From contig JAMLGT010000004.1 in NCBI GenBank assembly GCA_023957755.1, positions 124,001 to 188,000 of the forward strand: 64,000 nt of DNA. The letters run 5' to 3'. Each line of letters begins with the position of its first letter. The stretch's first letter is position 1. This document shows, piece after piece, positions 1 through 64,000 of this stretch. The notes beneath the pieces are model-generated. The model did no database searches. It saw only the letters and a program-made list of their open reading frames with translations, and was not told the origin of the DNA. The translations under genes were made by a program, and so were the position numbers. This DNA comes from Chitinophagaceae bacterium. GTDB lineage: Bacteria > Bacteroidota > Bacteroidia > Chitinophagales > Chitinophagaceae.

Positions 1-644
1 TCCGCTGTAATATTCTTTTGTCAGCTGTCTTAGCAATTCATTGTCGTATGGCACATTATCATTAAATGGGTCGTGATATTTTACATTTTACTTGATTATA
101 AGTCATATGAAACTGAAGCGACCGTAAAATTTACTCGTATGCCACCTGTCTGAGATTGGTTTTTATGATTATTCATAGTTCCAAAGCCACCCGAAAATCC
201 TTTTGCTTCTATGGCAAATCGCGAATTTGTAGTATATGCCAATAAATCAGGTCTTCTAACTTGTCTGCCGTTTACAAAAAGCGGAATAGGAGGATTGTGA
301 ATTCTCATTGCAGCTTCATAATTCACTGTGTATATGCTTTGGTCAATGCGTTTGGAGAGAAAGTCCGCAATTGCTTTGCCTGCAAGATTTGAGAATTGTC
401 CTTTTTCTGTAGGGTCAGATAATTGAATTGGTGGTTCTGAAAATCTGTCGTTGTTAAATGCTTGTCGTTGTATGTAACTGCTATAATGAAAAAACATAGC
501 AAGTGTCCGAATAAGTTTTTGCGGTCGTGGAGCATAACCTTGTCCAGCAATTGCCAAATGTTTTGCAAAAGCAAGTCTTGTCAAACGGTGTGTTTGATTG
601 GTAATTGTCCCTGCGGTGTCTTTATATTCAACTTGTATGTTCAT
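1..644 (-). pseudogene. PD-(D/E)XK nuclease-like protein, frameshifted, runs off window start
   Basis: An intact reading frame of 182 codons starts with ATG at 644 and stops at 96. Its C-terminal part has a PD-(D/E)XK-like pattern: Glu110, Pro132-Asp133 and then Glu146-Ala-Lys148, as in restriction-endonuclease-fold nucleases. Beyond the stop, positions 1-90 stay open in another frame and read as convincing protein (it begins KYHDPFND and ends KEYYSG at the window edge). A 2-nt deletion in the TA run near 96-100 plus a 1-nt insertion in the A run near 81-86 would join the two parts, so I call it a damaged gene. No signal peptide, so a cytoplasmic product. The promoter side is interrupted by an IS-like insertion 35 bp before the start. 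The family is not recognised by name and the nuclease role is inferred from the motif only. Confidence 0.5.
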
Positions 645-679
645 TGTTTTTCTGTCGTCCTAAAATGGCTGGTAACGGC

Positions 680-1187
680 AGTCCGTCTAAAAACTACCAT
701 TGCACTCATAAAAATAAGCTATTTGCGCTTTATACAAGCCTATGAAAGGAAGCTGATTTTTCAGCCCTAATCCTGAACGGAAAAGAATTGATGGAACAGT
801 GAAGCCGAAAATGGCTTCCTAAATAGTCTTTAAGAGCAAAAAAGGAAAGCCAAAGCTCCTGCAGGAACTTTTGCAACAGTTTTTTGTCCACAAGGTTCAT
901 GATAAGGCGCAGGTTGAGTGCTGTGATCATCCACCCCAACTTCTAATTATTTTTACAGAGACTGTTTGGTTACAAAAGCAAATGCGGGAGGCTGATACTT
1001 TCGGCAAAGAGGTCAATGAAACGGACATCGTTATCAGGGTCAATGATTTCATCTAGGCAGAGCGGAAAGAGGGTGCACTGATTGCGGTCTTTTCCTTTGA
1101 TGTATTGCATACCTCAATTTACGAAAACTATGTACGTGTATGCATCCTATTTATACATAGGGTGTGTGTTAGTTTTTAGACAGTCTG
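680..1187. mobile_element. Internally deleted IS1182-like insertion sequence (508 bp)
   Basis: The element ends in imperfect inverted repeats: the left end 680-696 reads AGTCCGTCTAAAAACTA and the right end 1170-1186, read inward, is AGACTGTCTAAAAACTA (two mismatches). The 5-mer ACGGC flanks it at 675-679 and 1188-1192, which looks like a target-site duplication. Inside, only the first 46 codons and the C-terminal region of a transposase remain, both on the minus strand, so it is non-autonomous but has complete-looking termini. Family assignment rests on the transposase termini. Confidence 0.75.
730..1110 (-). pseudogene. IS1182-type transposase remnant with central deletion
   Basis: An ATG at 1110 begins 46 codons (MQYIKGKDRNQ, then DEIIDPDNDVRFIDLFAES) ending in a stop at 970. 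This is the typical N-terminus of IS1182-like transposases in Bacteroidota. About 30 bp later, at 939-730, the C-terminal end follows (TALNLRLIMNLVDKKLLQKF), which closely matches the C-terminus of the second remnant at 2171-2434. The DDE catalytic core, several hundred codons, is missing between them. The gene cannot make a functional enzyme. Confidence 0.75.
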
Positions 1188-1194
1188 ACGGCCA

Positions 1195-1371
1195 CGCATT
1201 GGCGATGGCTGGGTAATTTATAACTTTCTGCCGGAACGTCTGCCAGTAAACGAACAAAAAGTTGAGATTTTTATTCTGTTGCTCAATAAAGAACTTTCAG
1301 CCCGGAACTACTGTCCAATAGCGAACAAAAAGCTGATGAAATGTACGTCACGCCCAGCTATTGCCAATGCG
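1195..1371. repeat. Inverted repeat, 19-bp arms about 140 bp apart
   Basis: The arm at 1195-1213 (CGCATTGGCGATGGCTGGG) is the reverse complement of 1353-1371 with 17 of 19 matches. Two direct repeats lie in the loop. No coding region covers it. It could be a stem in a transcript, a miniature element or a recombination site; nothing seen identifies which. Confidence 0.6.
1222..1336. repeat. Two ~45-bp direct repeats with 70-bp period
   Basis: Copies at 1222-1265 and 1292-1336 share AACTTTC, CCGGAAC and CGAACAAAAAG in the same order, with a few substitutions and a 1-nt indel between. They sit inside the inverted repeat 1195-1371. Two degenerate copies are too few and too divergent for a CRISPR. 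Function unknown. Confidence 0.6.
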
Positions 1372-1425
1372 ATGTAAGCAGCAGTTTGGAATTTGTCAAC
1401 CAAAAGTCTGTAAGGATTCTGATTT

Positions 1426-1944
1426 CTATTCTGTAATCACGACTACATTATAGATTTTTGGCGTTATTCCGTATGGCTTCATAAACAGAGATTTGTTATT
1501 AGTTAAATATTCCAACAATAATTGTAATTTCTTCGCACTCTTCTTGTTTGAAATTTGATGGTTAATCAATGGCATGACTGCTTCAATCTCATTTTCTTTA
1601 TTTCTTGCAACAGCCATGTATCTATCTCCGTTAGAATATGGTACTCTTGACACCTTAATAATACTGGTTCCAGACCTTAACTCAAATGATTGCATTTTTG
1701 CCCTTTGTTTAATTTTGAGCATGTCAATAAGGTACTTCACGTTTGCATAGAAAGTGTCAATATTCGTCTTCTCAATTGGAAAATACCCACTTTTTACTTG
1801 TTCGGCAGAAACACTATCTGTGAATAACATTGGTCGGTCAAAGTCTCTCGCAATTAATGCAATCTTCTGAGAATAAACATTAGTTGATGACAAAATCAAT
1901 AAAAGAGTAAGTATCCTAAAAATTTTTTGTTTTTTAATTTTCAT
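1426..1944 (-). CDS. Secreted protein of unknown function
   Basis: A 172-residue protein starting at ATG 1944, with a clear N-terminal signal peptide (KIKKQK, then a hydrophobic stretch to about residue 25, ending VYSQ), so it is probably exported to the periplasm or outer surface. The mature part is about 147 residues, rich in Lys and Ile, without cysteines or recognised motifs. It is isolated: the repeat structure lies downstream and a transposase remnant upstream, and no partner gene is adjacent. I do not recognise the family. The signal peptide and good coding composition argue that it is real; its setting suggests lineage-specific accessory DNA. Confidence 0.6.
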   Translation of the reverse strand: MKIKKQKIFRILTLLLILSSTNVYSQKIALIARDFDRPMLFTDSVSAEQVKSGYFPIEKTNIDTFYANVKYLIDMLKIKQRAKMQSFELRSGTSIIKVSRVPYSNGDRYMAVARNKENEIEAVMPLINHQISNKKSAKKLQLLLEYLTNNKSLFMKPYGITPKIYNVVVITE

Positions 1945-2170
1945 TTTAATTTCCAGTTATATTTTGAAAACAAACTTAAAGTGCAAAACAACTTCCAATC
2001 AATTAAAGGTCTGTCTATTGCTGCTTACACGCTAATTTATGACATAAGATGCTATAATACAGAAAAATTGCTCCTGATTTTCACGATTTTAGAGTTATAC
2101 TTTTTGTATTGTAGTTAGGACAATCCAATCCGCATTTATTTTTAATATATTCCTTCCTCAACCCGGAATT

Positions 2171-2434
2171 TCATAATCTCCCTGGCCTTCCTCCTCCTTT
2201 TCCACCGGCCCTGTTTTCTTGTCCAAAGTAGTATCTCGTAAGCTCCTGCAGGAACTTTTGCAACAGTTTTTTATCCACTAAGTTCATGATCCGGCACAGA
2301 TTGAGTGCCGTGCACATCAACCCCACATCTGCACTCGATCTTTTCATACCCCGCCTGGTGACGACATAATAAAGACCCATTACCGTTTGAATCGGCAGGA
2401 GGTATTTGGCTCTGGCCGCAACCATGCTAATCAT
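2171..2434 (-). pseudogene. Transposase C-terminal remnant (IS1182-like)
   Basis: This 87-codon frame contains YYVVTRRGMKRSS followed by the segment ALNLCRIMNLVDKKLLQKFL, typical of the C-terminal end of IS1182-like DDE transposases in Bacteroidota. The N-terminal and catalytic regions are absent, and I see no terminal inverted repeats. DNA 2241-2324 matches 854-937 in the first remnant at roughly 73 of 84 positions, in the same orientation. The flanks beyond that differ, so this is a related but separate element. The Gly/Arg-rich tail may be out of its original frame. Confidence 0.65.
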
Positions 2435-2986
2435 CTTTATCCGGGGGGCAATGGATAAACAGTTATTGGTGGCTCACCAACCTTATGGGGCCCAATCCTA
2501 CTGAATACAGCGTCAAGGGTGGCGTCATAGGAAGTGAACGAATTAGCAAACAAAGATGATGGAGCTGAAAATGAACAACCAGGAAACAAGATGTAAAACA
2601 TTGCTCAGAAAGTGTACCTGCTATAAAACCGGCACATTGATAACCATAGAAGTATTTGGAAAGGAGGGGGCAAAGAATATTTTATGGAAAACCAAACTGC
2701 ACCTGCGAGGTAAGGGTTACGGGTTGGTGGTTTTGTATGCCTGGCTATGCAAAACTTTTGTCTGAATGTACACTGAACTCTTCAAAGAGATAGTCGCAAG
2801 AAAGAAAGACGCTGTAATAATTCCAAGGGTTGAGCCCTGAATGGTGATGGTTTTGTATTTCTTGTTTTCGGGAGTTATTGAATAGTGAAGCATTTTGTAG
2901 CAGGTTGATTGCCTTAGTGAACACAGAGCAGGAGGATTGGTGCGGCTGCCAAATCACCTACTTCTCTGTGCCACAGCGAAGGGGAG
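2435..2986. other. Intergenic region without a supported gene
   Basis: Short open frames on both strands (for example 2556-2765 plus and a 55-codon minus frame ending near 2437) lack family resemblance, signal peptides or promoter boxes. The region is probably decayed DNA next to the IS remnant. No repeat or strong terminator was seen. Confidence 0.4.
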
Positions 2987-3910
2987 TCAGCGTGTTGCCG
3001 CTACTTCTGACTTCCCTTTTGATTTTTTGTTTTCCAGAGGTGTCAGGGTATATCCGCTATTGCGAAGTAAGGTGATCAGTCCTTGCTTTCCGGGCAAGTG
3101 ACCGGCTCCAACGGCCACAAACACACTTTCTTTTTTCATTATCGTGTCCAACTGCGAAGCCCAGTTTTTATTGCGGTTATTGAGGAGGATGTCGCCGTAT
3201 TTATCATCTGAAAATTCACTCTTGTTGATGAGAGCCGATACGCTGTCTAACTCCTGGTTTTTATACATCCTCACCATAGTTTCAAATTCTGTTTTCATGG
3301 ATGCAGCGCTGTCGATATTTTTCAATAGCTCTTTTGCCTGCCATTCGTAGGGGATGCTGTCAAATACCGAAGCCTGAAACTGAATGGTCTCCAGCCCCTT
3401 GATTTCTTTCTTGTATTCCTTGCAAAGAGTGATCAGTTCCTGCTCTACTCCTGATGGGCTCTTGCAGTCCATGTAGGAAGGGTAGAAGAGCGCTACAAGG
3501 AAGTATGGCTTCATCGTTTGCAGTAGTGCGAGTGGAGTACCCAGTTCGTTCTTGAAGTAGTCTTCCAATTTTTTGTATTCTGCCTCCGTATAAAAATCTC
3601 TTAGTTTTTTACCTCCTTTCATAGTCATATACATCATACCCCCGAGCATGGTGGCGGGGTCGTCCATATCCATCTCCATATATACGGTCGAGCTTCTCTG
3701 GAGTGCCGACTCTAACGTGTTGCTGAAGTGAATGTCTTCTTTGCAGAGTAGGTGAAAAGTGCCGAAGAGATAGGAGGGTGATTTAAGGCCATTGCCTGAT
3801 ACTTCCCAAAGTAGTGAGTTTTCATCCGCATTGCGGGGAAGGGGCTGTGGCTGCGCATTGCATGCAGTGATAAGGAATATTACTGCTGCAAAAAAGAGTG
3901 CTTTTTTCAT
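2987..3910 (-). CDS. TraB/GumN family lipoprotein
   Basis: A 307-residue protein with a lipoprotein signal (hydrophobic stretch then LITAC, Cys17), so it is probably anchored in the cell envelope. It has the TraB/GumN hallmarks: SYLFGTFHLL near residue 50 and, near the C-terminus, VGAGHLPGKQGLITLLRNSG, a segment characteristic of the family. Some family members are proposed to be metal-dependent proteases (Tiki-like); activity here is not proven. It is the last gene of a minus-strand operon, 29 bp after the DUF5686 gene. Length is normal for the family. The Lys-rich end (KSKGKSEV) looks disordered. Confidence 0.85.
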   Translation of the reverse strand: MKKALFFAAVIFLITACNAQPQPLPRNADENSLLWEVSGNGLKSPSYLFGTFHLLCKEDIHFSNTLESALQRSSTVYMEMDMDDPATMLGGMMYMTMKGGKKLRDFYTEAEYKKLEDYFKNELGTPLALLQTMKPYFLVALFYPSYMDCKSPSGVEQELITLCKEYKKEIKGLETIQFQASVFDSIPYEWQAKELLKNIDSAASMKTEFETMVRMYKNQELDSVSALINKSEFSDDKYGDILLNNRNKNWASQLDTIMKKESVFVAVGAGHLPGKQGLITLLRNSGYTLTPLENKKSKGKSEVAATR

Positions 3911-3939
3911 AAGTAGCTAATATAGGAATTAAATTTTTG

Positions 3940-6495
3940 TCACCAGGGGTTGATTATTTTAGAGCGTTTATTAAGTCGCCCGATGCTGATGGCATCACCC
4001 ATCAGTCCGCCCAGGCCGATCCTGTAGGTAAATACCGGTTTGTAACCGTGCTGAAGGCTCATCACTGCATCTACCCTCAGGAATTTGAATATATTTTCCA
4101 GGCCGGCAAACACCTCCATGTATCCTGTCCCGGGCGCCATGTAAAGTGCATTAATACCTTCTACCAGATGCCAGTTCCACTTCCGGATTACGGGAAGCTT
4201 GTTGGTGAGTAATCCCAGTGCATGATGCTCGAGATGCAATGCGGTAAAGAAAGAGGAAGTGTTACTGAATTGATAATACTTCGCCATCTGGAAGGTCTTC
4301 ACATAGTCTTCTGCGATGTGAAAGGTGTTGCCGTTAAAATGCTTGAAGTCTTGTATGAAAGCACTTTGGGCATTGATAAAGCCTCCGGTATTCAGGTTAT
4401 ATTTAAGTAAACCTGCGAGCTTCAAATCTGCTTCATCATTTACGCGCACTTCCCATCGGTCGTAGTTTACTTCACTTCCCAGGAGGTCAGGTATCCCTTT
4501 GTAATAATGAACGGTGAAAGAAGGGTATTTAGATCCTAACCTCATTCGGTATCTGGGGTATTGAATATACTTCTGTCCCGGCTGAAACCTGAATGCTGCA
4601 TGGAGCACCACGGCTTTGTGAGGGGTAAACTGGCCGGGCAATGCTTCTACGGGATAGTTTGGCGTGAGCCGATTTGTGAATTTCTTGAGAAAAATATAAT
4701 CAGTAGCATTGTCCAGTGGCATCCTGTCTTCAAAAAGCCCTTCGATTAGAAAGGTGTTTCCATTATCTCTCGATTGCCTGTATCCCACTTTGAAGAAATA
4801 GTTTTCGTAGAGTTTCAGTTCGTTCCATCCATAAAAGAGTGTGGTGACGGTGTTGAGGTCTTCACGGAGGTTTGATTCTTTGTTGAATTGGCTGACACGT
4901 TTGCCGCCTGCGATATAAAGTTGGTAATTGTTATAGAAACTGCCATCCGACATGGTACCTCTGTTTGAAAGTACCAAGCCGGCCCAAGGGGCGAAGTGCC
5001 TGTTAGAGAATCCATATCTCAGGTCAGTTATCAGGCTGATCCGTTGTCTGGCTTTGGGAATAGATTTACTGAATACGATCGAGGGATTGATATTGATACC
5101 CTCTACAGTATTGTATTGCACCTGGTTCAGGAGTCCGGCATTTTGTATATTAAAGAATCCTTTACCCGACTTATAACTTTTGTTTACTCCTCCAAGGAAA
5201 ATATCTTTCAGGGTGACAGGCCTCATGCTCCGTGTGAGCGAAGTGTCTGCATTACTGTTTCTGATACTGTCGCGCACCTTCTGCGCTGAATCTTTGATAT
5301 GAAAATCTTTTATTTCACTTAACTCCAGAGGTATGGGCCGCAGTGTATCCCAGTAGGCATCTGATTTTTTACGTGTACTGGTATCGTATGCGACCAGTAC
5401 TTTTCCGAAATATTTTTTACCAAATTCCGGATTGATATCATAGTTAGAATACACATTTACAAAAGTGCCACCCATCACTACGCCCAACTGGCCGCCTCTG
5501 AACCGGATTACCTGATTCTTTACCTGCCAGATATTGGTATCAGCAGGGGTGTGTATCTGCGAAATCTCAAGAGTGTCGAGCAATTCCATTTGCGACTCTT
5601 TGGTAAGCAATAAATCGCAACTGAAGATACGCCAATCTCCATCCGAGATATTGATTATTCCTGAAAAAAGGGGTTCGTATTTTCTTCTTGGAATAACGCG
5701 GATGGTGTGTACCTTCCTGTTGTTTTCTACAAAGCTCCCCAGGAATTTATATCGATAAAAGCTCAGTGCATTATCGGCAATCGGAGATATAAAACCTCTC
5801 CTGTTCAGCATATTCCCCGATATGTTGACATTGTTCTTATTAAAGTCGAGAAAGATGGGAAAGTCGAATCCGAAGCTGTTACTTCCGCTTACCCTGCTCG
5901 AAATCACTTCCATCTTCACTTTGTCAGGCTTTTCTACCGACACATGGGTAAGGGATTCTGAGAGATAAATGATACCCTGGCCGGCACTGTCGAGCATCAT
6001 CTCTTTCTTATCTTCCTCAGGAATTTTTCTACCAAGAATCCGATCAGGAAAACTGAGGAGTTTCATGGTGCCTTTGATATACACATCAGCGGTGAAAGCC
6101 TTCACCTGCGATTCATAGCCAGGCCGCATCCTGATAGCTTTCCGGATCATTTCATAGGCCGGGTCTTCGCCATTCATAGTGATGACCACCTCGTCTAGTT
6201 GCAATCGTTGAATCTGTAAGTCAAAGTTTACAGTAAGTGATTTGTCGCCCAGTTCAATTTTCTTTTCGGAAGTCGTGTATCCTATGTATCTGCATTCAAT
6301 AGTGTAAGTACCGGGCTTGAGCGCGATATTGTAAAATCCTTCTGCGTTGGAGGTAGCGCCAAAGCGTGTGTCTTTGACGAGTATAGTGGCAAAAGGGAGA
6401 ATGTTACCCTCTTCATCTCTAATATGGCCCTGAATGTTTTGGGCAGACATGCGGTTGCCAAGTGACAAAAGAAAAATTAATACAAGTATTCTCAT
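3940..6495 (-). CDS. DUF5686 / carboxypeptidase-regulatory-like outer-membrane protein
   Basis: An 851-residue protein with a signal peptide (residues 1-18). Residues about 22-110 form a carboxypeptidase-regulatory-like beta-sandwich of the kind found at the start of TonB-dependent receptors (GHIRDEEGNILPFATILVKD, then LQLDEVVITMNG). The rest matches the DUF5686 family, a large Bacteroidota outer-membrane barrel family; the C-terminus is rich in alternating aromatic strands (VFTYRIGLGGLMGDAISIG). It is third in a tight operon with short gaps of 28-29 bp on each side. The function of DUF5686 proteins is not established; an envelope role is inferred from architecture and neighbours. Confidence 0.85.
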   Translation of the reverse strand: MRILVLIFLLSLGNRMSAQNIQGHIRDEEGNILPFATILVKDTRFGATSNAEGFYNIALKPGTYTIECRYIGYTTSEKKIELGDKSLTVNFDLQIQRLQLDEVVITMNGEDPAYEMIRKAIRMRPGYESQVKAFTADVYIKGTMKLLSFPDRILGRKIPEEDKKEMMLDSAGQGIIYLSESLTHVSVEKPDKVKMEVISSRVSGSNSFGFDFPIFLDFNKNNVNISGNMLNRRGFISPIADNALSFYRYKFLGSFVENNRKVHTIRVIPRRKYEPLFSGIINISDGDWRIFSCDLLLTKESQMELLDTLEISQIHTPADTNIWQVKNQVIRFRGGQLGVVMGGTFVNVYSNYDINPEFGKKYFGKVLVAYDTSTRKKSDAYWDTLRPIPLELSEIKDFHIKDSAQKVRDSIRNSNADTSLTRSMRPVTLKDIFLGGVNKSYKSGKGFFNIQNAGLLNQVQYNTVEGININPSIVFSKSIPKARQRISLITDLRYGFSNRHFAPWAGLVLSNRGTMSDGSFYNNYQLYIAGGKRVSQFNKESNLREDLNTVTTLFYGWNELKLYENYFFKVGYRQSRDNGNTFLIEGLFEDRMPLDNATDYIFLKKFTNRLTPNYPVEALPGQFTPHKAVVLHAAFRFQPGQKYIQYPRYRMRLGSKYPSFTVHYYKGIPDLLGSEVNYDRWEVRVNDEADLKLAGLLKYNLNTGGFINAQSAFIQDFKHFNGNTFHIAEDYVKTFQMAKYYQFSNTSSFFTALHLEHHALGLLTNKLPVIRKWNWHLVEGINALYMAPGTGYMEVFAGLENIFKFLRVDAVMSLQHGYKPVFTYRIGLGGLMGDAISIGRLNKRSKIINPW

Positions 6496-6523
6496 CAGGG
6501 CTGTCGTACAGGAAGCGCGTCTT

Positions 6524-6877
6524 TTATCGCTTCTTCAGTTTCTTGTGTGCGAAGCTACCGGAAAGGGCCGCAAATCCCGCAACAAGGCCACCCAAAAGTC
6601 CTGTTAAAAGTATCAGCATCGTAGGATTGTCTTTCTTTAAAATCAATTCAGAAACCCTGTGTGCAAGAATATCATGGTTGGCTGCACTGATCATAAAACT
6701 CATGATGCCCCACAAAAGAAAGATTGCGAGGAACCCGGTTAAGAAGGAAACGAATCCGCGTTGCGGGATGAGCCAGCAGACTACGAAAGCAGCAATGGCT
6801 ATCGTCCACCAGGGCAGAAACATACCCAATACATAACTCAGTAAAGCAATTAGCAGCAGGCTTGATATGAATTTCAT
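6524..6877 (-). CDS. Small integral membrane protein
   Basis: A 117-residue, strongly hydrophobic protein with about four membrane segments (residues ~3-20, 24-40, 46-65 and 90-110), ending in the basic tail HKKLKKR. No catalytic motif or named family is recognised. It lies 28 bp downstream of the penicillin acylase gene and 28 bp upstream of the DUF5686 gene, so it is almost certainly co-transcribed. Position and composition suggest an inner-membrane protein supporting the envelope operon, but the function is unknown. Confidence 0.65.
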   Translation of the reverse strand: MKFISSLLLIALLSYVLGMFLPWWTIAIAAFVVCWLIPQRGFVSFLTGFLAIFLLWGIMSFMISAANHDILAHRVSELILKKDNPTMLILLTGLLGGLVAGFAALSGSFAHKKLKKR

Positions 6878-6904
6878 CTGTATAATATTTTTGGTTGAGG
6901 TTAT

Positions 6905-9346
6905 TTATTTAGCGGAAGGGGAGAATTCCATTTTGTATTTCACCATGCTTCCTGCAGCATCTTCCTGCTTCATTACCCAAAGCCGGTAATATTCTCCTTT
7001 GGTCCAGTGCGATACAAAATTATCGTAGTAGCGGCTACCCGGATTTCCACTTTGTCCACCCGGGTACACCCCGTAGGCCTCTGTCTCTGGCGACATCTGT
7101 ACTACCATCCTCCAACTGGGGCCGTGTTGTGCTTTTGTGGCATTGATGACATGCTCGCCTCCTCCGTTGTCCAGATGCAGGCTGCTCAACGCGTCAAGCC
7201 TTGCCAGGTGCAATACTTTGGTGTCTTTGAATTTTGCCCACTCCAGTTTATTGTTCTTTTCAAGATCCACGAGTGTCGGGACGGTTTTCTTAAACGAACG
7301 AAGGACAATGTCTTCAAGAGTTTCGGTTTCAGGAGTGGTGATATCATCAAAAAACTTAAATGAGGAGTCTTTTCTCTTAATGATATCTATCAGCGTGCTC
7401 TCGTGCGGCCAGGGGAGTTTGACACCTGATGCGTCAAACTCATCTGAAAATACACCTTTTTCAAATTCATCCCACACATTCACAAAAACCGTACATCCGG
7501 TAGAGTTAGGGGCATTTATGTAGTCCCAGTCCTTTAGCATCTGAAAATATTTTCGTTCAGTTGGGTCAAGGGTTGCTTCGTGGATTCTGGATACGAGTTC
7601 AGGTGCTGCTATCTCTCCAAATATGTTGTAGTTGTCTGTCTGCAGTTTCATCATATCATCAGGCGTGATCTGTTGCATGGCTCTCAGCCTGCGGTTGATT
7701 TCAAATCCCCTGTAGGGTGGATAATTGCCTCCCAGATAGTAAGGATAAGTAGTGTCTGTAGGCAACTGGTTGGCGCTGCTTACGAATCCGCGTTCGGGAT
7801 TTACCTGATGGGGGTTTTCAGCTTGTGGAATCTGGTATTGCCAGAAATAATCACTGTTGTTTCCTTCCATGATGAAATCGCCCTGGCGCCTCCATTTTGC
7901 AGGGAATTCACCCTGAGCCCAGATGGCGATATCGCCTGCCTTGGAAGAGAAAACGCAATTCTGTCCGGGCGTGTGCAGGTTCTTGATTGCTTCCAGATAA
8001 TCCTCATAATTCTTAGCACGATCCAGCATGTAAAATGCTTTGCCATCATTGCTGGGATCGTGTGCTTTCCATCGCACCGCATAATTCTTATTTCCCGTGT
8101 TGCGGTTACCGGTATATGACTTGTCATACATCACCGGACCTATGTGGGTATAAGCCACTGTGTCCAGATAATCGGGCTGTCCTTTTACTGCAATCTTTTC
8201 AATACGGAAGGTAGTGGGGTGCCAGGCACTGTCAAACCAATACTCCTTGCGACTTTCGTCTTTGAATTTTACTTCATAATAGTCGCGCACATCGCGCATG
8301 GCGTTGGTAAATCCAAATGCGATACTATCGTTGAATCCTATGATAACACAGGGAGCGCCCGGAAAGCTGACTCCGTAGGCATTGTATTCCGGGGTATGTA
8401 TCTGTATTTCGTACCACAGGGAGGGAAGGTTGAGCCCTAAGTGCGGATCATTACAGAGAATCGGATATCCGCTTTGGGTTTTGGTTCCGCTCACTGCCCA
8501 GTTGTTGCTTCCGTTGTCTTTATCAGGTTTCTGTTCGGTAATGTGGTTGGTCGATTTATAATTAAAATAAAGCGAATCTGCTGTAACCGGTATCTTCAGC
8601 TCGGCAGCCGGAGGATCAAAAGAGGTGCCTTTGGGAATGATGGGGTCAAGGGAATCCATCGCAATGGGAAAGAGTTTTTCAAACTGATCCTTCGAGAAGA
8701 TGGATTTGGCGTTGGTCATTTCGAAGTCGTTTTCAAAACCGGCCAGGTCAAGCGACATAAATTTTAGAAACAGTGCTGACTTCAGATTGTTCCACTTCTC
8801 AGGTTTATATCCCATTATTTTATACTCCAGAGGCATACTTCTATCAGTCAGCGATGCGATATAGGTATTGACACCGGCGGTGTAGCTGTCGTATGCAGCA
8901 TGTACGGCGGGGTCTTTTTCGAGTTCTTTCAGGGAATTTTCAGCGGCATACACCATTCCGAGGCGGCGCTTATCCCTGTCGTAACTGATGGCCTGTTCAC
9001 CCACAATCTCACTGAGCCTTCCGGAGGCGGCGCGTGCCTGAAACTCCATCTGCCACAGTCTGAACTTTGCATGCAGATAGCCCTGAATGAAGAAAGCATC
9101 TTCATCGTTTTGGGCAAAGATGTGCGGCACCAACCGCTCATCGAGATATACTGAAGCTTTGTCTTTGAGTTGTGTAAAGCTAAGGGTGGCATTATAGTCC
9201 ATATCAAAAGGATCTGCATTTTGCCAAACTCCGTGCTGCGGACTCATCAGTTTACCTAAAGGAGCCGGTAGAACAGAAGTGGAATTGAGGATTACGATTA
9301 GAGCCACTGTGATGGCTGCAAATAAAGTCATTAGGAAAAATCTCAT
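6905..9346 (-). CDS. Penicillin acylase family (Ntn-hydrolase) protein
   Basis: An 813-residue protein with an N-terminal hydrophobic signal or anchor (residues 1-25). The family's self-cleaving N-terminal nucleophile is Ser280 in DNGSNNWAVSG, followed by NDPHLGLNLPS and the conserved SFPGAPCVIIGFND. Family members cleave amides such as penicillin side chains, acyl-homoserine lactones or cyclic lipopeptides; the natural substrate cannot be read from sequence. Residues before 280 would form the alpha subunit plus spacer, the rest the beta subunit. It is the first gene of a four-gene minus-strand operon. A one-mismatch promoter box (TACTTTTC) lies about 35 bp upstream. Confidence 0.9.
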   Translation of the reverse strand: MRFFLMTLFAAITVALIVILNSTSVLPAPLGKLMSPQHGVWQNADPFDMDYNATLSFTQLKDKASVYLDERLVPHIFAQNDEDAFFIQGYLHAKFRLWQMEFQARAASGRLSEIVGEQAISYDRDKRRLGMVYAAENSLKELEKDPAVHAAYDSYTAGVNTYIASLTDRSMPLEYKIMGYKPEKWNNLKSALFLKFMSLDLAGFENDFEMTNAKSIFSKDQFEKLFPIAMDSLDPIIPKGTSFDPPAAELKIPVTADSLYFNYKSTNHITEQKPDKDNGSNNWAVSGTKTQSGYPILCNDPHLGLNLPSLWYEIQIHTPEYNAYGVSFPGAPCVIIGFNDSIAFGFTNAMRDVRDYYEVKFKDESRKEYWFDSAWHPTTFRIEKIAVKGQPDYLDTVAYTHIGPVMYDKSYTGNRNTGNKNYAVRWKAHDPSNDGKAFYMLDRAKNYEDYLEAIKNLHTPGQNCVFSSKAGDIAIWAQGEFPAKWRRQGDFIMEGNNSDYFWQYQIPQAENPHQVNPERGFVSSANQLPTDTTYPYYLGGNYPPYRGFEINRRLRAMQQITPDDMMKLQTDNYNIFGEIAAPELVSRIHEATLDPTERKYFQMLKDWDYINAPNSTGCTVFVNVWDEFEKGVFSDEFDASGVKLPWPHESTLIDIIKRKDSSFKFFDDITTPETETLEDIVLRSFKKTVPTLVDLEKNNKLEWAKFKDTKVLHLARLDALSSLHLDNGGGEHVINATKAQHGPSWRMVVQMSPETEAYGVYPGGQSGNPGSRYYDNFVSHWTKGEYYRLWVMKQEDAAGSMVKYKMEFSPSAK

Positions 9347-9472
9347 GTATTGCTGGTTAGGATGTGAGAATTATTTTTGAAAAGTAGTAAAAGATTTTTA
9401 GAGTTGGTATAGTTTGAGGCTTTTTAAAGTATTAATTGACCGGCTTTTAGGCAGAAGATGCATCTGACAGCC

Positions 9473-9480
9473 TACATTTG
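9473..9480 (+). promoter_or_regulatory. Bacteroidota -7 box (TACATTTG) for miaE
   Basis: TACATTTG fits the TAnnTTTG consensus exactly and ends 5 nt before the miaE ATG, so transcription probably begins at or next to the start codon (leaderless mRNA). No convincing -33 TTG is seen. Confidence 0.6.
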
Positions 9481-9485
9481 TATTT

Positions 9486-10097
9486 ATGGAAAATATTTCT
9501 CAGGATACTAAAAACATCTTAGGGCTACAACTGGTAACCGATCCCCGCTGGGTGAATCTGGCTTCTAAATCTATAGAAGAGATTCTCACAGACCATGCCT
9601 GGTGCGAGCAGAAAGCAGCAACCAGTTGCATCTCATTAATTCAGACGTATAATGATCGCGCAGCATTGGTAAAAAAGTTGTCGCCGATAGTTACAGAAGA
9701 GTGGGGGCATTTCAGGCTGGTATTGCGCGAAATTACTAAGCGAAAGCTCAGCCTGGGTAAGCAGCGGAAGGACGTGTATGTAAACAAACTCCTGGATTTT
9801 CAGACAAAAGGAGGCAGGCCTGAAGATCGCTTTCTGGATAAATTGCTTACGATGGCACTGATTGAAGCCAGAAGCTGCGAGCGTTTTAAGCGATTGAGCG
9901 AAGGGCTTGAAGATCCCTATCTGAGAAAGTTTTACCGCATTTTTATGGAAAGCGAGGCAGGACACTATACACTTTTTATCACATTAGCCGAATTGTATCT
10001 GCCTAAAGAAAAGGTCAGAAAACGGTGGGCAGAATGGCTCGCCTACGAACGTGAGGTAATGGAAAATCTGGAAGTGAGGGGCGACCGCGTGCATTAA
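9486..10097 (+). CDS. miaE: tRNA-(ms2io6A)-hydroxylase-like protein MiaE
   Basis: A 203-residue cytoplasmic protein of the MiaE family, ferritin-like di-iron monooxygenases that hydroxylate the isopentenyl group of ms2i6A at tRNA position 37. The expected metal ligands are visible as two E-x2-H pairs, Glu72/His75 (EEWGHF) and Glu157/His160 (ESEAGH), with additional Glu41 and Glu127 in a four-helix pattern. Length matches the family. It lies 23 bp upstream of argS, but argS has its own promoter box. Whether this lineage really makes the hydroxylated base is an inference from family membership. Confidence 0.88.
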   Translation: MENISQDTKNILGLQLVTDPRWVNLASKSIEEILTDHAWCEQKAATSCISLIQTYNDRAALVKKLSPIVTEEWGHFRLVLREITKRKLSLGKQRKDVYVNKLLDFQTKGGRPEDRFLDKLLTMALIEARSCERFKRLSEGLEDPYLRKFYRIFMESEAGHYTLFITLAELYLPKEKVRKRWAEWLAYEREVMENLEVRGDRVH

Positions 10098-10102
10098 TAA
10101 TT

Positions 10103-10110
10103 TACTTTTG
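10103..10110 (+). promoter_or_regulatory. -7 box (TACTTTTG) for argS
   Basis: An exact TAnnTTTG match in the 23-bp gap after miaE. It ends 10 nt before the argS ATG at 10121, predicting a leader of only a few nucleotides. Confidence 0.55.
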
Positions 10111-10120
10111 CGGTTTTAGT

Positions 10121-11908
10121 ATGATGTCATTAACAGATTTAATCCGCTCGGCGGTAAAAGAGAGTATTAAAGGGCTTTATGGCGATATTGCTGAGCCGCT
10201 CGATATTCAGATTACACCCACCAAACCAGAATTTGAGGGTGATTATACAGTTGTATTTTTCCCACTGATTAAAGTTCTGAAAAGGCGCCCTGACGAATTA
10301 GGCACTCAGTTGGGAAATAAATTATTGGAACTATATCCGGCTTCCTTCTCAAAGTTCAATGTCATAAAGGGGTTTCTCAATCTTTCATTTTCCGATAGCC
10401 TGTTGAGCGATTTCCTCCGGGAAAACTTCATCAATGGTTCATTTGGAACCCAGCCTTCAAATGGTAAGACGGTGATGGTAGAATATGCCTCGCCCAATAC
10501 CAATAAGCCAATCCACCTGGGCCATCTGAGAAATATTTTTCTGGGATGGAGTATGGCCGAGATTCTGGAAGCAAACGGATTTAAGGTGATCAAATCATCT
10601 ATAATCAACGACCGTGGAATTCATATCTGTAAAAGTATGATAGCCTGGCAGATGTTTGCCAATGGCGCTACGCCGGAGTCGACCCATACCAAAGGAGACC
10701 ACTTCGTAGGGAATTACTACGTAAGATTTAATGATGTGTATCAGGAGCAGATAGCCGCACTCGTGGCAGAGGGTATGGATAAGAAGCAGGCAGAACGCGA
10801 TGCGCCGATAATGAAAGAAGCGCAGGAAATGCTGGTGAAGTGGGAGCAGGGCGATGAGGAAGTGAGGAGCCTCTGGGCTACTATGAACGGATGGGTCTAT
10901 AAAGGATTTGATGAAACGTTTAAGCGTATTGGAATTGGGTTCGACAAAGTGTATTATGAAAGTGATACCTACCTGTTGGGTAAGGATTATGTGAAGGAAG
11001 GCCTTGAGAAAAATATCCTGTTCAAAAAAGAAGACGGGAGCGTGTGGATAGACCTGAACGATGTGAAGCTTGACGAAAAACTGCTACTCAGAGGTGATGG
11101 CACTTCAGTTTACATTACACAGGATATCGGGCTGGCAGTGCAGAAATTTGAAGAGTATTCTTTAGAAAAAAGTATTTATGTAATTGGCGACGAGCAACTC
11201 CATCACATGAAAGTGCTCAAAGAAATATGCAGGAAACTGGGCTTTGGCTTTGCAGATGCTATTTACCACCTGAGTTATGGCATGGTAGAGTTGACCACCG
11301 GTAAAATGAAGAGTCGCGAAGGCACGGTGGTGGATGCGGATGATATCGTGGAAGAGATGGTGCAGACAGCAGCGGCGCACACAGCCGAACTGGGAAAGGT
11401 GGAAGGCACTACTGAAGAAGATTTGAAAGCGCTTTATGAAACATTAGGGTTAGGTGCAATGAAATTCTATCTGCTGCGTGTGGACCCAAAGAAGAGGATG
11501 TTGTTTGATCCCAAAGAGAGTATCGATTTTCACGGATTTACCGGTCCATTTGTGCAATACACCTATGCGCGAATCAAATCTATCCTTCGTAAAGCAGCCG
11601 TAAGTGCTGAAACAATTTCATTCAGCAAATCAGATAGCCTGTTACCACTCGAAAGGCAGCTAATGCTATTGCTGGAAACCTATCCGAATGTGCTGGCAGA
11701 TAGTGCGCGAGAGGTAAATGCTTCGCTGGTGGCCAATTATGCCTTCAGCCTGGCACAGCTTTTCAACAGTTTCTATGCCGAACACTCTGTATTGAAAGCA
11801 GAAAACAACGAGAAGCAACAGCTAAGGCTCGCCTTATCACTATTCACAGCCAATGTGCTCAAGAGCGCCCTTAAGATGCTGGGGATTAATGCGCCGGAAA
11901 GGATGTAG
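10121..11908 (+). CDS. argS: Arginyl-tRNA synthetase
   Basis: A 595-residue class I aminoacyl-tRNA synthetase charging tRNA-Arg in the cytoplasm. The N-terminal ArgRS-specific domain spans about residues 1-100. The HIGH-type signature follows in ASPNTNKPIHLGHLRN near residues 125-140, and the KMSKS-like loop is TTGKMKSREG. A DALR-type anticodon-binding helical domain fills the C-terminus (FVQYTYARIKSILRKA onward, ending LKMLGINAPERM). Length is normal. Its own promoter box overlaps the intergenic gap after miaE. Confidence 0.97.
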   Translation: MMSLTDLIRSAVKESIKGLYGDIAEPLDIQITPTKPEFEGDYTVVFFPLIKVLKRRPDELGTQLGNKLLELYPASFSKFNVIKGFLNLSFSDSLLSDFLRENFINGSFGTQPSNGKTVMVEYASPNTNKPIHLGHLRNIFLGWSMAEILEANGFKVIKSSIINDRGIHICKSMIAWQMFANGATPESTHTKGDHFVGNYYVRFNDVYQEQIAALVAEGMDKKQAERDAPIMKEAQEMLVKWEQGDEEVRSLWATMNGWVYKGFDETFKRIGIGFDKVYYESDTYLLGKDYVKEGLEKNILFKKEDGSVWIDLNDVKLDEKLLLRGDGTSVYITQDIGLAVQKFEEYSLEKSIYVIGDEQLHHMKVLKEICRKLGFGFADAIYHLSYGMVELTTGKMKSREGTVVDADDIVEEMVQTAAAHTAELGKVEGTTEEDLKALYETLGLGAMKFYLLRVDPKKRMLFDPKESIDFHGFTGPFVQYTYARIKSILRKAAVSAETISFSKSDSLLPLERQLMLLLETYPNVLADSAREVNASLVANYAFSLAQLFNSFYAEHSVLKAENNEKQQLRLALSLFTANVLKSALKMLGINAPERM

Positions 11909-11993
11909 TAATCATTCTCTTTATTAATTGATTTTTCTTCCTGCAATCTGCACACTGAATTTTTGGAGACTGTGCGCAGATAGTCGGAATCCT

Positions 11994-12001
11994 TATTTTT
12001 G
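11994..12001 (+). promoter_or_regulatory. -7 box (TATTTTTG) for fbp
   Basis: An exact TAnnTTTG match ending 24 nt before the fbp start, so the predicted leader is under 20 nt. No clear -33 element at normal spacing. Confidence 0.5.
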
Positions 12002-12025
12002 TCTTTCTAAAACAAACTAACTTTT

Positions 12026-13048
12026 ATGGCGGCGCTCACAAACAGGCAGGTACTTACACTGGATGAATTTACTATTCGCGAAATGCGTGCTTTCCCAAAA
12101 GCTACCGGCGAACTGGCAGGGCTGCTCAGAGATATCGGCCTTGCAGCAAAACGTGTGAATGTAGAAGTGAACAAGGCAGGTCTGGTCGATATTCTTGGTG
12201 ATGCCGGCCACATGAATGTGCAGGGTGAAGAGGTGAAGAAGCTTGATGAGTTTGCCAACGAACAAATGGTGGGGGTGCTAAGACATGGAATCAGTTGTGC
12301 CGGTATTGCCAGTGAGGAGCTTGATGATATTGTGGTGTTCGATGATGAGATTAGCAAACAGTCGAAGTATATCTGCATGTTTGATCCGCTGGATGGCAGT
12401 TCGAATATCGATGTCAATGTGAGTATAGGTACTATCTTCAGTGTGTATAGACGTACTACACCGGTTGGCACTGCGGTTACCATCGATGATTTTCTGCAAC
12501 CGGGCAACAGAATAGTAGCAGCCGGATATGTAATTTATGGAAGTAGCACCATCCTCGTATATGCAACGAAAAGAGGCGTGAATGGATTCACATTGGATCC
12601 TTCGATTGGCGAATTCTGCCTGAGCCATCCCGATGTCAAATGTCCTGAAAAGGGAAAAATTTATTCTATTAATCATGGTAATTACTATGGCTTTTCTGAA
12701 GGAATGAAAGAATATGTGGAGCGTTGCCAGACAAAGGACAAATCTAAAGGGGGGCCTTATACGCAAAGATATATCGGAAGCATGGTCAGCGATGTACACC
12801 GTAACCTGATAAAAGGAGGTATATTTATGTATCCGGGCACTACCGATAAACCGGATGGTAAGTTAAGACTGCTTTATGAGTGTAATCCATTTGCCTACAT
12901 CATTGAAAGAGCAGGAGGAAAAGCAACGGATGGCCACATGCGCATTTTGGACAAGGTGCCGGGGCGATTGCATGAACGCACTCCCTTTTTTATAGGGAGC
13001 AATTCAATGATGGAGGAGTTGGAAGAGTGTCTTTCGATGGATAAGTAA
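12026..13048 (+). CDS. fbp: Class I fructose-1,6-bisphosphatase
   Basis: A 340-residue cytoplasmic enzyme that hydrolyses fructose-1,6-bisphosphate to fructose-6-phosphate, the committed step of gluconeogenesis. The metal-binding signature is [18 protein letters not shown], with Asp120 and Asp123. Substrate-binding residues are in [20 protein letters not shown], and [17 protein letters not shown] carries the late metal-binding Glu. Length matches class I enzymes. It stands alone between argS and an FKBP lipoprotein gene with its own promoter box. Assignment is very secure. Confidence 0.97.
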
Positions 13049-13158
13049 TTTGCTTTGTTATTATGATTTCGGCATTTTTAGAAGTGTAATGACATTCCCC
13101 TGTCCTGAATTCCTGATTTTTAGCTGTTTGATATGCTTTTTCGGATTTTCAGAAAACC

Positions 13159-13166
13159 TATATTTG
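13159..13166 (+). promoter_or_regulatory. -7 box (TATATTTG) for the FKBP lipoprotein gene
   Basis: An exact TAnnTTTG match ending 16 nt before the ATG at 13183. Confidence 0.5.
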
Positions 13167-13182
13167 CGAATATTAAAAAATT

Positions 13183-13923
13183 ATGAGACTAACGAATACC
13201 CTACGAAATGTGTCGGTCGCAGTATCGGCAGTTTTACTTTTTTCATGTACAGCCACCAAGCCGACTCCGGTAGCAGTTGTTGCGGCGCCTACTCCGCCAC
13301 TACCCCCGGCTACACCCAAAGTAGTAACCGAACTGGATAGCGCTTCCTATGCTATTGGTGTGCAGGTGGCTACCTTTTACAGGAACCAGGGGATGGATTC
13401 TGTGAATTTTGATTTGATTCGCCAGGCTTATAAAGATGTGTACACCGATTCTCCATTAGTATTAGATTTAGAAGTAGCAAATATGACACTGCAGGAAAAA
13501 CTCGAAAAATTTATGAATGCCAAACTTAATAAAGAGAAAGAAAAAGGAAAGGCATTTCTCGATTCTATTGCCGCCAGGCCCAATGTGGTAAAGCTTCCTT
13601 CAGGACTGATGTATGAGATTGTAAAGAGAGGTGAAGGGGCGATACCTAAAGCTACGGACACTGTCAGAACCAATTATATTGGAAGCCTGATTGATGGTAA
13701 AGAATTCGACAACTCTTACAAGCGTGGTGAGCCTCTTGAGTTCCCTGTGGGTGGTGTAATCAAAGGATGGGTAGAAGCCCTTCAGTTGATGCCTGTGGGT
13801 AGTATCTGGAAGTTGTATATCCCTTCGGAACTGGGCTATGGCGACAGAGGTGCTGGCGGTGCTATACCAGGCGGTGCTCCTTTGGTGTTCACTGTAGAGT
13901 TGTTGGGAATCGTACATAAATAA
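13183..13923 (+). CDS. FKBP-type peptidyl-prolyl cis-trans isomerase lipoprotein
   Basis: A 246-residue protein with a lipoprotein signal (VLLFSC, Cys22) followed by a Pro/Ala-rich linker. Residues about 50-125 resemble the FkpA/Mip N-terminal dimerisation domain (YAIGVQVATFYRNQGMDSVNFD), and residues about 130-245 are the FKBP domain (LPSGLMYEIVKRGEG, YIGSLIDGKEFDNSYKRGEP, IPSELGYGDRGAGGAIPGGA). It should assist protein folding in the periplasm, tethered to a membrane. The NUDIX gene follows after 10 bp, so the two are probably co-transcribed. Confidence 0.93.
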   Translation: MRLTNTLRNVSVAVSAVLLFSCTATKPTPVAVVAAPTPPLPPATPKVVTELDSASYAIGVQVATFYRNQGMDSVNFDLIRQAYKDVYTDSPLVLDLEVANMTLQEKLEKFMNAKLNKEKEKGKAFLDSIAARPNVVKLPSGLMYEIVKRGEGAIPKATDTVRTNYIGSLIDGKEFDNSYKRGEPLEFPVGGVIKGWVEALQLMPVGSIWKLYIPSELGYGDRGAGGAIPGGAPLVFTVELLGIVHK

Positions 13924-13933
13924 CTCAGGGGCC

Positions 13934-14479
13934 ATGACGTTGAAGTGGAAAACCCTAAAATCAGAATACCTCACCAAATACCCTTACTTCACCAGCAGGA
14001 AGGATACCTGTGAGATGCCCGACGGTAAGATCGTGCCTTCGTATTATGTGGTGGAGCTTCCGGTGTCTGTATGTGCTGTATGCCTGACGAATGACAATGA
14101 AGTGCTGATTGTGAAACAATACCGACATCCGATTGAAGAGGTTTGCATAGAACTGCCGGGTGGCTTTGTCGACAAAGGGGAGACCCCTGAAATCGCCATT
14201 CGAAGAGAACTGCAGGAAGAGACAGCTTACGAATTTTCAGAGATTATACCTGTAGGAAAGATAGCAGCCAATCCGGGAGTGCTGAATAATTTCACCTACT
14301 TCTTTATTGCGAAGGGAGGGGAGCCTCACGGAAAGCAACACTTTGATGAACATGAGTTTCTTAAAGTGGAAAAGATATCTCTGCAGGAGTTAAAGCAACT
14401 TTTCCTGGATAATAAGATTATTCAGTCGTTGCATGCTAATTGCATCTTTTATGCGCTTCGTCATTTAGGTGAATTATGA
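13934..14479 (+). CDS. NUDIX hydrolase, ADP-ribose pyrophosphatase-like
   Basis: A 181-residue cytoplasmic protein. The Nudix box is complete at about residues 77-99: GGFVDKGETP then RRELQEETAYEF, matching Gx5Ex7REUxEExGU except for Ala in place of the last Gly. The overall form (KTLKSEYLTKYPYFTSRKDTCEMPDGK at the N-terminus, split here by description) resembles ADP-ribose pyrophosphatases, which split ADP-ribose to AMP and ribose-5-phosphate. It follows the FKBP gene by 10 bp. Its last 19 bp overlap the 3' end of the convergent folC gene. Substrate is inferred from family resemblance. Confidence 0.88.
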   Translation: MTLKWKTLKSEYLTKYPYFTSRKDTCEMPDGKIVPSYYVVELPVSVCAVCLTNDNEVLIVKQYRHPIEEVCIELPGGFVDKGETPEIAIRRELQEETAYEFSEIIPVGKIAANPGVLNNFTYFFIAKGGEPHGKQHFDEHEFLKVEKISLQELKQLFLDNKIIQSLHANCIFYALRHLGEL

Positions 14480-15795
14480 TGTAAACCACTCAGTAATTTT
14501 TTTGTCCCGGATATATCGACTTCGGCTACGATGTAAACACTTCCACAAACGAGTATCAGGTCATCTGTGCCTGCCTTCTTACATGCAGCTTCCACAGCTG
14601 ATTGCACTTTGGCATAATGCTTTCCCTTCAGGCCGTAGGTGCCGGCAAGTAACGCCAGCTCTTTTGAGGGCATCGCTCTGGGGATCGGTGCCTGGCAGAA
14701 AAAATAAATCGCATCACGTGGATAAAGGCTTAGCACAGCATCATGGTCTTTGTCTTTAACCATTCCGGTGACGATAAAGAGTTTTCTGAAATGAAGATAG
14801 CTGAGCTGATGCAAAATCTCTTTAATTCCCTCCCGGTTGTGCCCTACATCCAGCACTACTTTTGGCTTCTGAAATATCACCTGCCACCTGCCGGTCAGGC
14901 CGGTGAGTTTGGTGACTTTGGCCAGGGCCGCCGCTGTTTTACCCGAATTAAGGTGAAATTTTTTCTTTAGCTGTTGCACGCTTTGCAATACTGTGAGCAG
15001 GTTCTTTATTTGGTAGTCGCCAATTAGGTCTGTCTGATACCACTGCCTTTTGCCAGTGGCAACGGTTTCCACTCTGGTACAGAGGTACCTTCCTTTCATT
15101 TCGTGATGCACTACGCGGAGTAACTTGTCTGCGAAATAGATATCACTGTTTCTTTTTTTAGCCACCTCCAGAAATACATGTGCTGTTTCGGGGTGTGATT
15201 CTCCAATCACCACAGGTATGTGTGGTTTTATGATTCCTGCCTTTTCAAAGGCGATTTTGGACAGGGTATCTCCCAATACATCCGTATGGTCCCATCCGAT
15301 ATTGGTGATGACGGAGAGTTCCGGTATGATGACATTTGTACTGTCTAACCTGCCTCCGAGACCCGTTTCGATAATGGCAATATCCACCTGCTCCATTGCA
15401 AAATAATCCAATGCCATCCCAAATGTGAGTTCAAAAAAAGAAGGATGCACTTCAGCAGCAAATTCCTGATTGTGCTTTACAAAACGGGTAACAAAGTGCT
15501 TTGGAACCATCTTTCCATTGATGCGGATACGCTCTCTGAAATCGTAAAGGTGGGGCGAGGTGTAAAGCCCTGTCTTATATCCATGTTCCTGAAAAATAGC
15601 GGCCAGCATATTAGTGACAGACCCTTTGCCGTTGGTGCCGGCTATATGCACTGTCCTGAATTTCCTTTCGGGATGCCCGAGATGTGCGCAAATCAGTCGT
15701 GTGTTGGTCAGGTCAATTTTTAAAGCTTTGGCTCCGGTACGGCTGAATATAGGCAGCGCGCTATACAGATAGTCTATTGCCTCCTGATAATTCAA
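14461..15795 (-). CDS. folC: Folylpolyglutamate synthase / dihydrofolate synthase
   Basis: A Mur-ligase-type ATP-dependent enzyme that adds glutamate to dihydropteroate and folates. The P-loop is HIAGTNGKGSVTNML. Further signatures are TSPHLYDFRERIRING, ETGLGGRLDSTN and the C-terminal DVGHNREG. The frame is open up to a GTG at 15846, but a TTTG / N22 / TAATTTTG promoter at 15816-15849 lies inside that extension. I therefore choose the TTG at 15795, giving MNYQEAIDYLYSALP, the usual FolC N-terminus, and 444 residues. The 3' end overlaps the NUDIX gene by 19 bp, tail to tail. Confidence 0.92.
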   Translation of the reverse strand: MNYQEAIDYLYSALPIFSRTGAKALKIDLTNTRLICAHLGHPERKFRTVHIAGTNGKGSVTNMLAAIFQEHGYKTGLYTSPHLYDFRERIRINGKMVPKHFVTRFVKHNQEFAAEVHPSFFELTFGMALDYFAMEQVDIAIIETGLGGRLDSTNVIIPELSVITNIGWDHTDVLGDTLSKIAFEKAGIIKPHIPVVIGESHPETAHVFLEVAKKRNSDIYFADKLLRVVHHEMKGRYLCTRVETVATGKRQWYQTDLIGDYQIKNLLTVLQSVQQLKKKFHLNSGKTAAALAKVTKLTGLTGRWQVIFQKPKVVLDVGHNREGIKEILHQLSYLHFRKLFIVTGMVKDKDHDAVLSLYPRDAIYFFCQAPIPRAMPSKELALLAGTYGLKGKHYAKVQSAVEAACKKAGTDDLILVCGSVYIVAEVDISGTKKLLSGLHHNSPK

Positions 15796-15815
15796 GGTCA
15801 GTAAATTTTTATCTG

Positions 15816-15849
15816 CAAAATTATTGAATGAAAAAGTGAAACGCACAAA
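15816..15849 (-). promoter_or_regulatory. Promoter for folC (TTTG, 22 nt, TAATTTTG)
   Basis: On the minus strand, TTTG at 15849-15846 is followed after 22 nt by TAATTTTG at 15823-15816, fitting the Bacteroidota -33/-7 pattern. It predicts a TSS near 15809, about 14 nt before the TTG start. Confidence 0.6.
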
Positions 15850-15873
15850 TGAAGAATCGGGAGTCTGCCAGGA

Positions 15874-17037
15874 TTATTCATCTTCTATACTCATGCCACC
15901 TTCAAAGATTTCTGCAATTTTTTTAGCCTGATAAATGTTTTTGTCAAACTTATTGCCCAGTACGATAATGGTAAGAGAGTCCTGAATGTCGCGGATGAAA
16001 ACAGTATTGTTTCCATGCCACCATCCATTGTGATAGATGATCTTTCTCCCGTCTGGATAAACATTCATCCTCCAGCCAAGCCCATAATTTCTGATACCTT
16101 TCTTTTCGTTGCTATACGGCGTATAGGCGGCTTCCAGTGTTTCTTCAGAAAAGAACCTGCCCGATGAGAGCGCTTTATCCCATTTGAGCATATCCCTTAC
16201 GGTGCTATACACATTCTTGTCGCCATAGCCTTTATCCAGATAGGTGTCAGGCTCCTGCCTGCCGCGATAATCGTACGAGGGCATAGCAGTGCCGCTGTCG
16301 CGATCAGGGTCATACACATAAGTGTCCTTCATCCCCAGGGGGATAAAGAAAGTGGTCTTCAGATAATCTTCATAGTGCTGTCCTGATACTTTTTCTATGA
16401 TGAGTGCAAGGAGCGAGTAGTTGGTGTTGCAATAGCTAAACCGGGTATCAGGTCTGGCTGCCCTCGGCGGTACATGCTCAATCATATAATTAAGGATATC
16501 CTGATTGGAGCAATATGTGTGAGGCGCTCTTTTTACAGCCTCCATGAAGTAAAGGTAATTGGGCAGGCCGCTCCTGTGGTTGAGCAGCGTTTTTACAGTT
16601 ACTCCCTGATAGGGGAATGCGGGAAAAAACTTTTGTAGTGTATCCTCTAAAGCCAGCTTATGATCCTGAACTAATTTTAAAATAGCCATAGCGGTAAAGG
16701 TCTTGGAAACCGATGCCAGATGAAAAGCGTTATTTTCAGTAAGTGTATCCTTGGTTTTCAGGTTGGCAAATCCATGATAATCCTCGAAAATTACAACCCC
16801 GTTTTTAGCCACCAAGATAGCCCCGTTAAATCCTGACCTTATCAGTGTTTTGTTGTAAAATTCCCGGATATGGTCCACATAGTATTTAAGCTTTTCTGGA
16901 GGGAACACATCCGTCGAATTGTTGAGCTGCGCTTCCGTATCGTGAGGGATAGGTTTAACTTTTCCTGATCCCGAACTGCAGGAGAAAAAAACAACGGAAA
17001 CGAAGGATAACGGAATTAAAAGTTTCGATAAGGACAT
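15874..17037 (-). CDS. Serine hydrolase, beta-lactamase/PBP-like lipoprotein
   Basis: A 387-residue protein with a lipoprotein signal (VVFFSC, Cys20). It has the class C beta-lactamase/DD-peptidase fold motifs: nucleophile Ser109 and Lys112 in ASVSKTF, the YCN triad in SYCNTNYSLLALIIEKVSG, and HNGWWHGN as the third motif. Such proteins include esterases, D-amino acid peptidases and penicillin-binding-like enzymes; the true substrate is not evident. Being a lipoprotein, it acts outside the cytoplasm, perhaps on peptidoglycan peptides. It is divergent from serA and is transcribed alone. Confidence 0.88.
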   Translation of the reverse strand: MSLSKLLIPLSFVSVVFFSCSSGSGKVKPIPHDTEAQLNNSTDVFPPEKLKYYVDHIREFYNKTLIRSGFNGAILVAKNGVVIFEDYHGFANLKTKDTLTENNAFHLASVSKTFTAMAILKLVQDHKLALEDTLQKFFPAFPYQGVTVKTLLNHRSGLPNYLYFMEAVKRAPHTYCSNQDILNYMIEHVPPRAARPDTRFSYCNTNYSLLALIIEKVSGQHYEDYLKTTFFIPLGMKDTYVYDPDRDSGTAMPSYDYRGRQEPDTYLDKGYGDKNVYSTVRDMLKWDKALSSGRFFSEETLEAAYTPYSNEKKGIRNYGLGWRMNVYPDGRKIIYHNGWWHGNNTVFIRDIQDSLTIIVLGNKFDKNIYQAKKIAEIFEGGMSIEDE

Positions 17038-17063
17038 TCTAAAAAATTCAACAGATTAGGATT

Positions 17064-17071
17064 TATATTTG
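17064..17071 (+). promoter_or_regulatory. -7 box (TATATTTG) for serA
   Basis: An exact TAnnTTTG match ending 23 nt before the serA ATG, in the 57-bp divergent gap with the serine hydrolase gene. Confidence 0.5.
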
Positions 17072-17094
17072 CAATATTACATACGAAGCACAGA

Positions 17095-18333
17095 ATGGCA
17101 GAAAATAATCTTACAAGTTTTCCTAAAGAAAAAATAAATATCCTTTTTCTGGAAAACATCAACCGGGCTGCAGCCACACGATTTAAGGAAGCCGGTTACA
17201 ATTCCGTTACTATGTTGCCCGCAAGTCTTTCTGCGGAGGAATTGAAAAAGCAGTTGAAAAATATTCATATTCTGGGTATCAGATCTAAAACGCATCTGAC
17301 TCGCGAAATATTGGAATCTGCACCCAAACTGCAGGCGGTCGGGTGTTTCTGCATCGGCACTAACCAGGTGGACCTGAGAGCCGCTATGGAGTTTGGGGTC
17401 AGTGTGTTTAATGCACCTTATTCCAATACCCGCTCTGTGGCCGAGTTAGTGATTGCAAGTAGTATCATGCTTATCAGAAGAATACCGGATAAGAACAAGG
17501 CATTACACGATGGGGTGTGGATGAAAGAATCGAAAGGAAGCCATGAAGTGCGTGGAAAAACTCTGGGTATTATTGGTTATGGCAACATTGGTTCCCAGGT
17601 GAGCGTGTTGGCAGAAGGAATGGGCATGAAGGTGATTTTTTATGATATTGAGACTAAAATGCCCTTAGGCAATGCGATCGCGAAGAAGACAATGAAGGAA
17701 GTGCTGGCAGAGGCGGATATTGTGACACTTCATGTGCCGGGGCTGCCTTCGACCGAAAACCTTATTAATAAGAATAATCTGAAATACTTTAAAAAAGGAG
17801 CTATACTTATTAACTATGCCAGAGGTAATGTGGTAGATCTTCCTGCTTTGAGAAAAGAACTGGAAGCCGGCAATATTTCCGGAGCTGCAGTGGATGTATT
17901 TCCCGAAGAGCCTGAAAAGAATGGGCCCGATTTTTCAAGTGTATTGTGTGGATTGCCTAATGTATTGCTCACGCCACATGTCGGTGGCAGCACTGAAGAG
18001 GCACAGCAGAGTATTGGTGAGGATGTGTCGAATAAATTATTTAACTATCTTGAAATGGGTGTCACTACCGGATCACATACCGTACCGGCATTGAGCCTTC
18101 CTCTACATCCAAATACACACAGGATACTGCATATCCACAAGAATGTACCCGGGGTATTGTCTGCTATAAATAGTGAACTCTCTAAGCATCAGATAAATAT
18201 TGCAGGGCAATACCTGAAGACAAATGATGCCATAGGATATGTAGTACTGGATGTTGAAAAGCGGATATCCAGGGAGGCGCTTCGCCTGTTGAAAGAAGTG
18301 CCCGGCACTATCAAAGTGCGCCTGGTGTTTTAA
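17095..18333 (+). CDS. serA: D-3-phosphoglycerate dehydrogenase with ACT domain
   Basis: A 412-residue NAD-dependent enzyme oxidising 3-phosphoglycerate, the first step of serine synthesis, in the cytoplasm. The Rossmann motif GYGNIGS lies at about 161-167. Catalytic Arg243 is in NYARGNVVD, Glu272 in DVFPEEPE and His295 in LTPHVGGSTEEAQ. Residues about 335-412 form a C-terminal ACT domain (LHIHKNVPGVLSAINSEL), which in E. coli SerA binds serine for feedback inhibition. The length is close to the E. coli type (410). The gene precedes aspartate kinase, but a 121-bp gap with a separate promoter box suggests independent transcription. Confidence 0.96.
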   Translation: MAENNLTSFPKEKINILFLENINRAAATRFKEAGYNSVTMLPASLSAEELKKQLKNIHILGIRSKTHLTREILESAPKLQAVGCFCIGTNQVDLRAAMEFGVSVFNAPYSNTRSVAELVIASSIMLIRRIPDKNKALHDGVWMKESKGSHEVRGKTLGIIGYGNIGSQVSVLAEGMGMKVIFYDIETKMPLGNAIAKKTMKEVLAEADIVTLHVPGLPSTENLINKNNLKYFKKGAILINYARGNVVDLPALRKELEAGNISGAAVDVFPEEPEKNGPDFSSVLCGLPNVLLTPHVGGSTEEAQQSIGEDVSNKLFNYLEMGVTTGSHTVPALSLPLHPNTHRILHIHKNVPGVLSAINSELSKHQINIAGQYLKTNDAIGYVVLDVEKRISREALRLLKEVPGTIKVRLVF

Positions 18334-18384
18334 AAAGCCGGCAGCCGTCAGTAAAAATTCTTATTTACTATTGAAGTGAGGATG

Positions 18385-18392
18385 TACATTTG
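18385..18392 (+). promoter_or_regulatory. -7 box (TACATTTG) for aspartate kinase
   Basis: An exact TAnnTTTG match 62 nt before the ATG at 18455, predicting a leader of about 57 nt. No lysine riboswitch or attenuator structure was recognised in that leader. Confidence 0.45.
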
Positions 18393-18454
18393 TGCGCCTT
18401 TGTGAAAAACACTTAGGCCTATTCAGGTATAGCTAATTAAACAGTCTGAGAGAA

Positions 18455-19771
18455 ATGAAAATAATGAAGTTCGGCGGCACCAGTGTGGGACGCCCTGAAA
18501 GAATGGTAGAGATCTCACATCTGATTACTCAGGAAGACGAACCTAAGATAATTGTGATGAGTGCATTGAGTGGTACTACCAACTCGCTCGTGGAAATCAG
18601 TGATGCGCTTTCAAAGAGTGACAGAATCGGCGCATCAGAAAAGATAGAAAAACTAAAGAAGCACTACGAAGATTTCGTAACAGCGTTATACAAGTCGCCT
18701 GAAGGAAAGGCCGCAGGAGCGCATATACTTGCAGATCATTTTGAGTTTTTGGATGTAATCCTGAAAATCTCATATAGCGAATCTCTCAACAAGGATATCC
18801 TGGCTCAGGGTGAGTTGCTGAGCACCAAGATATTCAGTGCCTACCTGAATGAGATAGGGGTGAAGCATGCATGGCTGCCGGCACTGGAGTTTATGACGAT
18901 TGATGCGGCAGGTGAGCCGCAGGTAGGCAGCATCAGAGTGAAACTGGCGCAGGTACTGCGCGATCATTCCGACACAAGGCTTTTTGTCACCCAGGGTTTT
19001 ATTTGCCGAAATGCACGAGGTGAAGTGGATAACCTGAAACGTGGCGGAAGTGATTATACTGCTTCTCTGATTGCTGCGGCTGTGGGCGCATCTGTGTGCG
19101 AGATATGGACAGATATTGATGGTATGCACAATAATGATCCACGGATTGTGCAGGGTACTACTCCGGTGCGAAAACTGAGTTTTAATGAGGCAGCCGAGCT
19201 GGCTTATTTTGGAGCAAAGATTTTGCATCCGGCAAGTATCTGGCCGGCGCAGCATTATAACTTTCCGGTGAGGTTGCTCAATACAATGGAGCCACATGCA
19301 CCAGGTACCGTAATTTCAAGCGAAGCATCAGAAGAGGGAGTGAAAGCCATTGCCGCAAAGGATGCAATCATTGCTGTGAAGATTAAGAGTTCCAGGATGC
19401 TGCTTGCTTATGGTTTTCTTAGAAAAATCTTTGATGTATTTGAAAAGTACAGGACTTCAATTGATATGGTTACCACCTCAGAAGTGGCCGTTTCGCTGAC
19501 CATCGACAGTGATACCCATTTGATGGAAATAGTGAAGGAACTGGAGATGTATGGTAATATCACCATAGATCACGGACAGACGATAATTTGTGTGGTAGGT
19601 AATAAGATAGCGCTGGCGCCAAACATACTGATAAAGATTTTTGACAGCCTGAACGATATACCTGTACGTATGGTAAGCTTTGGCGGAAGCCGGGATAATG
19701 TATCCATTCTTGTGCCGGGTGAATACAAGGAGCAGGCGCTGCGACAACTTCATTCAGGAGTTTTCAACTAA
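18455..19771 (+). CDS. lysC: Aspartate kinase, monofunctional
   Basis: A 438-residue enzyme phosphorylating aspartate, the entry to the lysine, threonine and methionine pathway. The N-terminal signature MKIMKFGGTSVG binds ATP. Other kinase motifs are FICRNARGEVDNLKRGGSDYTA and EIWTDIDGMHNNDPRI. Two ACT domains occupy about residues 300-438 (AAKDAIIAVKIKSSRM and ICVVGNKIALAPNILIKIF), the usual site of amino-acid feedback. There is no homoserine dehydrogenase domain, so it is a stand-alone kinase. The symbol lysC is by family type; which end product regulates it is not visible. Confidence 0.95.
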   Translation: MKIMKFGGTSVGRPERMVEISHLITQEDEPKIIVMSALSGTTNSLVEISDALSKSDRIGASEKIEKLKKHYEDFVTALYKSPEGKAAGAHILADHFEFLDVILKISYSESLNKDILAQGELLSTKIFSAYLNEIGVKHAWLPALEFMTIDAAGEPQVGSIRVKLAQVLRDHSDTRLFVTQGFICRNARGEVDNLKRGGSDYTASLIAAAVGASVCEIWTDIDGMHNNDPRIVQGTTPVRKLSFNEAAELAYFGAKILHPASIWPAQHYNFPVRLLNTMEPHAPGTVISSEASEEGVKAIAAKDAIIAVKIKSSRMLLAYGFLRKIFDVFEKYRTSIDMVTTSEVAVSLTIDSDTHLMEIVKELEMYGNITIDHGQTIICVVGNKIALAPNILIKIFDSLNDIPVRMVSFGGSRDNVSILVPGEYKEQALRQLHSGVFN

Positions 19772-19861
19772 TCGCTGCTGGCTTTAGTGAATAAAGTTTT
19801 TGATACAAAATGGAGCTGGCATTTAATACCGGTTTTATTTCATGCTTTTTCAGGTGAAAAC

Positions 19862-20815
19862 CTATTTGATAATTGCATAGGCCGGATAAGGACGGGGGCC
19901 ATAGAATATGCGCAATGAATCTTTGACCCTGGTGGTGTCGCTTAAGGGGCGGTTGACTGATTCCACAACCCAAAAACCTGTGGAATCTTGCGAAATGATG
20001 GAAATGTTAGACTTAATGAGTTGCAATTCTTCAACCCTTCTTTCGGCCGTGGCTCTAAGTTTGTAAACTCCCACTACTACTTTAAATCCATTGCCGGAGG
20101 CGGCAGGGGTAGCCTGGACACTATCTGTGGGTGCCGGCGCGGGTGTCGACTGCAGTGAGTCTGAAATGGGTGTGGTTGCAGTGTCTGTGGGAGCCGGCGT
20201 AGTAGCATGTTGTATGGTGTCAGATGGTGTGGTGGCTTCAGTCTGAGTGAGTGTGTCAGATTCTTCCTGCTTAAAGTCGTAATTCCATAGCGCCCATCCG
20301 ATGAGTCCGAGAATCGCAACGAGAATAAGGTAAAGCCAGCCTCTTCCGTTCCTGCGTTTTTGTGTGCCCAGGTCCGAGAACGAATCGTCTTCTGTAGGCT
20401 CTGCTTCCTCAATTTCAGGTACTTTACGTTCAGACTCCAGCTTTTCAATCACATATTCTCCTCCTTTGAAGTTTAATACACCTGAAGAAGCCTTTTCCAG
20501 TGTCCCGATGTTAGGGATAATCATTGGTTTCCCGATATTCAGGAATTGTTTTCCTAATGCCAGATATGAGTCCAGATCTGCTGAAGCAAGAGGCTTAATT
20601 TTTCCGGTTGATTCAGATATGAAGGCGACCAAGTCTGCATCTTCAGGCGTTCTGGGGTCGTATTCAAAATGAATCGCATCCGATGGGATAATGATAGGTT
20701 TGGAAGGCTCTGCCGGTTCACTGACATTACCCTCAAGCTTGAAAACGCCAATTTCCTGAAGTCTCAATTCTTTATGAGTCAGTAGGTACTTAATAAATAT
20801 CTGGTCTATTTTCAA
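19862..20815 (-). CDS. HU-like (CCDC81-type) domain, TM helix and SPOR domain protein
   Basis: A 317-residue protein starting with TTG at 20815; a search upstream found no ATG or GTG in frame. Residues about 1-125 resemble the prokaryotic HU/CCDC81-type module (IKYLLTHKELRLQEIGVFKL, PNIGTLEKASSG). A single membrane helix follows at about 159-177 (WLYLILVAILGLIGWALW), preceded by KRRNGR. Residues ~181-242 are a Thr/Pro/Ala-rich linker, and ~243-315 are a SPOR domain (FKVVVGVYKLRATAERRVEEL). SPOR domains bind denuded glycan at division sites. The positive-inside rule puts the HU-like part in the cytoplasm and SPOR in the periplasm. A role linking division septum and chromosome is a hypothesis only. 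Confidence 0.85.
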   Translation of the reverse strand: MKIDQIFIKYLLTHKELRLQEIGVFKLEGNVSEPAEPSKPIIIPSDAIHFEYDPRTPEDADLVAFISESTGKIKPLASADLDSYLALGKQFLNIGKPMIIPNIGTLEKASSGVLNFKGGEYVIEKLESERKVPEIEEAEPTEDDSFSDLGTQKRRNGRGWLYLILVAILGLIGWALWNYDFKQEESDTLTQTEATTPSDTIQHATTPAPTDTATTPISDSLQSTPAPAPTDSVQATPAASGNGFKVVVGVYKLRATAERRVEELQLIKSNISIISQDSTGFWVVESVNRPLSDTTRVKDSLRIFYGPRPYPAYAIIK

Positions 20816-21215
20816 GGCTCTGTTTTTTTTTATACAGGGTATTCAGTATTGTCTGCGTCTATAGGGGCATTTTATTTGCTTTGGACCTTTCAGTTCCCGG
20901 CAATTCATGTTTCAAAAAAATAGTGGTTTGGCAATCTTTCAACGTCTTAAGTCTTTGGGGAACAATAAGAACGGGGTCACCTGGCAATTCCTTACAAACC
21001 TAAGACAAAGTTTTCGTATTTAAAACCCGAATGTGTTCCGGGAAAAATGACAAAAGCTATTCGGAGGTCGCCATCACTTTTTCTCTAACGTTTTTTAAAG
21101 AGTTTTATGATACTCACTGTATTAGGTTTTTCTTTTAATGGATTACGGAACTTTTCAATCCGGAATTGTAACAAAAGGTATTTGCTTCCTATAGATTCGA
21201 AGTCAATCCAACAAT
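20816..21215. other. Intergenic region, nothing firm
   Basis: About 400 bp between divergent genes. It is AT-rich with a few T tracts. I found no tRNA, riboswitch, repeat or believable small gene. The only firm signal is the promoter box that follows at 21216. Confidence 0.4.
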
Positions 21216-21223
21216 TATCTTTG
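21216..21223 (+). promoter_or_regulatory. -7 box (TATCTTTG) directly before a start codon
   Basis: An exact TAnnTTTG match ending only 4 nt before the ATG at 21228, so the transcript of the small membrane protein is predicted to be leaderless. Confidence 0.6.
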
Positions 21224-21227
21224 CAAT

Positions 21228-21548
21228 ATGCTTACAAAGGAAGAAAAGGATTTCTTAGTCTATTGGGAAACACACCGCGAGAAGGAGCATTCTCTGAAAA
21301 GTTTATTGATTTTTGGTGCCCCCTGGGGGCTCATTTTTGCTTTGCCTATCATGGTAGTACTTATTTTCCACGACTGGCATAAGCGTATTGTACCCATTAC
21401 CACAGGCCAGGTAATTGCTATTTCAATCAGTGTGGCTGCCATTGCCTTTTTTTATGCCTATTTCCGCCAGCAGGTGAAATGGGAGAATAATGAACAATTG
21501 TATAAAGAATTAAAAATTAAGGAAAAGAAAACAGAACAAAAGCAATAA
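21228..21548 (+). CDS. Small membrane protein, two TM segments
   Basis: A 106-residue protein. An acidic/basic N-terminal stretch (MLTKEEKDFLVYWETHREKE) precedes two membrane helices at about residues 24-44 and 60-80. A charged C-terminal tail follows (FRQQVKWENNEQLYKELKIKEKK), probably a helix in the cytoplasm. No named family is recognised, though short two-helix proteins of this kind are common in Bacteroidota. It precedes an FKBP lipoprotein gene by 49 bp and may be co-transcribed. The start is set by the promoter box 4 nt upstream. Confidence 0.7.
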   Translation: MLTKEEKDFLVYWETHREKEHSLKSLLIFGAPWGLIFALPIMVVLIFHDWHKRIVPITTGQVIAISISVAAIAFFYAYFRQQVKWENNEQLYKELKIKEKKTEQKQ

Positions 21549-21597
21549 TCAGTTTTCTTTGCAGCAAATTATCAACCCTGTACCTAAAGTATTACAA

Positions 21598-22098
21598 ATG
21601 AAAAAGATCGCTTTGTTTCTATCGTTTCCGTTTCTGGTGATGATTTTTATGAGTTGTAGTAAAAACTCCTCCTGCTCGGCTGTGGATACCAATAAGGTGG
21701 CACCTGCGGCTGAGATAGCCAATCTTCAGGACTCTCTGGCAAAGTATGGCATTGAAGCTACCCAGCATCCGAGTGGTATATTTTATAAAATCATAAACCC
21801 GGGAAGTGGTGGTATCGTTTCTAATCTGTGCACTCAGGTATCTGCCACCTACTGGGGAGGTTTTTTTGATGGAAGAAGCTTCGACCAGTCTTCTTCTCCT
21901 CTCACTTTTACATTGGGAGCCACTATCGTTGGATGGCATAAAGGCATACCGTTAGTTAAGGAGGGTGGGGAAATTGAAATTTATATTCCACCATCACTTG
22001 GCTATGGCAACGAGGATATGAAGGATAATAATGGAGTAGTAGTAATTCCGAAGAACTCTTATCTTGTCTTTAAAGTAAAAGTGGTCAAGTTTAGCTGA
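21598..22098 (+). CDS. FKBP-type peptidyl-prolyl isomerase lipoprotein
   Basis: A frame opens at 21559, but the ATG at 21598 gives a proper lipoprotein signal (MKKIALFLSFPFLVMIFMSC, Cys20), so I use it; length is 166 residues. The remainder is one FKBP domain: HPSGIFYKIINPGSGG, SATYWGGFFDGRSFDQS, VKEGGEIEIYIPPSLGYG. It lacks the N-terminal dimerisation domain seen in the first FKBP (13183-13923). It probably helps fold exported proteins. Many conserved FKBP active-site aromatics appear replaced, so isomerase activity is not certain. A strong terminator follows at 22121. Confidence 0.9.
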   Translation: MKKIALFLSFPFLVMIFMSCSKNSSCSAVDTNKVAPAAEIANLQDSLAKYGIEATQHPSGIFYKIINPGSGGIVSNLCTQVSATYWGGFFDGRSFDQSSSPLTFTLGATIVGWHKGIPLVKEGGEIEIYIPPSLGYGNEDMKDNNGVVVIPKNSYLVFKVKVVKFS

Positions 22099-22120
22099 TT
22101 GCGACAATATTTTTTTTGAG

Positions 22121-22146
22121 GCTCCCATATTTTTGGGAGCTTTTTT
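22121..22146 (+). terminator. Rho-independent terminator after the FKBP gene
   Basis: A hairpin GCTCCC / loop / GGGAGC (22121-22140) is followed at once by six T residues. It lies 22 bp after the stop codon at 22098. Confidence 0.85.
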
Positions 22147-22157
22147 ATTGATTTTCA

Positions 22158-22213
22158 GTGAAAAAGCTTTTCACAATAGCTACCTGAAAAGGTAGCCGGC
22201 CATTGTTTTTTTT
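22158..22213. other. Two more hairpins downstream of the terminator
   Basis: GTGAAAA-AGC-TTTTCAC (22158-22174) is a perfect 7-bp stem. GCTACC-TGAAAA-GGTAGC (22179-22196) is a perfect 6-bp stem, with CAAT/ATTG outside it and eight T from 22206. The second could be a backup terminator; the first could be a stem or a protein-binding palindrome. Confidence 0.5.
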
Positions 22214-22592
22214 ATTTGAACGGTTATACTTTTAGTTGCAAGGAAGGGTATTAAGGAAAAAAAGTGCTTTTTTTGCTTAGTTTTTTTCTCAAACTGCTTA
22301 CATTTGAATAGAGAATTAGGGTTCTAACGCTTAATAGTCGGCAAAAACTGCAATGAGAATAAGTATAATGACGTGTCGGCTGCGAGAATTGTAACTTTTA
22401 TTTTTAGAAAAAGAGGAATAATGCTTGTGTCATTTAATTCGCACCAAATTGAATTTATAGCGCATTTTGATGTAATAGCAGGGCTTGTGCAATAGCACAA
22501 ATGTTTTGGGATGCGATTCCGGTAGAGGCAGGAAAGTGGGTAAGGACTGTTATTTGTGGTTTCTCTGCCATGAGACAGCGATTGGATTAAAA
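22214..22592. other. Intergenic region upstream of the DeoR gene
   Basis: No supported gene; an open minus-strand frame at 22324-22611 lacks any family features. It holds a perfect palindrome TTGTGC-AATA-GCACAA at 22485-22500, about 125 bp before the regulator's start, which could be an operator. Confidence 0.4.
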
Positions 22593-22600
22593 TATTTTTG
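22593..22600 (+). promoter_or_regulatory. -7 box (TATTTTTG) for the DeoR-family gene
   Basis: An exact TAnnTTTG match ending 24 nt before the ATG at 22625. Confidence 0.5.
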
Positions 22601-22624
22601 AAATAACACAAACAAGAATTTCAA

Positions 22625-23377
22625 ATGCAGAAAATTGACCGGCATGATTACATCATTCACCAGGTGAATCTGCACAATAAGGTTTTGCTTAATGACCTTA
22701 GTGAACAGCTTCATGTGTCAAATGATACCATTCGCAGAGATCTGCAGGAACTTTCTGATCTGGGAAGGGTCATTAAGGTGCATGGAGGTGCGGTCTCGCT
22801 TTCATTTCATGGAGGGGGGCACCAGTCCGGTAACGATGTTTATGCCTATACACAGAAGAAGATCATCGCCCGAAAAGCAATAAGCCTTATCAAGGATGGC
22901 ATGTTTGTGCTGACCGGTGGAGGTACTACGGTGATCGAGATGGCCCGGGCGCTTCCTAACGACCTTAGTGCTACGTTTATCTCGGGTAGCCTTCCGGCTC
23001 TGCTGGAATATAGCAACCATCCGCTTATTGATGTGATTGCTATCGGAGATAAGGTTTCCAAAACATCCAGAATTACTGTAGGCTCGGAGGCTATTGCCCG
23101 AATAAAAGAACTCAAGGTGGATATTTGTTTTATGGGGATTAATGCGATCAACGTGGAAGAAGGGGTTTCTGATAATGACTGGGATATCGTCCAGGTGAAG
23201 AAGGCTATGATCGAGGCCTCGCGCAAGCTGGTGTGTCTCACCATATCTGAAAAAATAAATTCCAGACAGGTAATTCCAATTTGCCCGTTAAATAAGGTGG
23301 ATACCCTGATCACTGAGTTATCGCCCGATGATCCATTGCTGCGACCCTACGTCAGAGCCGGTGTGAGGGTGCTGTAA
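22625..23377 (+). CDS. DeoR/GlpR-family transcriptional regulator
   Basis: A 250-residue regulator. The N-terminal DeoR-type winged helix-turn-helix covers about residues 5-60 (KVLLNDLSEQLHVSNDTIRR, then DLGRVIKVHGGAV, the family signature). Residues ~75-235 are the DeoRC sugar-phosphate-sensing domain (IKDGMFVLTGGGTTVIEMAR, VDICFMGINAINVEEGVSDN). Such proteins usually repress sugar catabolism genes and are released by a phosphorylated sugar. No catabolic operon is adjacent on the same strand, so its target is unknown; the palindrome at 22485 could be autoregulatory. Confidence 0.92.
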   Translation: MQKIDRHDYIIHQVNLHNKVLLNDLSEQLHVSNDTIRRDLQELSDLGRVIKVHGGAVSLSFHGGGHQSGNDVYAYTQKKIIARKAISLIKDGMFVLTGGGTTVIEMARALPNDLSATFISGSLPALLEYSNHPLIDVIAIGDKVSKTSRITVGSEAIARIKELKVDICFMGINAINVEEGVSDNDWDIVQVKKAMIEASRKLVCLTISEKINSRQVIPICPLNKVDTLITELSPDDPLLRPYVRAGVRVL

Positions 23378-23446
23378 CATGCAGTTGATAAAAGAGTTTA
23401 CGGAAATCCCATCCGGGATTGCGGCTGACCTTATCCTCCAACAGCC

Positions 23447-24856
23447 TTATACCGCATTTCCAAAGAACAGATAGGCAAGAAGAATCGCAGTAATGATACC
23501 CACAAGATCGGCTAAAAGCATGGCGCCGATTGTATAACGTGTGTTCTTGACTGATACAGCTCCGTAATATACGGCAACCACATAAAAGGTCGTGTCTGAT
23601 GATCCCTGCAATACTGACGACAGGCTGCCCGCAAATGAATCACTGCCGAATGTGGTCATAGTATCGACCATCATGCCACGGGCCGCACTTCCGCTCAAGG
23701 GCTTGATGAGTGCAGTAGGGAGCCCATCCACAAATCGCGTATCGGTTCCTATCCACGCAAAGAAACTTCTCATACCATCTACTATAAATTCAAATGTACC
23801 ACTGGTACGTAGCAGGCTGATAGCTACCAGCATACCGACGAGGTATGGAATTATTTTTACAGCAATTTCAAAGCCTCCTTTGGCTCCATCGATAAATGCG
23901 CCGAAGACATCGATCTTTTTATAGAATCCTCCCAGTGTGATAATGAAGAAGATGAAAAGTATCAGGCCATTGCTCAGAATTCCCGAGAAAGTCTGGACCC
24001 CTGTGAATGAAAGGCTTTTCAGGTAGATTACCAGTCCGGCAATCACTGCCGAAATACCCAGTACCCACATAAGTATCACAGGCTGAAAAACATTTATCTT
24101 TTGTTTGAATGACACGACCATCATCGCTGCAATAGTAGCCATGAAGGTGGCAATCATACATGGAATAAAAATGTCAGTAGGGTTGCTGGCATGGAGCGAA
24201 GCACGGATAGCTATAATACTCACCGGAATCAGTGTGAGGCCCGAAGCGTGAAGACACAGAAACATTACCTGAGAGTTGCTCGCAGTGTCCTTATTGGGGT
24301 TAATCTCCTGCAGACTTTCCATTGCTTTGAGGCCGAATGGCGTGGCTGCATTGTCGAGCCCTAGAAGGTTGGCCGAGAAATTCATCACCATGTGACCCAT
24401 TGCAGGGTGGTTTTTGGGCAATTCGGGAAAGAGTTTGGAGAAGAATGGGCCAATAATTTTAGATAACAACCTTATGCCACCTGCCTTTTCTGCGATGCTC
24501 ATAAATCCCATGAAAAGTGCCATAATACCAATCAAATTGATAGAAATATCTACGGCTACTTTTGCAGTGCCCACTACGCCATCAGCCCTTTGTTTGTAAT
24601 ATTTAATATATGCACCGTCGGCTGTTCTGGCATACACCGTAGTGCCATCCACGTAGTCTTTCCCCTGGGCAAGCATACTCATAATAGCGGGGCTTAACTT
24701 CGTGGTGTCTGCTGCGCGTGTGTTTGTAGTATCGCCTGATTCGCCTACTACCATCCTGCTGAAAATATCGGAGTGGCCTTTGACGAATATTGCCTGAAAA
24801 GTGGCAGCTAAAATTGAGATAATAATAAAGACCGACCAGATTTTGCTTAATGCCAT
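23447..24856 (-). CDS. SpmA/SpmB-like nucleoside-recognition (Gate) membrane protein
   Basis: A 469-residue polytopic membrane protein joining two nucleoside-recognition (Gate) domains, like SpmA and SpmB of Bacillus fused in one chain. The first domain contains AVDISINLIGIMALFMGFMS, NFSANLLGLDNAATPFGLKA and QVMFLCLHASGLTLIPVSI. The second contains IDGAKGGFEIAVKIIPYLVG and GSAARGMMVDTMTTFGSDSF. Bacteria that do not sporulate, including Bacteroidota, carry such fusions; the role is not established, with transport or envelope maturation proposed. The gene is convergent with the DeoR gene, and neither clearly regulates the other. Confidence 0.88.
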   Translation of the reverse strand: MALSKIWSVFIIISILAATFQAIFVKGHSDIFSRMVVGESGDTTNTRAADTTKLSPAIMSMLAQGKDYVDGTTVYARTADGAYIKYYKQRADGVVGTAKVAVDISINLIGIMALFMGFMSIAEKAGGIRLLSKIIGPFFSKLFPELPKNHPAMGHMVMNFSANLLGLDNAATPFGLKAMESLQEINPNKDTASNSQVMFLCLHASGLTLIPVSIIAIRASLHASNPTDIFIPCMIATFMATIAAMMVVSFKQKINVFQPVILMWVLGISAVIAGLVIYLKSLSFTGVQTFSGILSNGLILFIFFIITLGGFYKKIDVFGAFIDGAKGGFEIAVKIIPYLVGMLVAISLLRTSGTFEFIVDGMRSFFAWIGTDTRFVDGLPTALIKPLSGSAARGMMVDTMTTFGSDSFAGSLSSVLQGSSDTTFYVVAVYYGAVSVKNTRYTIGAMLLADLVGIITAILLAYLFFGNAV

Positions 24857-24998
24857 ATTTTGGTAATGATGGAACTAAGATAGGGAAAAGTAACTTTTCT
24901 CATGGTGGAATTTGCTAACCGGCCTGAACCGCATACCTAATGCATTGGTCAACTTGTCGTAATTTGCAAAAAAATTTAAAAGAAGATATTAATCTTTT

Positions 24999-26987
24999 AT
25001 GGGTAAAAAGAAAGCGAAGGCGAATGAAGCTGTAAGTGTGAAGGGTGTATTAGAAATCACCCGGTCAGGAATGGGATTCGTAATGGTGCCGGGCAGGTCG
25101 TTGGATATCCTGATAAGGCCCAATAACATTAACGATGCATTTGATGGCGATACAGTAATCGTGAAGGTAAAGCAGGGAGGACAGGGTAAGCGGTCTGAAG
25201 GCGAAGTGGTGGGTGTAGTGCATCGTAAACAGGCGGAGTTTGTAGGAAAGATTCAGCTCAATACGCATTTTGCATTTTTTACTCCATCTTCTGAACGGCC
25301 CATCCCCGACTTCTTTATCCGAAGCGAGAATCTTAATGGAGCCAAAGAAGGCGACAAAGTTGTAGCACAACTGATCGGATGGCGTAAGGGCGACCGAAAA
25401 CCGGAAGGCAGGGTAGTGTCAGTGCTCGATGCCAGGAATGAGGTAGATATGGCCATGAAAGAGATTATTATTCAGAATGGCTTTCAGGTTAATTTTCCAC
25501 AGGAAGTGCTTGGCGAAAGTGAGAAATTGACAGAGGTGTTGGATAAAGAAGAATTAAAGAGAAGGCGCGATTTCCGTGAAGTGCTTACCGTGACGATTGA
25601 TCCGGTTGATGCCAAGGATTTTGATGATGCCATTTCGCTCAAAAAATTAGATGACGGAAATTTTGAGATTGGTGTGCACATCGCTGATGTAAGCCATTTT
25701 GTGCAGCCGGGAACCCCTCTTGATGAGGAGGCATATAAGCGGTCGTGCAGTGTGTACCTGCCCGACAGGGTAGTGCCTATGCTGCCCGAAAGAATTTCTA
25801 ATGAACTTTGCTCTCTGCGCCCAAATGAAGAAAAATTCTGCTTCTCGGCAGTATTTACGATTAGGCCTAATGGTAAGATTGTTGATACCTGGCTGGGACC
25901 TTCGGCGATTAAAAGCGACCGAAGATTTACCTACGAAGAAGTACAGTCAATTATAGAGGCAGGTGCAGGAGAGTTGTATGAAGAATTAGGGCAGATCAAT
26001 AAGTTGGCAAGAATATTTCGTGAAGAACGGTTTGCCGGAGGTGCCATTAATTTTTCCAGTATAGAAGTCAGGTTTCTGTTGGATGCAGAAGGAAGGCCTC
26101 GTGGTATTATTCTTAAAGAAAGTAAGGAAGCACATCAATTGATTGAGGAATTCATGCTACTCGCCAACAAGGCTGTGGCAAATTATATTCACCAGAAGAA
26201 AAAAAATAATCAGTCCATTCCCTTTCCATACCGAATCCATGATGTACCTGATCAGGAGAAGCTAAAGCCCTTTGCGGCCTTCGCAGGCAAGTTTGGTTAT
26301 AAGTTCAACATTGGAAATCCCAGGGCCATAGCCACTTCATTCAATCAGCTTTTGAAGGATGTGACGGGCAAACCGGAACAGCTGGTACTGGAACAGTTGG
26401 GAATTCGCACGATGGCAAAAGCGGAGTACAGTACAGAGAATATTGGCCACTATGGTTTAGGATTTGAAAATTATTGTCACTTCACCTCACCTATCAGGCG
26501 CTATCCTGATATTATGGTGCATAGAATTTTGAGGGAAGTGTTGGCTGGAGGATTTCCTGTTGATAAGAAGATGGAGGAAAAATGTGATCATACCAGTGAG
26601 CGTGAGCGGGCAGCAATGGAGGCCGAGCGGGCAGCTAATAAATATGAGCAGGTATTGTTTATGCAGGATAAAGTGGGTGAAGAGATGGATGGCATTATCA
26701 GCGGGGTGTCGTCATTCGGGTTTTGGGTAGAAACGCTGGAGGAGAAGTGTGAGGGTATGGTGAGTGTGAAAGATTTGTCAGACTACGATGATTTCAGGCA
26801 TGATGAAGCAGATTATAGCCTTGTAGGGCTGCACACCGGCCGAAAGTTCAGGATGGGCGACACAGTACATGTGAGGTTGCTCGCTGCGAATACTGAAAAA
26901 CGACAGTTAGATTTTGAATGGATTCCGGATAATGGTGATGAATCACAAAAGTCATTGGCCGGAAAGAAAAATAAAAAGAAAAAATAA
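24999..26987 (+). CDS. rnr: Ribonuclease R
   Basis: A 662-residue 3'-5' exoribonuclease acting on structured RNA. The N-terminal cold-shock-like OB domains come first (GVLEITRSGMGFVMVPG, VVAQLIGWRKGDRKPEGRV). The RNB catalytic domain carries the magnesium-binding DPVDAKDFDDAISL at about 203-216, and HYGLGFENYCHFTSPIRRYP later. A C-terminal S1 domain (EEMDGIISGVSSFGFWVE) is followed by a Lys-rich tail. It lacks the extra N-terminal helix-turn-helix of the E. coli enzyme, as is usual in this phylum. Its stop overlaps the next gene's start by 1 nt (TAATG), suggesting translational coupling. Confidence 0.95.
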   Translation: MGKKKAKANEAVSVKGVLEITRSGMGFVMVPGRSLDILIRPNNINDAFDGDTVIVKVKQGGQGKRSEGEVVGVVHRKQAEFVGKIQLNTHFAFFTPSSERPIPDFFIRSENLNGAKEGDKVVAQLIGWRKGDRKPEGRVVSVLDARNEVDMAMKEIIIQNGFQVNFPQEVLGESEKLTEVLDKEELKRRRDFREVLTVTIDPVDAKDFDDAISLKKLDDGNFEIGVHIADVSHFVQPGTPLDEEAYKRSCSVYLPDRVVPMLPERISNELCSLRPNEEKFCFSAVFTIRPNGKIVDTWLGPSAIKSDRRFTYEEVQSIIEAGAGELYEELGQINKLARIFREERFAGGAINFSSIEVRFLLDAEGRPRGIILKESKEAHQLIEEFMLLANKAVANYIHQKKKNNQSIPFPYRIHDVPDQEKLKPFAAFAGKFGYKFNIGNPRAIATSFNQLLKDVTGKPEQLVLEQLGIRTMAKAEYSTENIGHYGLGFENYCHFTSPIRRYPDIMVHRILREVLAGGFPVDKKMEEKCDHTSERERAAMEAERAANKYEQVLFMQDKVGEEMDGIISGVSSFGFWVETLEEKCEGMVSVKDLSDYDDFRHDEADYSLVGLHTGRKFRMGDTVHVRLLAANTEKRQLDFEWIPDNGDESQKSLAGKKNKKKK

Positions 26988-27964
26988 TGAGTAAACCGCT
27001 TGCTGAGTTTGAAGAACAGGCAGCAATCTTTGAGAATTGGTTCCGGAAAAACCACTTTCCTGATCGCCCCGAGAAATTGTATATGGCAGCGCAGCATTTG
27101 CTATCACTGAAAGGAAAAAGAGTGCGCCCCGTTTTGTGTCTGATGGCTAATGAATTGTTTACGCCTGTGTCGGAAGATGCATTTTATGCTGCTGCAGCGA
27201 TTGAAGTATTTCACAACTTCACTCTTGTGCATGATGATATTATGGATCGGGCACCGATCAGACGGGGAAGCGCTACAGTGCATGAGCTGTATGGTTCATC
27301 TACAGCTATTCTTGCCGGAGACGTGATGCTGGTGCAGGCTTATCAATATTTGACAAAGATTGATAAGGAGTTGTTACCCAAAGTGATGGCTAATTTTAAT
27401 GAGGCTGCACGTATGGTATGCGAAGGGCAGCAATACGACATGGACTTTGAATCGCAGGAAGAAGTGACGCTTGAGGAATATGAACACATGATAGAATTAA
27501 AGACTTCCGTCCTGCTGGCAACCAGCCTTCGCATTGGCAGTGTGATTGGCGGAGCAGGATTGCATAATCAGGAAATTCTTTATTCTTTCGGAAAGAATAT
27601 TGGACTGGCTTTCCAGATTCAGGATGATTATCTGGATGCTTTTGGCGACCAGTCGAAGTTTGGAAAAAAACACGGTGGAGACATCCTTGCAAACAAAAAA
27701 ACATTCCTGCACATCAGGGCACTGAGTGTGCTGAAAGGGGCTGATAAGGCTGCTTATCTGGAACTGATGAAGCAAGAAGGAGAGGACAAGATTGCACCGG
27801 TGTTGAAATTGTATAAGGAATGTGGAGTGGATCAATGGGCAAAGGATCTCAAACAAAAATATTTTGATGCCGCGATGGAAAACCTGGAGGAAGTAGCAGT
27901 GGTAAGTTCGCGGAAGCAGCCTTTAATCCATCTTGCGGAATTTCTTCTGGAGAGACAGAAATAA
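26987..27964 (+). CDS. Polyprenyl diphosphate synthase
   Basis: A 325-residue trans-isoprenyl diphosphate synthase. The first Asp-rich motif is HDDIMDRAPIRRG (Asp83, Asp84, Asp87), and the second is QIQDDYLDAFGDQSKFGKK, about residues 207-225. KGKRVRPVL near residue 42 binds isopentenyl diphosphate. It makes a linear prenyl chain, for menaquinone or a C20 product; chain length cannot be fixed by eye. It starts 1 nt inside the rnr stop (TAATG), so the two are probably translated together. No other isoprenoid gene is nearby. Confidence 0.92.
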   Translation: MSKPLAEFEEQAAIFENWFRKNHFPDRPEKLYMAAQHLLSLKGKRVRPVLCLMANELFTPVSEDAFYAAAAIEVFHNFTLVHDDIMDRAPIRRGSATVHELYGSSTAILAGDVMLVQAYQYLTKIDKELLPKVMANFNEAARMVCEGQQYDMDFESQEEVTLEEYEHMIELKTSVLLATSLRIGSVIGGAGLHNQEILYSFGKNIGLAFQIQDDYLDAFGDQSKFGKKHGGDILANKKTFLHIRALSVLKGADKAAYLELMKQEGEDKIAPVLKLYKECGVDQWAKDLKQKYFDAAMENLEEVAVVSSRKQPLIHLAEFLLERQK

Positions 27965-28037
27965 GAGAATTTTTAGTTGGGAATAACCTTTTTTTTAATG
28001 ACACCTTTTTGTATAATGATACCAAAAATCTGATATT

Positions 28038-29150
28038 TTGAAATTTATAACCGGAGCCATCCTGACGCTTGCCCTTGTCCTTTCTACTACTTTCACCATT
28101 GCACAAAAAAGTGAGACAGCCGTTATTGCGTATTTTGCCGGAAGTCCGGAAACACTCGATAAATATGATCTGAATAAGGTTACGCATATTATTTTCAGCT
28201 TTGGCCATCTCAGGGGTAATGTGCTGCATATATCAAATGCAAGGGATACACTGACTATCCAAAAGATGGTAGCCTGGAAAACAAAAAATCCTGAATTAAA
28301 AGTATTGTTGAGTTTGGGGGGCTGGGGTGGATGTGCCCCCTGTGCAGATGTATTTGCAACTGAAAAGGGAAGAAGCGATTTTGCCAAATCGGTACGAGAA
28401 CTACTTGACTATTTTCATGCAGATGGAATCGATCTGGACTGGGAATATCCGACTATTGAAGGATTTCCGGGACATAAATATGGCCCTGAGGATAAGGCTA
28501 ACTTTACTGCGCTTGTGCAGGAGTTAAGACAGACTTTAGCTAAAAATGCCATTATCACATTTGCGGCAGGAGGCTTCCAGAAATTTCTGGATGAGTCAGT
28601 CGATTGGAAAGCAGTAATGGCCATTGTGGATTTTGTCAACATCATGAGTTACGACCTGGTAAATGGTTATTCGAAAGTAACAGGTCATCACACTCCTTTA
28701 TATTCTGCTACTCCGGAAATGGAAAGCACTGACAGAGCAGTCAACTATCTGGAACAACTTGGAATTCCTGCAAATAAGTTGGTGATTGGTGCCGCTTTCT
28801 ATGCAAGGGTATGGAAAGATGTGCCGGATATAAATAATGGATTGTACCAGAAAGGAGAATTTTTCAGAGGATATCAGTTTGATCAGGTAGATTCTCTGGT
28901 TTCCGGCCGCCGTACCGGCTTTACCAAATACTGGGATGACAAAGCAGAGGCTCCTTATGCCTACAATCCCTCGAAAAAATTGTTTATGACCTTCGACGAT
29001 AAAAAGTCGGTAAGACTCAAAACAGAATATGCAATCAGGAGAGGGCTGAAGGGTATCATGTTCTGGCAATTGGCAGACGACAATCCACACAATGGGCTTT
29101 TGTCTGAGATTTATCGCACCAAAGACATGAATTCACTGAAGAAGAAATGA
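28038..29150 (+). CDS. Secreted glycoside hydrolase family 18 enzyme
   Basis: A 370-residue protein with a signal peptide (MKFITGAILTLALVLSTTF, ending IAQ). The start is TTG at 28038: an in-frame TGA at 28017 leaves no ATG or GTG, and the signal peptide begins right there. The GH18 barrel motifs are SLGGWGG (near 92) and DGIDLDWEYP, with catalytic acid Glu136 and Asp134/Asp132. VNIMSYDL, IGAAFYARVW and GIMFWQLADD complete the barrel. It likely cleaves chitin-type GlcNAc polymers outside the cytoplasm. A TATTTTG sequence, close to the -7 consensus, overlaps the start codon. The gene follows the prenyl synthase by 73 bp and may share its transcript. Confidence 0.93.
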   Translation: MKFITGAILTLALVLSTTFTIAQKSETAVIAYFAGSPETLDKYDLNKVTHIIFSFGHLRGNVLHISNARDTLTIQKMVAWKTKNPELKVLLSLGGWGGCAPCADVFATEKGRSDFAKSVRELLDYFHADGIDLDWEYPTIEGFPGHKYGPEDKANFTALVQELRQTLAKNAIITFAAGGFQKFLDESVDWKAVMAIVDFVNIMSYDLVNGYSKVTGHHTPLYSATPEMESTDRAVNYLEQLGIPANKLVIGAAFYARVWKDVPDINNGLYQKGEFFRGYQFDQVDSLVSGRRTGFTKYWDDKAEAPYAYNPSKKLFMTFDDKKSVRLKTEYAIRRGLKGIMFWQLADDNPHNGLLSEIYRTKDMNSLKKK

Positions 29151-29160
29151 TAAACTTTTC

Positions 29161-29571
29161 TTAACTTTTTTTCCAGATATATTTCAGATCCAGCTTAATA
29201 TCAGGATGGATACTCTTAGCAACTGGACAATTGTTTCCTACCTGTTCCAGTATTTCCTGAGTTTTTTCATCTTCCTGCGCCGGCAGATGAAGTATGACGT
29301 CTATAGCAGATACTCTTCTTGGGTTTGCAGCCATGTGCTTTGTAACTTCTGCTGTGGCGCCGTCTATTGTCACGCCTTCCATACTATTTACTTTGATACC
29401 CATAGTGGTAAGCATACAGGTTGCCAGTGCCATGCATAGGGAATCTGTAGGAGAAAAACGTTCACCTTTTCCGTGGTTGTCGGTAGGCGCATCGGTTTCG
29501 ATAAGGCTACCGCTTTGTACGTGTTTGGCCACACACCGCAAATTACCGGTGTATTCAATCAGTGCTGTCAT
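29161..29571 (-). CDS. OsmC family protein
   Basis: A 136-residue cytoplasmic protein of the OsmC/Ohr superfamily, thiol-dependent peroxidases or related redox proteins. The two expected cysteines are Cys52 in LCMALATCMLT and Cys115 in VGNNCPVAKSI; GKGERFSPTDSL is the conserved loop before the first helix. It lies tail to tail with the GH18 gene (10 bp) and head to head with the next gene, so it is monocistronic. It could detoxify organic hydroperoxides, but many family members have unknown substrates. Confidence 0.9.
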   Translation of the reverse strand: MTALIEYTGNLRCVAKHVQSGSLIETDAPTDNHGKGERFSPTDSLCMALATCMLTTMGIKVNSMEGVTIDGATAEVTKHMAANPRRVSAIDVILHLPAQEDEKTQEILEQVGNNCPVAKSIHPDIKLDLKYIWKKS

Positions 29572-29617
29572 TATTTAATTTTTGTAAATTTACGCCACGA
29601 ATTTTTAAAACTTTCAA

Positions 29618-30394
29618 ATGCGTAAAATCTTTTCTATCATAATAGCACTCTCACTTCCGTTTTTGTCTTTTGCACAAAAGAGCAGAGCCGAAAAACAGGA
29701 GTTGAAGCGCGAAAGAATCAATGCAATCATTCGCCAGGAGGAAGAAGGTGTCATCACTTTCACGAAGAGTGTAGCGTTCGGTGGCCACCTTGCCACGGAT
29801 GGTTATGGAATTTTTATAGAGTGGGGGAGTGCTAAATCAGTAAATAAAGCGTTACTGTTTCAGGTATCCTTGTCGGAGCGCAAAGACAAGAGAGAAGAAA
29901 AGCTGAATGGTGCGTATCCATACTCCACACCATTGATTTATGGTAAGATTAATTACGTTTATCCATTAAAGATAGGCGTTCAGCAACAGTTTTTGTTGGG
30001 GAACAAGTCTAATAAAAATGGTGTCTCGGTTACAGCTAATGCAGGTGGAGGGTTGTCTGCCGCATTGCTTCGCCCATATTTGGTGCAGGTAGAGCGCAAT
30101 TTTGATATCGAATACATAAAATATTCAGAGGCAGATAGATTTGATTTTCTATACCGTCCTGTCGGAGGCCCTTCGTTCAGTACCGGGTGGGGAGACATGA
30201 AGATTACACCGGGCGCCTATGCCAAGGCGGCAGTCAGATTTGACTACGGTCGATTCAATGAAATGATTTCAGCTTTGGAAACCGGAGTAAATGTGGAGTA
30301 TTACACTAAAGCAATTCCACAAATGGTGGACGCAAAGCAAAAGAGCTTTTTCTTTAATGCTTATGTAGCACTTATCTTCGGGAAAAGAAAATAA
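29618..30394 (+). CDS. Exported outer-membrane-like protein of unknown function
   Basis: A 258-residue protein with a signal peptide (KIFSIIIALSLPFLSFAQ). The mature part begins with a charged helix (KSRAEKQELKRERINAIIRQ), then alternating strands with aromatic ends (YGIFIEWGSAKSVNKALLFQ, GVSVTANAGGGLSAALLRP). It closes with FFFNAYVALIFGKRK, like the last strand of a small outer-membrane barrel. No named family is recognised by me, though the type is common in Bacteroidota. Its TAA overlaps the next gene's ATG (TAATG), so it is translationally coupled to a phosphodiester glycosidase-like protein; the two may act together at the surface. Confidence 0.72.
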   Translation: MRKIFSIIIALSLPFLSFAQKSRAEKQELKRERINAIIRQEEEGVITFTKSVAFGGHLATDGYGIFIEWGSAKSVNKALLFQVSLSERKDKREEKLNGAYPYSTPLIYGKINYVYPLKIGVQQQFLLGNKSNKNGVSVTANAGGGLSAALLRPYLVQVERNFDIEYIKYSEADRFDFLYRPVGGPSFSTGWGDMKITPGAYAKAAVRFDYGRFNEMISALETGVNVEYYTKAIPQMVDAKQKSFFFNAYVALIFGKRK

Positions 30395-31347
30395 TGAAAT
30401 CACTCCTTCCCCTCATTCTGCTATTCCTGGTATCCGGACAGTTACAGGCTCAGACCACTTGGGTATCGATAGATGAACAGTACGGGAACCTGCCGCCCTC
30501 TTTCCATGTGTACAAATCAACCGACAGGATTGAAGGTAAACCTAATGTAATGTATTATGCTATTGCAGACATGGGTGATAAGGAATTGCAGTTTACTGTG
30601 GATACATCCAGGGGCAGGAGGCTCACTCCCGATCAATATTTCAGGAAAGACAATAATCCCTTACTGATTGTGAATGCATGCTTTTTCTCATTCGCTACTA
30701 ATGAAAATCTGAATCTGGTCGTGAAAGACGGGAAGGTGGTAAGCCGTGATCCGGGAAGGTTGGTTGCTAAAGGTGCCGACAGTGGAAAGTATATTTTTCC
30801 TTTTGTTGGTACGTTCGGAATCACCCGATCAGGCAGACCGGATATTGCCTGGGTGCACACTGCCTCCGGTTCTCAGAAGGTGTTTGCAAGCCAGAAGCCT
30901 GTCAACTATATCCTTACTTCGGATAGCAGCCTGAAGAAGCGTTATCTGTTAAAAGCCGATGGCCGAAAGTTCTCCAGATGGAAAGTGCAGACTGCAGTAG
31001 GAGGAGGTCCGGTGTTGCTGCAGAATGGAGAGGTAAAGATTACGAATAATCAGGAACGTAAGTTTGCGGGAAAAGCGATTGATGATCGCCATCCGCGTAC
31101 CGCAATCGGATATACTAAGGATAACAAGATAATTGTATTTGTCTGCGAAGGACGAACAGAAACTGCGGCTGGGCTTACCCTGACAGATGTAGCCAATTTT
31201 ATGAAAGAGCTGGGGTGTGTGGAAGCTCTCAATCTGGATGGGGGTGGCAGTACTACTATGCTTGTAAATGGAAAGGAAGTGAATACCCCTTCTTCAAAAG
31301 GTGTGCAAAGGCCGGTTCCCTCTGTATTCATGATAAAAAGAAGGTAA
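30394..31347 (+). CDS. Exported NAGPA-type phosphodiester glycosidase
   Basis: A 317-residue protein with a signal peptide (residues 1-20, ending LQAQ). It belongs to the NAGPA domain family, named for the human enzyme that removes GlcNAc from phosphodiester linkages. Signatures are LLIVNACFFSFATNENLNLV, HPRTAIGYTKDN and the C-terminal EALNLDGGGSTTMLVNGKEV. Bacterial members are thought to cut sugar-phosphate diesters in cell-wall or capsular polymers; the substrate here is unknown. It overlaps the stop of the barrel-like gene by 1 nt and is last in the unit. Confidence 0.88.
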   Translation: MKSLLPLILLFLVSGQLQAQTTWVSIDEQYGNLPPSFHVYKSTDRIEGKPNVMYYAIADMGDKELQFTVDTSRGRRLTPDQYFRKDNNPLLIVNACFFSFATNENLNLVVKDGKVVSRDPGRLVAKGADSGKYIFPFVGTFGITRSGRPDIAWVHTASGSQKVFASQKPVNYILTSDSSLKKRYLLKADGRKFSRWKVQTAVGGGPVLLQNGEVKITNNQERKFAGKAIDDRHPRTAIGYTKDNKIIVFVCEGRTETAAGLTLTDVANFMKELGCVEALNLDGGGSTTMLVNGKEVNTPSSKGVQRPVPSVFMIKRR

Positions 31348-31473
31348 TTACTTTCGCTCATTTCCCTGCTGTGGATAGGTAAGGGGGAGTCAGGCGATAC
31401 TGTCGTTGTGAATAAACGAGAAGCGTTTTATTGTATCGTCAGGTTTCCTCTTAATAAGTTTTTTTGTGGGCCA

Positions 31474-33105
31474 TTACTTACGTTCGTACACTACCTCACC
31501 GTTGATAATCGTTGTGAGTACTTTGGTTTGGAGCACCTCTTTTTCCGGTACTTTCATCAGGTCCTTATCTAGGATGACAATATCTGCATATTTACCTTTT
31601 TCCAGGCTTCCTTTTTCATCTTCCTGAAATCCGGCTTTTGCAGCCCAAATGGTCATACCACGGATTGCTTCTTCCCTTGAGAGTGCATTTTCCGGTTCAA
31701 AACCTCCTGCCGGAAAGCCTTCTGCATCCTGGCGGAATACGGCGGCATAAAAAGTCTTGAAGGGGGAAATGTCTTCCACCGGGAAATCAGTGCCCAATGC
31801 CAGCCAGCCATTTTGATGTAGAAGTAATTTATTGGCGTACGCATATTTTATTCTTTCCGGACCGAGCCTGTCTTTAGCCCAATACATATCGGAGGTGGCG
31901 TGTGTAGGTTGCACTGAAGGTATCACACTGTTGTCCGCAAAATAATGAACGTCATCTTTATTAATAACCTGCGAATGCTCTATTCTCCATCTCAGGTCGT
32001 TTTTCCCATTAAGATATTTAGCGTATGTAGTAAGGATTGTCCGGTTGCCTGAATCTCCGATGGCATGGGTACACATCTGCATACCATGTGCATAAATAAC
32101 CCTGGCAACCGAATCGAAATGGCTGCGAGGGCTGAGCAGGAATCCATACCATCCCGGTTGGTCCGAATAGGGTTGCAATAAGCAGGCGCCACGGCTGCCA
32201 AGCGCTCCGTCTGCATAAACTTTAAATCCGCGAATACTCATACGTTCTGTCTTCACCTTCCCTTTAGCAAATAACCATTCCATATTGGCAGGATTATCAC
32301 TCAGCAGTGTGTAAAATTTCATTTTTATCTTTTCCGCCTTCTGGAGTGAGTCGATCAGCAACGCGTCCTTGTACGAAATTCCACATTCATGTATCTGAGT
32401 GAGGCCCTGGGCAAAGCAATTAGCTTCAGCCTTGTCGAGCGATTGGGTCATTTCTTCAATTGTAGGCTCCGGAATGGCTCGTCCTACTAGCGATTCCGCG
32501 TTGTCTATAAGAATGCCTGTCAGCTTTCCATTTTTGGTCTCTACCACCCCTCCGTCTATCTTATCGGCTGCAGTAACCCCTGCCAGGTCAAAGGCTTTTT
32601 GGTTGGCGATGGCAGCATGGCCATCTATTCTGGTAAGATATACTGGACGATCAGGGAATGCTTCATTGAGCAGTTTGTTATCAGGGAATGACTTCACTTC
32701 CCAGTCGTTCTGATCCCATCCCCGGCCTGTAATCCAGGTTGCCTCTGAATTTTTTGCAAATTCCTTCACGCGCGCTACAGCCTCCTCCCAACTCCTGGTT
32801 CCTACCAGGTCAACAGATGCGAGGGAGAGCCCATAGTTCAGAAAATGCGCATGGGCATCTATAAAACCCGGATACACTGCATGGCCTTCTGCATTAATTG
32901 ATTTTTTTGCCTTATACTTTTTTTGAAGCACTTCTGTAGTGCCTACCTCTACTATCTTTCCTTTGTCAATGGCTACTGCTTCTGATACTGCGTAAGCGTC
33001 GTTTACGGTATAAACGGTTCCGTTGTAGATAAGCAGGTCGATCGCTGTCTTTGAGCTGCAGGAAGCAAATAGGATAGTAAGCGCAATCAGGAGATATGGT
33101 TTCAT
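31474..33105 (-). CDS. Amidohydrolase family lipoprotein (YtcJ-like)
   Basis: A 543-residue metal-dependent hydrolase with a lipoprotein signal (LTILFASC, Cys16). N-terminal beta domain: YNGTVYTVNDAYAVSEAVAI. The metal site begins with the HxH motif in GFIDAHAHFLNYG; later signatures are RIDGHAAIANQ, RIEHSQVI and GTDFPVED. This layout is the amidohydrolase_3/YtcJ type, whose members hydrolyse C-N bonds in various amides; substrates of most are unknown. Export as a lipoprotein suggests a role in breaking down external compounds. It is monocistronic between a + strand glycosidase and a long promoter region. Confidence 0.9.
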   Translation of the reverse strand: MKPYLLIALTILFASCSSKTAIDLLIYNGTVYTVNDAYAVSEAVAIDKGKIVEVGTTEVLQKKYKAKKSINAEGHAVYPGFIDAHAHFLNYGLSLASVDLVGTRSWEEAVARVKEFAKNSEATWITGRGWDQNDWEVKSFPDNKLLNEAFPDRPVYLTRIDGHAAIANQKAFDLAGVTAADKIDGGVVETKNGKLTGILIDNAESLVGRAIPEPTIEEMTQSLDKAEANCFAQGLTQIHECGISYKDALLIDSLQKAEKIKMKFYTLLSDNPANMEWLFAKGKVKTERMSIRGFKVYADGALGSRGACLLQPYSDQPGWYGFLLSPRSHFDSVARVIYAHGMQMCTHAIGDSGNRTILTTYAKYLNGKNDLRWRIEHSQVINKDDVHYFADNSVIPSVQPTHATSDMYWAKDRLGPERIKYAYANKLLLHQNGWLALGTDFPVEDISPFKTFYAAVFRQDAEGFPAGGFEPENALSREEAIRGMTIWAAKAGFQEDEKGSLEKGKYADIVILDKDLMKVPEKEVLQTKVLTTIINGEVVYERK

Positions 33106-33542
33106 GGTGAGTGAGATAATTGTTTTGGAAGGTGGAAAATTACATTTTTTTGTCTGGACGGTGCTAAAAATATGATGAATGTGTACCCGGTCGATTTGGT
33201 AAGGGTCATTACCTTTTGAATCTTGAGGCCATATTCCAAAAAGTCCTGATGAAATGTTTTTTCCTGATTACAGATTTCGAGTTATGCCAGTATAAAATGC
33301 ACAATGAGTATATGCGACTGATTTTAGACTAAAAGCTGGTGGAATAAGGAAAGGAAAGCTCCTCCCGATAAGAAAAGTAGAATAGATGGCATTGGCAATC
33401 TGTGAAAATGCTTTGGCGGCAGTATCTCTGCGATTTGTCCACATGGTTTATTAACAATTCTGCATAATTATCATTTCTGTTTTCACCTTTTCTTACGTTC
33501 ATTTTTGCGATATTTGAAATCCGCCCTAAAATTTTCCGGTCT
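33106..33542. other. Intergenic region upstream of dnaE
   Basis: About 437 bp between divergent genes. No supported gene or repeat. It holds one DnaA-box-like 9-mer at 33435-33443 (one mismatch) and T-rich tracts near 33480-33520, but no exact TAnnTTTG box next to dnaE. Confidence 0.4.
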
Positions 33543-36500
33543 ATGAAATTTTCGCATTTGCATGTGCATACACAGTACTCACTGCTGGATGGTGCCGCCT
33601 CGATAAGCAACCTTTACACAAAGGCTATTGAAGATGGTATGCCGGCACTGGCCATCAGCGATCATGGTAACATGTTTGGTGTATTTGAGTTTGTGAAGCA
33701 TGCACATACACTGAAGAATCCGGATGGTTCGCTCAAAGTGAAACCAATCGTCGGTTGTGAATTTTACATTACGGAGAACAGGCATCAAAAGCAGTTCACC
33801 AAAGGATCGCGTGATCCACGGCATCACCAGATTCTGCTGGCAAAAAATGAGGCGGGGTATAAGAATCTGATTAAGCTGACTTCCCTCGGGTTTATCGAGG
33901 GTATGTATTCAAAATATCCACGAATCGATAAAGAATTGATTCATAAATATCATGAAGGACTTATTGCCAGCACCTGTTGCATAGGGGCCACCATACCACA
34001 ATTGATTTTGAATGCAGGAGAAGAGGAAGCGGAGAACGAATTTAAGTGGTGGTTAAATATTTTTCAGGAAGATTTCTATGTGGAGTTGCAGAGACACGGC
34101 CTTCCGGAGCAGGATTTGGTAAATAATGTATTGCTCAAGTTTGCTAAGAAATATAATGTAAAGGTTATTGCGACTAACGATTCTCACTACGTAAATGAAG
34201 AGGATGCCAATGCCCATGATATCCTGCTATGTATTAATACGGGTTCATTACAGTCAGATGAAAAAATAAGCGCAGTCGACGACGATGTCTCAGGCAGAAA
34301 TAAGCGATTTGCATTTCCCAACAATGAATTTTATCTGAAGAAGACCTCCGAAATGATAGAAGTGTTTCAGGATCTTCCTGAAGCCATTGATAATACGAAT
34401 GAGGTTATTGGAAAGATCGATACGCTCAATTTGTTTCATGATATCCTGTTACCTTATTTTCAGGTACCATCAGAGTTTGCCTCCCAGGACGACTATCTGG
34501 CTCACCTTACATGGAAGGGCGCACATGCACGTTATTCCGAGATGACGCCCCGGATAGAGGAGCGGATTAATTCAGAGCTTTTCACTATCCGTACTATGGG
34601 ATTTGCAGGATACTTTCTGATAGTGAGTGATTTTGTGAATGCAGGAAAAAACATGGGTGTATTCGTAGGCCCCGGAAGAGGTTCAGCAGCAGGCTCTGTG
34701 GTGGCCTACTGTATAGGAATCACTAATATAGACCCTATCAAGTACGACCTGCTTTTTGAAAGGTTCCTGAACGAAGGCAGAAAGTCCATGCCTGATATCG
34801 ATACTGACTTTGATGATGAAGGCCGCCAGAAGGTGCTGGATTATGTGGTGGAGAAATATGGAAAAAATCAGGTGGCACAAATTATTACCTATGGCACGAT
34901 GGCGGCAAGGAGTAGTATCAAAGATGTGGCGAGAGTGTTAGACCTTCCGCTGGCTGAGAGCAATGCCCTTTCTAAGCTGGTGCCGGAAAAACCAGGAACA
35001 CAACTGAAAAAAATATTGCATCTGCCTCTGGCTGGAGCAGATTCACTCCAGGCAGAAGGATTTTCAGGAGATGATCTGGGCAATATTCTCCAGCTCAGAG
35101 AAATATATAATAGCGAGGGATTACAGTCAGAGGTGCTTCACGAAGCAGAGATGCTGGAAGGTTCTATCAGGAATACAGGTGTGCATGCTTCGGCGGTAAT
35201 CATTGCACCTGCTGACCTGATGACACTGATTCCTGTGGCTACTTCAAAAGAATCAGACCTATGGCTGACTCAGATCGAAGGAACTGATATTGAAAGTGCA
35301 GGTGTAATTAAGATGGATTTTTTGGGTTTGCGCACACTCAGCATTCTTAAAACAGCACTTCGCCTGATTAAAAATAATCATGGGGTGGAAATTAACCTGG
35401 ATACATTACCTCTTAATGATGTCACTACCTTTGAGCTTTTTCAACGCGGCGAGACAAACGGAATATTCCAGTTTGAAAGTGTGGGAATGCAAAAAAACCT
35501 GAAAGAGCTGAAGCCTGATAAGTTTGAGGACTTGATAGCTATGAATGCGCTTTATCGCCCCGGCCCCATAAAGTATATTCCTAACTATATCGACAGAAAA
35601 CATGGAAAGGAAGAGATAGTGTATGATCTGCCTGAGATGGAGGAATATCTGAAAGAGACTTATGGTGTGACGGTGTATCAGGAGCAGGTGATGTTGTTGA
35701 GTCAGAAGTTAGGAGGCTTTAACCGTACAGATGCGGATGAGTTGAGGAAGGCTATGGGGAAGAAGAAGCGCAAGATTCTGGATAAGATGAAGGTGCAGTT
35801 TGTAGAAGGAGGTGTGAAGAATGGGCACGCGGTAGAAGTGTTGGATAAAATATGGAGTGATTGGGAAGCATTTGCGGAGTATGCCTTTAATAAGTCGCAC
35901 TCCACATGCTATGCCTACCTGGCATACCAGACGGCCTATCTTAAGGCGCATTATCCAAGTGAATATATGGCTGCACTGCTCAATCATGCGGGCAGTACCG
36001 ATAAAATATCTTTCCTTATGGAAGAGTGTCAGGCTATGAATATCAAAGTGCTTGGGCCGGATATCAACGAGTCTGAACAAGGGTTTGCAGTAAATAAGAA
36101 AGGAGAGATACGTATAGGGCTATCCGGTATAAAAGGAGTCGGTGAGGCAGCTATCATAAATATTATAGAAGAGCGCACAGCGCATGGTGAATACACTGAT
36201 ATATTTGATTTGGTCAAGAGAGTAAATCAGCGAGCTGTAAACAAGAAATCAATTGAGTCTCTTGCTACTGCCGGATGCTTTGATAATTTTGAAGGAATGC
36301 ACCGATCTACGTTTTTCTACATGGCTCCCGGAGAGAATGTGAATACGCTGGAAAAAATTATCAGGTTTGGTAATGAATTTCAGGTGCAGTCAAAAGGTAA
36401 TACCCAGACATTGTTTGGCGATATGCATTTAGATATGCTGGTTCCGCCCAAAATACCGCATTGTGATCCCTGGTCGCTCATAGAACGGTTAGAGAAAGAG

Positions 36501-37142
36501 AAGGAAGTAATAGGCCTGTATCTGAGTGGGCACCCACTGGACAATTTTAAATTTGAATTGAAACATTTTGATACGCTTACACTAAAAGATGTGTTGAGCT
36601 ACAAGGAACAACTCCTGCTGAAAAAGAGTGAAGGGGCGACTATCCGTTTTGCGGGTCTGGTGAGCAGGGCAAATCACAGGATTTCAAAGCGGGGTACAAA
36701 GTATGGCACTTTCCAGGTAGAAGATTATGATGGGAATATGGAATTTTCACTTTTCAAGGAGGATTATCTGCGGTTCAGCCCATTACTTGAACCGGGAATG
36801 GTGGTGTATGTTAAAGGAGCATTCAGGAAGCGATTTGATAAGGAGGAATACAATTTTCAGGTGCAGGATGTACTCTTGCTCGACTCCCTGGCTGCAAAGC
36901 ATACAAAGAAACTTGAGCTGACCATGCGGGCAGGCGACCTCACAATGGATGTGGTGGATTTTATGGAAAAGAATATGAGGAAGTATCGCGGAAAGATTCC
37001 TTTCTTGTTAAATATTTTTGATGATCAGTCTGCCTACCACATTTCTTTCCTTAGTGATAAATATGGTCTCACGATGAATTCGGAGCTGATAGAATTCCTC
37101 AATAGTCTGTCTTCAGTAAAAGTAAAGGTGCTTTTTGATTAA
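33543..37142 (+). CDS. dnaE: DNA polymerase III alpha subunit
   Basis: The 1199-residue replicative polymerase of the DnaE1 type. An N-terminal PHP domain starts at FSHLHVHTQYSLLDG with conserved His residues. The catalytic palm carries MPDIDTDFDDEGR near residues 415-427, with the essential aspartates. Polymerase tail motifs are NALYRPGP, VYQEQVMLLSQ and FNKSHSTCYA. Near the C-terminus are a helix-hairpin-helix (GLSGIKGVGEAA) and an OB domain (IRFAGLVSRANHRISKRGT). Length is typical. It is monocistronic and ends 15 bp from the convergent anti-sigma-like gene. Confidence 0.97.
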   Translation: MKFSHLHVHTQYSLLDGAASISNLYTKAIEDGMPALAISDHGNMFGVFEFVKHAHTLKNPDGSLKVKPIVGCEFYITENRHQKQFTKGSRDPRHHQILLAKNEAGYKNLIKLTSLGFIEGMYSKYPRIDKELIHKYHEGLIASTCCIGATIPQLILNAGEEEAENEFKWWLNIFQEDFYVELQRHGLPEQDLVNNVLLKFAKKYNVKVIATNDSHYVNEEDANAHDILLCINTGSLQSDEKISAVDDDVSGRNKRFAFPNNEFYLKKTSEMIEVFQDLPEAIDNTNEVIGKIDTLNLFHDILLPYFQVPSEFASQDDYLAHLTWKGAHARYSEMTPRIEERINSELFTIRTMGFAGYFLIVSDFVNAGKNMGVFVGPGRGSAAGSVVAYCIGITNIDPIKYDLLFERFLNEGRKSMPDIDTDFDDEGRQKVLDYVVEKYGKNQVAQIITYGTMAARSSIKDVARVLDLPLAESNALSKLVPEKPGTQLKKILHLPLAGADSLQAEGFSGDDLGNILQLREIYNSEGLQSEVLHEAEMLEGSIRNTGVHASAVIIAPADLMTLIPVATSKESDLWLTQIEGTDIESAGVIKMDFLGLRTLSILKTALRLIKNNHGVEINLDTLPLNDVTTFELFQRGETNGIFQFESVGMQKNLKELKPDKFEDLIAMNALYRPGPIKYIPNYIDRKHGKEEIVYDLPEMEEYLKETYGVTVYQEQVMLLSQKLGGFNRTDADELRKAMGKKKRKILDKMKVQFVEGGVKNGHAVEVLDKIWSDWEAFAEYAFNKSHSTCYAYLAYQTAYLKAHYPSEYMAALLNHAGSTDKISFLMEECQAMNIKVLGPDINESEQGFAVNKKGEIRIGLSGIKGVGEAAIINIIEERTAHGEYTDIFDLVKRVNQRAVNKKSIESLATAGCFDNFEGMHRSTFFYMAPGENVNTLEKIIRFGNEFQVQSKGNTQTLFGDMHLDMLVPPKIPHCDPWSLIERLEKEKEVIGLYLSGHPLDNFKFELKHFDTLTLKDVLSYKEQLLLKKSEGATIRFAGLVSRANHRISKRGTKYGTFQVEDYDGNMEFSLFKEDYLRFSPLLEPGMVVYVKGAFRKRFDKEEYNFQVQDVLLLDSLAAKHTKKLELTMRAGDLTMDVVDFMEKNMRKYRGKIPFLLNIFDDQSAYHISFLSDKYGLTMNSELIEFLNSLSSVKVKVLFD

Positions 37143-37157
37143 GCAAGGGTGCTGGTT

Positions 37158-37439
37158 TCAGGCATTCTTCCTTTTTCCGAAAATATTATGGATGAAGGAA
37201 AATATCGAAGAGGTATTATGAAAATATTTTTTATTCAGGCTGCTGATTGTTTCCAGCAGTATTTCCCTTTGTGGGTCTTTCATAATGGCCATCCGCAGTG
37301 AGGCTTTGATTCTGAGATATTGCTCCAGGTCTGTTCTGAGTTGAGGATCTACGGCCAATGCGTTTTCGAAGTAGCCTCTTTCTTTTTCTCCCATCGCGCC
37401 TTCAGCATATCTGGCAATATGAGTAAGATTGTATTTCAT
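37158..37439 (-). CDS. Anti-sigma-factor-like small protein
   Basis: I place the start at the ATG at 37439, which overlaps the sigma gene's stop as ATGA, rather than an upstream frame opening at 37478. The 93-residue product has an N-terminal segment (IARYAEGAMGEKERGYFENALA) like those of anti-sigma factors and related zinc-finger-less regulators. A helical middle follows (QLRTDLEQYLRIKASLRMAIM), then a short basic end. Unlike most anti-sigma factors it shows no clear membrane helix. Tight coupling to the sigma gene is the main support for the role. Confidence 0.6.
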   Translation of the reverse strand: MKYNLTHIARYAEGAMGEKERGYFENALAVDPQLRTDLEQYLRIKASLRMAIMKDPQREILLETISSLNKKYFHNTSSIFSFIHNIFGKRKNA

Positions 37440-37999
37440 ATCCGGATTCCCGAGGTTTTGATTAGTTTGATGAGGCAATCTGCTTTTTTTTGTTTGAGAT
37501 AGTCGGCCGAAATTCTCAGTTTCACGGCAAGTAGTTGCTGGTCGCCACCTGAAAGAGCTGTTTCAATAATTTCTTTACAGGGATCTTCCATTTGCTTAAG
37601 AGTTTGGAAAAGGATTGCCGATTGTACAGTTTCGTTTTCGACCTGGGTTACCATTTCCTCCTCCGGCGTTTGCTTCGGAAGTTCTATTTGGGTATTGGAT
37701 GGTATTCCGGATTTTTGGATCCATCTTCTCCTGCACAGCGGTATGAATATACTCTCGAAGGATGTGACTAATTTCAGGTTCTTGTATTTTGACTGGAGAT
37801 ATAGAGCGGTCAATACTTCCCCGAAAGTATCAGCAGCATCAGCTCTGGTACCACCGTGCTGCATGATAAATGACCTCACTCTTTTTGAAAACCTGGAATA
37901 GATTTCGGTGATGATATCCACGTTATGGGTTGAGAGTCCATCCAGATATCTTTGATCCTTGTGTATTTTAGAAATGTTTGAGGAGGATGGCAGTATCAT
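37436..37999 (-). CDS. ECF-like sigma-70 family sigma factor
   Basis: From the ATG at 37999 the protein has 187 residues; a frame extension upstream to 38041 adds unlikely residues. Region 2-like sequence is THNVDIITEIYSRFSKRVRS, then GGTRADAADTFGEVLTALYL. Region 4-like sequence is LKQMEDPCKEIIETALSGGD, then LLAVKLRISADYLKQKKADC. This divergent arrangement occurs in many Chitinophagaceae sigma factors. It likely drives a stress or envelope regulon together with the overlapping small protein. It is divergent from the GH13 gene (113-bp gap), which may be a target. Confidence 0.78.
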   Translation of the reverse strand: MILPSSSNISKIHKDQRYLDGLSTHNVDIITEIYSRFSKRVRSFIMQHGGTRADAADTFGEVLTALYLQSKYKNLKLVTSFESIFIPLCRRRWIQKSGIPSNTQIELPKQTPEEEMVTQVENETVQSAILFQTLKQMEDPCKEIIETALSGGDQQLLAVKLRISADYLKQKKADCLIKLIKTSGIRI

Positions 38000-38112
38000 G
38001 CTTTCAGATCGCGATAAAAGAATACATCGCAAAGGTAACAATCAGTACAGTTTAGAAGTAGTAACGGCACGGAATTGGTTATTTTTACAATGAATTGAAA
38101 CAGAAGTAAAAA

Positions 38113-39390
38113 GTGAAGAAGAAATTTCATCCTGCAGATTGGACCTATACCACGAATATATATGAAGTCAACCTCAGACAATACACTCAGGAAGGTACTT
38201 TCAACGCATTTGCTGCACATCTTCCCCGATTGCGGGATATGGGAGTTGAAGTGTTGTGGTTTATGCCAACCTATCCTATTGGAATAAAAGACAGGCATGG
38301 TGTACTTGGTAGTTATTATGCTATCAGGGACTATAAAGGGGTGAATCCGGAGTTTGGCACCATTGCAGACTTTAAGTCATTAATAGCAGAGGCTCATACA
38401 CAGGGATTTAAAGTGATAATGGACTTTGTGGCCAATCACAGTGCAAATGACCATCCCTGGATTGAGACCCATCCGGAGTATTATGTATATAATCCTGACG
38501 GGAGTATCCTTCATCCCCACGGGTGGGATGATGTGGCCCAGTTAAATTTTGAGGAAAGGGGAGTGTGGGACGCGTTGACCGATGCGATGCGCTTCTGGGT
38601 TACAGAGGTTGATATTGATGGATTCCGATGCGACATGGCACATCTGGTGCCTCTGGAGTTCTGGATTCAGGCCAGAGAGAAACTCGATGCAGAAAAGGCA
38701 GGACTGTTCTGGCTTGCAGAATGTGAGGAGCCTGAGTATCACCAGGCTTTTGATGCTACCTACACCTGGAAATGGATGCATGGTTCTGAGGATTTCTACC
38801 ATGGGAAAATTAACCTTATTCAACTGTTGGAAATCCTTTATAGCGCTGATGTGCAATTCCCCTCTTCAGCCTTCAGAATGTATTTTACCTCTAATCATGA
38901 TGAGAATAGCTGGAACGGAACTGAGTATGAAAAGTATGGAGATGCCGCTCGGTTGTTTGCGGTTTTTACATGCCTCTGGAATGGCCTGCCTTTGATTTAT
39001 TCAGGACAGGAGATGCCCAATTTTAAACGCCTGAAATTTTTTGACAGAGATCCGATTGAGTGGACTGGAAAGTTCGAGCTGCACGATTTCTATAAATCTT
39101 TGCTCGCACTGCGCAGGCGGCATTCATCTCTGAGAGCCGGAGATGAGGAGGTGCGTACTACTATTGTATCTTCATTACAGGATAGTAATGTCTTTTCATT
39201 TCTTAGGAAAAAGGAAGATGATTCTGTGCTTGCGGTGCTTAATTGCTCTGGCAAGGGTACACATTTCAGAATCAATGGGGTCAATGGAACTTATAAGAAT
39301 ATGTTTGATGGTGCAGTGATTGAGTTCGCCGGAGAAACAGACTTCTTCCTTCCTGAGTGGGGATACCTGGTTTTTGAATCTACAAAATAA
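38113..39390 (+). CDS. GH13 alpha-amylase-family enzyme, cytoplasmic
   Basis: A 425-residue enzyme starting with GTG at 38113 and lacking a signal peptide. GH13 conserved regions are DFVANH (104-109), DGFRCDMAHL with nucleophile Asp174, LAECEEPEY with acid/base Glu203, and SNHDENSW with Asp263. The C-terminal beta domain is short (DDSVLAVLNCSGKGTHFRIN). It should act on alpha-glucans inside the cell, such as glycogen or maltodextrins; specificity is not readable. No glycogen genes are adjacent. A near-match box (TATTTTTA) precedes it in the gap shared with the sigma gene. A hairpin terminator follows at 39500. Confidence 0.93.
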   Translation: MKKKFHPADWTYTTNIYEVNLRQYTQEGTFNAFAAHLPRLRDMGVEVLWFMPTYPIGIKDRHGVLGSYYAIRDYKGVNPEFGTIADFKSLIAEAHTQGFKVIMDFVANHSANDHPWIETHPEYYVYNPDGSILHPHGWDDVAQLNFEERGVWDALTDAMRFWVTEVDIDGFRCDMAHLVPLEFWIQAREKLDAEKAGLFWLAECEEPEYHQAFDATYTWKWMHGSEDFYHGKINLIQLLEILYSADVQFPSSAFRMYFTSNHDENSWNGTEYEKYGDAARLFAVFTCLWNGLPLIYSGQEMPNFKRLKFFDRDPIEWTGKFELHDFYKSLLALRRRHSSLRAGDEEVRTTIVSSLQDSNVFSFLRKKEDDSVLAVLNCSGKGTHFRINGVNGTYKNMFDGAVIEFAGETDFFLPEWGYLVFESTK

Positions 39391-39499
39391 GGTCGCCATT
39401 CTTTTCAGAAGTAAGTGACCTGCCTATTCACATTTATTAAGTATGAGTATGTGCTTTATAACGGGATATGAAAGCGCTATAATGTCAAAGTAAAAAAAA

Positions 39500-39526
39500 G
39501 CCGTGATTTTTTACCACGGCTTTTTT
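39500..39526. terminator. Bidirectional terminator between GH13 and metalloprotease genes
   Basis: The stem GCCGTG / loop / CACGGC (39500-39520) has A8 before it and T6 after it, so it can terminate both the + strand GH13 transcript and the convergent minus-strand operon ending at 39548. Confidence 0.85.
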
Positions 39527-39547
39527 GATAATTAAATGATTGTATGA

Positions 39548-42121
39548 TTACTGGATTGAAGGATCCAATCCATCTCTCAATCTGTCAGCAATATCCTGCA
39601 AATGCAGTTTGGAAGCGTTGTCGCGAGCTGCCGGAGTGGCTGCTTTTACCTCGGCAAGCAGCGCTCTTGCATGCCCTTTGAGGGTTGACAAAACATCATT
39701 ATCCTTTATTGAGGTCTGTGCCTGAGCCTGTCCAAATGGACTCTGCTGGGTTGTGGCAGCAGGCTTTGGTGGCTTGATTAACGATACCAGACTTTCCACA
39801 TAAGCTTTCTGCAGGTTTCTTCTGTACACATCAATAGGTTGGTTTGACCTCAACTCGCTCCAGATGCCCGATTTCAGGTCAGATAGCATGCTGGTAAGTG
39901 TGTAAGCTCCAGTCGGATCAAACATTTCAGACTGTACAAGATTGTTCAGTGTACGGGTGCTAAGTAAACTTCCCAGTGCAGCCTTTTGTAATCCGGTGAT
40001 GGTGTTTACCTGGTTCATACCGATAAGAGCATACAATTTATTGTCGATTAACCATTTGGGAGTGGTGAATACCTGGTCTTGCAGGAATTTGATCGCATCC
40101 TTTTGTTTTTGTTTGGATGTAACCACATATACGGGAGCTTTTTGTTCTACAACCGATGGAGTGGTTTCAAGTCCGCCCACATTCTTGGCTACATGGCCGA
40201 TATATCTTCTGAATTGTGAAACAAGTTCTCTGTAAATGGTAGCTGCATTATCGTAGTTCTCATTTGGCACGGTGGTCCATTTCAGGATGTTGGGCATAAT
40301 CCTTTGCAGGTTCTTAATGCCATAGGCACTTGCTGTCATAGAGTTGTTGCCCAGGTCCTCATTTTGATTACGTGGATCGTTGGGGTCTGTTTCTGTTCCG
40401 AAAAACAAGCGTGGGTTTGATGACAGGCTGTCTATAACCAGTTTGTTAAGATAGGCCGTTTCCTCGTCTGCTGTCTTAAACTGAGGCAGGTAAGTATATC
40501 CCCACTGAATAGCCCATTTGTCATACTCCCCGATTCTGGGGTAGATGCCCGTCTTATCGATACCATCTTCCGGTTGGGCTACATAGTTGAATCGCGCATA
40601 GTCCATAATGGATGGCGTGTGCCCATGTTGGGCTAGCCAGTTTTTATCCCTGAGTTTTTCAACCGGAATAGTGGATGATGATCCGTAGTTATGTCTTAGT
40701 CCGAGTGTATGTCCTACTTCATGAGAGGACACAAATCGGATAAGATCGCCCATAAGTTCGTCGCTGAATTCCATTCTTTGAGCACGAGGGTCAATTACCG
40801 CAGCCTGAATGAAGTACCAGTTGCGAACCAGTTCCATTACATTATGATACCAGTTAATGTGGCTCTCGATAATCTCTCCACTTCTGGGATCGTTCACATT
40901 AGGTCCGCTGGCATTGGCTACTGAAGATGGTTTATACACAATCGCAGAGTGTCTGGCATCTTCCAAGCTCCACGAAGGATCGTTAACCGGAGCTTCCTTG
41001 CCTACGATTGCATTCTTGAATCCTGCCTGCTCAAATGCCTTTTGCCAGTCGTTGATACCTGCAATCAGGTATGGAACCCATTTTTTCGGAGTATTAGGGT
41101 CGATATAATATACGATCTGTTTTTTAGGTTCTACCAGTTCACCTCTTTTATACTTCTCGAGGTCTTCGTCTTTGGGCTCCAGTCTCCATCTTACTGCTTT
41201 TACGAGGCGTTTTACTCCCTGCGGATTAGCATCAAAGTCTGTAGTAGAAGTAGCAAAGTATCCTACACGGGGATCGAAGTATCTGGCTTTCATAGGTTCT
41301 TTAGGAAGCAGCACCATGGAACTGTTAAGTTCATAAGTAGCCGGTGAAGGAGTAGCCTGTGACTGGGGGCCGGCTGACTGTTGTCCCTGGGTAGTGGGTG
41401 ATTTCATGTATGTTTTCAGGGTTTGGATTTCCAAATTCATTGGAAATGCTTTTACTCCGATTACATAAGAACGGTCTGCCTGTAACTGTGTGAGCCCCTG
41501 AGACCTCTTCATCCTGCTGTTAAAGAAGAGTACATCATTGTCGCCATTAATATATTTAGTGATATCCAGGACCGCTCCTTTCTTGTTCTTTGAATAGGCT
41601 GCAATGTCGAAGCTGGCTTCAAGTGGCTGCAGGTTACTGTTCTTTAACGAATTGTACATGCCGTTGGCAGAAGAGTCTGAGGCGGATTCAGCGAATGAAA
41701 TCGTCTTAATATACACTTTATGATTAGGGCCTTTGGCAAACTGGATGACACTGCTCCCAATCTGGTCGCCACCGTATCCGAAAAATCCGGATTTCGCGCC
41801 TGCGGGTGCTTTTGATATTCTGTTTACCACAAGGATATCCCGATCCATCATTTCATCAGGAATTTCCCAATAATAGTTTTCTCCCACTTTATGGACGGTG
41901 ATAAATCCTGATTGGGTTACTGCCTTGTCTGTGATGACACTTTCGTATGGCTTGGGTTCAGTGGATTTAGCAGTCGGTCGTGGCTGAGTAGTGTCGCGAA
42001 CTGCTCCATTTGCAGGGGCTGTCGCCTGCTGAGGCGGCGGTCCGCCCGGGTTTCGTCGTTGTGCAAAGCTATTTACAGAGCTAAATGCTACCGCAAAAAG
42101 CAACAATGTTTTTAGTTTCAT
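39548..42121 (-). CDS. Secreted zinc metalloprotease with DUF5117/DUF5118-like regions
   Basis: The start is taken at the ATG at 42121, giving a good signal peptide (MKLKTLLLFAVAFSSVNSFA); the frame is open 11 codons further. The 857-residue protein has the metzincin-type HEVGHTLGLRHN near residue 467, i.e. HExxHxxGxxH with three His ligands and catalytic Glu. Upstream sequence (VITDKAVTQSGFITVHKVGENYYWEIP) and the long N-terminal barrel-like part match the DUF5117/DUF5118 family of Bacteroidota. It probably digests external proteins. It is the last gene of the Dsb operon, 67 bp after the thioredoxin-like gene. Confidence 0.9.
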   Translation of the reverse strand: MKLKTLLLFAVAFSSVNSFAQRRNPGGPPPQQATAPANGAVRDTTQPRPTAKSTEPKPYESVITDKAVTQSGFITVHKVGENYYWEIPDEMMDRDILVVNRISKAPAGAKSGFFGYGGDQIGSSVIQFAKGPNHKVYIKTISFAESASDSSANGMYNSLKNSNLQPLEASFDIAAYSKNKKGAVLDITKYINGDNDVLFFNSRMKRSQGLTQLQADRSYVIGVKAFPMNLEIQTLKTYMKSPTTQGQQSAGPQSQATPSPATYELNSSMVLLPKEPMKARYFDPRVGYFATSTTDFDANPQGVKRLVKAVRWRLEPKDEDLEKYKRGELVEPKKQIVYYIDPNTPKKWVPYLIAGINDWQKAFEQAGFKNAIVGKEAPVNDPSWSLEDARHSAIVYKPSSVANASGPNVNDPRSGEIIESHINWYHNVMELVRNWYFIQAAVIDPRAQRMEFSDELMGDLIRFVSSHEVGHTLGLRHNYGSSSTIPVEKLRDKNWLAQHGHTPSIMDYARFNYVAQPEDGIDKTGIYPRIGEYDKWAIQWGYTYLPQFKTADEETAYLNKLVIDSLSSNPRLFFGTETDPNDPRNQNEDLGNNSMTASAYGIKNLQRIMPNILKWTTVPNENYDNAATIYRELVSQFRRYIGHVAKNVGGLETTPSVVEQKAPVYVVTSKQKQKDAIKFLQDQVFTTPKWLIDNKLYALIGMNQVNTITGLQKAALGSLLSTRTLNNLVQSEMFDPTGAYTLTSMLSDLKSGIWSELRSNQPIDVYRRNLQKAYVESLVSLIKPPKPAATTQQSPFGQAQAQTSIKDNDVLSTLKGHARALLAEVKAATPAARDNASKLHLQDIADRLRDGLDPSIQ

Positions 42122-42188
42122 TATTAATAGAAAATTTAGATAAAAGTGTGTCAATATAGGACTTTTTGAGACGCACTTTTTGAAAATG

Positions 42189-42890
42189 TTACGAGTGGAG
42201 TATATGGTAATTTTTCAATGCCTCCTCTAATATTTTTCGGAATTTTTCTACACTCTTATCAAAACCATACCCTTCAGAAATTAGCTTTTTTCCATCTGTG
42301 TTCAGGAAAAAATTGTAGGGCTGGGCGTTTGTATCGTAGGTTGAAATCTGCAGGTCGCTATTCCTTTCACCAAGCGTGTGCACCTTTCGGTTTAATGCGC
42401 TTGAATAATACCACTCATTCTCCGGGATATACACGTCGTGGGCATCTACAAATAGGGGAGCGATGATAAAACTGTCTTTTAGGAGTTGTATGATTTCCGG
42501 AGCAGTCCAGACCCTGGTTTCCATGATACGGCAATTGATGCTGTATATGGCGGTGAAGTAGAGCATCAACGGCTTTCTGAATTTCCTTGAAGCGGCCAGT
42601 GCTTCGTTATAGTCCGGGTAAATTTTTAAATTGTTTTTCAACATTACCTCAGGCAGGTATTGTTGAACCTGTGTATAGTATTTTGGTGTTTTGGCCAGTT
42701 TGTCTTCTCCGTTGGGCGCTTTAGATTGATGCATACTTCTAATATATTCAGGCAAGATGGTATCCTGAATTATAGGATTTATTATGTGGCAGGAATAGCT
42801 GGCTTGTGTCGCGTACGTGCGTTTGAAGCCATCGGCATTTTTCAGCATACATGATGCTGCCAGGAAGCATACTACAGTGTTCAATTTCAT
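42189..42890 (-). CDS. Degenerate DsbD C-terminal (thioredoxin-like) paralogue
   Basis: A 233-residue exported protein, with an N-terminal hydrophobic signal (VVCFLAASCML). From about residue 68 it is plainly homologous to the last third of the adjacent DsbD: KPLMLYFTAIYSINCRIME against KPLMLDFTGVNCVNCREME, then DLQISTYDTNAQPYNFFL and SVEKFRKILEEALKNY. The active-site CxxC has become Ser117-Ile-Asn-Cys120, so only the second cysteine remains. It has no DsbD membrane domain. It looks like a partial tandem duplication of dsbD, now with an altered, perhaps chaperone-like or isomerase-like, role. Confidence 0.82.
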   Translation of the reverse strand: MKLNTVVCFLAASCMLKNADGFKRTYATQASYSCHIINPIIQDTILPEYIRSMHQSKAPNGEDKLAKTPKYYTQVQQYLPEVMLKNNLKIYPDYNEALAASRKFRKPLMLYFTAIYSINCRIMETRVWTAPEIIQLLKDSFIIAPLFVDAHDVYIPENEWYYSSALNRKVHTLGERNSDLQISTYDTNAQPYNFFLNTDGKKLISEGYGFDKSVEKFRKILEEALKNYHILHS

Positions 42891-42945
42891 CTTACGAAAT
42901 TAACAGAATGCCAGTGCCCTAAAGTGAATGGGGCCCTGTGAGTTT

Positions 42946-44991
42946 TCAGGAGCCTGAAGCTTTGTAATTCTTCAGCGCTTCATCAAGTAAGTTCTTGAAT
43001 TTTTCAACACTGGGATCGTATCCGTAGCCTTCAGGAATCAGCCTTTTTTCGTTAGCATCCAGAAAGAAGTAATAAGGCTGCGTGTTAGCATTATAGGTGG
43101 AAATCTGAAGATCCGTATTTTTTTCGCCAAGGGTTTTCACTGTCTTCTTCAGCGCTTCTGAATAGTATTGATCTTCTTTGGGGATATACACACTGTGGAC
43201 ATCTACATACAAAGAAGCGATAATGAAATCATTTTTCAGGCGCTTCATTATTTCCGGGTCGATCCACACTTTACCTTCCATCTCGCGACAGTTTACACAG
43301 TTTACCCCTGTGAAATCGAGCATTAATGGTTTCTTGAGTTTTCGTGCTACTGCCAGGGCCTCATCGTAATCAAAATAGGTTGTCATTCCATACTTTACCA
43401 CAACGGCAGGTTCGTACATCTTCATCCGTTCGTAGTATTTTTCAGGATGAGGAAGTGCATCTTCGCCCGATGTGCTGCTTTGTGCAACAATACCTCCTGA
43501 GGTGATATTAAAGTCTTGTGTACCCATTGGAGGTACGAAGGCTGAAATCTTTTTCAGCGGAGCTCCCCAGAGGCCGGGAATCATATATAATGCAAACGCG
43601 AAGGAAATGATAGAAAGAAACAATCGCGGTATGCTGATATAGGAAATTCCAAAGTCATTTTTCGGAAGTTCATCGTCATGATGAAATCTCAGTTTGCCCA
43701 GCAGATAAAAGCCGAGAAGCAGGAAGATTACTACCCAGAGTACAATGAACACTTCACGGTCAAGGATTCTCCAACCCATTGCAAGGTCAGCATTGGAGAG
43801 GAACTTAAGTGCCAGTGCTAACTCCAGGAATCCCAGTGTTACTTTCACGGCATTTAACCATCCTCCAGATTTGCCAAGAATATTGAGTTTGCTGGGGAAA
43901 AAGGCGAATAGTGCAAATGGAAGGCCGAGTGCCAGTGAGAAACCAAACATACCCATGAGTGGGCCGAAGTAGCTGCCTCTTGCTGCTAAAACCAAAAGAT
44001 TACCAATAATAGGCCCAGTGCAGGAGAATGAAACGACTACCAGTGTTAAAGCCATAAAGAATATACCCAGGTAACTCGTGGTGCCCGACTTGCTATCTAC
44101 TTTGTTAGCGAATGAACTGGGAAGGGAAATATCGAATGCTCCGAGAAATGAAATCCCGAATACGAGAAAGATTGCAAAGAATACCAGATTGGCAATCCAG
44201 TTGGTAGATAAAACATTCAGAGCATCAGGTCCAAAGATGACTGTAATGAGAAATCCAAGTAGTGTGAAGATGAAAATGATGGATAAGGCATAGCTTATTG
44301 CGTTTCTGATACCCTGCTGCGGAGTAGCACTTCTTTTGGTAAAGAAACTCACTGTAATAGGTATCATAGAATACACGCATGGGGTGATTAATGCGATCAA
44401 TCCACCCAGAAAACCGAGAAGAAATATTTTTAAGGTAGAAAGGCGACCGACATTTCCCACAGTCGTGCTTACCTCATCAGTAGATTCTATGGTAGTGGAG
44501 TTGATGGGAGAGGAAGGCAGGACAAATTCCTGGAATCCCTCTTCTTTTGAAGGAAACTCTTCTCCATCCTTATACATGTAGCTTAAATTTCCTGTAACCA
44601 GAAAGCTGTCAGCCAACAGTGCATGAATAGGTTGATGCCACACAACGGAGTCCGTGAAAAATTGTGTGGGACTTTCAAGGACGGGGTCTGTTTCTTTCTG
44701 TATGTTACCTGTAAAAGTGGGTGCTGCCTTTATTTTGTTCTTTAAGGAAGAGTCGAACTGGATAGAAGAGTAAACCAGGTCTTCTTCACCAGTCTTCAGG
44801 CCAAACAGCCTTATTCCCGGAGCTATCTTAGCGTGTATGTTCAGGTTGACGGTGCTGTCATTGATGCGCTCTGTATCAAACGTGATTTTAACCGGTTCCT
44901 GGTTTTGCGAAAAAAGACTTGTCTGAAAAGAAATTAATGACAGAATTACCAGAGCAGCCGCTCTGAAAAACCTTGACCTGAAATTCATCAA
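42946..44991 (-). CDS. dsbD: Thiol:disulfide interchange protein DsbD
   Basis: A 681-residue membrane protein carrying electrons from cytoplasmic thioredoxin to the periplasm. After a signal peptide, residues ~30-165 form a DsbD-alpha-like domain with no cysteines. The membrane domain (~190-480, about eight helices) has the redox pair Cys205 (ITPCVYSMIP) and Cys324 (SFSCTGP). The C-terminal thioredoxin domain has Cys565-Val-Asn-Cys568. A separate alpha-domain protein with cysteines is encoded 10 bp upstream, and a thioredoxin-like paralogue 55 bp downstream. The cysteine-free alpha domain is unusual for a complete relay. Confidence 0.93.
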   Translation of the reverse strand: MMNFRSRFFRAAALVILSLISFQTSLFSQNQEPVKITFDTERINDSTVNLNIHAKIAPGIRLFGLKTGEEDLVYSSIQFDSSLKNKIKAAPTFTGNIQKETDPVLESPTQFFTDSVVWHQPIHALLADSFLVTGNLSYMYKDGEEFPSKEEGFQEFVLPSSPINSTTIESTDEVSTTVGNVGRLSTLKIFLLGFLGGLIALITPCVYSMIPITVSFFTKRSATPQQGIRNAISYALSIIFIFTLLGFLITVIFGPDALNVLSTNWIANLVFFAIFLVFGISFLGAFDISLPSSFANKVDSKSGTTSYLGIFFMALTLVVVSFSCTGPIIGNLLVLAARGSYFGPLMGMFGFSLALGLPFALFAFFPSKLNILGKSGGWLNAVKVTLGFLELALALKFLSNADLAMGWRILDREVFIVLWVVIFLLLGFYLLGKLRFHHDDELPKNDFGISYISIPRLFLSIISFAFALYMIPGLWGAPLKKISAFVPPMGTQDFNITSGGIVAQSSTSGEDALPHPEKYYERMKMYEPAVVVKYGMTTYFDYDEALAVARKLKKPLMLDFTGVNCVNCREMEGKVWIDPEIMKRLKNDFIIASLYVDVHSVYIPKEDQYYSEALKKTVKTLGEKNTDLQISTYNANTQPYYFFLDANEKRLIPEGYGYDPSVEKFKNLLDEALKNYKASGS

Positions 44992-45001
44992 TAGTTAGTT
45001 T

Positions 45002-45457
45002 TTATTTAAGTGCTACAGTCAGTTTGTGTGTGGATGGTGGAAGGCATTGGTGATCATCGCATACCATAAATTGTACTGCCACATCGATTGAGGTCTTTAC
45101 GTTTGCCTTTGTCTTGACTACTTGCGAAAACTGAACCCTGTTGGAATATTGTTTTACGTCCACACCAAAAAGAGGTTCAAAACGCTGTTCAAGCTTACCG
45201 ATCTCTTTTGTAGCTCCTTCAGTAGTAACTAATGGACTCTTTGTAAACGTAACCTTGGTAGGGATAGGGCCACCTGAAGGTGTAGATTGAGAGTACATGT
45301 GCCAGCCGTCTTCAATATTTGCAGTTAAAACTATTTCGTAAGTCTTGTCAGCAATTTTCTTTACGTTACTGTTCCAGGAGACAGGATTCTTTACCATCTG
45401 AGCAAGAAGAGCATTAGCGCTGAAAACCATTAATGCAACAAAGAATAGCTTTTTCAT
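45002..45457 (-). CDS. Stand-alone DsbD-alpha-like thiol protein
   Basis: A 151-residue exported protein (signal peptide ending LLAQ). It matches the N-terminal alpha domain of DsbD: KIADKTYEIVLTANIEDGWH, YSQSTPSGGPIPTKVTF, and at the end the redox pair Cys133/Cys138 in FMVCDDHQCLPPS. It thus has the cysteine pair that the fused alpha domain of the next gene lacks. It lies 10 bp upstream of dsbD as first gene of the operon, with a -7 box at 45487. It probably accepts electrons from DsbD and passes them to periplasmic substrates. Confidence 0.85.
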   Translation of the reverse strand: MKKLFFVALMVFSANALLAQMVKNPVSWNSNVKKIADKTYEIVLTANIEDGWHMYSQSTPSGGPIPTKVTFTKSPLVTTEGATKEIGKLEQRFEPLFGVDVKQYSNRVQFSQVVKTKANVKTSIDVAVQFMVCDDHQCLPPSTHKLTVALK

Positions 45458-45486
45458 TATTTATTTTTTTGATTGTTGAACGATTG

Positions 45487-45494
45487 CAAATTTA
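45487..45494 (-). promoter_or_regulatory. -7 box (TAAATTTG) for the Dsb operon
   Basis: The minus-strand match to TAnnTTTG ends 29 nt before the ATG at 45457. An inverted repeat TCAGTTG / CAACTGA lies about 55 bp further upstream at 45541-45568 and might bind a regulator. Confidence 0.45.
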
Positions 45495-45722
45495 CTTTAT
45501 AAATACCGATTGAACACTAATTAATAACTAAAGTTGACAATCAGTTGCATCATATTTGGTACAACTGACAAATACATGACGCACCAGCGTGGGGAAAAGA
45601 CCCATCGAATAATTTATTTCAGATTTTCTTAACAGATTAATATGGGGCTAAATATTTCCGATATTACAACTTTCTCGTTCATGTACAATTTTTTATATGA
45701 TTAAATCTTTCTACTTTTCACT

Positions 45723-46079
45723 ATGGCCCGTCACATATCTACAGGAAAGTTGGGAGAGCATCTGGCTGTCGAATTTCTCAATAAAAAGGGGTTTACCATT
45801 CTGCACCGAAATTGGAGGTACAAGCATTGGGAGGTGGATATTATTGCATCTCTTCAGGATGTGGTGCATTTTGTGGAGGTAAAAACCAGAAGAACTAAAA
45901 AGTATGGCTATCCTGAAGAAGGAGTAAGCAGGAAGAAACTACTCAATGTGATGGCCGCAGCAGAAGAATTCCAGTACCAGCATCCTGAATGGAAGAAGAT
46001 TCAGTTTGACATCCTATCTATTTTTATTGATTCAGAAGATAAAGAAGCGTATTTATTTATTGAGGATGTATATGTATAG
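45723..46079 (+). CDS. yraN: YraN (UPF0102) family nuclease-like protein
   Basis: A 118-residue cytoplasmic protein of the YraN/UPF0102 family, which has a restriction-endonuclease-like fold. Motifs visible are GKLGEHLAVEFLNKKG, RNWRYKHWEVDIIA and VVHFVEVKTRR, i.e. the E...D...ExK nuclease arrangement. Length is typical. The family's role is not well defined; DNA repair or Holliday junction processing has been suggested. A one-mismatch promoter box (TACTTTTC) ends 3 nt before the start, so the message may be leaderless. The gene stands alone. Confidence 0.92.
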   Translation: MARHISTGKLGEHLAVEFLNKKGFTILHRNWRYKHWEVDIIASLQDVVHFVEVKTRRTKKYGYPEEGVSRKKLLNVMAAAEEFQYQHPEWKKIQFDILSIFIDSEDKEAYLFIEDVYV

Positions 46080-46141
46080 ACGCTTTGTGTAAGGCCTGAT
46101 TCGGATGCCGGGCAGAAAAACAGGAAGTTGATTACTGACAG

Positions 46142-47269
46142 TTACAATATGCTTTTCAACACTTCGATAGTCCTGTCTGCTTCTTCAATCGTATTGTATC
46201 TGCTGAACGAAAAGCGCACCGTGACCTGATCAGAGCCCGGATGCAGTGCCTGAATGACATGGCTACCGGTTTGCGCGCCGGATGAGCAGGCACTTCCACC
46301 ACTCACACAAATATTATGAATGTCAAGGTTGAACAGCAACATTTCAGAATGTTCGGTTTTGGGAAACCCTATGCTCAGGATGTTTATGAGTGATTCCTGC
46401 TCCAGGGGGGTGTTGAAAGTGATATCCGGAAATTCATGGCGTAACCGGTTGGCAAAATGATTTCTGAGCTGGCTTATTTGTGCTACTGTCCTTTCGCGTT
46501 CTGCAACTGCAAGTTCCAGCGCTTTTGCAAATCCTATGATACCATAGATGTTTTCCGTACCGGCTCTCATATTCCTTTCCTGGCCACCACCGTGTATAAA
46601 AGGCTCCATTTTCAGATTATGGTCTGCATATAAAAGCCCTGTGCCTTTAGGACCGTGAAACTTGTGGCAGGTAGCACTCAGAAAATGGGTTCGAAGTTTT
46701 CTTACGTCAACGGGGTAGTGCGCGAGGGTCTGTACAATATCGGAGTGAAATACGGCATTGTATCTTTCACAGAGTAAGCCCACCACTTCGATGTCGGTTA
46801 CAAATCCCGTTTCATTATTTCCGTGCATTAGGGTGACTACACATCGGCCTGTGCTCTCTTGCAATAGTTTCTCAAGATCATTCAGGTCGATGCTGCCGTG
46901 GTTATCCAGTCTGACATATCTTACGGTTGCCTTACCCGAATTCTGAAGATAGTCTGCTGTGTGCAGTGTGGCGTGATGCTCTATTGGTGAAGTGATGATC
47001 GTCTTGCAACCGAGGCCTTCCACTGCTGCGTGCAGGGCGGTGTTTGTACTCTCTGTACCACCACTGGTGAAAATGATATCAGAAGGCCTTGCACTAATAA
47101 TTGAGGCTACTGATTTCCTGGCATTTTCAATGGCAAGCCTTACCTCCCGGCCGTAGCTGTGTATGGACGATGGGTTTCCAAACTTTTCCATGAAATACGG
47201 TTTCATGGCTTCAAAGACTTCAGGTGCTAAAGCCGTTGTGGCTGCATTGTCAAAATAAATTCTCTCCAT
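46142..47269 (-). CDS. Cysteine desulfurase (NifS/IscS-like)
   Basis: A PLP enzyme that removes sulfur from cysteine for Fe-S clusters and thio-modification. I use the ATG at 47269, giving MERIYFDNAATT, the usual start; a GTG at 47296 overlapping the glmM stop would add nine residues. The PLP-binding lysine is in SATCHKFHGPKGTG, and the active cysteine is in VSGGSACSSGAQ. IIFTSGGTESTNTA contacts the cofactor. No iscU, sufE or iscA is nearby. It lies directly behind glmM (24 bp), probably as one transcript. Length 375 residues, normal. Confidence 0.93.
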   Translation of the reverse strand: MERIYFDNAATTALAPEVFEAMKPYFMEKFGNPSSIHSYGREVRLAIENARKSVASIISARPSDIIFTSGGTESTNTALHAAVEGLGCKTIITSPIEHHATLHTADYLQNSGKATVRYVRLDNHGSIDLNDLEKLLQESTGRCVVTLMHGNNETGFVTDIEVVGLLCERYNAVFHSDIVQTLAHYPVDVRKLRTHFLSATCHKFHGPKGTGLLYADHNLKMEPFIHGGGQERNMRAGTENIYGIIGFAKALELAVAERERTVAQISQLRNHFANRLRHEFPDITFNTPLEQESLINILSIGFPKTEHSEMLLFNLDIHNICVSGGSACSSGAQTGSHVIQALHPGSDQVTVRFSFSRYNTIEEADRTIEVLKSIL

Positions 47270-47292
47270 GTGTGATTGTGCTTTCTGTTCAA

Positions 47293-48678
47293 TCACTGTG
47301 TGCTGATCTCGTGAATGTCCCGAATGATTCTGTTGGCAATATTTTCAGCAGTAGTTTGAAAAGAACTTTCTGAATAAATCCTCAGAATCGGTTCTGTGTT
47401 ACTTGCACGAACATGTACCCAGTCATCACCAAACTCAATTTTCAATCCATCTTCAGTATTGACAGGATTATTTTTATATTTTTCAGTCAATTTGCTAAGG
47501 AGCACTTTCACATCGGTAGCAGGATTGAGCTCAGCTTTATTTTTTGAAATGTAATAGTCAGGATATTGTGCACGTAACTGACTCATACTTTTTCCGGTTC
47601 TGGCCAGATGAGTCAGAAAAAGTCCTATACCTATCAGCGCATCGCGGCCATAATGAAAGTCAGGTACGATAATTCCCCCGTTGCCTTCCCCGCCGATTAC
47701 AGCATTCACTTCTTTCATCTTCTTCACCACATTTACCTCTCCGACTGCGCTGGGATAGTAGGTGCCGCCTTTGCTGAGAGTAAGCTCCTTCAGGCTTTTT
47801 GTGGAAGACATATTACTTACTGTATTCCCTTTTCTTTGAGAAAGCATATAATCGGCTACCGCCACCAGCGTATATTCTTCTCCAAACAATTTGCCATCTT
47901 CGTTTACAAAGCAAAGCCTGTCCACATCGGGATCTACAGCGATTCCAAGATGCGCCTTCCGGCTCACCACCTCCTTGCTTAATTCTGTGAGGTGCTGAGG
48001 CAGCGGTTCGGGGTTGTGTGCAAAGTTGCCTGTTATGTCTTCATTTATTACGTGGATATTGGCCACTCCCAGGGCTTTAAGCAGTTCGGGAACATATAGC
48101 GCTCCTGAACTATTAATACCATCCACAACAATATTAAAGTTCTTCCCTGCAATGGCCTCTTTATCAACAAGAGGGTAGTGTAGTATGGCCTCTATGTGTT
48201 TTTGAAGATATGAACTATCTGAAGTGTACTTGCCCAATTGATCTACTGGTGCAAAAACGAACTCTTCTTTCATAGCAATATCGAGGATAGCCTGTCCTGC
48301 CTCCGCATCGATAAACTCGCCTTTGTCGTTCAGCAACTTCAGTGCATTCCATTCTTTAGGATTATGGCTTGCGGTAAGAATTATCCCTCCGTCAGCCTTT
48401 TCAGATGTTACTGCGATTTCTACAGTGGGGGTGGTGGTGATTCCCAGATCTACTACATTGAAACCCATAGAAATAAGAGTCTGTGCACATAATTTACTCA
48501 CCATGTTCCCGCTCATTCGGCCATCACGGCCAATCACAATCTTTTTCAACTTTGAGTGTGGCAGCATGAAGGTAGCGTATGCCGCTGTGAATTTTACAAC
48601 ATCTAATGGTGTCAGATTCTCGCCGGGTATATTTCCAATTGTGCCCCGGATACCTGAAATACTTTTTATAAGCGCCAC
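47293..48678 (-). CDS. glmM: Phosphoglucosamine mutase (phosphohexomutase)
   Basis: A member of the alpha-D-phosphohexomutase family. GIILTASHNPKEWNALK contains the catalytic Ser, DPDVDRLCFV binds the metal, GEGNGGIIVPDF contacts the sugar, and RASNTEPILRIY the phosphate. The GlmM type converts glucosamine-6-phosphate to glucosamine-1-phosphate for peptidoglycan and LPS. I choose the GTG at 48678 (VALIKSISGIRGTIG) because the TTG at 48705 lies inside the promoter's -7 box; 461 residues result. A cysteine desulfurase follows closely. A phosphomannomutase role cannot be excluded by eye. Confidence 0.85.
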   Translation of the reverse strand: MALIKSISGIRGTIGNIPGENLTPLDVVKFTAAYATFMLPHSKLKKIVIGRDGRMSGNMVSKLCAQTLISMGFNVVDLGITTTPTVEIAVTSEKADGGIILTASHNPKEWNALKLLNDKGEFIDAEAGQAILDIAMKEEFVFAPVDQLGKYTSDSSYLQKHIEAILHYPLVDKEAIAGKNFNIVVDGINSSGALYVPELLKALGVANIHVINEDITGNFAHNPEPLPQHLTELSKEVVSRKAHLGIAVDPDVDRLCFVNEDGKLFGEEYTLVAVADYMLSQRKGNTVSNMSSTKSLKELTLSKGGTYYPSAVGEVNVVKKMKEVNAVIGGEGNGGIIVPDFHYGRDALIGIGLFLTHLARTGKSMSQLRAQYPDYYISKNKAELNPATDVKVLLSKLTEKYKNNPVNTEDGLKIEFGDDWVHVRASNTEPILRIYSESSFQTTAENIANRIIRDIHEISTQ

Positions 48679-48702
48679 GAAAGATTCCTTTTTGGTAAGC
48701 GA

Positions 48703-48710
48703 CAAAGGTA
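48703..48710 (-). promoter_or_regulatory. -7 box (TACCTTTG) for glmM
   Basis: An exact TAnnTTTG on the minus strand. It overlaps the TTG that would extend the frame to 48705 and so argues for the GTG start at 48678, with a leader of about 20 nt. Confidence 0.55.
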
Positions 48711-48723
48711 AATAATCAGAAGC

Positions 48724-48867
48724 CTATCTGGTCCTGTGATTTTGAAATCCTGTGTTTTTTGCACTTTTTTTAAGGTTGTAACCGGCAGTCAGAGCTAGTG
48801 ATTCATTAAAATTATTGGTGATTCCGATATGAAAATATTTATTTTCTTTTTTACCTTTTGAGACGTT
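48724..48867 (-). pseudogene. Possible remnant of an outer-membrane barrel C-terminus
   Basis: On the minus strand, 47 codons are open without a start codon. They include FHIGITNNFNESLALTAGYN followed by LKK, which alternates like the last strands of a small outer-membrane barrel. It lies directly upstream of the glmM promoter. It may be a decayed gene tail or chance; no family is named. Confidence 0.2.
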
Positions 48868-48922
48868 TTACGTTCATATTAGTCGCGAGAGTGATGTAAG
48901 CGATGTGGGCATAGGCCGATGT

Positions 48923-50728
48923 CTAATCCAGTTTGATTCCAATTTTTTTCATCAGGATAGAGGCGTTCATACTTTTACAAACCCCCTCTTTCAGTTTGTA
49001 GTCAAAGTATAATTCTTCACCGCTCACCTGCACATCAAAGTGATAATTGTCGATATGTTCCCGATAGGTATCCTTCATAGCAGCCAGTTCCAGGTCGTGA
49101 GTGGCTATAATTGCCACTGATTGTTTTTCGATCAACTGGCGGATCAGTGCTTTGGATCCTGTGTGCCTGTCGGTAGAGTTGGTGCCCCGGAGTATCTCGT
49201 CGAGGAGGATGAAGACTTTCTCTCCCTGATTTACCCTGTCGATGATTGCTTTGAGTTTTTTTAGCTCCGCATAAAATGTGGAGGTGCTTTCCTGAAGGTT
49301 ATCCTCGATACGCATGCTACTGATAATTGCCACCCCGGATAACTGAAATTCTGTAGCACACACCGGAGCTCCGCAAAATGCCAATACACAATTCACTCCC
49401 ACACTCCTCAGGTAAGTGCTTTTTCCTGCCATGTTGGAGCCCGTTACCAGCATGATTTTTCCTTGTGAGGGTATGTCAATATTGTTTGCTACCCGCTTTT
49501 CGGCTGTAATGAGTGGGTGGCCTACTGAAGTACCTTTGATTGAAAAATAGCCTTCTGAAATAAGTGGAAATACGTAATTCGGATTATTAAATGAGAATAT
49601 AGCCAGGCTATTGAGTGCTTCAAATGCGGCCATAGTGTCCACCCAATTTGGGAAGAAATTTTTCCATTGTGTTTTCCATTTTTCAAGGCTTATTACCTGC
49701 TGAAGATCCCACAGCAGAAGGAGGTTTAGAGGTAATGAGATCATCAGGTTATATCGCATATCGAGCCGGTCCATCTGTCTGCCTAATTTTCTGATTGCAG
49801 CAGCAGCCTGAATCTGATTTTGCCCCAGGTGCGATTGTAATGAGCTGAGCAGCGGATTACCAAAACTCTTTTGTTCAATTAACTTTATCGTTTCCGATAG
49901 TGATTTCAGTTGCTTGTTGATATCTGAGAGTTGATTATGTATGGGTGTAACGATCTTGTTGAATTGCCATACGATAATTGCGGATAGAAGCAGGGCAGCG
50001 TAAAACAGGGATTCACTTGCTTTCCCTGCGATAAAGAGTGCTGTGATGGTGAGAACCGTAGCTGGAACAAGGAACCGGATTCCTGTTATAAAAAGATTGT
50101 TTGAAAGGGGGGAGGGCTGGCCGAACCATTGCTCGAGCCTGGCCTTTGACTGGTTGGTGAATTTATGGAGGCTGGCGGTCGTCTGAAAGGTTTTAAGCCA
50201 TTCGTTCTCTCTTGCTAACTCCTTTACGGCTTCTTGTCGTTTATGGATAATTTCGGTTGATTCACGGGCTTTGAAGTAACCTGCCAGGGTATCGCTTCCC
50301 GGCTCAGTATTAGTTCGGTTGATGTATTGAAACAGTGATCCTTTCCCAAATATGTCAAGGTCAGATGTGTATGGGTGCGTCTTATCTATATATTGACTGC
50401 CATCTTCAAATACAAATTCACCTTTGAGTGCCTTCAGTTCATCTTCATAATGGTTAAGAAGCTTTTTGTGAAATCTGATCGATTCGTGATTGGAGAGGTC
50501 GGCATATACAAGCCTTATAAATATAAAAAGCAAAATTGCGGAGGCTATAAAAACGTATAACACTCCTGCTTGCCATAGCAAATAAAACGACAGAAGTATT
50601 GCCAGTATGGATCCTAACCTTAACCAGGCAAATGCAGATTTCTTATTACTAAGGCGGTTGATTACACTAGTTACATCTTTTATTTTTTGCTGATAATAAT
50701 TCTCAACTTCGGTTGCCTGTGTGTCCAT
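48923..50728 (-). CDS. Membrane-anchored MutS-family ATPase
   Basis: A 601-residue protein. Two hydrophobic hairpins, at about residues 34-75 and 212-258, indicate four membrane helices. The C-terminal MutS ATPase domain has Walker A GSNMAGKST at 430-438, Walker B VFILLDEIL at 505-513, and RGTNSTDRH and ATHDLELA motifs. There is no mismatch-recognition domain (no Phe-x-Glu wedge region) and no Smr domain. Bacteroidota carry such proteins beside true MutS; the function is unknown. It is not expected to do canonical repair. It lies 54 bp after tamB and may be co-transcribed. Confidence 0.88.
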   Translation of the reverse strand: MDTQATEVENYYQQKIKDVTSVINRLSNKKSAFAWLRLGSILAILLSFYLLWQAGVLYVFIASAILLFIFIRLVYADLSNHESIRFHKKLLNHYEDELKALKGEFVFEDGSQYIDKTHPYTSDLDIFGKGSLFQYINRTNTEPGSDTLAGYFKARESTEIIHKRQEAVKELARENEWLKTFQTTASLHKFTNQSKARLEQWFGQPSPLSNNLFITGIRFLVPATVLTITALFIAGKASESLFYAALLLSAIIVWQFNKIVTPIHNQLSDINKQLKSLSETIKLIEQKSFGNPLLSSLQSHLGQNQIQAAAAIRKLGRQMDRLDMRYNLMISLPLNLLLLWDLQQVISLEKWKTQWKNFFPNWVDTMAAFEALNSLAIFSFNNPNYVFPLISEGYFSIKGTSVGHPLITAEKRVANNIDIPSQGKIMLVTGSNMAGKSTYLRSVGVNCVLAFCGAPVCATEFQLSGVAIISSMRIEDNLQESTSTFYAELKKLKAIIDRVNQGEKVFILLDEILRGTNSTDRHTGSKALIRQLIEKQSVAIIATHDLELAAMKDTYREHIDNYHFDVQVSGEELYFDYKLKEGVCKSMNASILMKKIGIKLD

Positions 50729-50782
50729 TGAAGAGTGGGTCGTATTCGTTTTGTGGATCTCCTGGAAAGATGTAAAGATAGT

Positions 50783-53700
50783 TTAGTTCATAGTTTTTTT
50801 CTGGCCTGTAAAAAATTCTTCAAAGGTGTCGAAGTTGCGGCGGTAGGATAATTGAACCCCTGTTCTGTTTCTTTTGGTGATTCCGGTAATATTTGTTGGG
50901 TCAGTATCGCTCCGGTTAAAGCCAATTACCCTGAGGTTCCCGGTAGGAGTAATGAGATATTCGAACGAAACATCAGGCGTAACAAGTACGTTAGAAGTAT
51001 TGGTTGTGAGGCCGGGACTTCCTGTAAAGTCCACATTGCCTCCCACATTGATAATGAGTTTATCTTTCATGAGCGAGGTAGTGAATCCAAACGCTCCGAT
51101 ATTCTGTATTTTACCACTTTCAATTGATTTCTGAAAGTTAAAATCAGTGGCATTGATATTCGTATATACGTTTACGTTATTCCACTTTAATAATTTTTGT
51201 AACCAGCTGTTCAGCGAGGTGGTCAGCGTGTTCGAGAGCAGTTGTCCAACTGTCTTAGTAACGAAGTTTCCGGTATAGTTTACACTGGCCATACCCTGGT
51301 CAGTGGTAAGGAATGTATTGAAAAGCAGCAATGCGGCTACCTGGTTTAGCAGTTGGTCATTGTCTGACTGAAATCTGGATTTCAGATATTCACTCGCTAT
51401 TGGGTCTGATTTTAGTGGATTATCAAATGGAAACTGGAATTCAAACTGTGGTGATGGATTCTTCAGCGTGCCTCTGAGTTTGAATAGGATGTCAATATCG
51501 CCTCTGATATTTGAGGATCCGGTGCTGGTGGGGATATTGCTCAGGTTTACTCCTTTGGCTTTGTAAAGTGCATCTATATTTAGCAGAGCCAGGTAGGGAT
51601 CTCCTTGCCATTCAATATATCCTTCTTCAAGTGTAAAGGGGGTTTTCATTACTGTCTGAAAATTGAATGTGTATTCTCCCTGCTCTACATTATATCTGCC
51701 GCGTATAGTAAGCGGATCGCTGGTGCCGGCGGTAATAAAGAGTTTTCCACTGCCTCTTGCTTCAATCACATCTCCGGTAGTTTCATCGAGAATGACGTCT
51801 ATTTTTGTAAGTGAGTTAGCCGTGAGTTCCATCTGCACCTTAATATTTGTATTCTCTCTAACACGGCTATCCAAAGTCATTTCGCGTCCGAATTGTTTGA
51901 AATCGATGTAGTTAAGGCTGCCGGATTCGACAGTCTCGCCGATGGGCAGGATAATGTGGCTGCTGTCCGTTGATTCCCCCTTGATGTTCATTCTCATATC
52001 AGAGGTATAACCGTTGAGTGTGAGTTCAGCCTGACCTTTGACCTTACCGTAAAATTCATTGTTGTCTTTGGCTGTGGTATTGAGGAGTTGGAAGTTCCTT
52101 CCTGTTTTCACGTGCAGCTCATTAAAGAAAAAATCATCAAAGAAGTTATGGTAAATCTTTCCCGTAAGCGTAGCGCTTTGGTTATTGATGTCCAAAATTT
52201 TTGTGAGTCCGAAATTGATTTCTCCCGGGCTGAAGGTGATTACGCTGCCATCTACAAGCCTGTATTTACACTTTGTATAATCTATAACAAGAGAGGTGTT
52301 TTGGAGCGTAACACTTCCTTCCAGATTAGGATTTTCGGGGGTACCCGTAATCGCCAGTTTTCCTGTGGCATTCCCTTTGAGATTGTCGAGGATGCCTTCC
52401 ATGAAGGGGCTAAGTAGTGCAATTTCGGTTTGATTGAGCGTAAACTGGCCATCCAGGGAGTTAAGGGAATCCTGGGGAGTATAGGCAAAACTTCCTGAAA
52501 AGTTATACGGATTATTATTGCTGATAATTTGGCTTGTAAAGTTGCCGCCGGAGGAATTATAAAATCCGCTGAGATTGATAATTCCTACTGAGTCGTTCTC
52601 AAACCTGAAATCGTTGATAGTGGATGAAAAACTGATTCTTGGCTTTTTGGTTGGATTAAATATCTGCACCTCTCCTGTAAGCTGGCCCTGCATTTTGGGG
52701 TAGGAGAGAAAGAATGGAAGGAAGTCTTCGACGATAATTCCTTTGAGTGAGATATTTACGTTGTTGCTGTTTGTCAGGGATGATAATTGGGTCGATATTT
52801 TTACTTCCTGTCCGTTCTGGTAAAATCTGACATTCTGAGCTGAAATCAAATCGTTCACCAACTCTATCTCTCCTCCTTTTTCAATGCGCCAGAGTTTGTC
52901 GCCGATGGTAAATGAGGAAGGATTAAATGTCAGTTGAAATCCGTCCTCTTTGGTATGCACCTTGGCTGACAACCGCGCGGCATCGAGCCCTGTAGGAGTG
53001 GATGAAGATATCAGGATATCAGAAATGTCTTGGGAAGCAGTGACTTCTATTTTTACGTCGGCTGACCTCAGGCTGTCATTGAGTATGAGACTTTCAATAT
53101 CTGACAGGAAGACAAGTGTGTCATGGTTTCCGGAGCCATTGAGCGAAATATTGTTCATTGCCAAACCACCGAATTTTAGTCCGGGGACTTCTCCTTTCAG
53201 TTGCAAAAGGTTTTTGTCGATATTAATGCTTCCCTGTATTACAGATTCGTTGAACCCTGACATCTTGCTATCTATCAATGAAACATATTCACTGATATTG
53301 CGAGTGTGCACCAAAAATGAAAAATCCTGATTTTCGATAGTGCCTTCCGGTTTTTTGACATAACCCGGATAATAACGGTTCAGAAAAAGTTGAAAGGCTT
53401 TGGGCAACTCCCTGATTATAAAATTTCCATTGATGGAGGCCTCCAGTTCATTTGTTTTCAGCGAAAGAAGTTTGTTTTCTTCGTAAACTGAGGAATTTAT
53501 CACTAATGAATCGAAGGGTAACTGACGGCCATTGTCAATTAGAATGGCCTCAGTGAGTTTTGCGGTACCAAGGAAGTCGTCAATATTCTTTCCTGTAAAA
53601 TCAGCTTCCAGCTTCCCGCGAAAAGCGATGGTATCTTTTGTAAATCCCAGCGCATTCAAATCTATTTTTCTGATATCAGAGTAGAAGTTAAAAAAAGGGG

Positions 53701-55516
53701 ATTTATCACTCAGGTTGATTGTGCCGGAGAGTGTGTCAATGGTAATATTCGGGTCGTGAATGCTCGCAGAACCTGAAAAAGCATTTTTCCTGATTTCTCC
53801 CTTTGCGATTATATTATTGTATTCATAGCTTCCATAGTTCAGTCTGTCGATTTTCCCATCAAAAGAAATGTGCATGGTATTTTCAGTAAATCCCTTTCCT
53901 TTTAATGAACCTTTAAAAGCCGTGAACCCCACACTTGAATCTTTAATAAATCTTCCGAGGTTAAACCCCAATGTGGCCACACTGCCGCTATATACCGGCG
54001 TGGCATTTACAGGTACCTTCAAATGGATGTCTGTGGACAGGATACCGATGTCAGTTGATAGTTCTCCAAATGTAACAAAGTCGTTGAAGTATCCGGTGAA
54101 GCTTCCGATGTATCTGATTTTTCCGAAGGCAGAAAGGTCGGGCTGACTAAGTGTTTGCAGAGAAGGAATCAGCCCTGCCAGTTCTTTATAATTTGTCCTC
54201 ATTTCACGGATTCTTAAGTCCATGAAGGTTGAGTTCACCTCCGGGAGTCCACGAATACTCAGATCTCCGGCAAGAAAATTTTCGGCGCCCGCACTAATAG
54301 TAAAGCCCAATGCTGTGAGATTTTCAACCTTACCGGTCACTTCCCCATTTAAAGTAAAGTCTTTTTTCCAGGCTTTTGTTTCGGGCGCAAAATAGGCAAG
54401 GTCCTCGCTGCTGATTACAGCGTTCTTAAAATTTCCTTCCATACGAACAGCGTGAATAAAGTCGTTCATATCGTCTTCGAAATCGCTGTAATGCATTGCG
54501 AAATAATCGCTCAGGCGGCTGTGCTCCGTTTGGACGTCGAGTTTAGAAAACTCCATTGACCGGGGAGTCATTTTAAAGAGAGAGGAGAGTTTTTTTATGG
54601 TAAACCCACTTCTGTCTTTTACACTAAAGTCTATCTCAGATGTAAGTGTATCCTTTTCAACCCGGGTGTCTTTAAGGGTAGCATTTAGTTGCGAAAGAAT
54701 TACATGCCTGTCGTCAAATACAAGTGGATCAGATGGAGTCTTACTTTCTCTTTCTATCGCTATTTTTCCATCTTTTATCTTAATTTCTTTTGAAATGACC
54801 CTCCAGTTATCACTGTTGAAGGGCTCGTCGCTTTGAGGGATTTCAGCAGCAGATGAATCAGTCTTTACTTTTGGAGGCCTTAGCCCTTTATAATCATATT
54901 GGGCGAAGACCGGCCGGTCAAAATCAATTGAGTTAATCTGTAACAGGTGGTTAGGGATGTCAAGTTTGTCGGCCTCTAACCTAAATCCTTTGACGGATAC
55001 GAGCATATCTCTTCCCAGCCATTTGTCCTGTTGAAAAAGTGTGACGTCTTTCAGACTTACAAGTTTCAGGTCGATATTCGGTGGTGCGGATCCGCCTCCC
55101 GAAGAAGATCCTCCGCCAAAGTAATCTTCAAGAAATTGATAATTCCATTCAGGTGTATCCCGGTTCAGTTTGATGGTTGCCCCCTGAAGGCCAATGTATC
55201 TGAGTGTGGATTTTTTCTTGAGGAAAAACCAATCGGTAATGCTCACCCTGACTGCCTCAGCATATAATAGCGTGTCTTGTTTGTGGTCCAGAATCAGCGT
55301 GTGTTCCAGCGACATGCGGTCAAACAGACTAAAGTCAACCTTCCTGATAGAAACTGTGGTATTAAGACTTTTACTAAGGCTCTTGGTCAGACGATGTACC
55401 AGAAAATTCTGGAAAAAGGAAGTCTGAAGCAGCACCCATAATACCAATAACAATACCACTAATGATAGCGCCAGCTTAGCTAGTATTTTTAAAATTTTTT
55501 TGAGGACGGGTGGCAT
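50783..55516 (-). CDS. tamB: TamB-like translocation and assembly protein
   Basis: A 1577-residue protein with an N-terminal membrane anchor (LKILAKLALSLVVLLLVLWV), then a long series of repeated beta strands (AsmA/TamB type). The C-terminal TamB domain (DUF490) includes GEYTFNFQTVMKTPFTLEEG and ends near the C-terminus (TGVQLSYRRNFDTFEEFF). TamB proteins span the periplasm and are linked to outer-membrane protein insertion or lipid transfer between membranes. The start is set at ATG 55516; the frame opens three codons earlier at a TTG that lies in the -7 box. No tamA-like gene is adjacent. Confidence 0.9.
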   Translation of the reverse strand: MPPVLKKILKILAKLALSLVVLLLVLWVLLQTSFFQNFLVHRLTKSLSKSLNTTVSIRKVDFSLFDRMSLEHTLILDHKQDTLLYAEAVRVSITDWFFLKKKSTLRYIGLQGATIKLNRDTPEWNYQFLEDYFGGGSSSGGGSAPPNIDLKLVSLKDVTLFQQDKWLGRDMLVSVKGFRLEADKLDIPNHLLQINSIDFDRPVFAQYDYKGLRPPKVKTDSSAAEIPQSDEPFNSDNWRVISKEIKIKDGKIAIERESKTPSDPLVFDDRHVILSQLNATLKDTRVEKDTLTSEIDFSVKDRSGFTIKKLSSLFKMTPRSMEFSKLDVQTEHSRLSDYFAMHYSDFEDDMNDFIHAVRMEGNFKNAVISSEDLAYFAPETKAWKKDFTLNGEVTGKVENLTALGFTISAGAENFLAGDLSIRGLPEVNSTFMDLRIREMRTNYKELAGLIPSLQTLSQPDLSAFGKIRYIGSFTGYFNDFVTFGELSTDIGILSTDIHLKVPVNATPVYSGSVATLGFNLGRFIKDSSVGFTAFKGSLKGKGFTENTMHISFDGKIDRLNYGSYEYNNIIAKGEIRKNAFSGSASIHDPNITIDTLSGTINLSDKSPFFNFYSDIRKIDLNALGFTKDTIAFRGKLEADFTGKNIDDFLGTAKLTEAILIDNGRQLPFDSLVINSSVYEENKLLSLKTNELEASINGNFIIRELPKAFQLFLNRYYPGYVKKPEGTIENQDFSFLVHTRNISEYVSLIDSKMSGFNESVIQGSINIDKNLLQLKGEVPGLKFGGLAMNNISLNGSGNHDTLVFLSDIESLILNDSLRSADVKIEVTASQDISDILISSSTPTGLDAARLSAKVHTKEDGFQLTFNPSSFTIGDKLWRIEKGGEIELVNDLISAQNVRFYQNGQEVKISTQLSSLTNSNNVNISLKGIIVEDFLPFFLSYPKMQGQLTGEVQIFNPTKKPRISFSSTINDFRFENDSVGIINLSGFYNSSGGNFTSQIISNNNPYNFSGSFAYTPQDSLNSLDGQFTLNQTEIALLSPFMEGILDNLKGNATGKLAITGTPENPNLEGSVTLQNTSLVIDYTKCKYRLVDGSVITFSPGEINFGLTKILDINNQSATLTGKIYHNFFDDFFFNELHVKTGRNFQLLNTTAKDNNEFYGKVKGQAELTLNGYTSDMRMNIKGESTDSSHIILPIGETVESGSLNYIDFKQFGREMTLDSRVRENTNIKVQMELTANSLTKIDVILDETTGDVIEARGSGKLFITAGTSDPLTIRGRYNVEQGEYTFNFQTVMKTPFTLEEGYIEWQGDPYLALLNIDALYKAKGVNLSNIPTSTGSSNIRGDIDILFKLRGTLKNPSPQFEFQFPFDNPLKSDPIASEYLKSRFQSDNDQLLNQVAALLLFNTFLTTDQGMASVNYTGNFVTKTVGQLLSNTLTTSLNSWLQKLLKWNNVNVYTNINATDFNFQKSIESGKIQNIGAFGFTTSLMKDKLIINVGGNVDFTGSPGLTTNTSNVLVTPDVSFEYLITPTGNLRVIGFNRSDTDPTNITGITKRNRTGVQLSYRRNFDTFEEFFTGQKKTMN

Positions 55517-55522
55517 TGGGTA

Positions 55523-55530
55523 CAAAAATA
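55523..55530 (-). promoter_or_regulatory. -7 box (TATTTTTG) directly before tamB
   Basis: An exact minus-strand TAnnTTTG match that ends 6 nt before the ATG at 55516, predicting an almost leaderless message and excluding the TTG at 55525 as the start. Confidence 0.6.
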
Positions 55531-55658
55531 ATTAAAGAATGATATCACTGCGGGCAGAAATGCCTAAAAGGCACAGGAAGAAGGGTAAGGTATTTTTGAA
55601 ATTCTGTTCATAAGGCTTAATATCGCGTTTTAATCTTAATCCCTATTAAAACAACGCT

Positions 55659-56240
55659 ATGATGAAACCTGTTTTCTTTCTGTTTGCTATCTTTTTTTTC
55701 TTTCAGACCAGCGCTCAACGCGTAATCACCAAGAAAAGTACGATTAATTCTTCCCTGAATGAAGTAATTGTAGATTATTTCAAAAACTTTAGCAATGCTA
55801 AAGGAGATACTCTGTCTGTAATGCCCAACTTCGTTGCTTTTAACAGTAAAATCAGTTTGCCGGGAGCTTTGTCATGTACTATTAAGAAGTATGCACTGCC
55901 TGATACCTATAGCTGGGAGGCGTTCCTTTTTGAAACGGAAGATTACGTGCTTGCTTCCGAACAGTATAAAAAGTTTTTCCAACAACTCAATAACGGGAGG
56001 TTTACCCCTGACGGCACTACACCTCAGTTTCTCAAGGGAAAGATGGATGTGCCTTCCGAGCAGCGTGCGTTTGCTTCCAGTCATCTCAAATTTGACGCAC
56101 CGGCTAATGTGTCGCGATTGAAAAACTTTATGGTAGATCTGGAGTTGACCTATCATTTGCCCGACTGGCAAATCCGGCTATATCTATATGAAAAATTGCC
56201 GGATGATGAAATCAGGCCGGGAACCAGATCGATCCGGTAA
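55659..56240 (+). CDS. Exported protein of unknown function
   Basis: A 193-residue protein with a signal peptide (FFLFAIFFFFQTSAQ). The mature part is soluble and mixed, with one cysteine (ALSCTIKKYALPD), a C-terminal stretch of beta strand (NFMVDLELTYHLPDWQIRLYLYE) and a polar tail. No family is recognised. It is divergent from tamB and convergent with ggt, so it forms its own unit. An exact -7-type TATTTTTG occurs at 55591-55598, 60 nt before the start, and could be its promoter. Confidence 0.7.
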   Translation: MMKPVFFLFAIFFFFQTSAQRVITKKSTINSSLNEVIVDYFKNFSNAKGDTLSVMPNFVAFNSKISLPGALSCTIKKYALPDTYSWEAFLFETEDYVLASEQYKKFFQQLNNGRFTPDGTTPQFLKGKMDVPSEQRAFASSHLKFDAPANVSRLKNFMVDLELTYHLPDWQIRLYLYEKLPDDEIRPGTRSIR

Positions 56241-56311
56241 CTTATGCCGCAATCTGCTCCGGCTGGTTCAGTCTGCCGGAATTTGGTTATTATAGGTGAT
56301 CAGTTCCTGAG

Positions 56312-58015
56312 TTAGTAGCCTGCAGCACTGTCATCGCCCCGATGATCAGCAACCGCGGTGATAGTGCCATCGGCATTTACAAGGATTACCTCGGTTCTGC
56401 CAATTGCCCCTCTGGGCTTAATGGTGTATCCCATTGCTTCCAGTTCCTTCTGCACATTTTCATCAAATCCTTTTTCCAGATACACTACGTCGGGCAACCA
56501 TTGGTGATGAAACTTAGGCATATTCACAGCATCGTGAGCAGACATCTTAAAGTCTATCAGATCTACGATAGTTTGATACACACTTGTGATAATGGTTGTA
56601 CCTCCCGGTGTGCCAAGTATTGCCCAGGGTTTTCCGTCTTTTAGTACAATGGTAGGAGTCATACTGCTGAGCATCCTCTTATCTGGTTGCACCGCATTAG
56701 CTTCCTGCCCCACGGCGCCAAACATATTTGGCACTCCGGGTTTCACACTGAAGTCGTCCATCTCGTTGTTCATAAGGAACCCTGCGTGTCCTACTACCAC
56801 ACGGCTGCCATACCCACCATTGATGGTAGTGGTTACAGATACTGCATTACCGTCTTTATCGATCACGCTGAAGTGAGTAGTCTCTTCGCTTTCAGGAATG
56901 ATTCCCTCTTTGATGTCCACACTGTTACCTGCCTTGCCCGGCACAAAATTGGCCATTCTGTCTTTTAAGTATGAATCGCTGACCAATGTTTTTACCGGCA
57001 CTTTGTAAAAATCAGGATCGCCCAGGTATTTGCCGCGATCTGCAAAACATCTCCTCTCAATTTCAGCCATCAGGTTTACAGCCTGCGCACTGTTGAATTT
57101 CATAGTATCCAGTGCGTACATTTCACTCATCTTCAGCATTTGCTCCACAATAATACCTCCGCTGCTTGGTAGTGGCATGGTAAGAATCTGATAGCCTTTA
57201 TAATCGAAGAAGATAGGTTCGCGTTCCTTTGCCTGATAATTTTTCAGATCGTCGTACGAGATGATGCCGCCTCCTCTCTGCATTTCTTCCACAATCAGTT
57301 TCGCTGTCTCTCCCTCATAAAACCCTTTGGCTCCCTCTTTTTGTATTCTTTTCAGCGTGTTGGCCAGGTCGGTCTGTATCAGTGTATCGCCGGCTTTCCA
57401 TTCCCCTGAGGGTTTTACAAATGCGGGAGTGACCGTGTTATATTTCAGGAAATCGTCTTTGGTTCTATTAAGGCCTCTTGCTTCAGCAGCCGTAATGGCG
57501 AAACCTTTTTCAGCGAGATCGATAGCGGGTTGTATCAACTTTTCAAACGGGAGTTTGGCATATTTCATAGACTCAAAAATGCCTGCAATAGCTCCGGGTA
57601 CTCCGGATGCCAGATGTCCGTCCTGTGATAAATTTAAAAGCGGATTGCCCGCACTGTCCAGGTACATATCTCTGAATGCCTTACCCGGTGCTTTTTCTCT
57701 GTAATCGATAGTGATATTTTTCCCATCATTCAGCCGGATTACAGTGAACCCTCCGCCGCCGATATTTCCCGCTTCAGGAAAAACAACAGCCAAAGCTAAT
57801 TGTGTTGCAATGGCTGCATCTACCGCGTTTCCTCCTTTTCTAAGTATATAAGCACCGGCAGCGCTTGCCAGCGGATGGGCGCTTACTACGGCACCATTGG
57901 ATACGGTGGTATCCTTGGTTGAGGTATAATCAAAAGGATTTACCGCACTACTATCCTGTTTGCACGAGTATAACAGGGAGCCGGATAATAGGGCGAGAAG
58001 CAGTAGTCTTTTCAT
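56312..58015 (-). CDS. ggt: Gamma-glutamyltransferase lipoprotein
   Basis: The ATG at 58015 gives a lipoprotein signal (LLLLALLSGSLLYSC, Cys18 of the mature frame), so the extra 16 codons upstream are rejected; 567 residues result. It is an Ntn hydrolase that cleaves itself before the Thr of ETTHFSVIDKDGNAVS; TTTINGGYGSRVVV and PMLSSMTPTIVLKDGKPW (the latter as read: RMLSSMTPTIVLKDGKPW) follow in the small subunit. It hydrolyses glutathione or moves gamma-glutamyl groups outside the cytoplasm. Tail region HHQWLPDVVYLEKGF is also typical. It follows pcm by 44 bp on the same strand. Confidence 0.95.
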   Translation of the reverse strand: MKRLLLLALLSGSLLYSCKQDSSAVNPFDYTSTKDTTVSNGAVVSAHPLASAAGAYILRKGGNAVDAAIATQLALAVVFPEAGNIGGGGFTVIRLNDGKNITIDYREKAPGKAFRDMYLDSAGNPLLNLSQDGHLASGVPGAIAGIFESMKYAKLPFEKLIQPAIDLAEKGFAITAAEARGLNRTKDDFLKYNTVTPAFVKPSGEWKAGDTLIQTDLANTLKRIQKEGAKGFYEGETAKLIVEEMQRGGGIISYDDLKNYQAKEREPIFFDYKGYQILTMPLPSSGGIIVEQMLKMSEMYALDTMKFNSAQAVNLMAEIERRCFADRGKYLGDPDFYKVPVKTLVSDSYLKDRMANFVPGKAGNSVDIKEGIIPESEETTHFSVIDKDGNAVSVTTTINGGYGSRVVVGHAGFLMNNEMDDFSVKPGVPNMFGAVGQEANAVQPDKRMLSSMTPTIVLKDGKPWAILGTPGGTTIITSVYQTIVDLIDFKMSAHDAVNMPKFHHQWLPDVVYLEKGFDENVQKELEAMGYTIKPRGAIGRTEVILVNADGTITAVADHRGDDSAAGY

Positions 58016-58059
58016 TTGTTTTTGTTTGTGACGAAAGTAATAATTTATGTTTTTAGAAT

Positions 58060-58716
58060 TCAATACTCTTTTCCTTTCAGCATGGGTACAAAGGAGAAAT
58101 TATCAAATTTCTCTTCCTTAAGAGAGCCATCTTCCATTTTGGTAATGCGTGTCATTCGCTGGTAATCATCTTCATTTAATGGTAATACCATCATGCCTCC
58201 TGTTTTAAGTTGTGTGGTTAGTTTGGGTGGTATAAATGGAGCTGCGGCGGTAATCAGTATCCTATCGAAAGGTGCGTATGTAGGCAGCCCCTCAAATCCG
58301 TCGCCGTAGAAGTATTTTACAGCAGGATAAGCACTGCGCAGGAAAAAAGTTTTATGCTGGTCGAATAGTTTTTTTTGTCTTTCAATGGTGAATACCTGAG
58401 CGCCAATCTCCGCAAGAACCATAGCCTGATACCCACTTCCGGTACCAATCTCCAGTACTTTGTCAAAAGGCTTCACTTCCAGAAGTTGTGTTTGGTAGGC
58501 TACAGTATAGGGCTGCGAGATGGTCTGGCCTTCGCCAATAGGAAAAGCCCGGTCCTGATATGCAATTTCTTCAAGCGCCTTATCCAGAAAAAAATGGCGT
58601 GGCAAACGATTCATTGCTTCTAATACTTCTTCACTGGTAATGCCTTTTTCGCGGATGCTGTCAATTAGTTTTTTTCGCATACCCTTGTGCCGGTATGTAT
58701 CCTCATATTTGCGCAT
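58060..58716 (-). CDS. pcm: Protein-L-isoaspartate O-methyltransferase
   Basis: A 218-residue cytoplasmic enzyme that methylates isoaspartyl residues in damaged proteins using S-adenosylmethionine. RAFPIGEGQTISQPYTVAYQ is the family signature. SAM motif I is VLEIGTGSGYQAMVLAEIG, and later motifs are YFYGDGFEGLPTYAPFDRIL and GGMMVLPL. Length is typical. A -7 box ends 4 nt before its start, predicting a leaderless transcript. It precedes ggt on the same strand. Confidence 0.95.
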   Translation of the reverse strand: MRKYEDTYRHKGMRKKLIDSIREKGITSEEVLEAMNRLPRHFFLDKALEEIAYQDRAFPIGEGQTISQPYTVAYQTQLLEVKPFDKVLEIGTGSGYQAMVLAEIGAQVFTIERQKKLFDQHKTFFLRSAYPAVKYFYGDGFEGLPTYAPFDRILITAAAPFIPPKLTTQLKTGGMMVLPLNEDDYQRMTRITKMEDGSLKEEKFDNFSFVPMLKGKEY

Positions 58717-58720
58717 GAAG

Positions 58721-58728
58721 CAAAGATA
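58721..58728 (-). promoter_or_regulatory. -7 box (TATCTTTG) directly before pcm
   Basis: An exact minus-strand TAnnTTTG match ending 4 nt before the ATG at 58716. Confidence 0.6.
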
Positions 58729-58849
58729 TTATTTTAAGGATGGGAATGTGTGGTTCTGAAATGATTGTGGCACTTTAGCGATTCTATTTTACAATTCTCC
58801 TTTAAGGAAAAAGTTGGAAAGGAGTTTTCTACCCTTTAAATTGCGCCCC

Positions 58850-61378
58850 ATGTCAAAAGCTAAGAAGAAAGAAGTATTTAATGTTACGGAAGGTGGTATC
58901 TCGGGCCAGTATAAGAATTGGTTTCTCGATTATGCGAGTTATGTGATCCTGGAACGGGCAGTGCCTGCAATGGAAGACGGGCTAAAGCCGGTGCAGCGGA
59001 GAATTCTTCATGCGATGAAAGAGATGGATGATGGGCGTTTTAATAAAGTTGCCAACATCATCGGGCAAAGTATGCAGTATCATCCACATGGCGATGCCAG
59101 TATAGGCGATGCCATAGTGAATCTCGGACAAAAAAATTTACTGATAGAAACGCAGGGCAACTGGGGAGATGAACGGACTGGGGATGATGCGGCCGCTCCA
59201 AGGTACATCGAAGCCCGATTGAGCAAATTTGCACTTGATGTAGCCTTTAATGAAAAGACTACAGAGTGGCAGCTGAGTTACGATGGAAGAAAAAATGAGC
59301 CGGTAGTGCTTCCAATGAAATTTCCTTTGCTACTGGCGCAGGGAGCAGAGGGAATTGCTGTAGGCCTGGCCACGAAAATTATGCCTCATAACTTTTGTGA
59401 ACTGATAGAGGCTTCCATAAAATATTATAAAGGCAGGAAATTCGAATTATACCCGGATTTTGCTACTGGAGGATTGATAGATGTTACTAATTATAATGAC
59501 GGATTGCGTGGTGGGAAGATCAGAGTACGCTGCCATATTGAAGAGGCCGACAAGAAGACACTGCTTATAAAAGATGTGCCATTTGGTATTACCACTTCTC
59601 AATTGATTGAGAGTATTGTAAAGGCAAATGACAGTGGCAAGATAAAAATCAAAAAGGTAACGGATAATACCGCATCAGAAGTTGAGATCAGAATTGATCT
59701 GGCTCAGGGCATTTCACCTGATATTACAATAGATGCCCTATACGCTTTTACTGATTGTGAAATATCCATTTCACCTAATGCCTGTGTAATCGAAGACCAG
59801 AAGCCCAACTTCCTTGGAGCAAGTGACCTGCTAAAGGCATCGGCAGACAGTACCCGCGAATTGCTGCGGCGTGAACTGGAGATAAAATTGGGTGAGCTAG
59901 AACAGAAGTGGCATTATACCTCTCTTGAAAAAATATTCTTCGAAGAAAAAATATACAAAGAGTTAGAGAAGAAGCATCCTACCTGGGACAAAGTGATAGA
60001 GGCTATCGATAAGGCATTTGTACCTTTTAAGAAGTTGCTGAGAAGGGAGATACTTAAAGAAGATATTCTGAAACTTACAGAAAAGCCTGTACGCAGAATT
60101 TATAAACTCGATATTGACAAGCTCAATGAACAAATAATCGATCTTGAAAAAGAAATTGAAACGGTAAAGTTCAACCTGGAACATCTTACTGATTATGCAA
60201 TCAGCTATTATGAAGAATTGCTGAAGAAATATGGTGAGGGCAGGGGGCGAAAAACTGAAATCAGGCTTTTTGATACCATAGAAGCCAAGCAGGTCGCTAT
60301 TGCGAATACGAAATTATATATGAATGCTGCAGAAGGGTTTGTGGGTACCAGCCTGAAGAAGGATGAGTTTGTAACAGAATGTTCTGACCTGGACGATATC
60401 ATTGTCTTTACCAAAGAAGGAAAGATGAAGGTGGTGAAAGTGGCCGACAAGGTATTCATAGGGAAGGACATTATCCATGCAGCCGTATTTAACAAGAATG
60501 ATGAGCGCACTACCTATAATATGATATATACTGATGGTAAAAAGGGAGTATCCTATGCCAAGCGTTTTCACGTTACAGGTGTTACGCGAGATAAAGAGTA
60601 CGACCTTACCAAAGGGAGTGAAAGGAGCAAGGTGCAGTACTTTACCGTCAATCCGAATGGCGAAGCCGAAGTAGTGCGTGTGATACTCTCGCCGGTGTCC
60701 AAAGCACGGAATAAAGAAGTGGATTTTTATTTTGAATCCCTTGAAATAAGAAGCCGGGGTAGTATGGGAAATATCGTAACCAAATACCCAATACGTTCTG
60801 TAAAGCTGGCTGAGAAAGGAAAGAGTACGCTGGAAAACAGAAAACTGTGGTTTGATACTACCTATGGCCGGCTGAATGAGGATGGTAACGGGCTGGCATT
60901 GGGAGACTTTGAGGGGGACGACAAACTGCTGGTTATATATACAGATGGTACTTATGAAATTACGGGTCAGGAGTTGCTTCAGCGTTTTGAACCTGACCAG
61001 GTGAAACTTATAGAAAGGTTTGATCCTGATGCGGTAGTTACTGCGGTTTATCTGGATGGTGACAAGCTTCAGTATAATGTAAAGAGGTTCAGGATAGAAA
61101 CGAATACCCTGAATACCCGATTCTTATTTATTAAGGAAGGAGAAAAGAACCGACTGATGGAAGTGACTACAGATCCCGAACCTGTATTGGCCATGCAGAC
61201 CGGAAGAGGCGCACAAGTGCGGAAGGCAAAGATCAAACTCTACAAGGTTGTGGAGGTGATGGGGTGGAAAGCTGTGGGAAACAAACTCACGGATTTTGCC
61301 AAAAGCGACCAGATGGAGTGGGTAAAACCGATGGGTCCGGTATCGCAGGCTTCCCTTTTCCCGGAAGAAGAAGCGTAA
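58850..61378 (+). CDS. parC: DNA topoisomerase IV subunit A
   Basis: From the ATG at 58850 the protein has 842 residues; a TTG at 58814 is less likely. The type II topoisomerase A-subunit signatures are GLKPVQRRILHAMKEMDDG, QYHPHGDASIG and APRYIEARLSKF, with the DNA-cleaving Tyr119. The segment LIETQGNWGDERTGDDAAAP is the Bacteroidota ParC type rather than GyrA. The C-terminal beta-pinwheel has SRGSMGNIVTKYPI in place of a full GyrA box, supporting ParC. It unlinks daughter chromosomes together with ParE, which is not encoded here. Confidence 0.92.
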   Translation: MSKAKKKEVFNVTEGGISGQYKNWFLDYASYVILERAVPAMEDGLKPVQRRILHAMKEMDDGRFNKVANIIGQSMQYHPHGDASIGDAIVNLGQKNLLIETQGNWGDERTGDDAAAPRYIEARLSKFALDVAFNEKTTEWQLSYDGRKNEPVVLPMKFPLLLAQGAEGIAVGLATKIMPHNFCELIEASIKYYKGRKFELYPDFATGGLIDVTNYNDGLRGGKIRVRCHIEEADKKTLLIKDVPFGITTSQLIESIVKANDSGKIKIKKVTDNTASEVEIRIDLAQGISPDITIDALYAFTDCEISISPNACVIEDQKPNFLGASDLLKASADSTRELLRRELEIKLGELEQKWHYTSLEKIFFEEKIYKELEKKHPTWDKVIEAIDKAFVPFKKLLRREILKEDILKLTEKPVRRIYKLDIDKLNEQIIDLEKEIETVKFNLEHLTDYAISYYEELLKKYGEGRGRKTEIRLFDTIEAKQVAIANTKLYMNAAEGFVGTSLKKDEFVTECSDLDDIIVFTKEGKMKVVKVADKVFIGKDIIHAAVFNKNDERTTYNMIYTDGKKGVSYAKRFHVTGVTRDKEYDLTKGSERSKVQYFTVNPNGEAEVVRVILSPVSKARNKEVDFYFESLEIRSRGSMGNIVTKYPIRSVKLAEKGKSTLENRKLWFDTTYGRLNEDGNGLALGDFEGDDKLLVIYTDGTYEITGQELLQRFEPDQVKLIERFDPDAVVTAVYLDGDKLQYNVKRFRIETNTLNTRFLFIKEGEKNRLMEVTTDPEPVLAMQTGRGAQVRKAKIKLYKVVEVMGWKAVGNKLTDFAKSDQMEWVKPMGPVSQASLFPEEEA

Positions 61379-61720
61379 AATGTGCAATACAATCCTCCGG
61401 AATATCGTATAAATCCGACTGCACTTCCCTGCGAAGGCGGATTTTCACTACCGCATTCTGGCAATAAAGAGTAGATTTTGCCCTTTTTAAGGGTATTTTA
61501 CCGAAACCATCGTAGTTTTTCTACTATAATTTTTATTGACATTTGTCAATAAATTTCCGAAAGCCTTTTTCTTTGGGGAAATTCCGGTTTTATATATAAT
61601 ATGCTGACTATCAGTCAATAAACTATTACCCTGGGGTAATTTCTCTGCTTTTTTTTAGTATTCTTCCCTCTTTTTACACCTCTGGGATAGTGAATTCCAC
61701 ATTTTTTTTCTTCGTAAAAC
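61379..61720. other. Intergenic region with two palindromes
   Basis: This AT-rich stretch between parC and the secreted protein gene holds two related inverted repeats: ATTGACA-TTTGTCAAT at 61535-61550 (one mismatch) and TGACT-ATC-AGTCA at 61605-61617. Both are followed by AATAAA-like sequence (TCAATAAA). They lie 104-186 bp before the promoter's -7 region. No gene is supported. Confidence 0.45.
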
Positions 61721-61751
61721 TTGCATTCCTGAAATGTGCCTTATACTTTTG
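61721..61751 (+). promoter_or_regulatory. Promoter of the SprB-repeat gene (TTG, 20 nt, TACTTTTG)
   Basis: TTG at 61721-61723 is separated by 20 nt from TACTTTTG at 61744-61751, an excellent Bacteroidota -33/-7 pair. The predicted TSS near 61757 gives a leader of about 108 nt before the ATG at 61866. Confidence 0.75.
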
Positions 61752-61865
61752 TTCTCGCTTACCTGAACAACCTACCCTACAACCCCGGAAAACACAACCC
61801 TATATGTAAATCCGGCATTTAGTTTCCAAAAGGAAACTTTGAATTTGAAAAAATAAATGCCCGAT

Positions 61866-64000
61866 ATGAAAACATTTATCCATACAAAAACTCTTTTATT
61901 TTCCTCGTTACTGGTTGCTTTTCTTTTCTTTGGTTTTTCTTCTTCTATGGCTCTTAATGCTGATGGTGGAAAATCTATCAGTGTTTCAATTACCGTTTTC
62001 AAATACAACGGTGCTGATGAAAGTTGCTATGGTGCCAACGATGCCCAGATCACAATTACCGCGCGTGGTGGTGACGGTAATTACATGTATTCAATTGATC
62101 AGGGGCAGTCGTTCCATTCCGGCAATGTATTTTCAAATCTTGAAGGTGGACGCAATTATGTAATCGTTGTTAAAGATAACAGCGGTAACAAAAGTGAAGA
62201 AACCTGGCAGTGGGTTTCAAAGGTGTATAACCCTGTAACAATTAGCTATGTGAACACGTATGATTCTGACTGTGGTAATAAAGGAACTGGCAGAATTGAA
62301 TTTGGGGCCTATGGTGGAACAGGTAAAATCATTTATTCAATTAATGGTTCCATTTTTCAAAATTCCGGAAATTTTGGCAGGGTGTCTCCCGGTGTATATA
62401 ATATAGTAGCAAAAGATGTAAATGGTTGCACTTCTGACTTTCGTCAGGTAGTCATCTCTTCTAAGACCAGCATTGAAGTAAGTTTGAAAATTGATAATTC
62501 AGGTAAGGGTGGAAAAACCGGAAGCGTTACTGTGCACGCAGAATCAGGTGTGGCTCCTTACAAGTATAGCTTAGACGGTGGCGCATTTGTGACTTCAAAT
62601 ATTTTCAGGGATGTGGCTGCCGGATCGCATACCGTAATGGTTGTTGATTCTAAAGGATGTACTGTTGTGAAGACATTTGAAATGAATATTGAAGAAGAGG
62701 GGACTGGTGCCAGAAAGATGTGGACAGGCGGGAAGAGCAGTGAGTGGCATGATGCTGCTAACTGGAATGATCTGAAAGTGCCGACGCAGCATGATGAAGT
62801 CTGGATTGTAAAAGAATCAGCAGAGAATATGCCTGAAATTACGGTTCCTTCTTTTGTAAAGGATATCAGAATGGAAGGTGACGTAACACTATTAATTACT
62901 TCAACATTATCCCTTTCAGGTGAAATTTCAGGAACAGAGCATTCTATTAATGCTATAGATGGTGTTATCAGATTTGTGGGTGAGACAGAGCAGTCTTTTT
63001 TAGGTAAAATGTTTTTTGAAAACCGTATTAAGGATATCATTATAAACAATGACCTGAATCTGAAATCTCAGTTGGATATTTATGGCCAGGTGAGCTTTGA
63101 AAAGGATTCAAAAGTGCTTACTACAAATAATTTTCTGGTATTAAAATCTACTGCGTCGCATACCGCTTCTGTAGGTGTGATGCACCACAATGAAATTAAG
63201 GGTAATGTAACCGTAGAAAAATATATCCCTGCTCTGAAAGGATGGAAGTTCTTGTCAGTACCTACTGTAAGCGACAGGCCGATCCATAAAGACTGGCAGG
63301 AAGGCCAGGAGGCTAACAATACTTCTCTCAAAGGATATGGTATTCAGATTACCGGCGAAATGAGTGATTGGAAAGCAAAAGGGTTTGATGCACAATCTTA
63401 TACCCCTTCGGTGAAAACGTATAATAAGAAAAACAACACATGGGTGGGTATTAAATCTACGCTGGCTCCTTTCTCGAGCCCTGATAATGCCTACATGGTA
63501 TTTGTGAGAGGTGACAGGACAGCAAACTCTCTTTACTCAGAAGTAACTGAGACTGTTTTAAGAACTTATGGTACCCTGCGTTCAGGAGACCAGGAAACGG
63601 TAGAAGTGGAGCCCGGTTTGTTCACTGCTGTGGGAAACCCTTACGCAAGCGAGATAGACCTGTCAAAGATTAAAACTGACCGTCCGATGTTCTTCTACTA
63701 CTGGGATCAGAATCTTGGAAGCAATTTCGGAGCCTATCAGACCCTGGCTATCCTTCCCGGTGGCAGAGTAGAAGCAATCCCCGGTTCAGGATCTTATAAG
63801 ACAAGAAATGCAGCAATTATCCCTGCAGGTGAAGCTTTCTTCGCCTTCAACAAAGAAGGTGGTATGCTTCAGCTTACAGAAGATGCGAAAGTAGTTTCAT
63901 CATCGAATGCCATTAGCCGTGGTGGAAATGTGGCAGGGAATGATAATTCTGTGGACCTGATGAAGGTGAACCTTTATACAGTAAACCAAAATGGAACTCT
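61866..64000 (+). CDS. Large secreted SprB-repeat surface protein, 3' end beyond window
   Basis: An ATG at 61866 opens a frame that stays open to the window end (711 codons). A signal peptide covers residues 1-30 (LLFSSLLVAFLFFGFSSSMA). Three SprB-type repeats follow (for example CYGANDAQITITARGGDGNY, CGNKGTGRIEFGAYGGTGKI and KTGSVTVHAESGVAPYKYSL). Then comes WTGGKSSEWHDAANWND, a module common in type IX secreted surface proteins, and further beta-rich sequence. The C-terminal sorting domain would lie beyond the window. It probably acts in adhesion or gliding at the cell surface, but that is inferred from family. Confidence 0.85.
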   Translation, partial: MKTFIHTKTLLFSSLLVAFLFFGFSSSMALNADGGKSISVSITVFKYNGADESCYGANDAQITITARGGDGNYMYSIDQGQSFHSGNVFSNLEGGRNYVIVVKDNSGNKSEETWQWVSKVYNPVTISYVNTYDSDCGNKGTGRIEFGAYGGTGKIIYSINGSIFQNSGNFGRVSPGVYNIVAKDVNGCTSDFRQVVISSKTSIEVSLKIDNSGKGGKTGSVTVHAESGVAPYKYSLDGGAFVTSNIFRDVAAGSHTVMVVDSKGCTVVKTFEMNIEEEGTGARKMWTGGKSSEWHDAANWNDLKVPTQHDEVWIVKESAENMPEITVPSFVKDIRMEGDVTLLITSTLSLSGEISGTEHSINAIDGVIRFVGETEQSFLGKMFFENRIKDIIINNDLNLKSQLDIYGQVSFEKDSKVLTTNNFLVLKSTASHTASVGVMHHNEIKGNVTVEKYIPALKGWKFLSVPTVSDRPIHKDWQEGQEANNTSLKGYGIQITGEMSDWKAKGFDAQSYTPSVKTYNKKNNTWVGIKSTLAPFSSPDNAYMVFVRGDRTANSLYSEVTETVLRTYGTLRSGDQETVEVEPGLFTAVGNPYASEIDLSKIKTDRPMFFYYWDQNLGSNFGAYQTLAILPGGRVEAIPGSGSYKTRNAAIIPAGEAFFAFNKEGGMLQLTEDAKVVSSSNAISRGGNVAGNDNSVDLMKVNLYTVNQNGT

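Follow-up and report, generated by a model that had tools for sequence, protein, structure and literature searches.

Several described systems come close to the protein reported here. The Bacteroidota proteins in which HU-CCDC81_bac_1 and HU-CCDC81_bac_2 are followed by SPOR (PF18174, PF18175, PF05036) form a family already in Pfam, and PF18174 matched 31 of 148 genomes of the phylum, with one protein in each. Burroughs and others, writing on HU superfamily clades in Cell Cycle in 2017, reportedly predicted a chromosome-partition role for the Bacteroidetes family, and they are said to have proposed it, through lateral transfer to eukaryotes, as the bacterial source of eukaryotic CCDC81. HU itself grips DNA by a long beta-arm and basic residues. 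FtsN, DedD and DamX are bitopic SPOR division proteins, each with an N-terminal part, one transmembrane (TM) helix, a disordered linker and a C-terminal SPOR domain, and in other bacteria TolQR and EnvC take part in constriction and in splitting of the septal wall. We found no experiments on the HU-CCDC81/SPOR family in the openly licensed PMC literature. According to passages of PMC6895207, every known SPOR protein has a role in division or morphogenesis, a Gln of RlpA (Q270) contacts glycan, and the equivalent Gln matters in DamX (Q351) and FtsN. In a passage of PMC11961760, the eukaryotic relative CCDC81b is proposed as a microtubule-inner protein.

We analyzed a 64,000-nucleotide stretch of DNA (the window), in which 954 bases at 19862-20815 of the minus strand form an intact ORF of 317 aa with TTG initiation. 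The window's nearest named relative, at 97% identity, is a Chitinophagaceae MAG, hence the term Chitinophagaceae-type for its genome. In 19 of 30 loci, own included, the first matched base coincided with a start codon (TTG, GTG or ATG); because the script chose the nearest start codon, this lends the assigned start weak support. Homologues of the window protein were found in 33 of the 59 genomes searched, own included, and the plasmid collection gave no match. The gene, the parts of its product and two divergent neighbours are as follows.

19862..20815, minus strand: gene of the HU-HU-TM-SPOR protein (A-type paralogue), 317 aa, TTG start; profile-profile match to the canonical family
20651..20815, minus strand: lobe 1, predicted CCDC81-type HU domain 1 (residues 1-55); helix 3-14 and three strands in the AlphaFold model
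20456..20650, minus strand: lobe 2, predicted HU fold without beta-arm (residues 56-120); HU fold match, HU-CCDC81_bac_2 in relatives
20345..20455, minus strand: acidic low-confidence linker (121-157), with QKRRNGR at its end before the TM helix; pLDDT <50 at 124-156, charges
20276..20344, minus strand: single predicted TM helix (158-180); hydropathy, helix 158-187 in the model
20096..20275, minus strand: Thr/Pro/Ala/Ser-rich low-complexity linker (181-240), probably periplasmic; pLDDT <50 at 183-241, sequence
19865..20095, minus strand: SPOR-fold domain (241-317), basic (+5, pI 9.9); fold matches, pLDDT 65-85 at 241-310, charge
21228..21548, plus strand: 106-aa membrane protein, divergent neighbour; cluster in 15 of 25 neighbourhoods, no Pfam family above cut-off
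21559..22098, plus strand: FKBP-type peptidyl-prolyl isomerase, divergent neighbour; PF00254 E 6.6e-17, cluster in 18 of 25 neighbourhoods

Judged from sequence and model, the window protein is a diverged member of the Bacteroidota HU-CCDC81/SPOR family: its model and fold matches give the domain order of that family, and its homology to members above the Pfam cut-offs is collinear. In Pfam, HU-CCDC81_bac_2 matched the window protein below threshold (16.8 bits, cut-off 35), HU-CCDC81_bac_1 gave no match, and SPOR was picked up only when the whole genome was searched, at 12.7 bits (E 0.5, cut-off 21), the other Pfam runs giving no SPOR match. Among 16 family members, HU-CCDC81_bac_2 matched all 16 and SPOR one at E<=1. 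The orthologues L094, L229 and L237 carry both HU-CCDC81_bac_1 and HU-CCDC81_bac_2 above the Pfam cut-off; L229 and L094 pass all three cut-offs, and L237 passes both HU cut-offs with SPOR at 19.3 of 21 bits. When 16 family rows were compared with 14 canonical HU-CCDC81-SPOR proteins by hhalign, the match had a probability of 98.8 and an E-value of 4.4e-17 and ran collinearly over 265 columns, from lobe 1 into SPOR; the SPOR part of 12 relatives alone gave a probability of 69.9 and E 4.1e-5. Searched against the PDB, the canonical profile found the CwlC SPOR (E 1e-5), the FtsN SPOR (0.0014) and HU-alpha (0.0017), and lobe 2 was 25% identical to an HU of its own genome over 56 aa (E 2e-4, a single pair). 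The PDB sequence search with the single window protein as query returned chance matches only, and matches in the NCBIfam search of the family were low and scattered.

The AlphaFold model was made from a 5-sequence alignment (the window protein and L071-L074). Its pLDDT was mostly 80-92 at residues 1-120 (86, 90, 86, 68 and 80 by tens along lobe 1) and 65-85 at 241-310, with disordered linkers and a whole-model mean of 66. Residues 57-120 matched HU 4p3v (Z 6.4, rmsd 1.9, 64 aligned), and residues 1-121 matched the doublet-microtubule chains 8v3l_A (Z 7.7) and 8snb_1K (Z 7.6), with 103 residues aligned in each at rmsd 3.7-3.8. The PDB rows print no chain name; we take both chains to be CCDC81, from recall and from a passage of PMC11961760, which cites 8V3I. 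Residues 243-315 matched the RlpA SPOR/denuded-glycan structure 6i09 (Z 8.0, rmsd 2.9, 73 aligned), the SPOR-fold region also matched DedD (Z 6.7), DamX (5.8) and CwlC (5.6), and five of the six best fold rows for residues 239-317 are SPOR or peptidoglycan-binding domains by title. Because these Z values, Z 8 included, are middling on the tool's scale and Foldseek with the model gave no E-value of 0.001 or lower, the independent sequence line provided by the profile-profile match is important. Model residues 1-119 also matched 9io5_R, a gliding motor chain of the Mycoplasma mobile G1-ATPase (Z 6.9); this match was set aside, as the terms searched in a part of PMC11864180 returned nothing HU-like.

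The model, the PDB folds and the profile-profile match (E 4.4e-17) confirm the original prediction, made from the sequence alone, of a single-pass protein with HU-like and SPOR domains at 19862-20815. The comparison with HU and CCDC81 structures that it had proposed was positive for HU and for the doublet-microtubule chains presumed to be CCDC81. Its assignment of an HU/CCDC81-type module holds in identity, by the folds and by Pfam in orthologues, but what it took for a single module is actually two tandem lobes.

In the counts that follow, 48-row figures (arm, SPOR motif, conservation) leave out rows shorter than 270 aa and 51-row figures (topology, module charge) keep them; both include the window's own protein and L024, L030 and L045, which are from the sister-type loci G030, G020 and G074. 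The HU lobes are the best-conserved part of the protein in the family alignment: lobe 1 has 2.5 bits per column and lobe 2 has 2.7 in its helices and 2.4 in its strands, against 2.05 for SPOR, 2.0 for the TM helix and 1.3-1.7 for the loop and linkers. Hydropathy of the TM helix is 2.05 over 19 residues from 159. The charge before and after the helix is +2 and -4 in the window protein, and family rows are more positive before it than after in 31 of 51, equal in 12 and reversed in 8. These data suggest that the HU module is likely cytoplasmic and SPOR periplasmic (N-in/C-out), as had been predicted, with modest statistical force. Sequence and model also agree with a layout of the FtsN/DedD/DamX type (N-in, one TM helix, linker, SPOR outside), in which the positive-inside signal is again modest.

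On balance we favor the view that the protein is an envelope or division-site anchor whose cytoplasmic, armless HU-HU module binds proteins, not DNA. It would be a bitopic inner-membrane protein in which the HU-HU pseudodimer, having no grip on DNA, serves as a cytoplasmic platform for protein binding or self-assembly. In this it would resemble its eukaryotic CCDC81 relatives, which apparently are such platforms inside microtubule doublets. The long disordered periplasmic tail would let SPOR reach the cell wall at constriction sites, and a cytoplasmic assembly would be linked to the envelope or division machinery, with a layout as in FtsN, DedD and DamX.

The window's own genome holds a sister gene (L095:8018-8638, contig C32) that encodes HU-HU-TM without SPOR and lies directly behind genes for a TPR protein of 1011 aa and a barrel-like protein of 545 aa that belongs to no Pfam family. 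Two-copy arrangements were surveyed in 117 genomes of the same family, each >=95% complete. A window-type copy was called present when the match was near full-length, had E <1e-40 and lay away from the barrel-like gene. Sister SPOR status was read from length, with sequence checks in part of the loci; sister ORFs were either 176-281 aa long, without SPOR, or 306-430 aa long, with SPOR. The sister HU-HU-TM profile, which also picks up window-type copies, matched 117 of 117 genomes. A sister copy was readable in 114 of them, and G146, G248 and G252, where no complete sister copy could be read, were kept out of the table. The window-type copy was present beside a sister without SPOR in 62 of the 114 genomes and beside a sister with SPOR in 4; it was absent where the sister had SPOR in 27 and where the sister lacked it in 21. 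Thus, the sister was without SPOR in 62 of the 66 genomes with both copies and in 83 of 114 overall. The distribution of SPOR between the copies gave a Fisher p of 3e-9, which is uncorrected for kinship and descriptive only. A strict rule of SPOR on one copy only fails, since neither copy has it in 21 of 114 genomes and both have it in 4. When the 21 genomes were searched with a profile of the window-type SPOR, nothing was found at E<=0.01, and 5 of them gave weak matches at E 0.01-0.06.

In a tree of 87 HU+TM rows, 57 window-type rows fell on one side of a branch with support 100/99 (L024, L030, L045, from the sister-type places G030, G020 and G074, and rows <270 aa were kept out of the window-type group). 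As far as sequences can tell, these results show the window type as a single-clade paralogue that keeps SPOR and the sister as usually without it. Our reading is that, once the gene had duplicated, as a rule a single copy retained the wall-binding end. The SPOR link appears dispensable in 21 of 114 genomes, because neither a window-type copy nor a sister SPOR is found there, and that SPOR can be lost altogether speaks against a role as essential as that of FtsN in the family as a whole. That Chitinophagaceae-type genomes often have two copies, of which the window copy keeps SPOR and the sister is usually without it, is new here. The two-copy lineages and the 21 genomes without either SPOR copy are natural experiments on the role of each half.

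Gene neighbourhoods were compared at 25 loci, 19 with a window-type gene and the rest canonical or sister-type. The recurring clusters were the FKBP gene (18 of 25), the 106-aa membrane protein (15), a serine-dehydratase-like gene (12) and a GroEL-like gene (7); beyond the window, the names L-serine dehydratase, GroEL and FolC were given on visual inspection of the sequences. The window also encodes another isomerase of the FKBP type, which includes an FKBP_N domain (13183-13923, plus strand), 6 kb from the HU-SPOR gene. For canonical genes, 22 loci were laid out, 3 of them sister-type. TPR and barrel-like genes were present in 9 of the 22, followed by TolQ/ExbB in 6 and then by ExbD and a 270-aa protein in 5. 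The six (L094 and L235-L239) have the order TPR, barrel-like, HU-SPOR, TolQ/ExbB, with a FolC-like gene, and five of them also have ExbD and the 270-aa protein, which belongs to no Pfam family; this gene order looks like that of a Tol-type trans-envelope system. Among the loci without TPR and barrel-like genes, 10 (of 22 total) had a DprA cluster and 9 a thioesterase; 7 had an M23 EnvC-like gene, which is close to the canonical HU-SPOR gene on the opposite strand. The ExbB protein scored best with the TolQ model and the M23 protein with EnvC, each below the cut-off. Because TolQR and EnvC act as they do in other bacteria, the context leans to the envelope or division. DprA, a DNA-processing gene, is the sole DNA-related hint in the neighbourhoods (10 of 22 canonical loci). 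In L092, L227-L229, L233, L241 and L242, the canonical gene is near both an M23/EnvC-like gene and DprA, and a DUF4292 protein (by Pfam in L229) adjoins the M23 gene in canonical loci.

These neighbourhoods bear on the alternative that survives best, that the protein is a structural part of a trans-envelope complex of TPR, outer-membrane barrel and TolQR-like proteins, not specifically septal, built on an invariable HU-TM core to which SPOR adds a wall contact in some cases. The barrel-like gene was matched in 116 of 117 genomes (G208 gave a weak partial match only), and by coordinates the sister comes after it, on the same strand, in 107 of 114. All 11 such loci examined (ten sister-type and one canonical), a set chosen for the presence of the HU gene, have the order TPR (~1000 aa), barrel-like (~550 aa), HU. 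Two further counts point the same way: canonical copies have TolQ/ExbB beside them in 6 of 22 loci, and the sister has no SPOR in 83 of 114 genomes. However, the window copy itself lies outside the TPR/barrel operon, as it does outside the canonical gene neighbourhoods, and that the middle gene encodes a barrel is a guess from its length and conserved terminal Phe, in a protein of no Pfam family. Seven genomes also break the linkage between sister and barrel-like gene: G208 and G286 have a sister-type gene and no full-length barrel-like match, G221 has the barrel-like gene at another place on the contig, and in G211, G238, G260 and G284 the two genes are on different contigs. We therefore regard this alternative as somewhat unlikely for the window protein and keep to a cell-envelope or division-site anchor.

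In the SPOR domain, the RlpA Q270 was placed on V247 via motif spacing and the CwlC alignment. No Gln was found at this position in 48 family rows (V in 33, I in 13, L in 1 and A in 1) or in 14 canonical Bacteroidota members, and we do not class the domain with the glycan-binding SPORs of the RlpA/DamX/FtsN type. Of the 48 rows, 4 retain the motif Gly and 19 the aromatic. The window protein has V-V-G-V-Y, with the Gly and aromatic retained and the Gln lost, and G-x-[FY] is retained in 9 of the 14 canonical members. The strongest conservation in SPOR is at D293 (48 of 48), D299 (46 of 48) and S300 (46 of 48), on helix 2, away from the face of the beta-sheet by which RlpA binds glycan. Binding of septal glycan is plausible, being allowed by the predicted fold and the basic charge (+5, pI 9.9), and is not assured for the window clade, because the Gln is lost and the Gly and aromatic often are. 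In a Pfam search of the own genome at E<=1, which could miss diverged SPORs, two SPOR proteins were found. The other one has 155 aa (L098:6107-6574, contig C4), and because it is short with a signal-like N-terminus, the window protein is the only membrane-anchored SPOR protein detected in its genome.

A shift of SPOR toward a protein partner is possible. In its full form, this second alternative states that the A-type copy has drifted, so that its SPOR fold no longer binds glycan and docks a protein via the helix at D293-T294 and D299-S300-L301. In its favor, the glycan-face motif is eroded while D293, D299 and S300 are near-invariant. The domain is nevertheless basic, V-G-V-Y is retained in the window protein, a structural capping role may explain the conserved helix residues, and the canonical members are also without the Gln (14 of 14), and we consider such drift unlikely. 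An anchor whose SPOR domain reaches the wall remains our preferred reading.

The N-terminal module was compared with true HUs. Between the conserved Gly and Phe, the arm stretch has 30 residues in both true HUs of the own genome and 11 in the window protein; it has 10-11 in 48 of 48 aligned family rows and 14 of 14 canonical members. Counted from 106 rather than 104, it has 9 residues in 46 of 48 rows, 8 in 2 of 48 and 28 in the true HUs. The module of the window protein has a net charge of -4 and a pI of 5.2, and the two true HUs have +13 and +5 with pI 10.7 and 9.6. Over 51 family rows the median charge was -3 (range -7 to +1), and the 14 canonical members had 0 to -7. The module thus has the HU/IHF core fold, without the extended beta-arm and without the basic character. 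Taken together, sequence and model present two predicted HU-type lobes with no DNA-arm, an acidic module, a putative single TM helix and a SPOR fold. Most simply, the HU module would serve in protein binding or assembly, and the protein is more likely an anchor or assembly component in the cell envelope than a chromosome tether.

A nucleoid-to-septum tether, in which the HU module binds DNA directly or via nucleoid proteins and SPOR marks the septum for chromosome partition, can claim true HU homology (25% identity over 56 aa to the own-genome HU; PF00216 Bac_DNA_binding at 34.5 bits, cut-off 22.4, in canonical L237), bitopic topology and a DprA neighbour in 10 of 22 loci, but we rate it as improbable and reject it as first choice because none of the members examined has the arm and their module is acidic, and CCDC81b is proposed as a microtubule-inner protein (PMC11961760, in part). 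The original prediction had put forward DNA binding that couples the nucleoid to the division site, which the arm of 11 versus 30 residues and the charge of -4 speak against; the self-assembly or protein-binding platform that it named instead fits the armless, acidic module better. As a whole it is partly supported, right in its observation and half right in its interpretation. With the arm absent in the bacterial versions examined, chromosome partition goes from the default guess to one option against an envelope role.

The envelope or division-site anchor that we favor may be extended, speculatively, to the Bacteroidota. An armless tandem HU would have become the cytoplasmic hub of a trans-envelope machine that is proton-motive in the manner of TolQR, binds the wall and acts in constriction, and that consists of TPR, outer-membrane barrel and HU-TM-SPOR proteins. 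Bacterial HU-CCDC81 would already have swapped DNA for protein binding, so that eukaryotic CCDC81 inherited an assembly function, and in Chitinophagaceae the machine would be divided over two copies, with the wall-binding part remaining on one of them. We offer this scheme tentatively and think it rather doubtful as a whole.

In comparison with known systems, the window protein is like HU/IHF in lobe 2, by fold and sequence, as is canonical L237, but its module is without a beta-arm, acidic, tandem in one chain and membrane-bound. The ciliary CCDC81-type inner proteins of doublet microtubules match both lobes over 103 residues; they are eukaryotic, and the identity of the matched chains is presumed. 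With FtsN, DedD and DamX the window protein shares an N-terminal part, a TM helix, a disordered linker and a C-terminal SPOR fold, but its N-terminal part is a folded HU-HU module and the glycan-contact Gln is absent. The closest described system is the Bacteroidota HU-CCDC81_bac_1/HU-CCDC81_bac_2 and SPOR family, with the same domain order and a collinear profile match, from which the window copy differs in lying below all three Pfam cut-offs and in being a second copy in Chitinophagaceae-type genomes.
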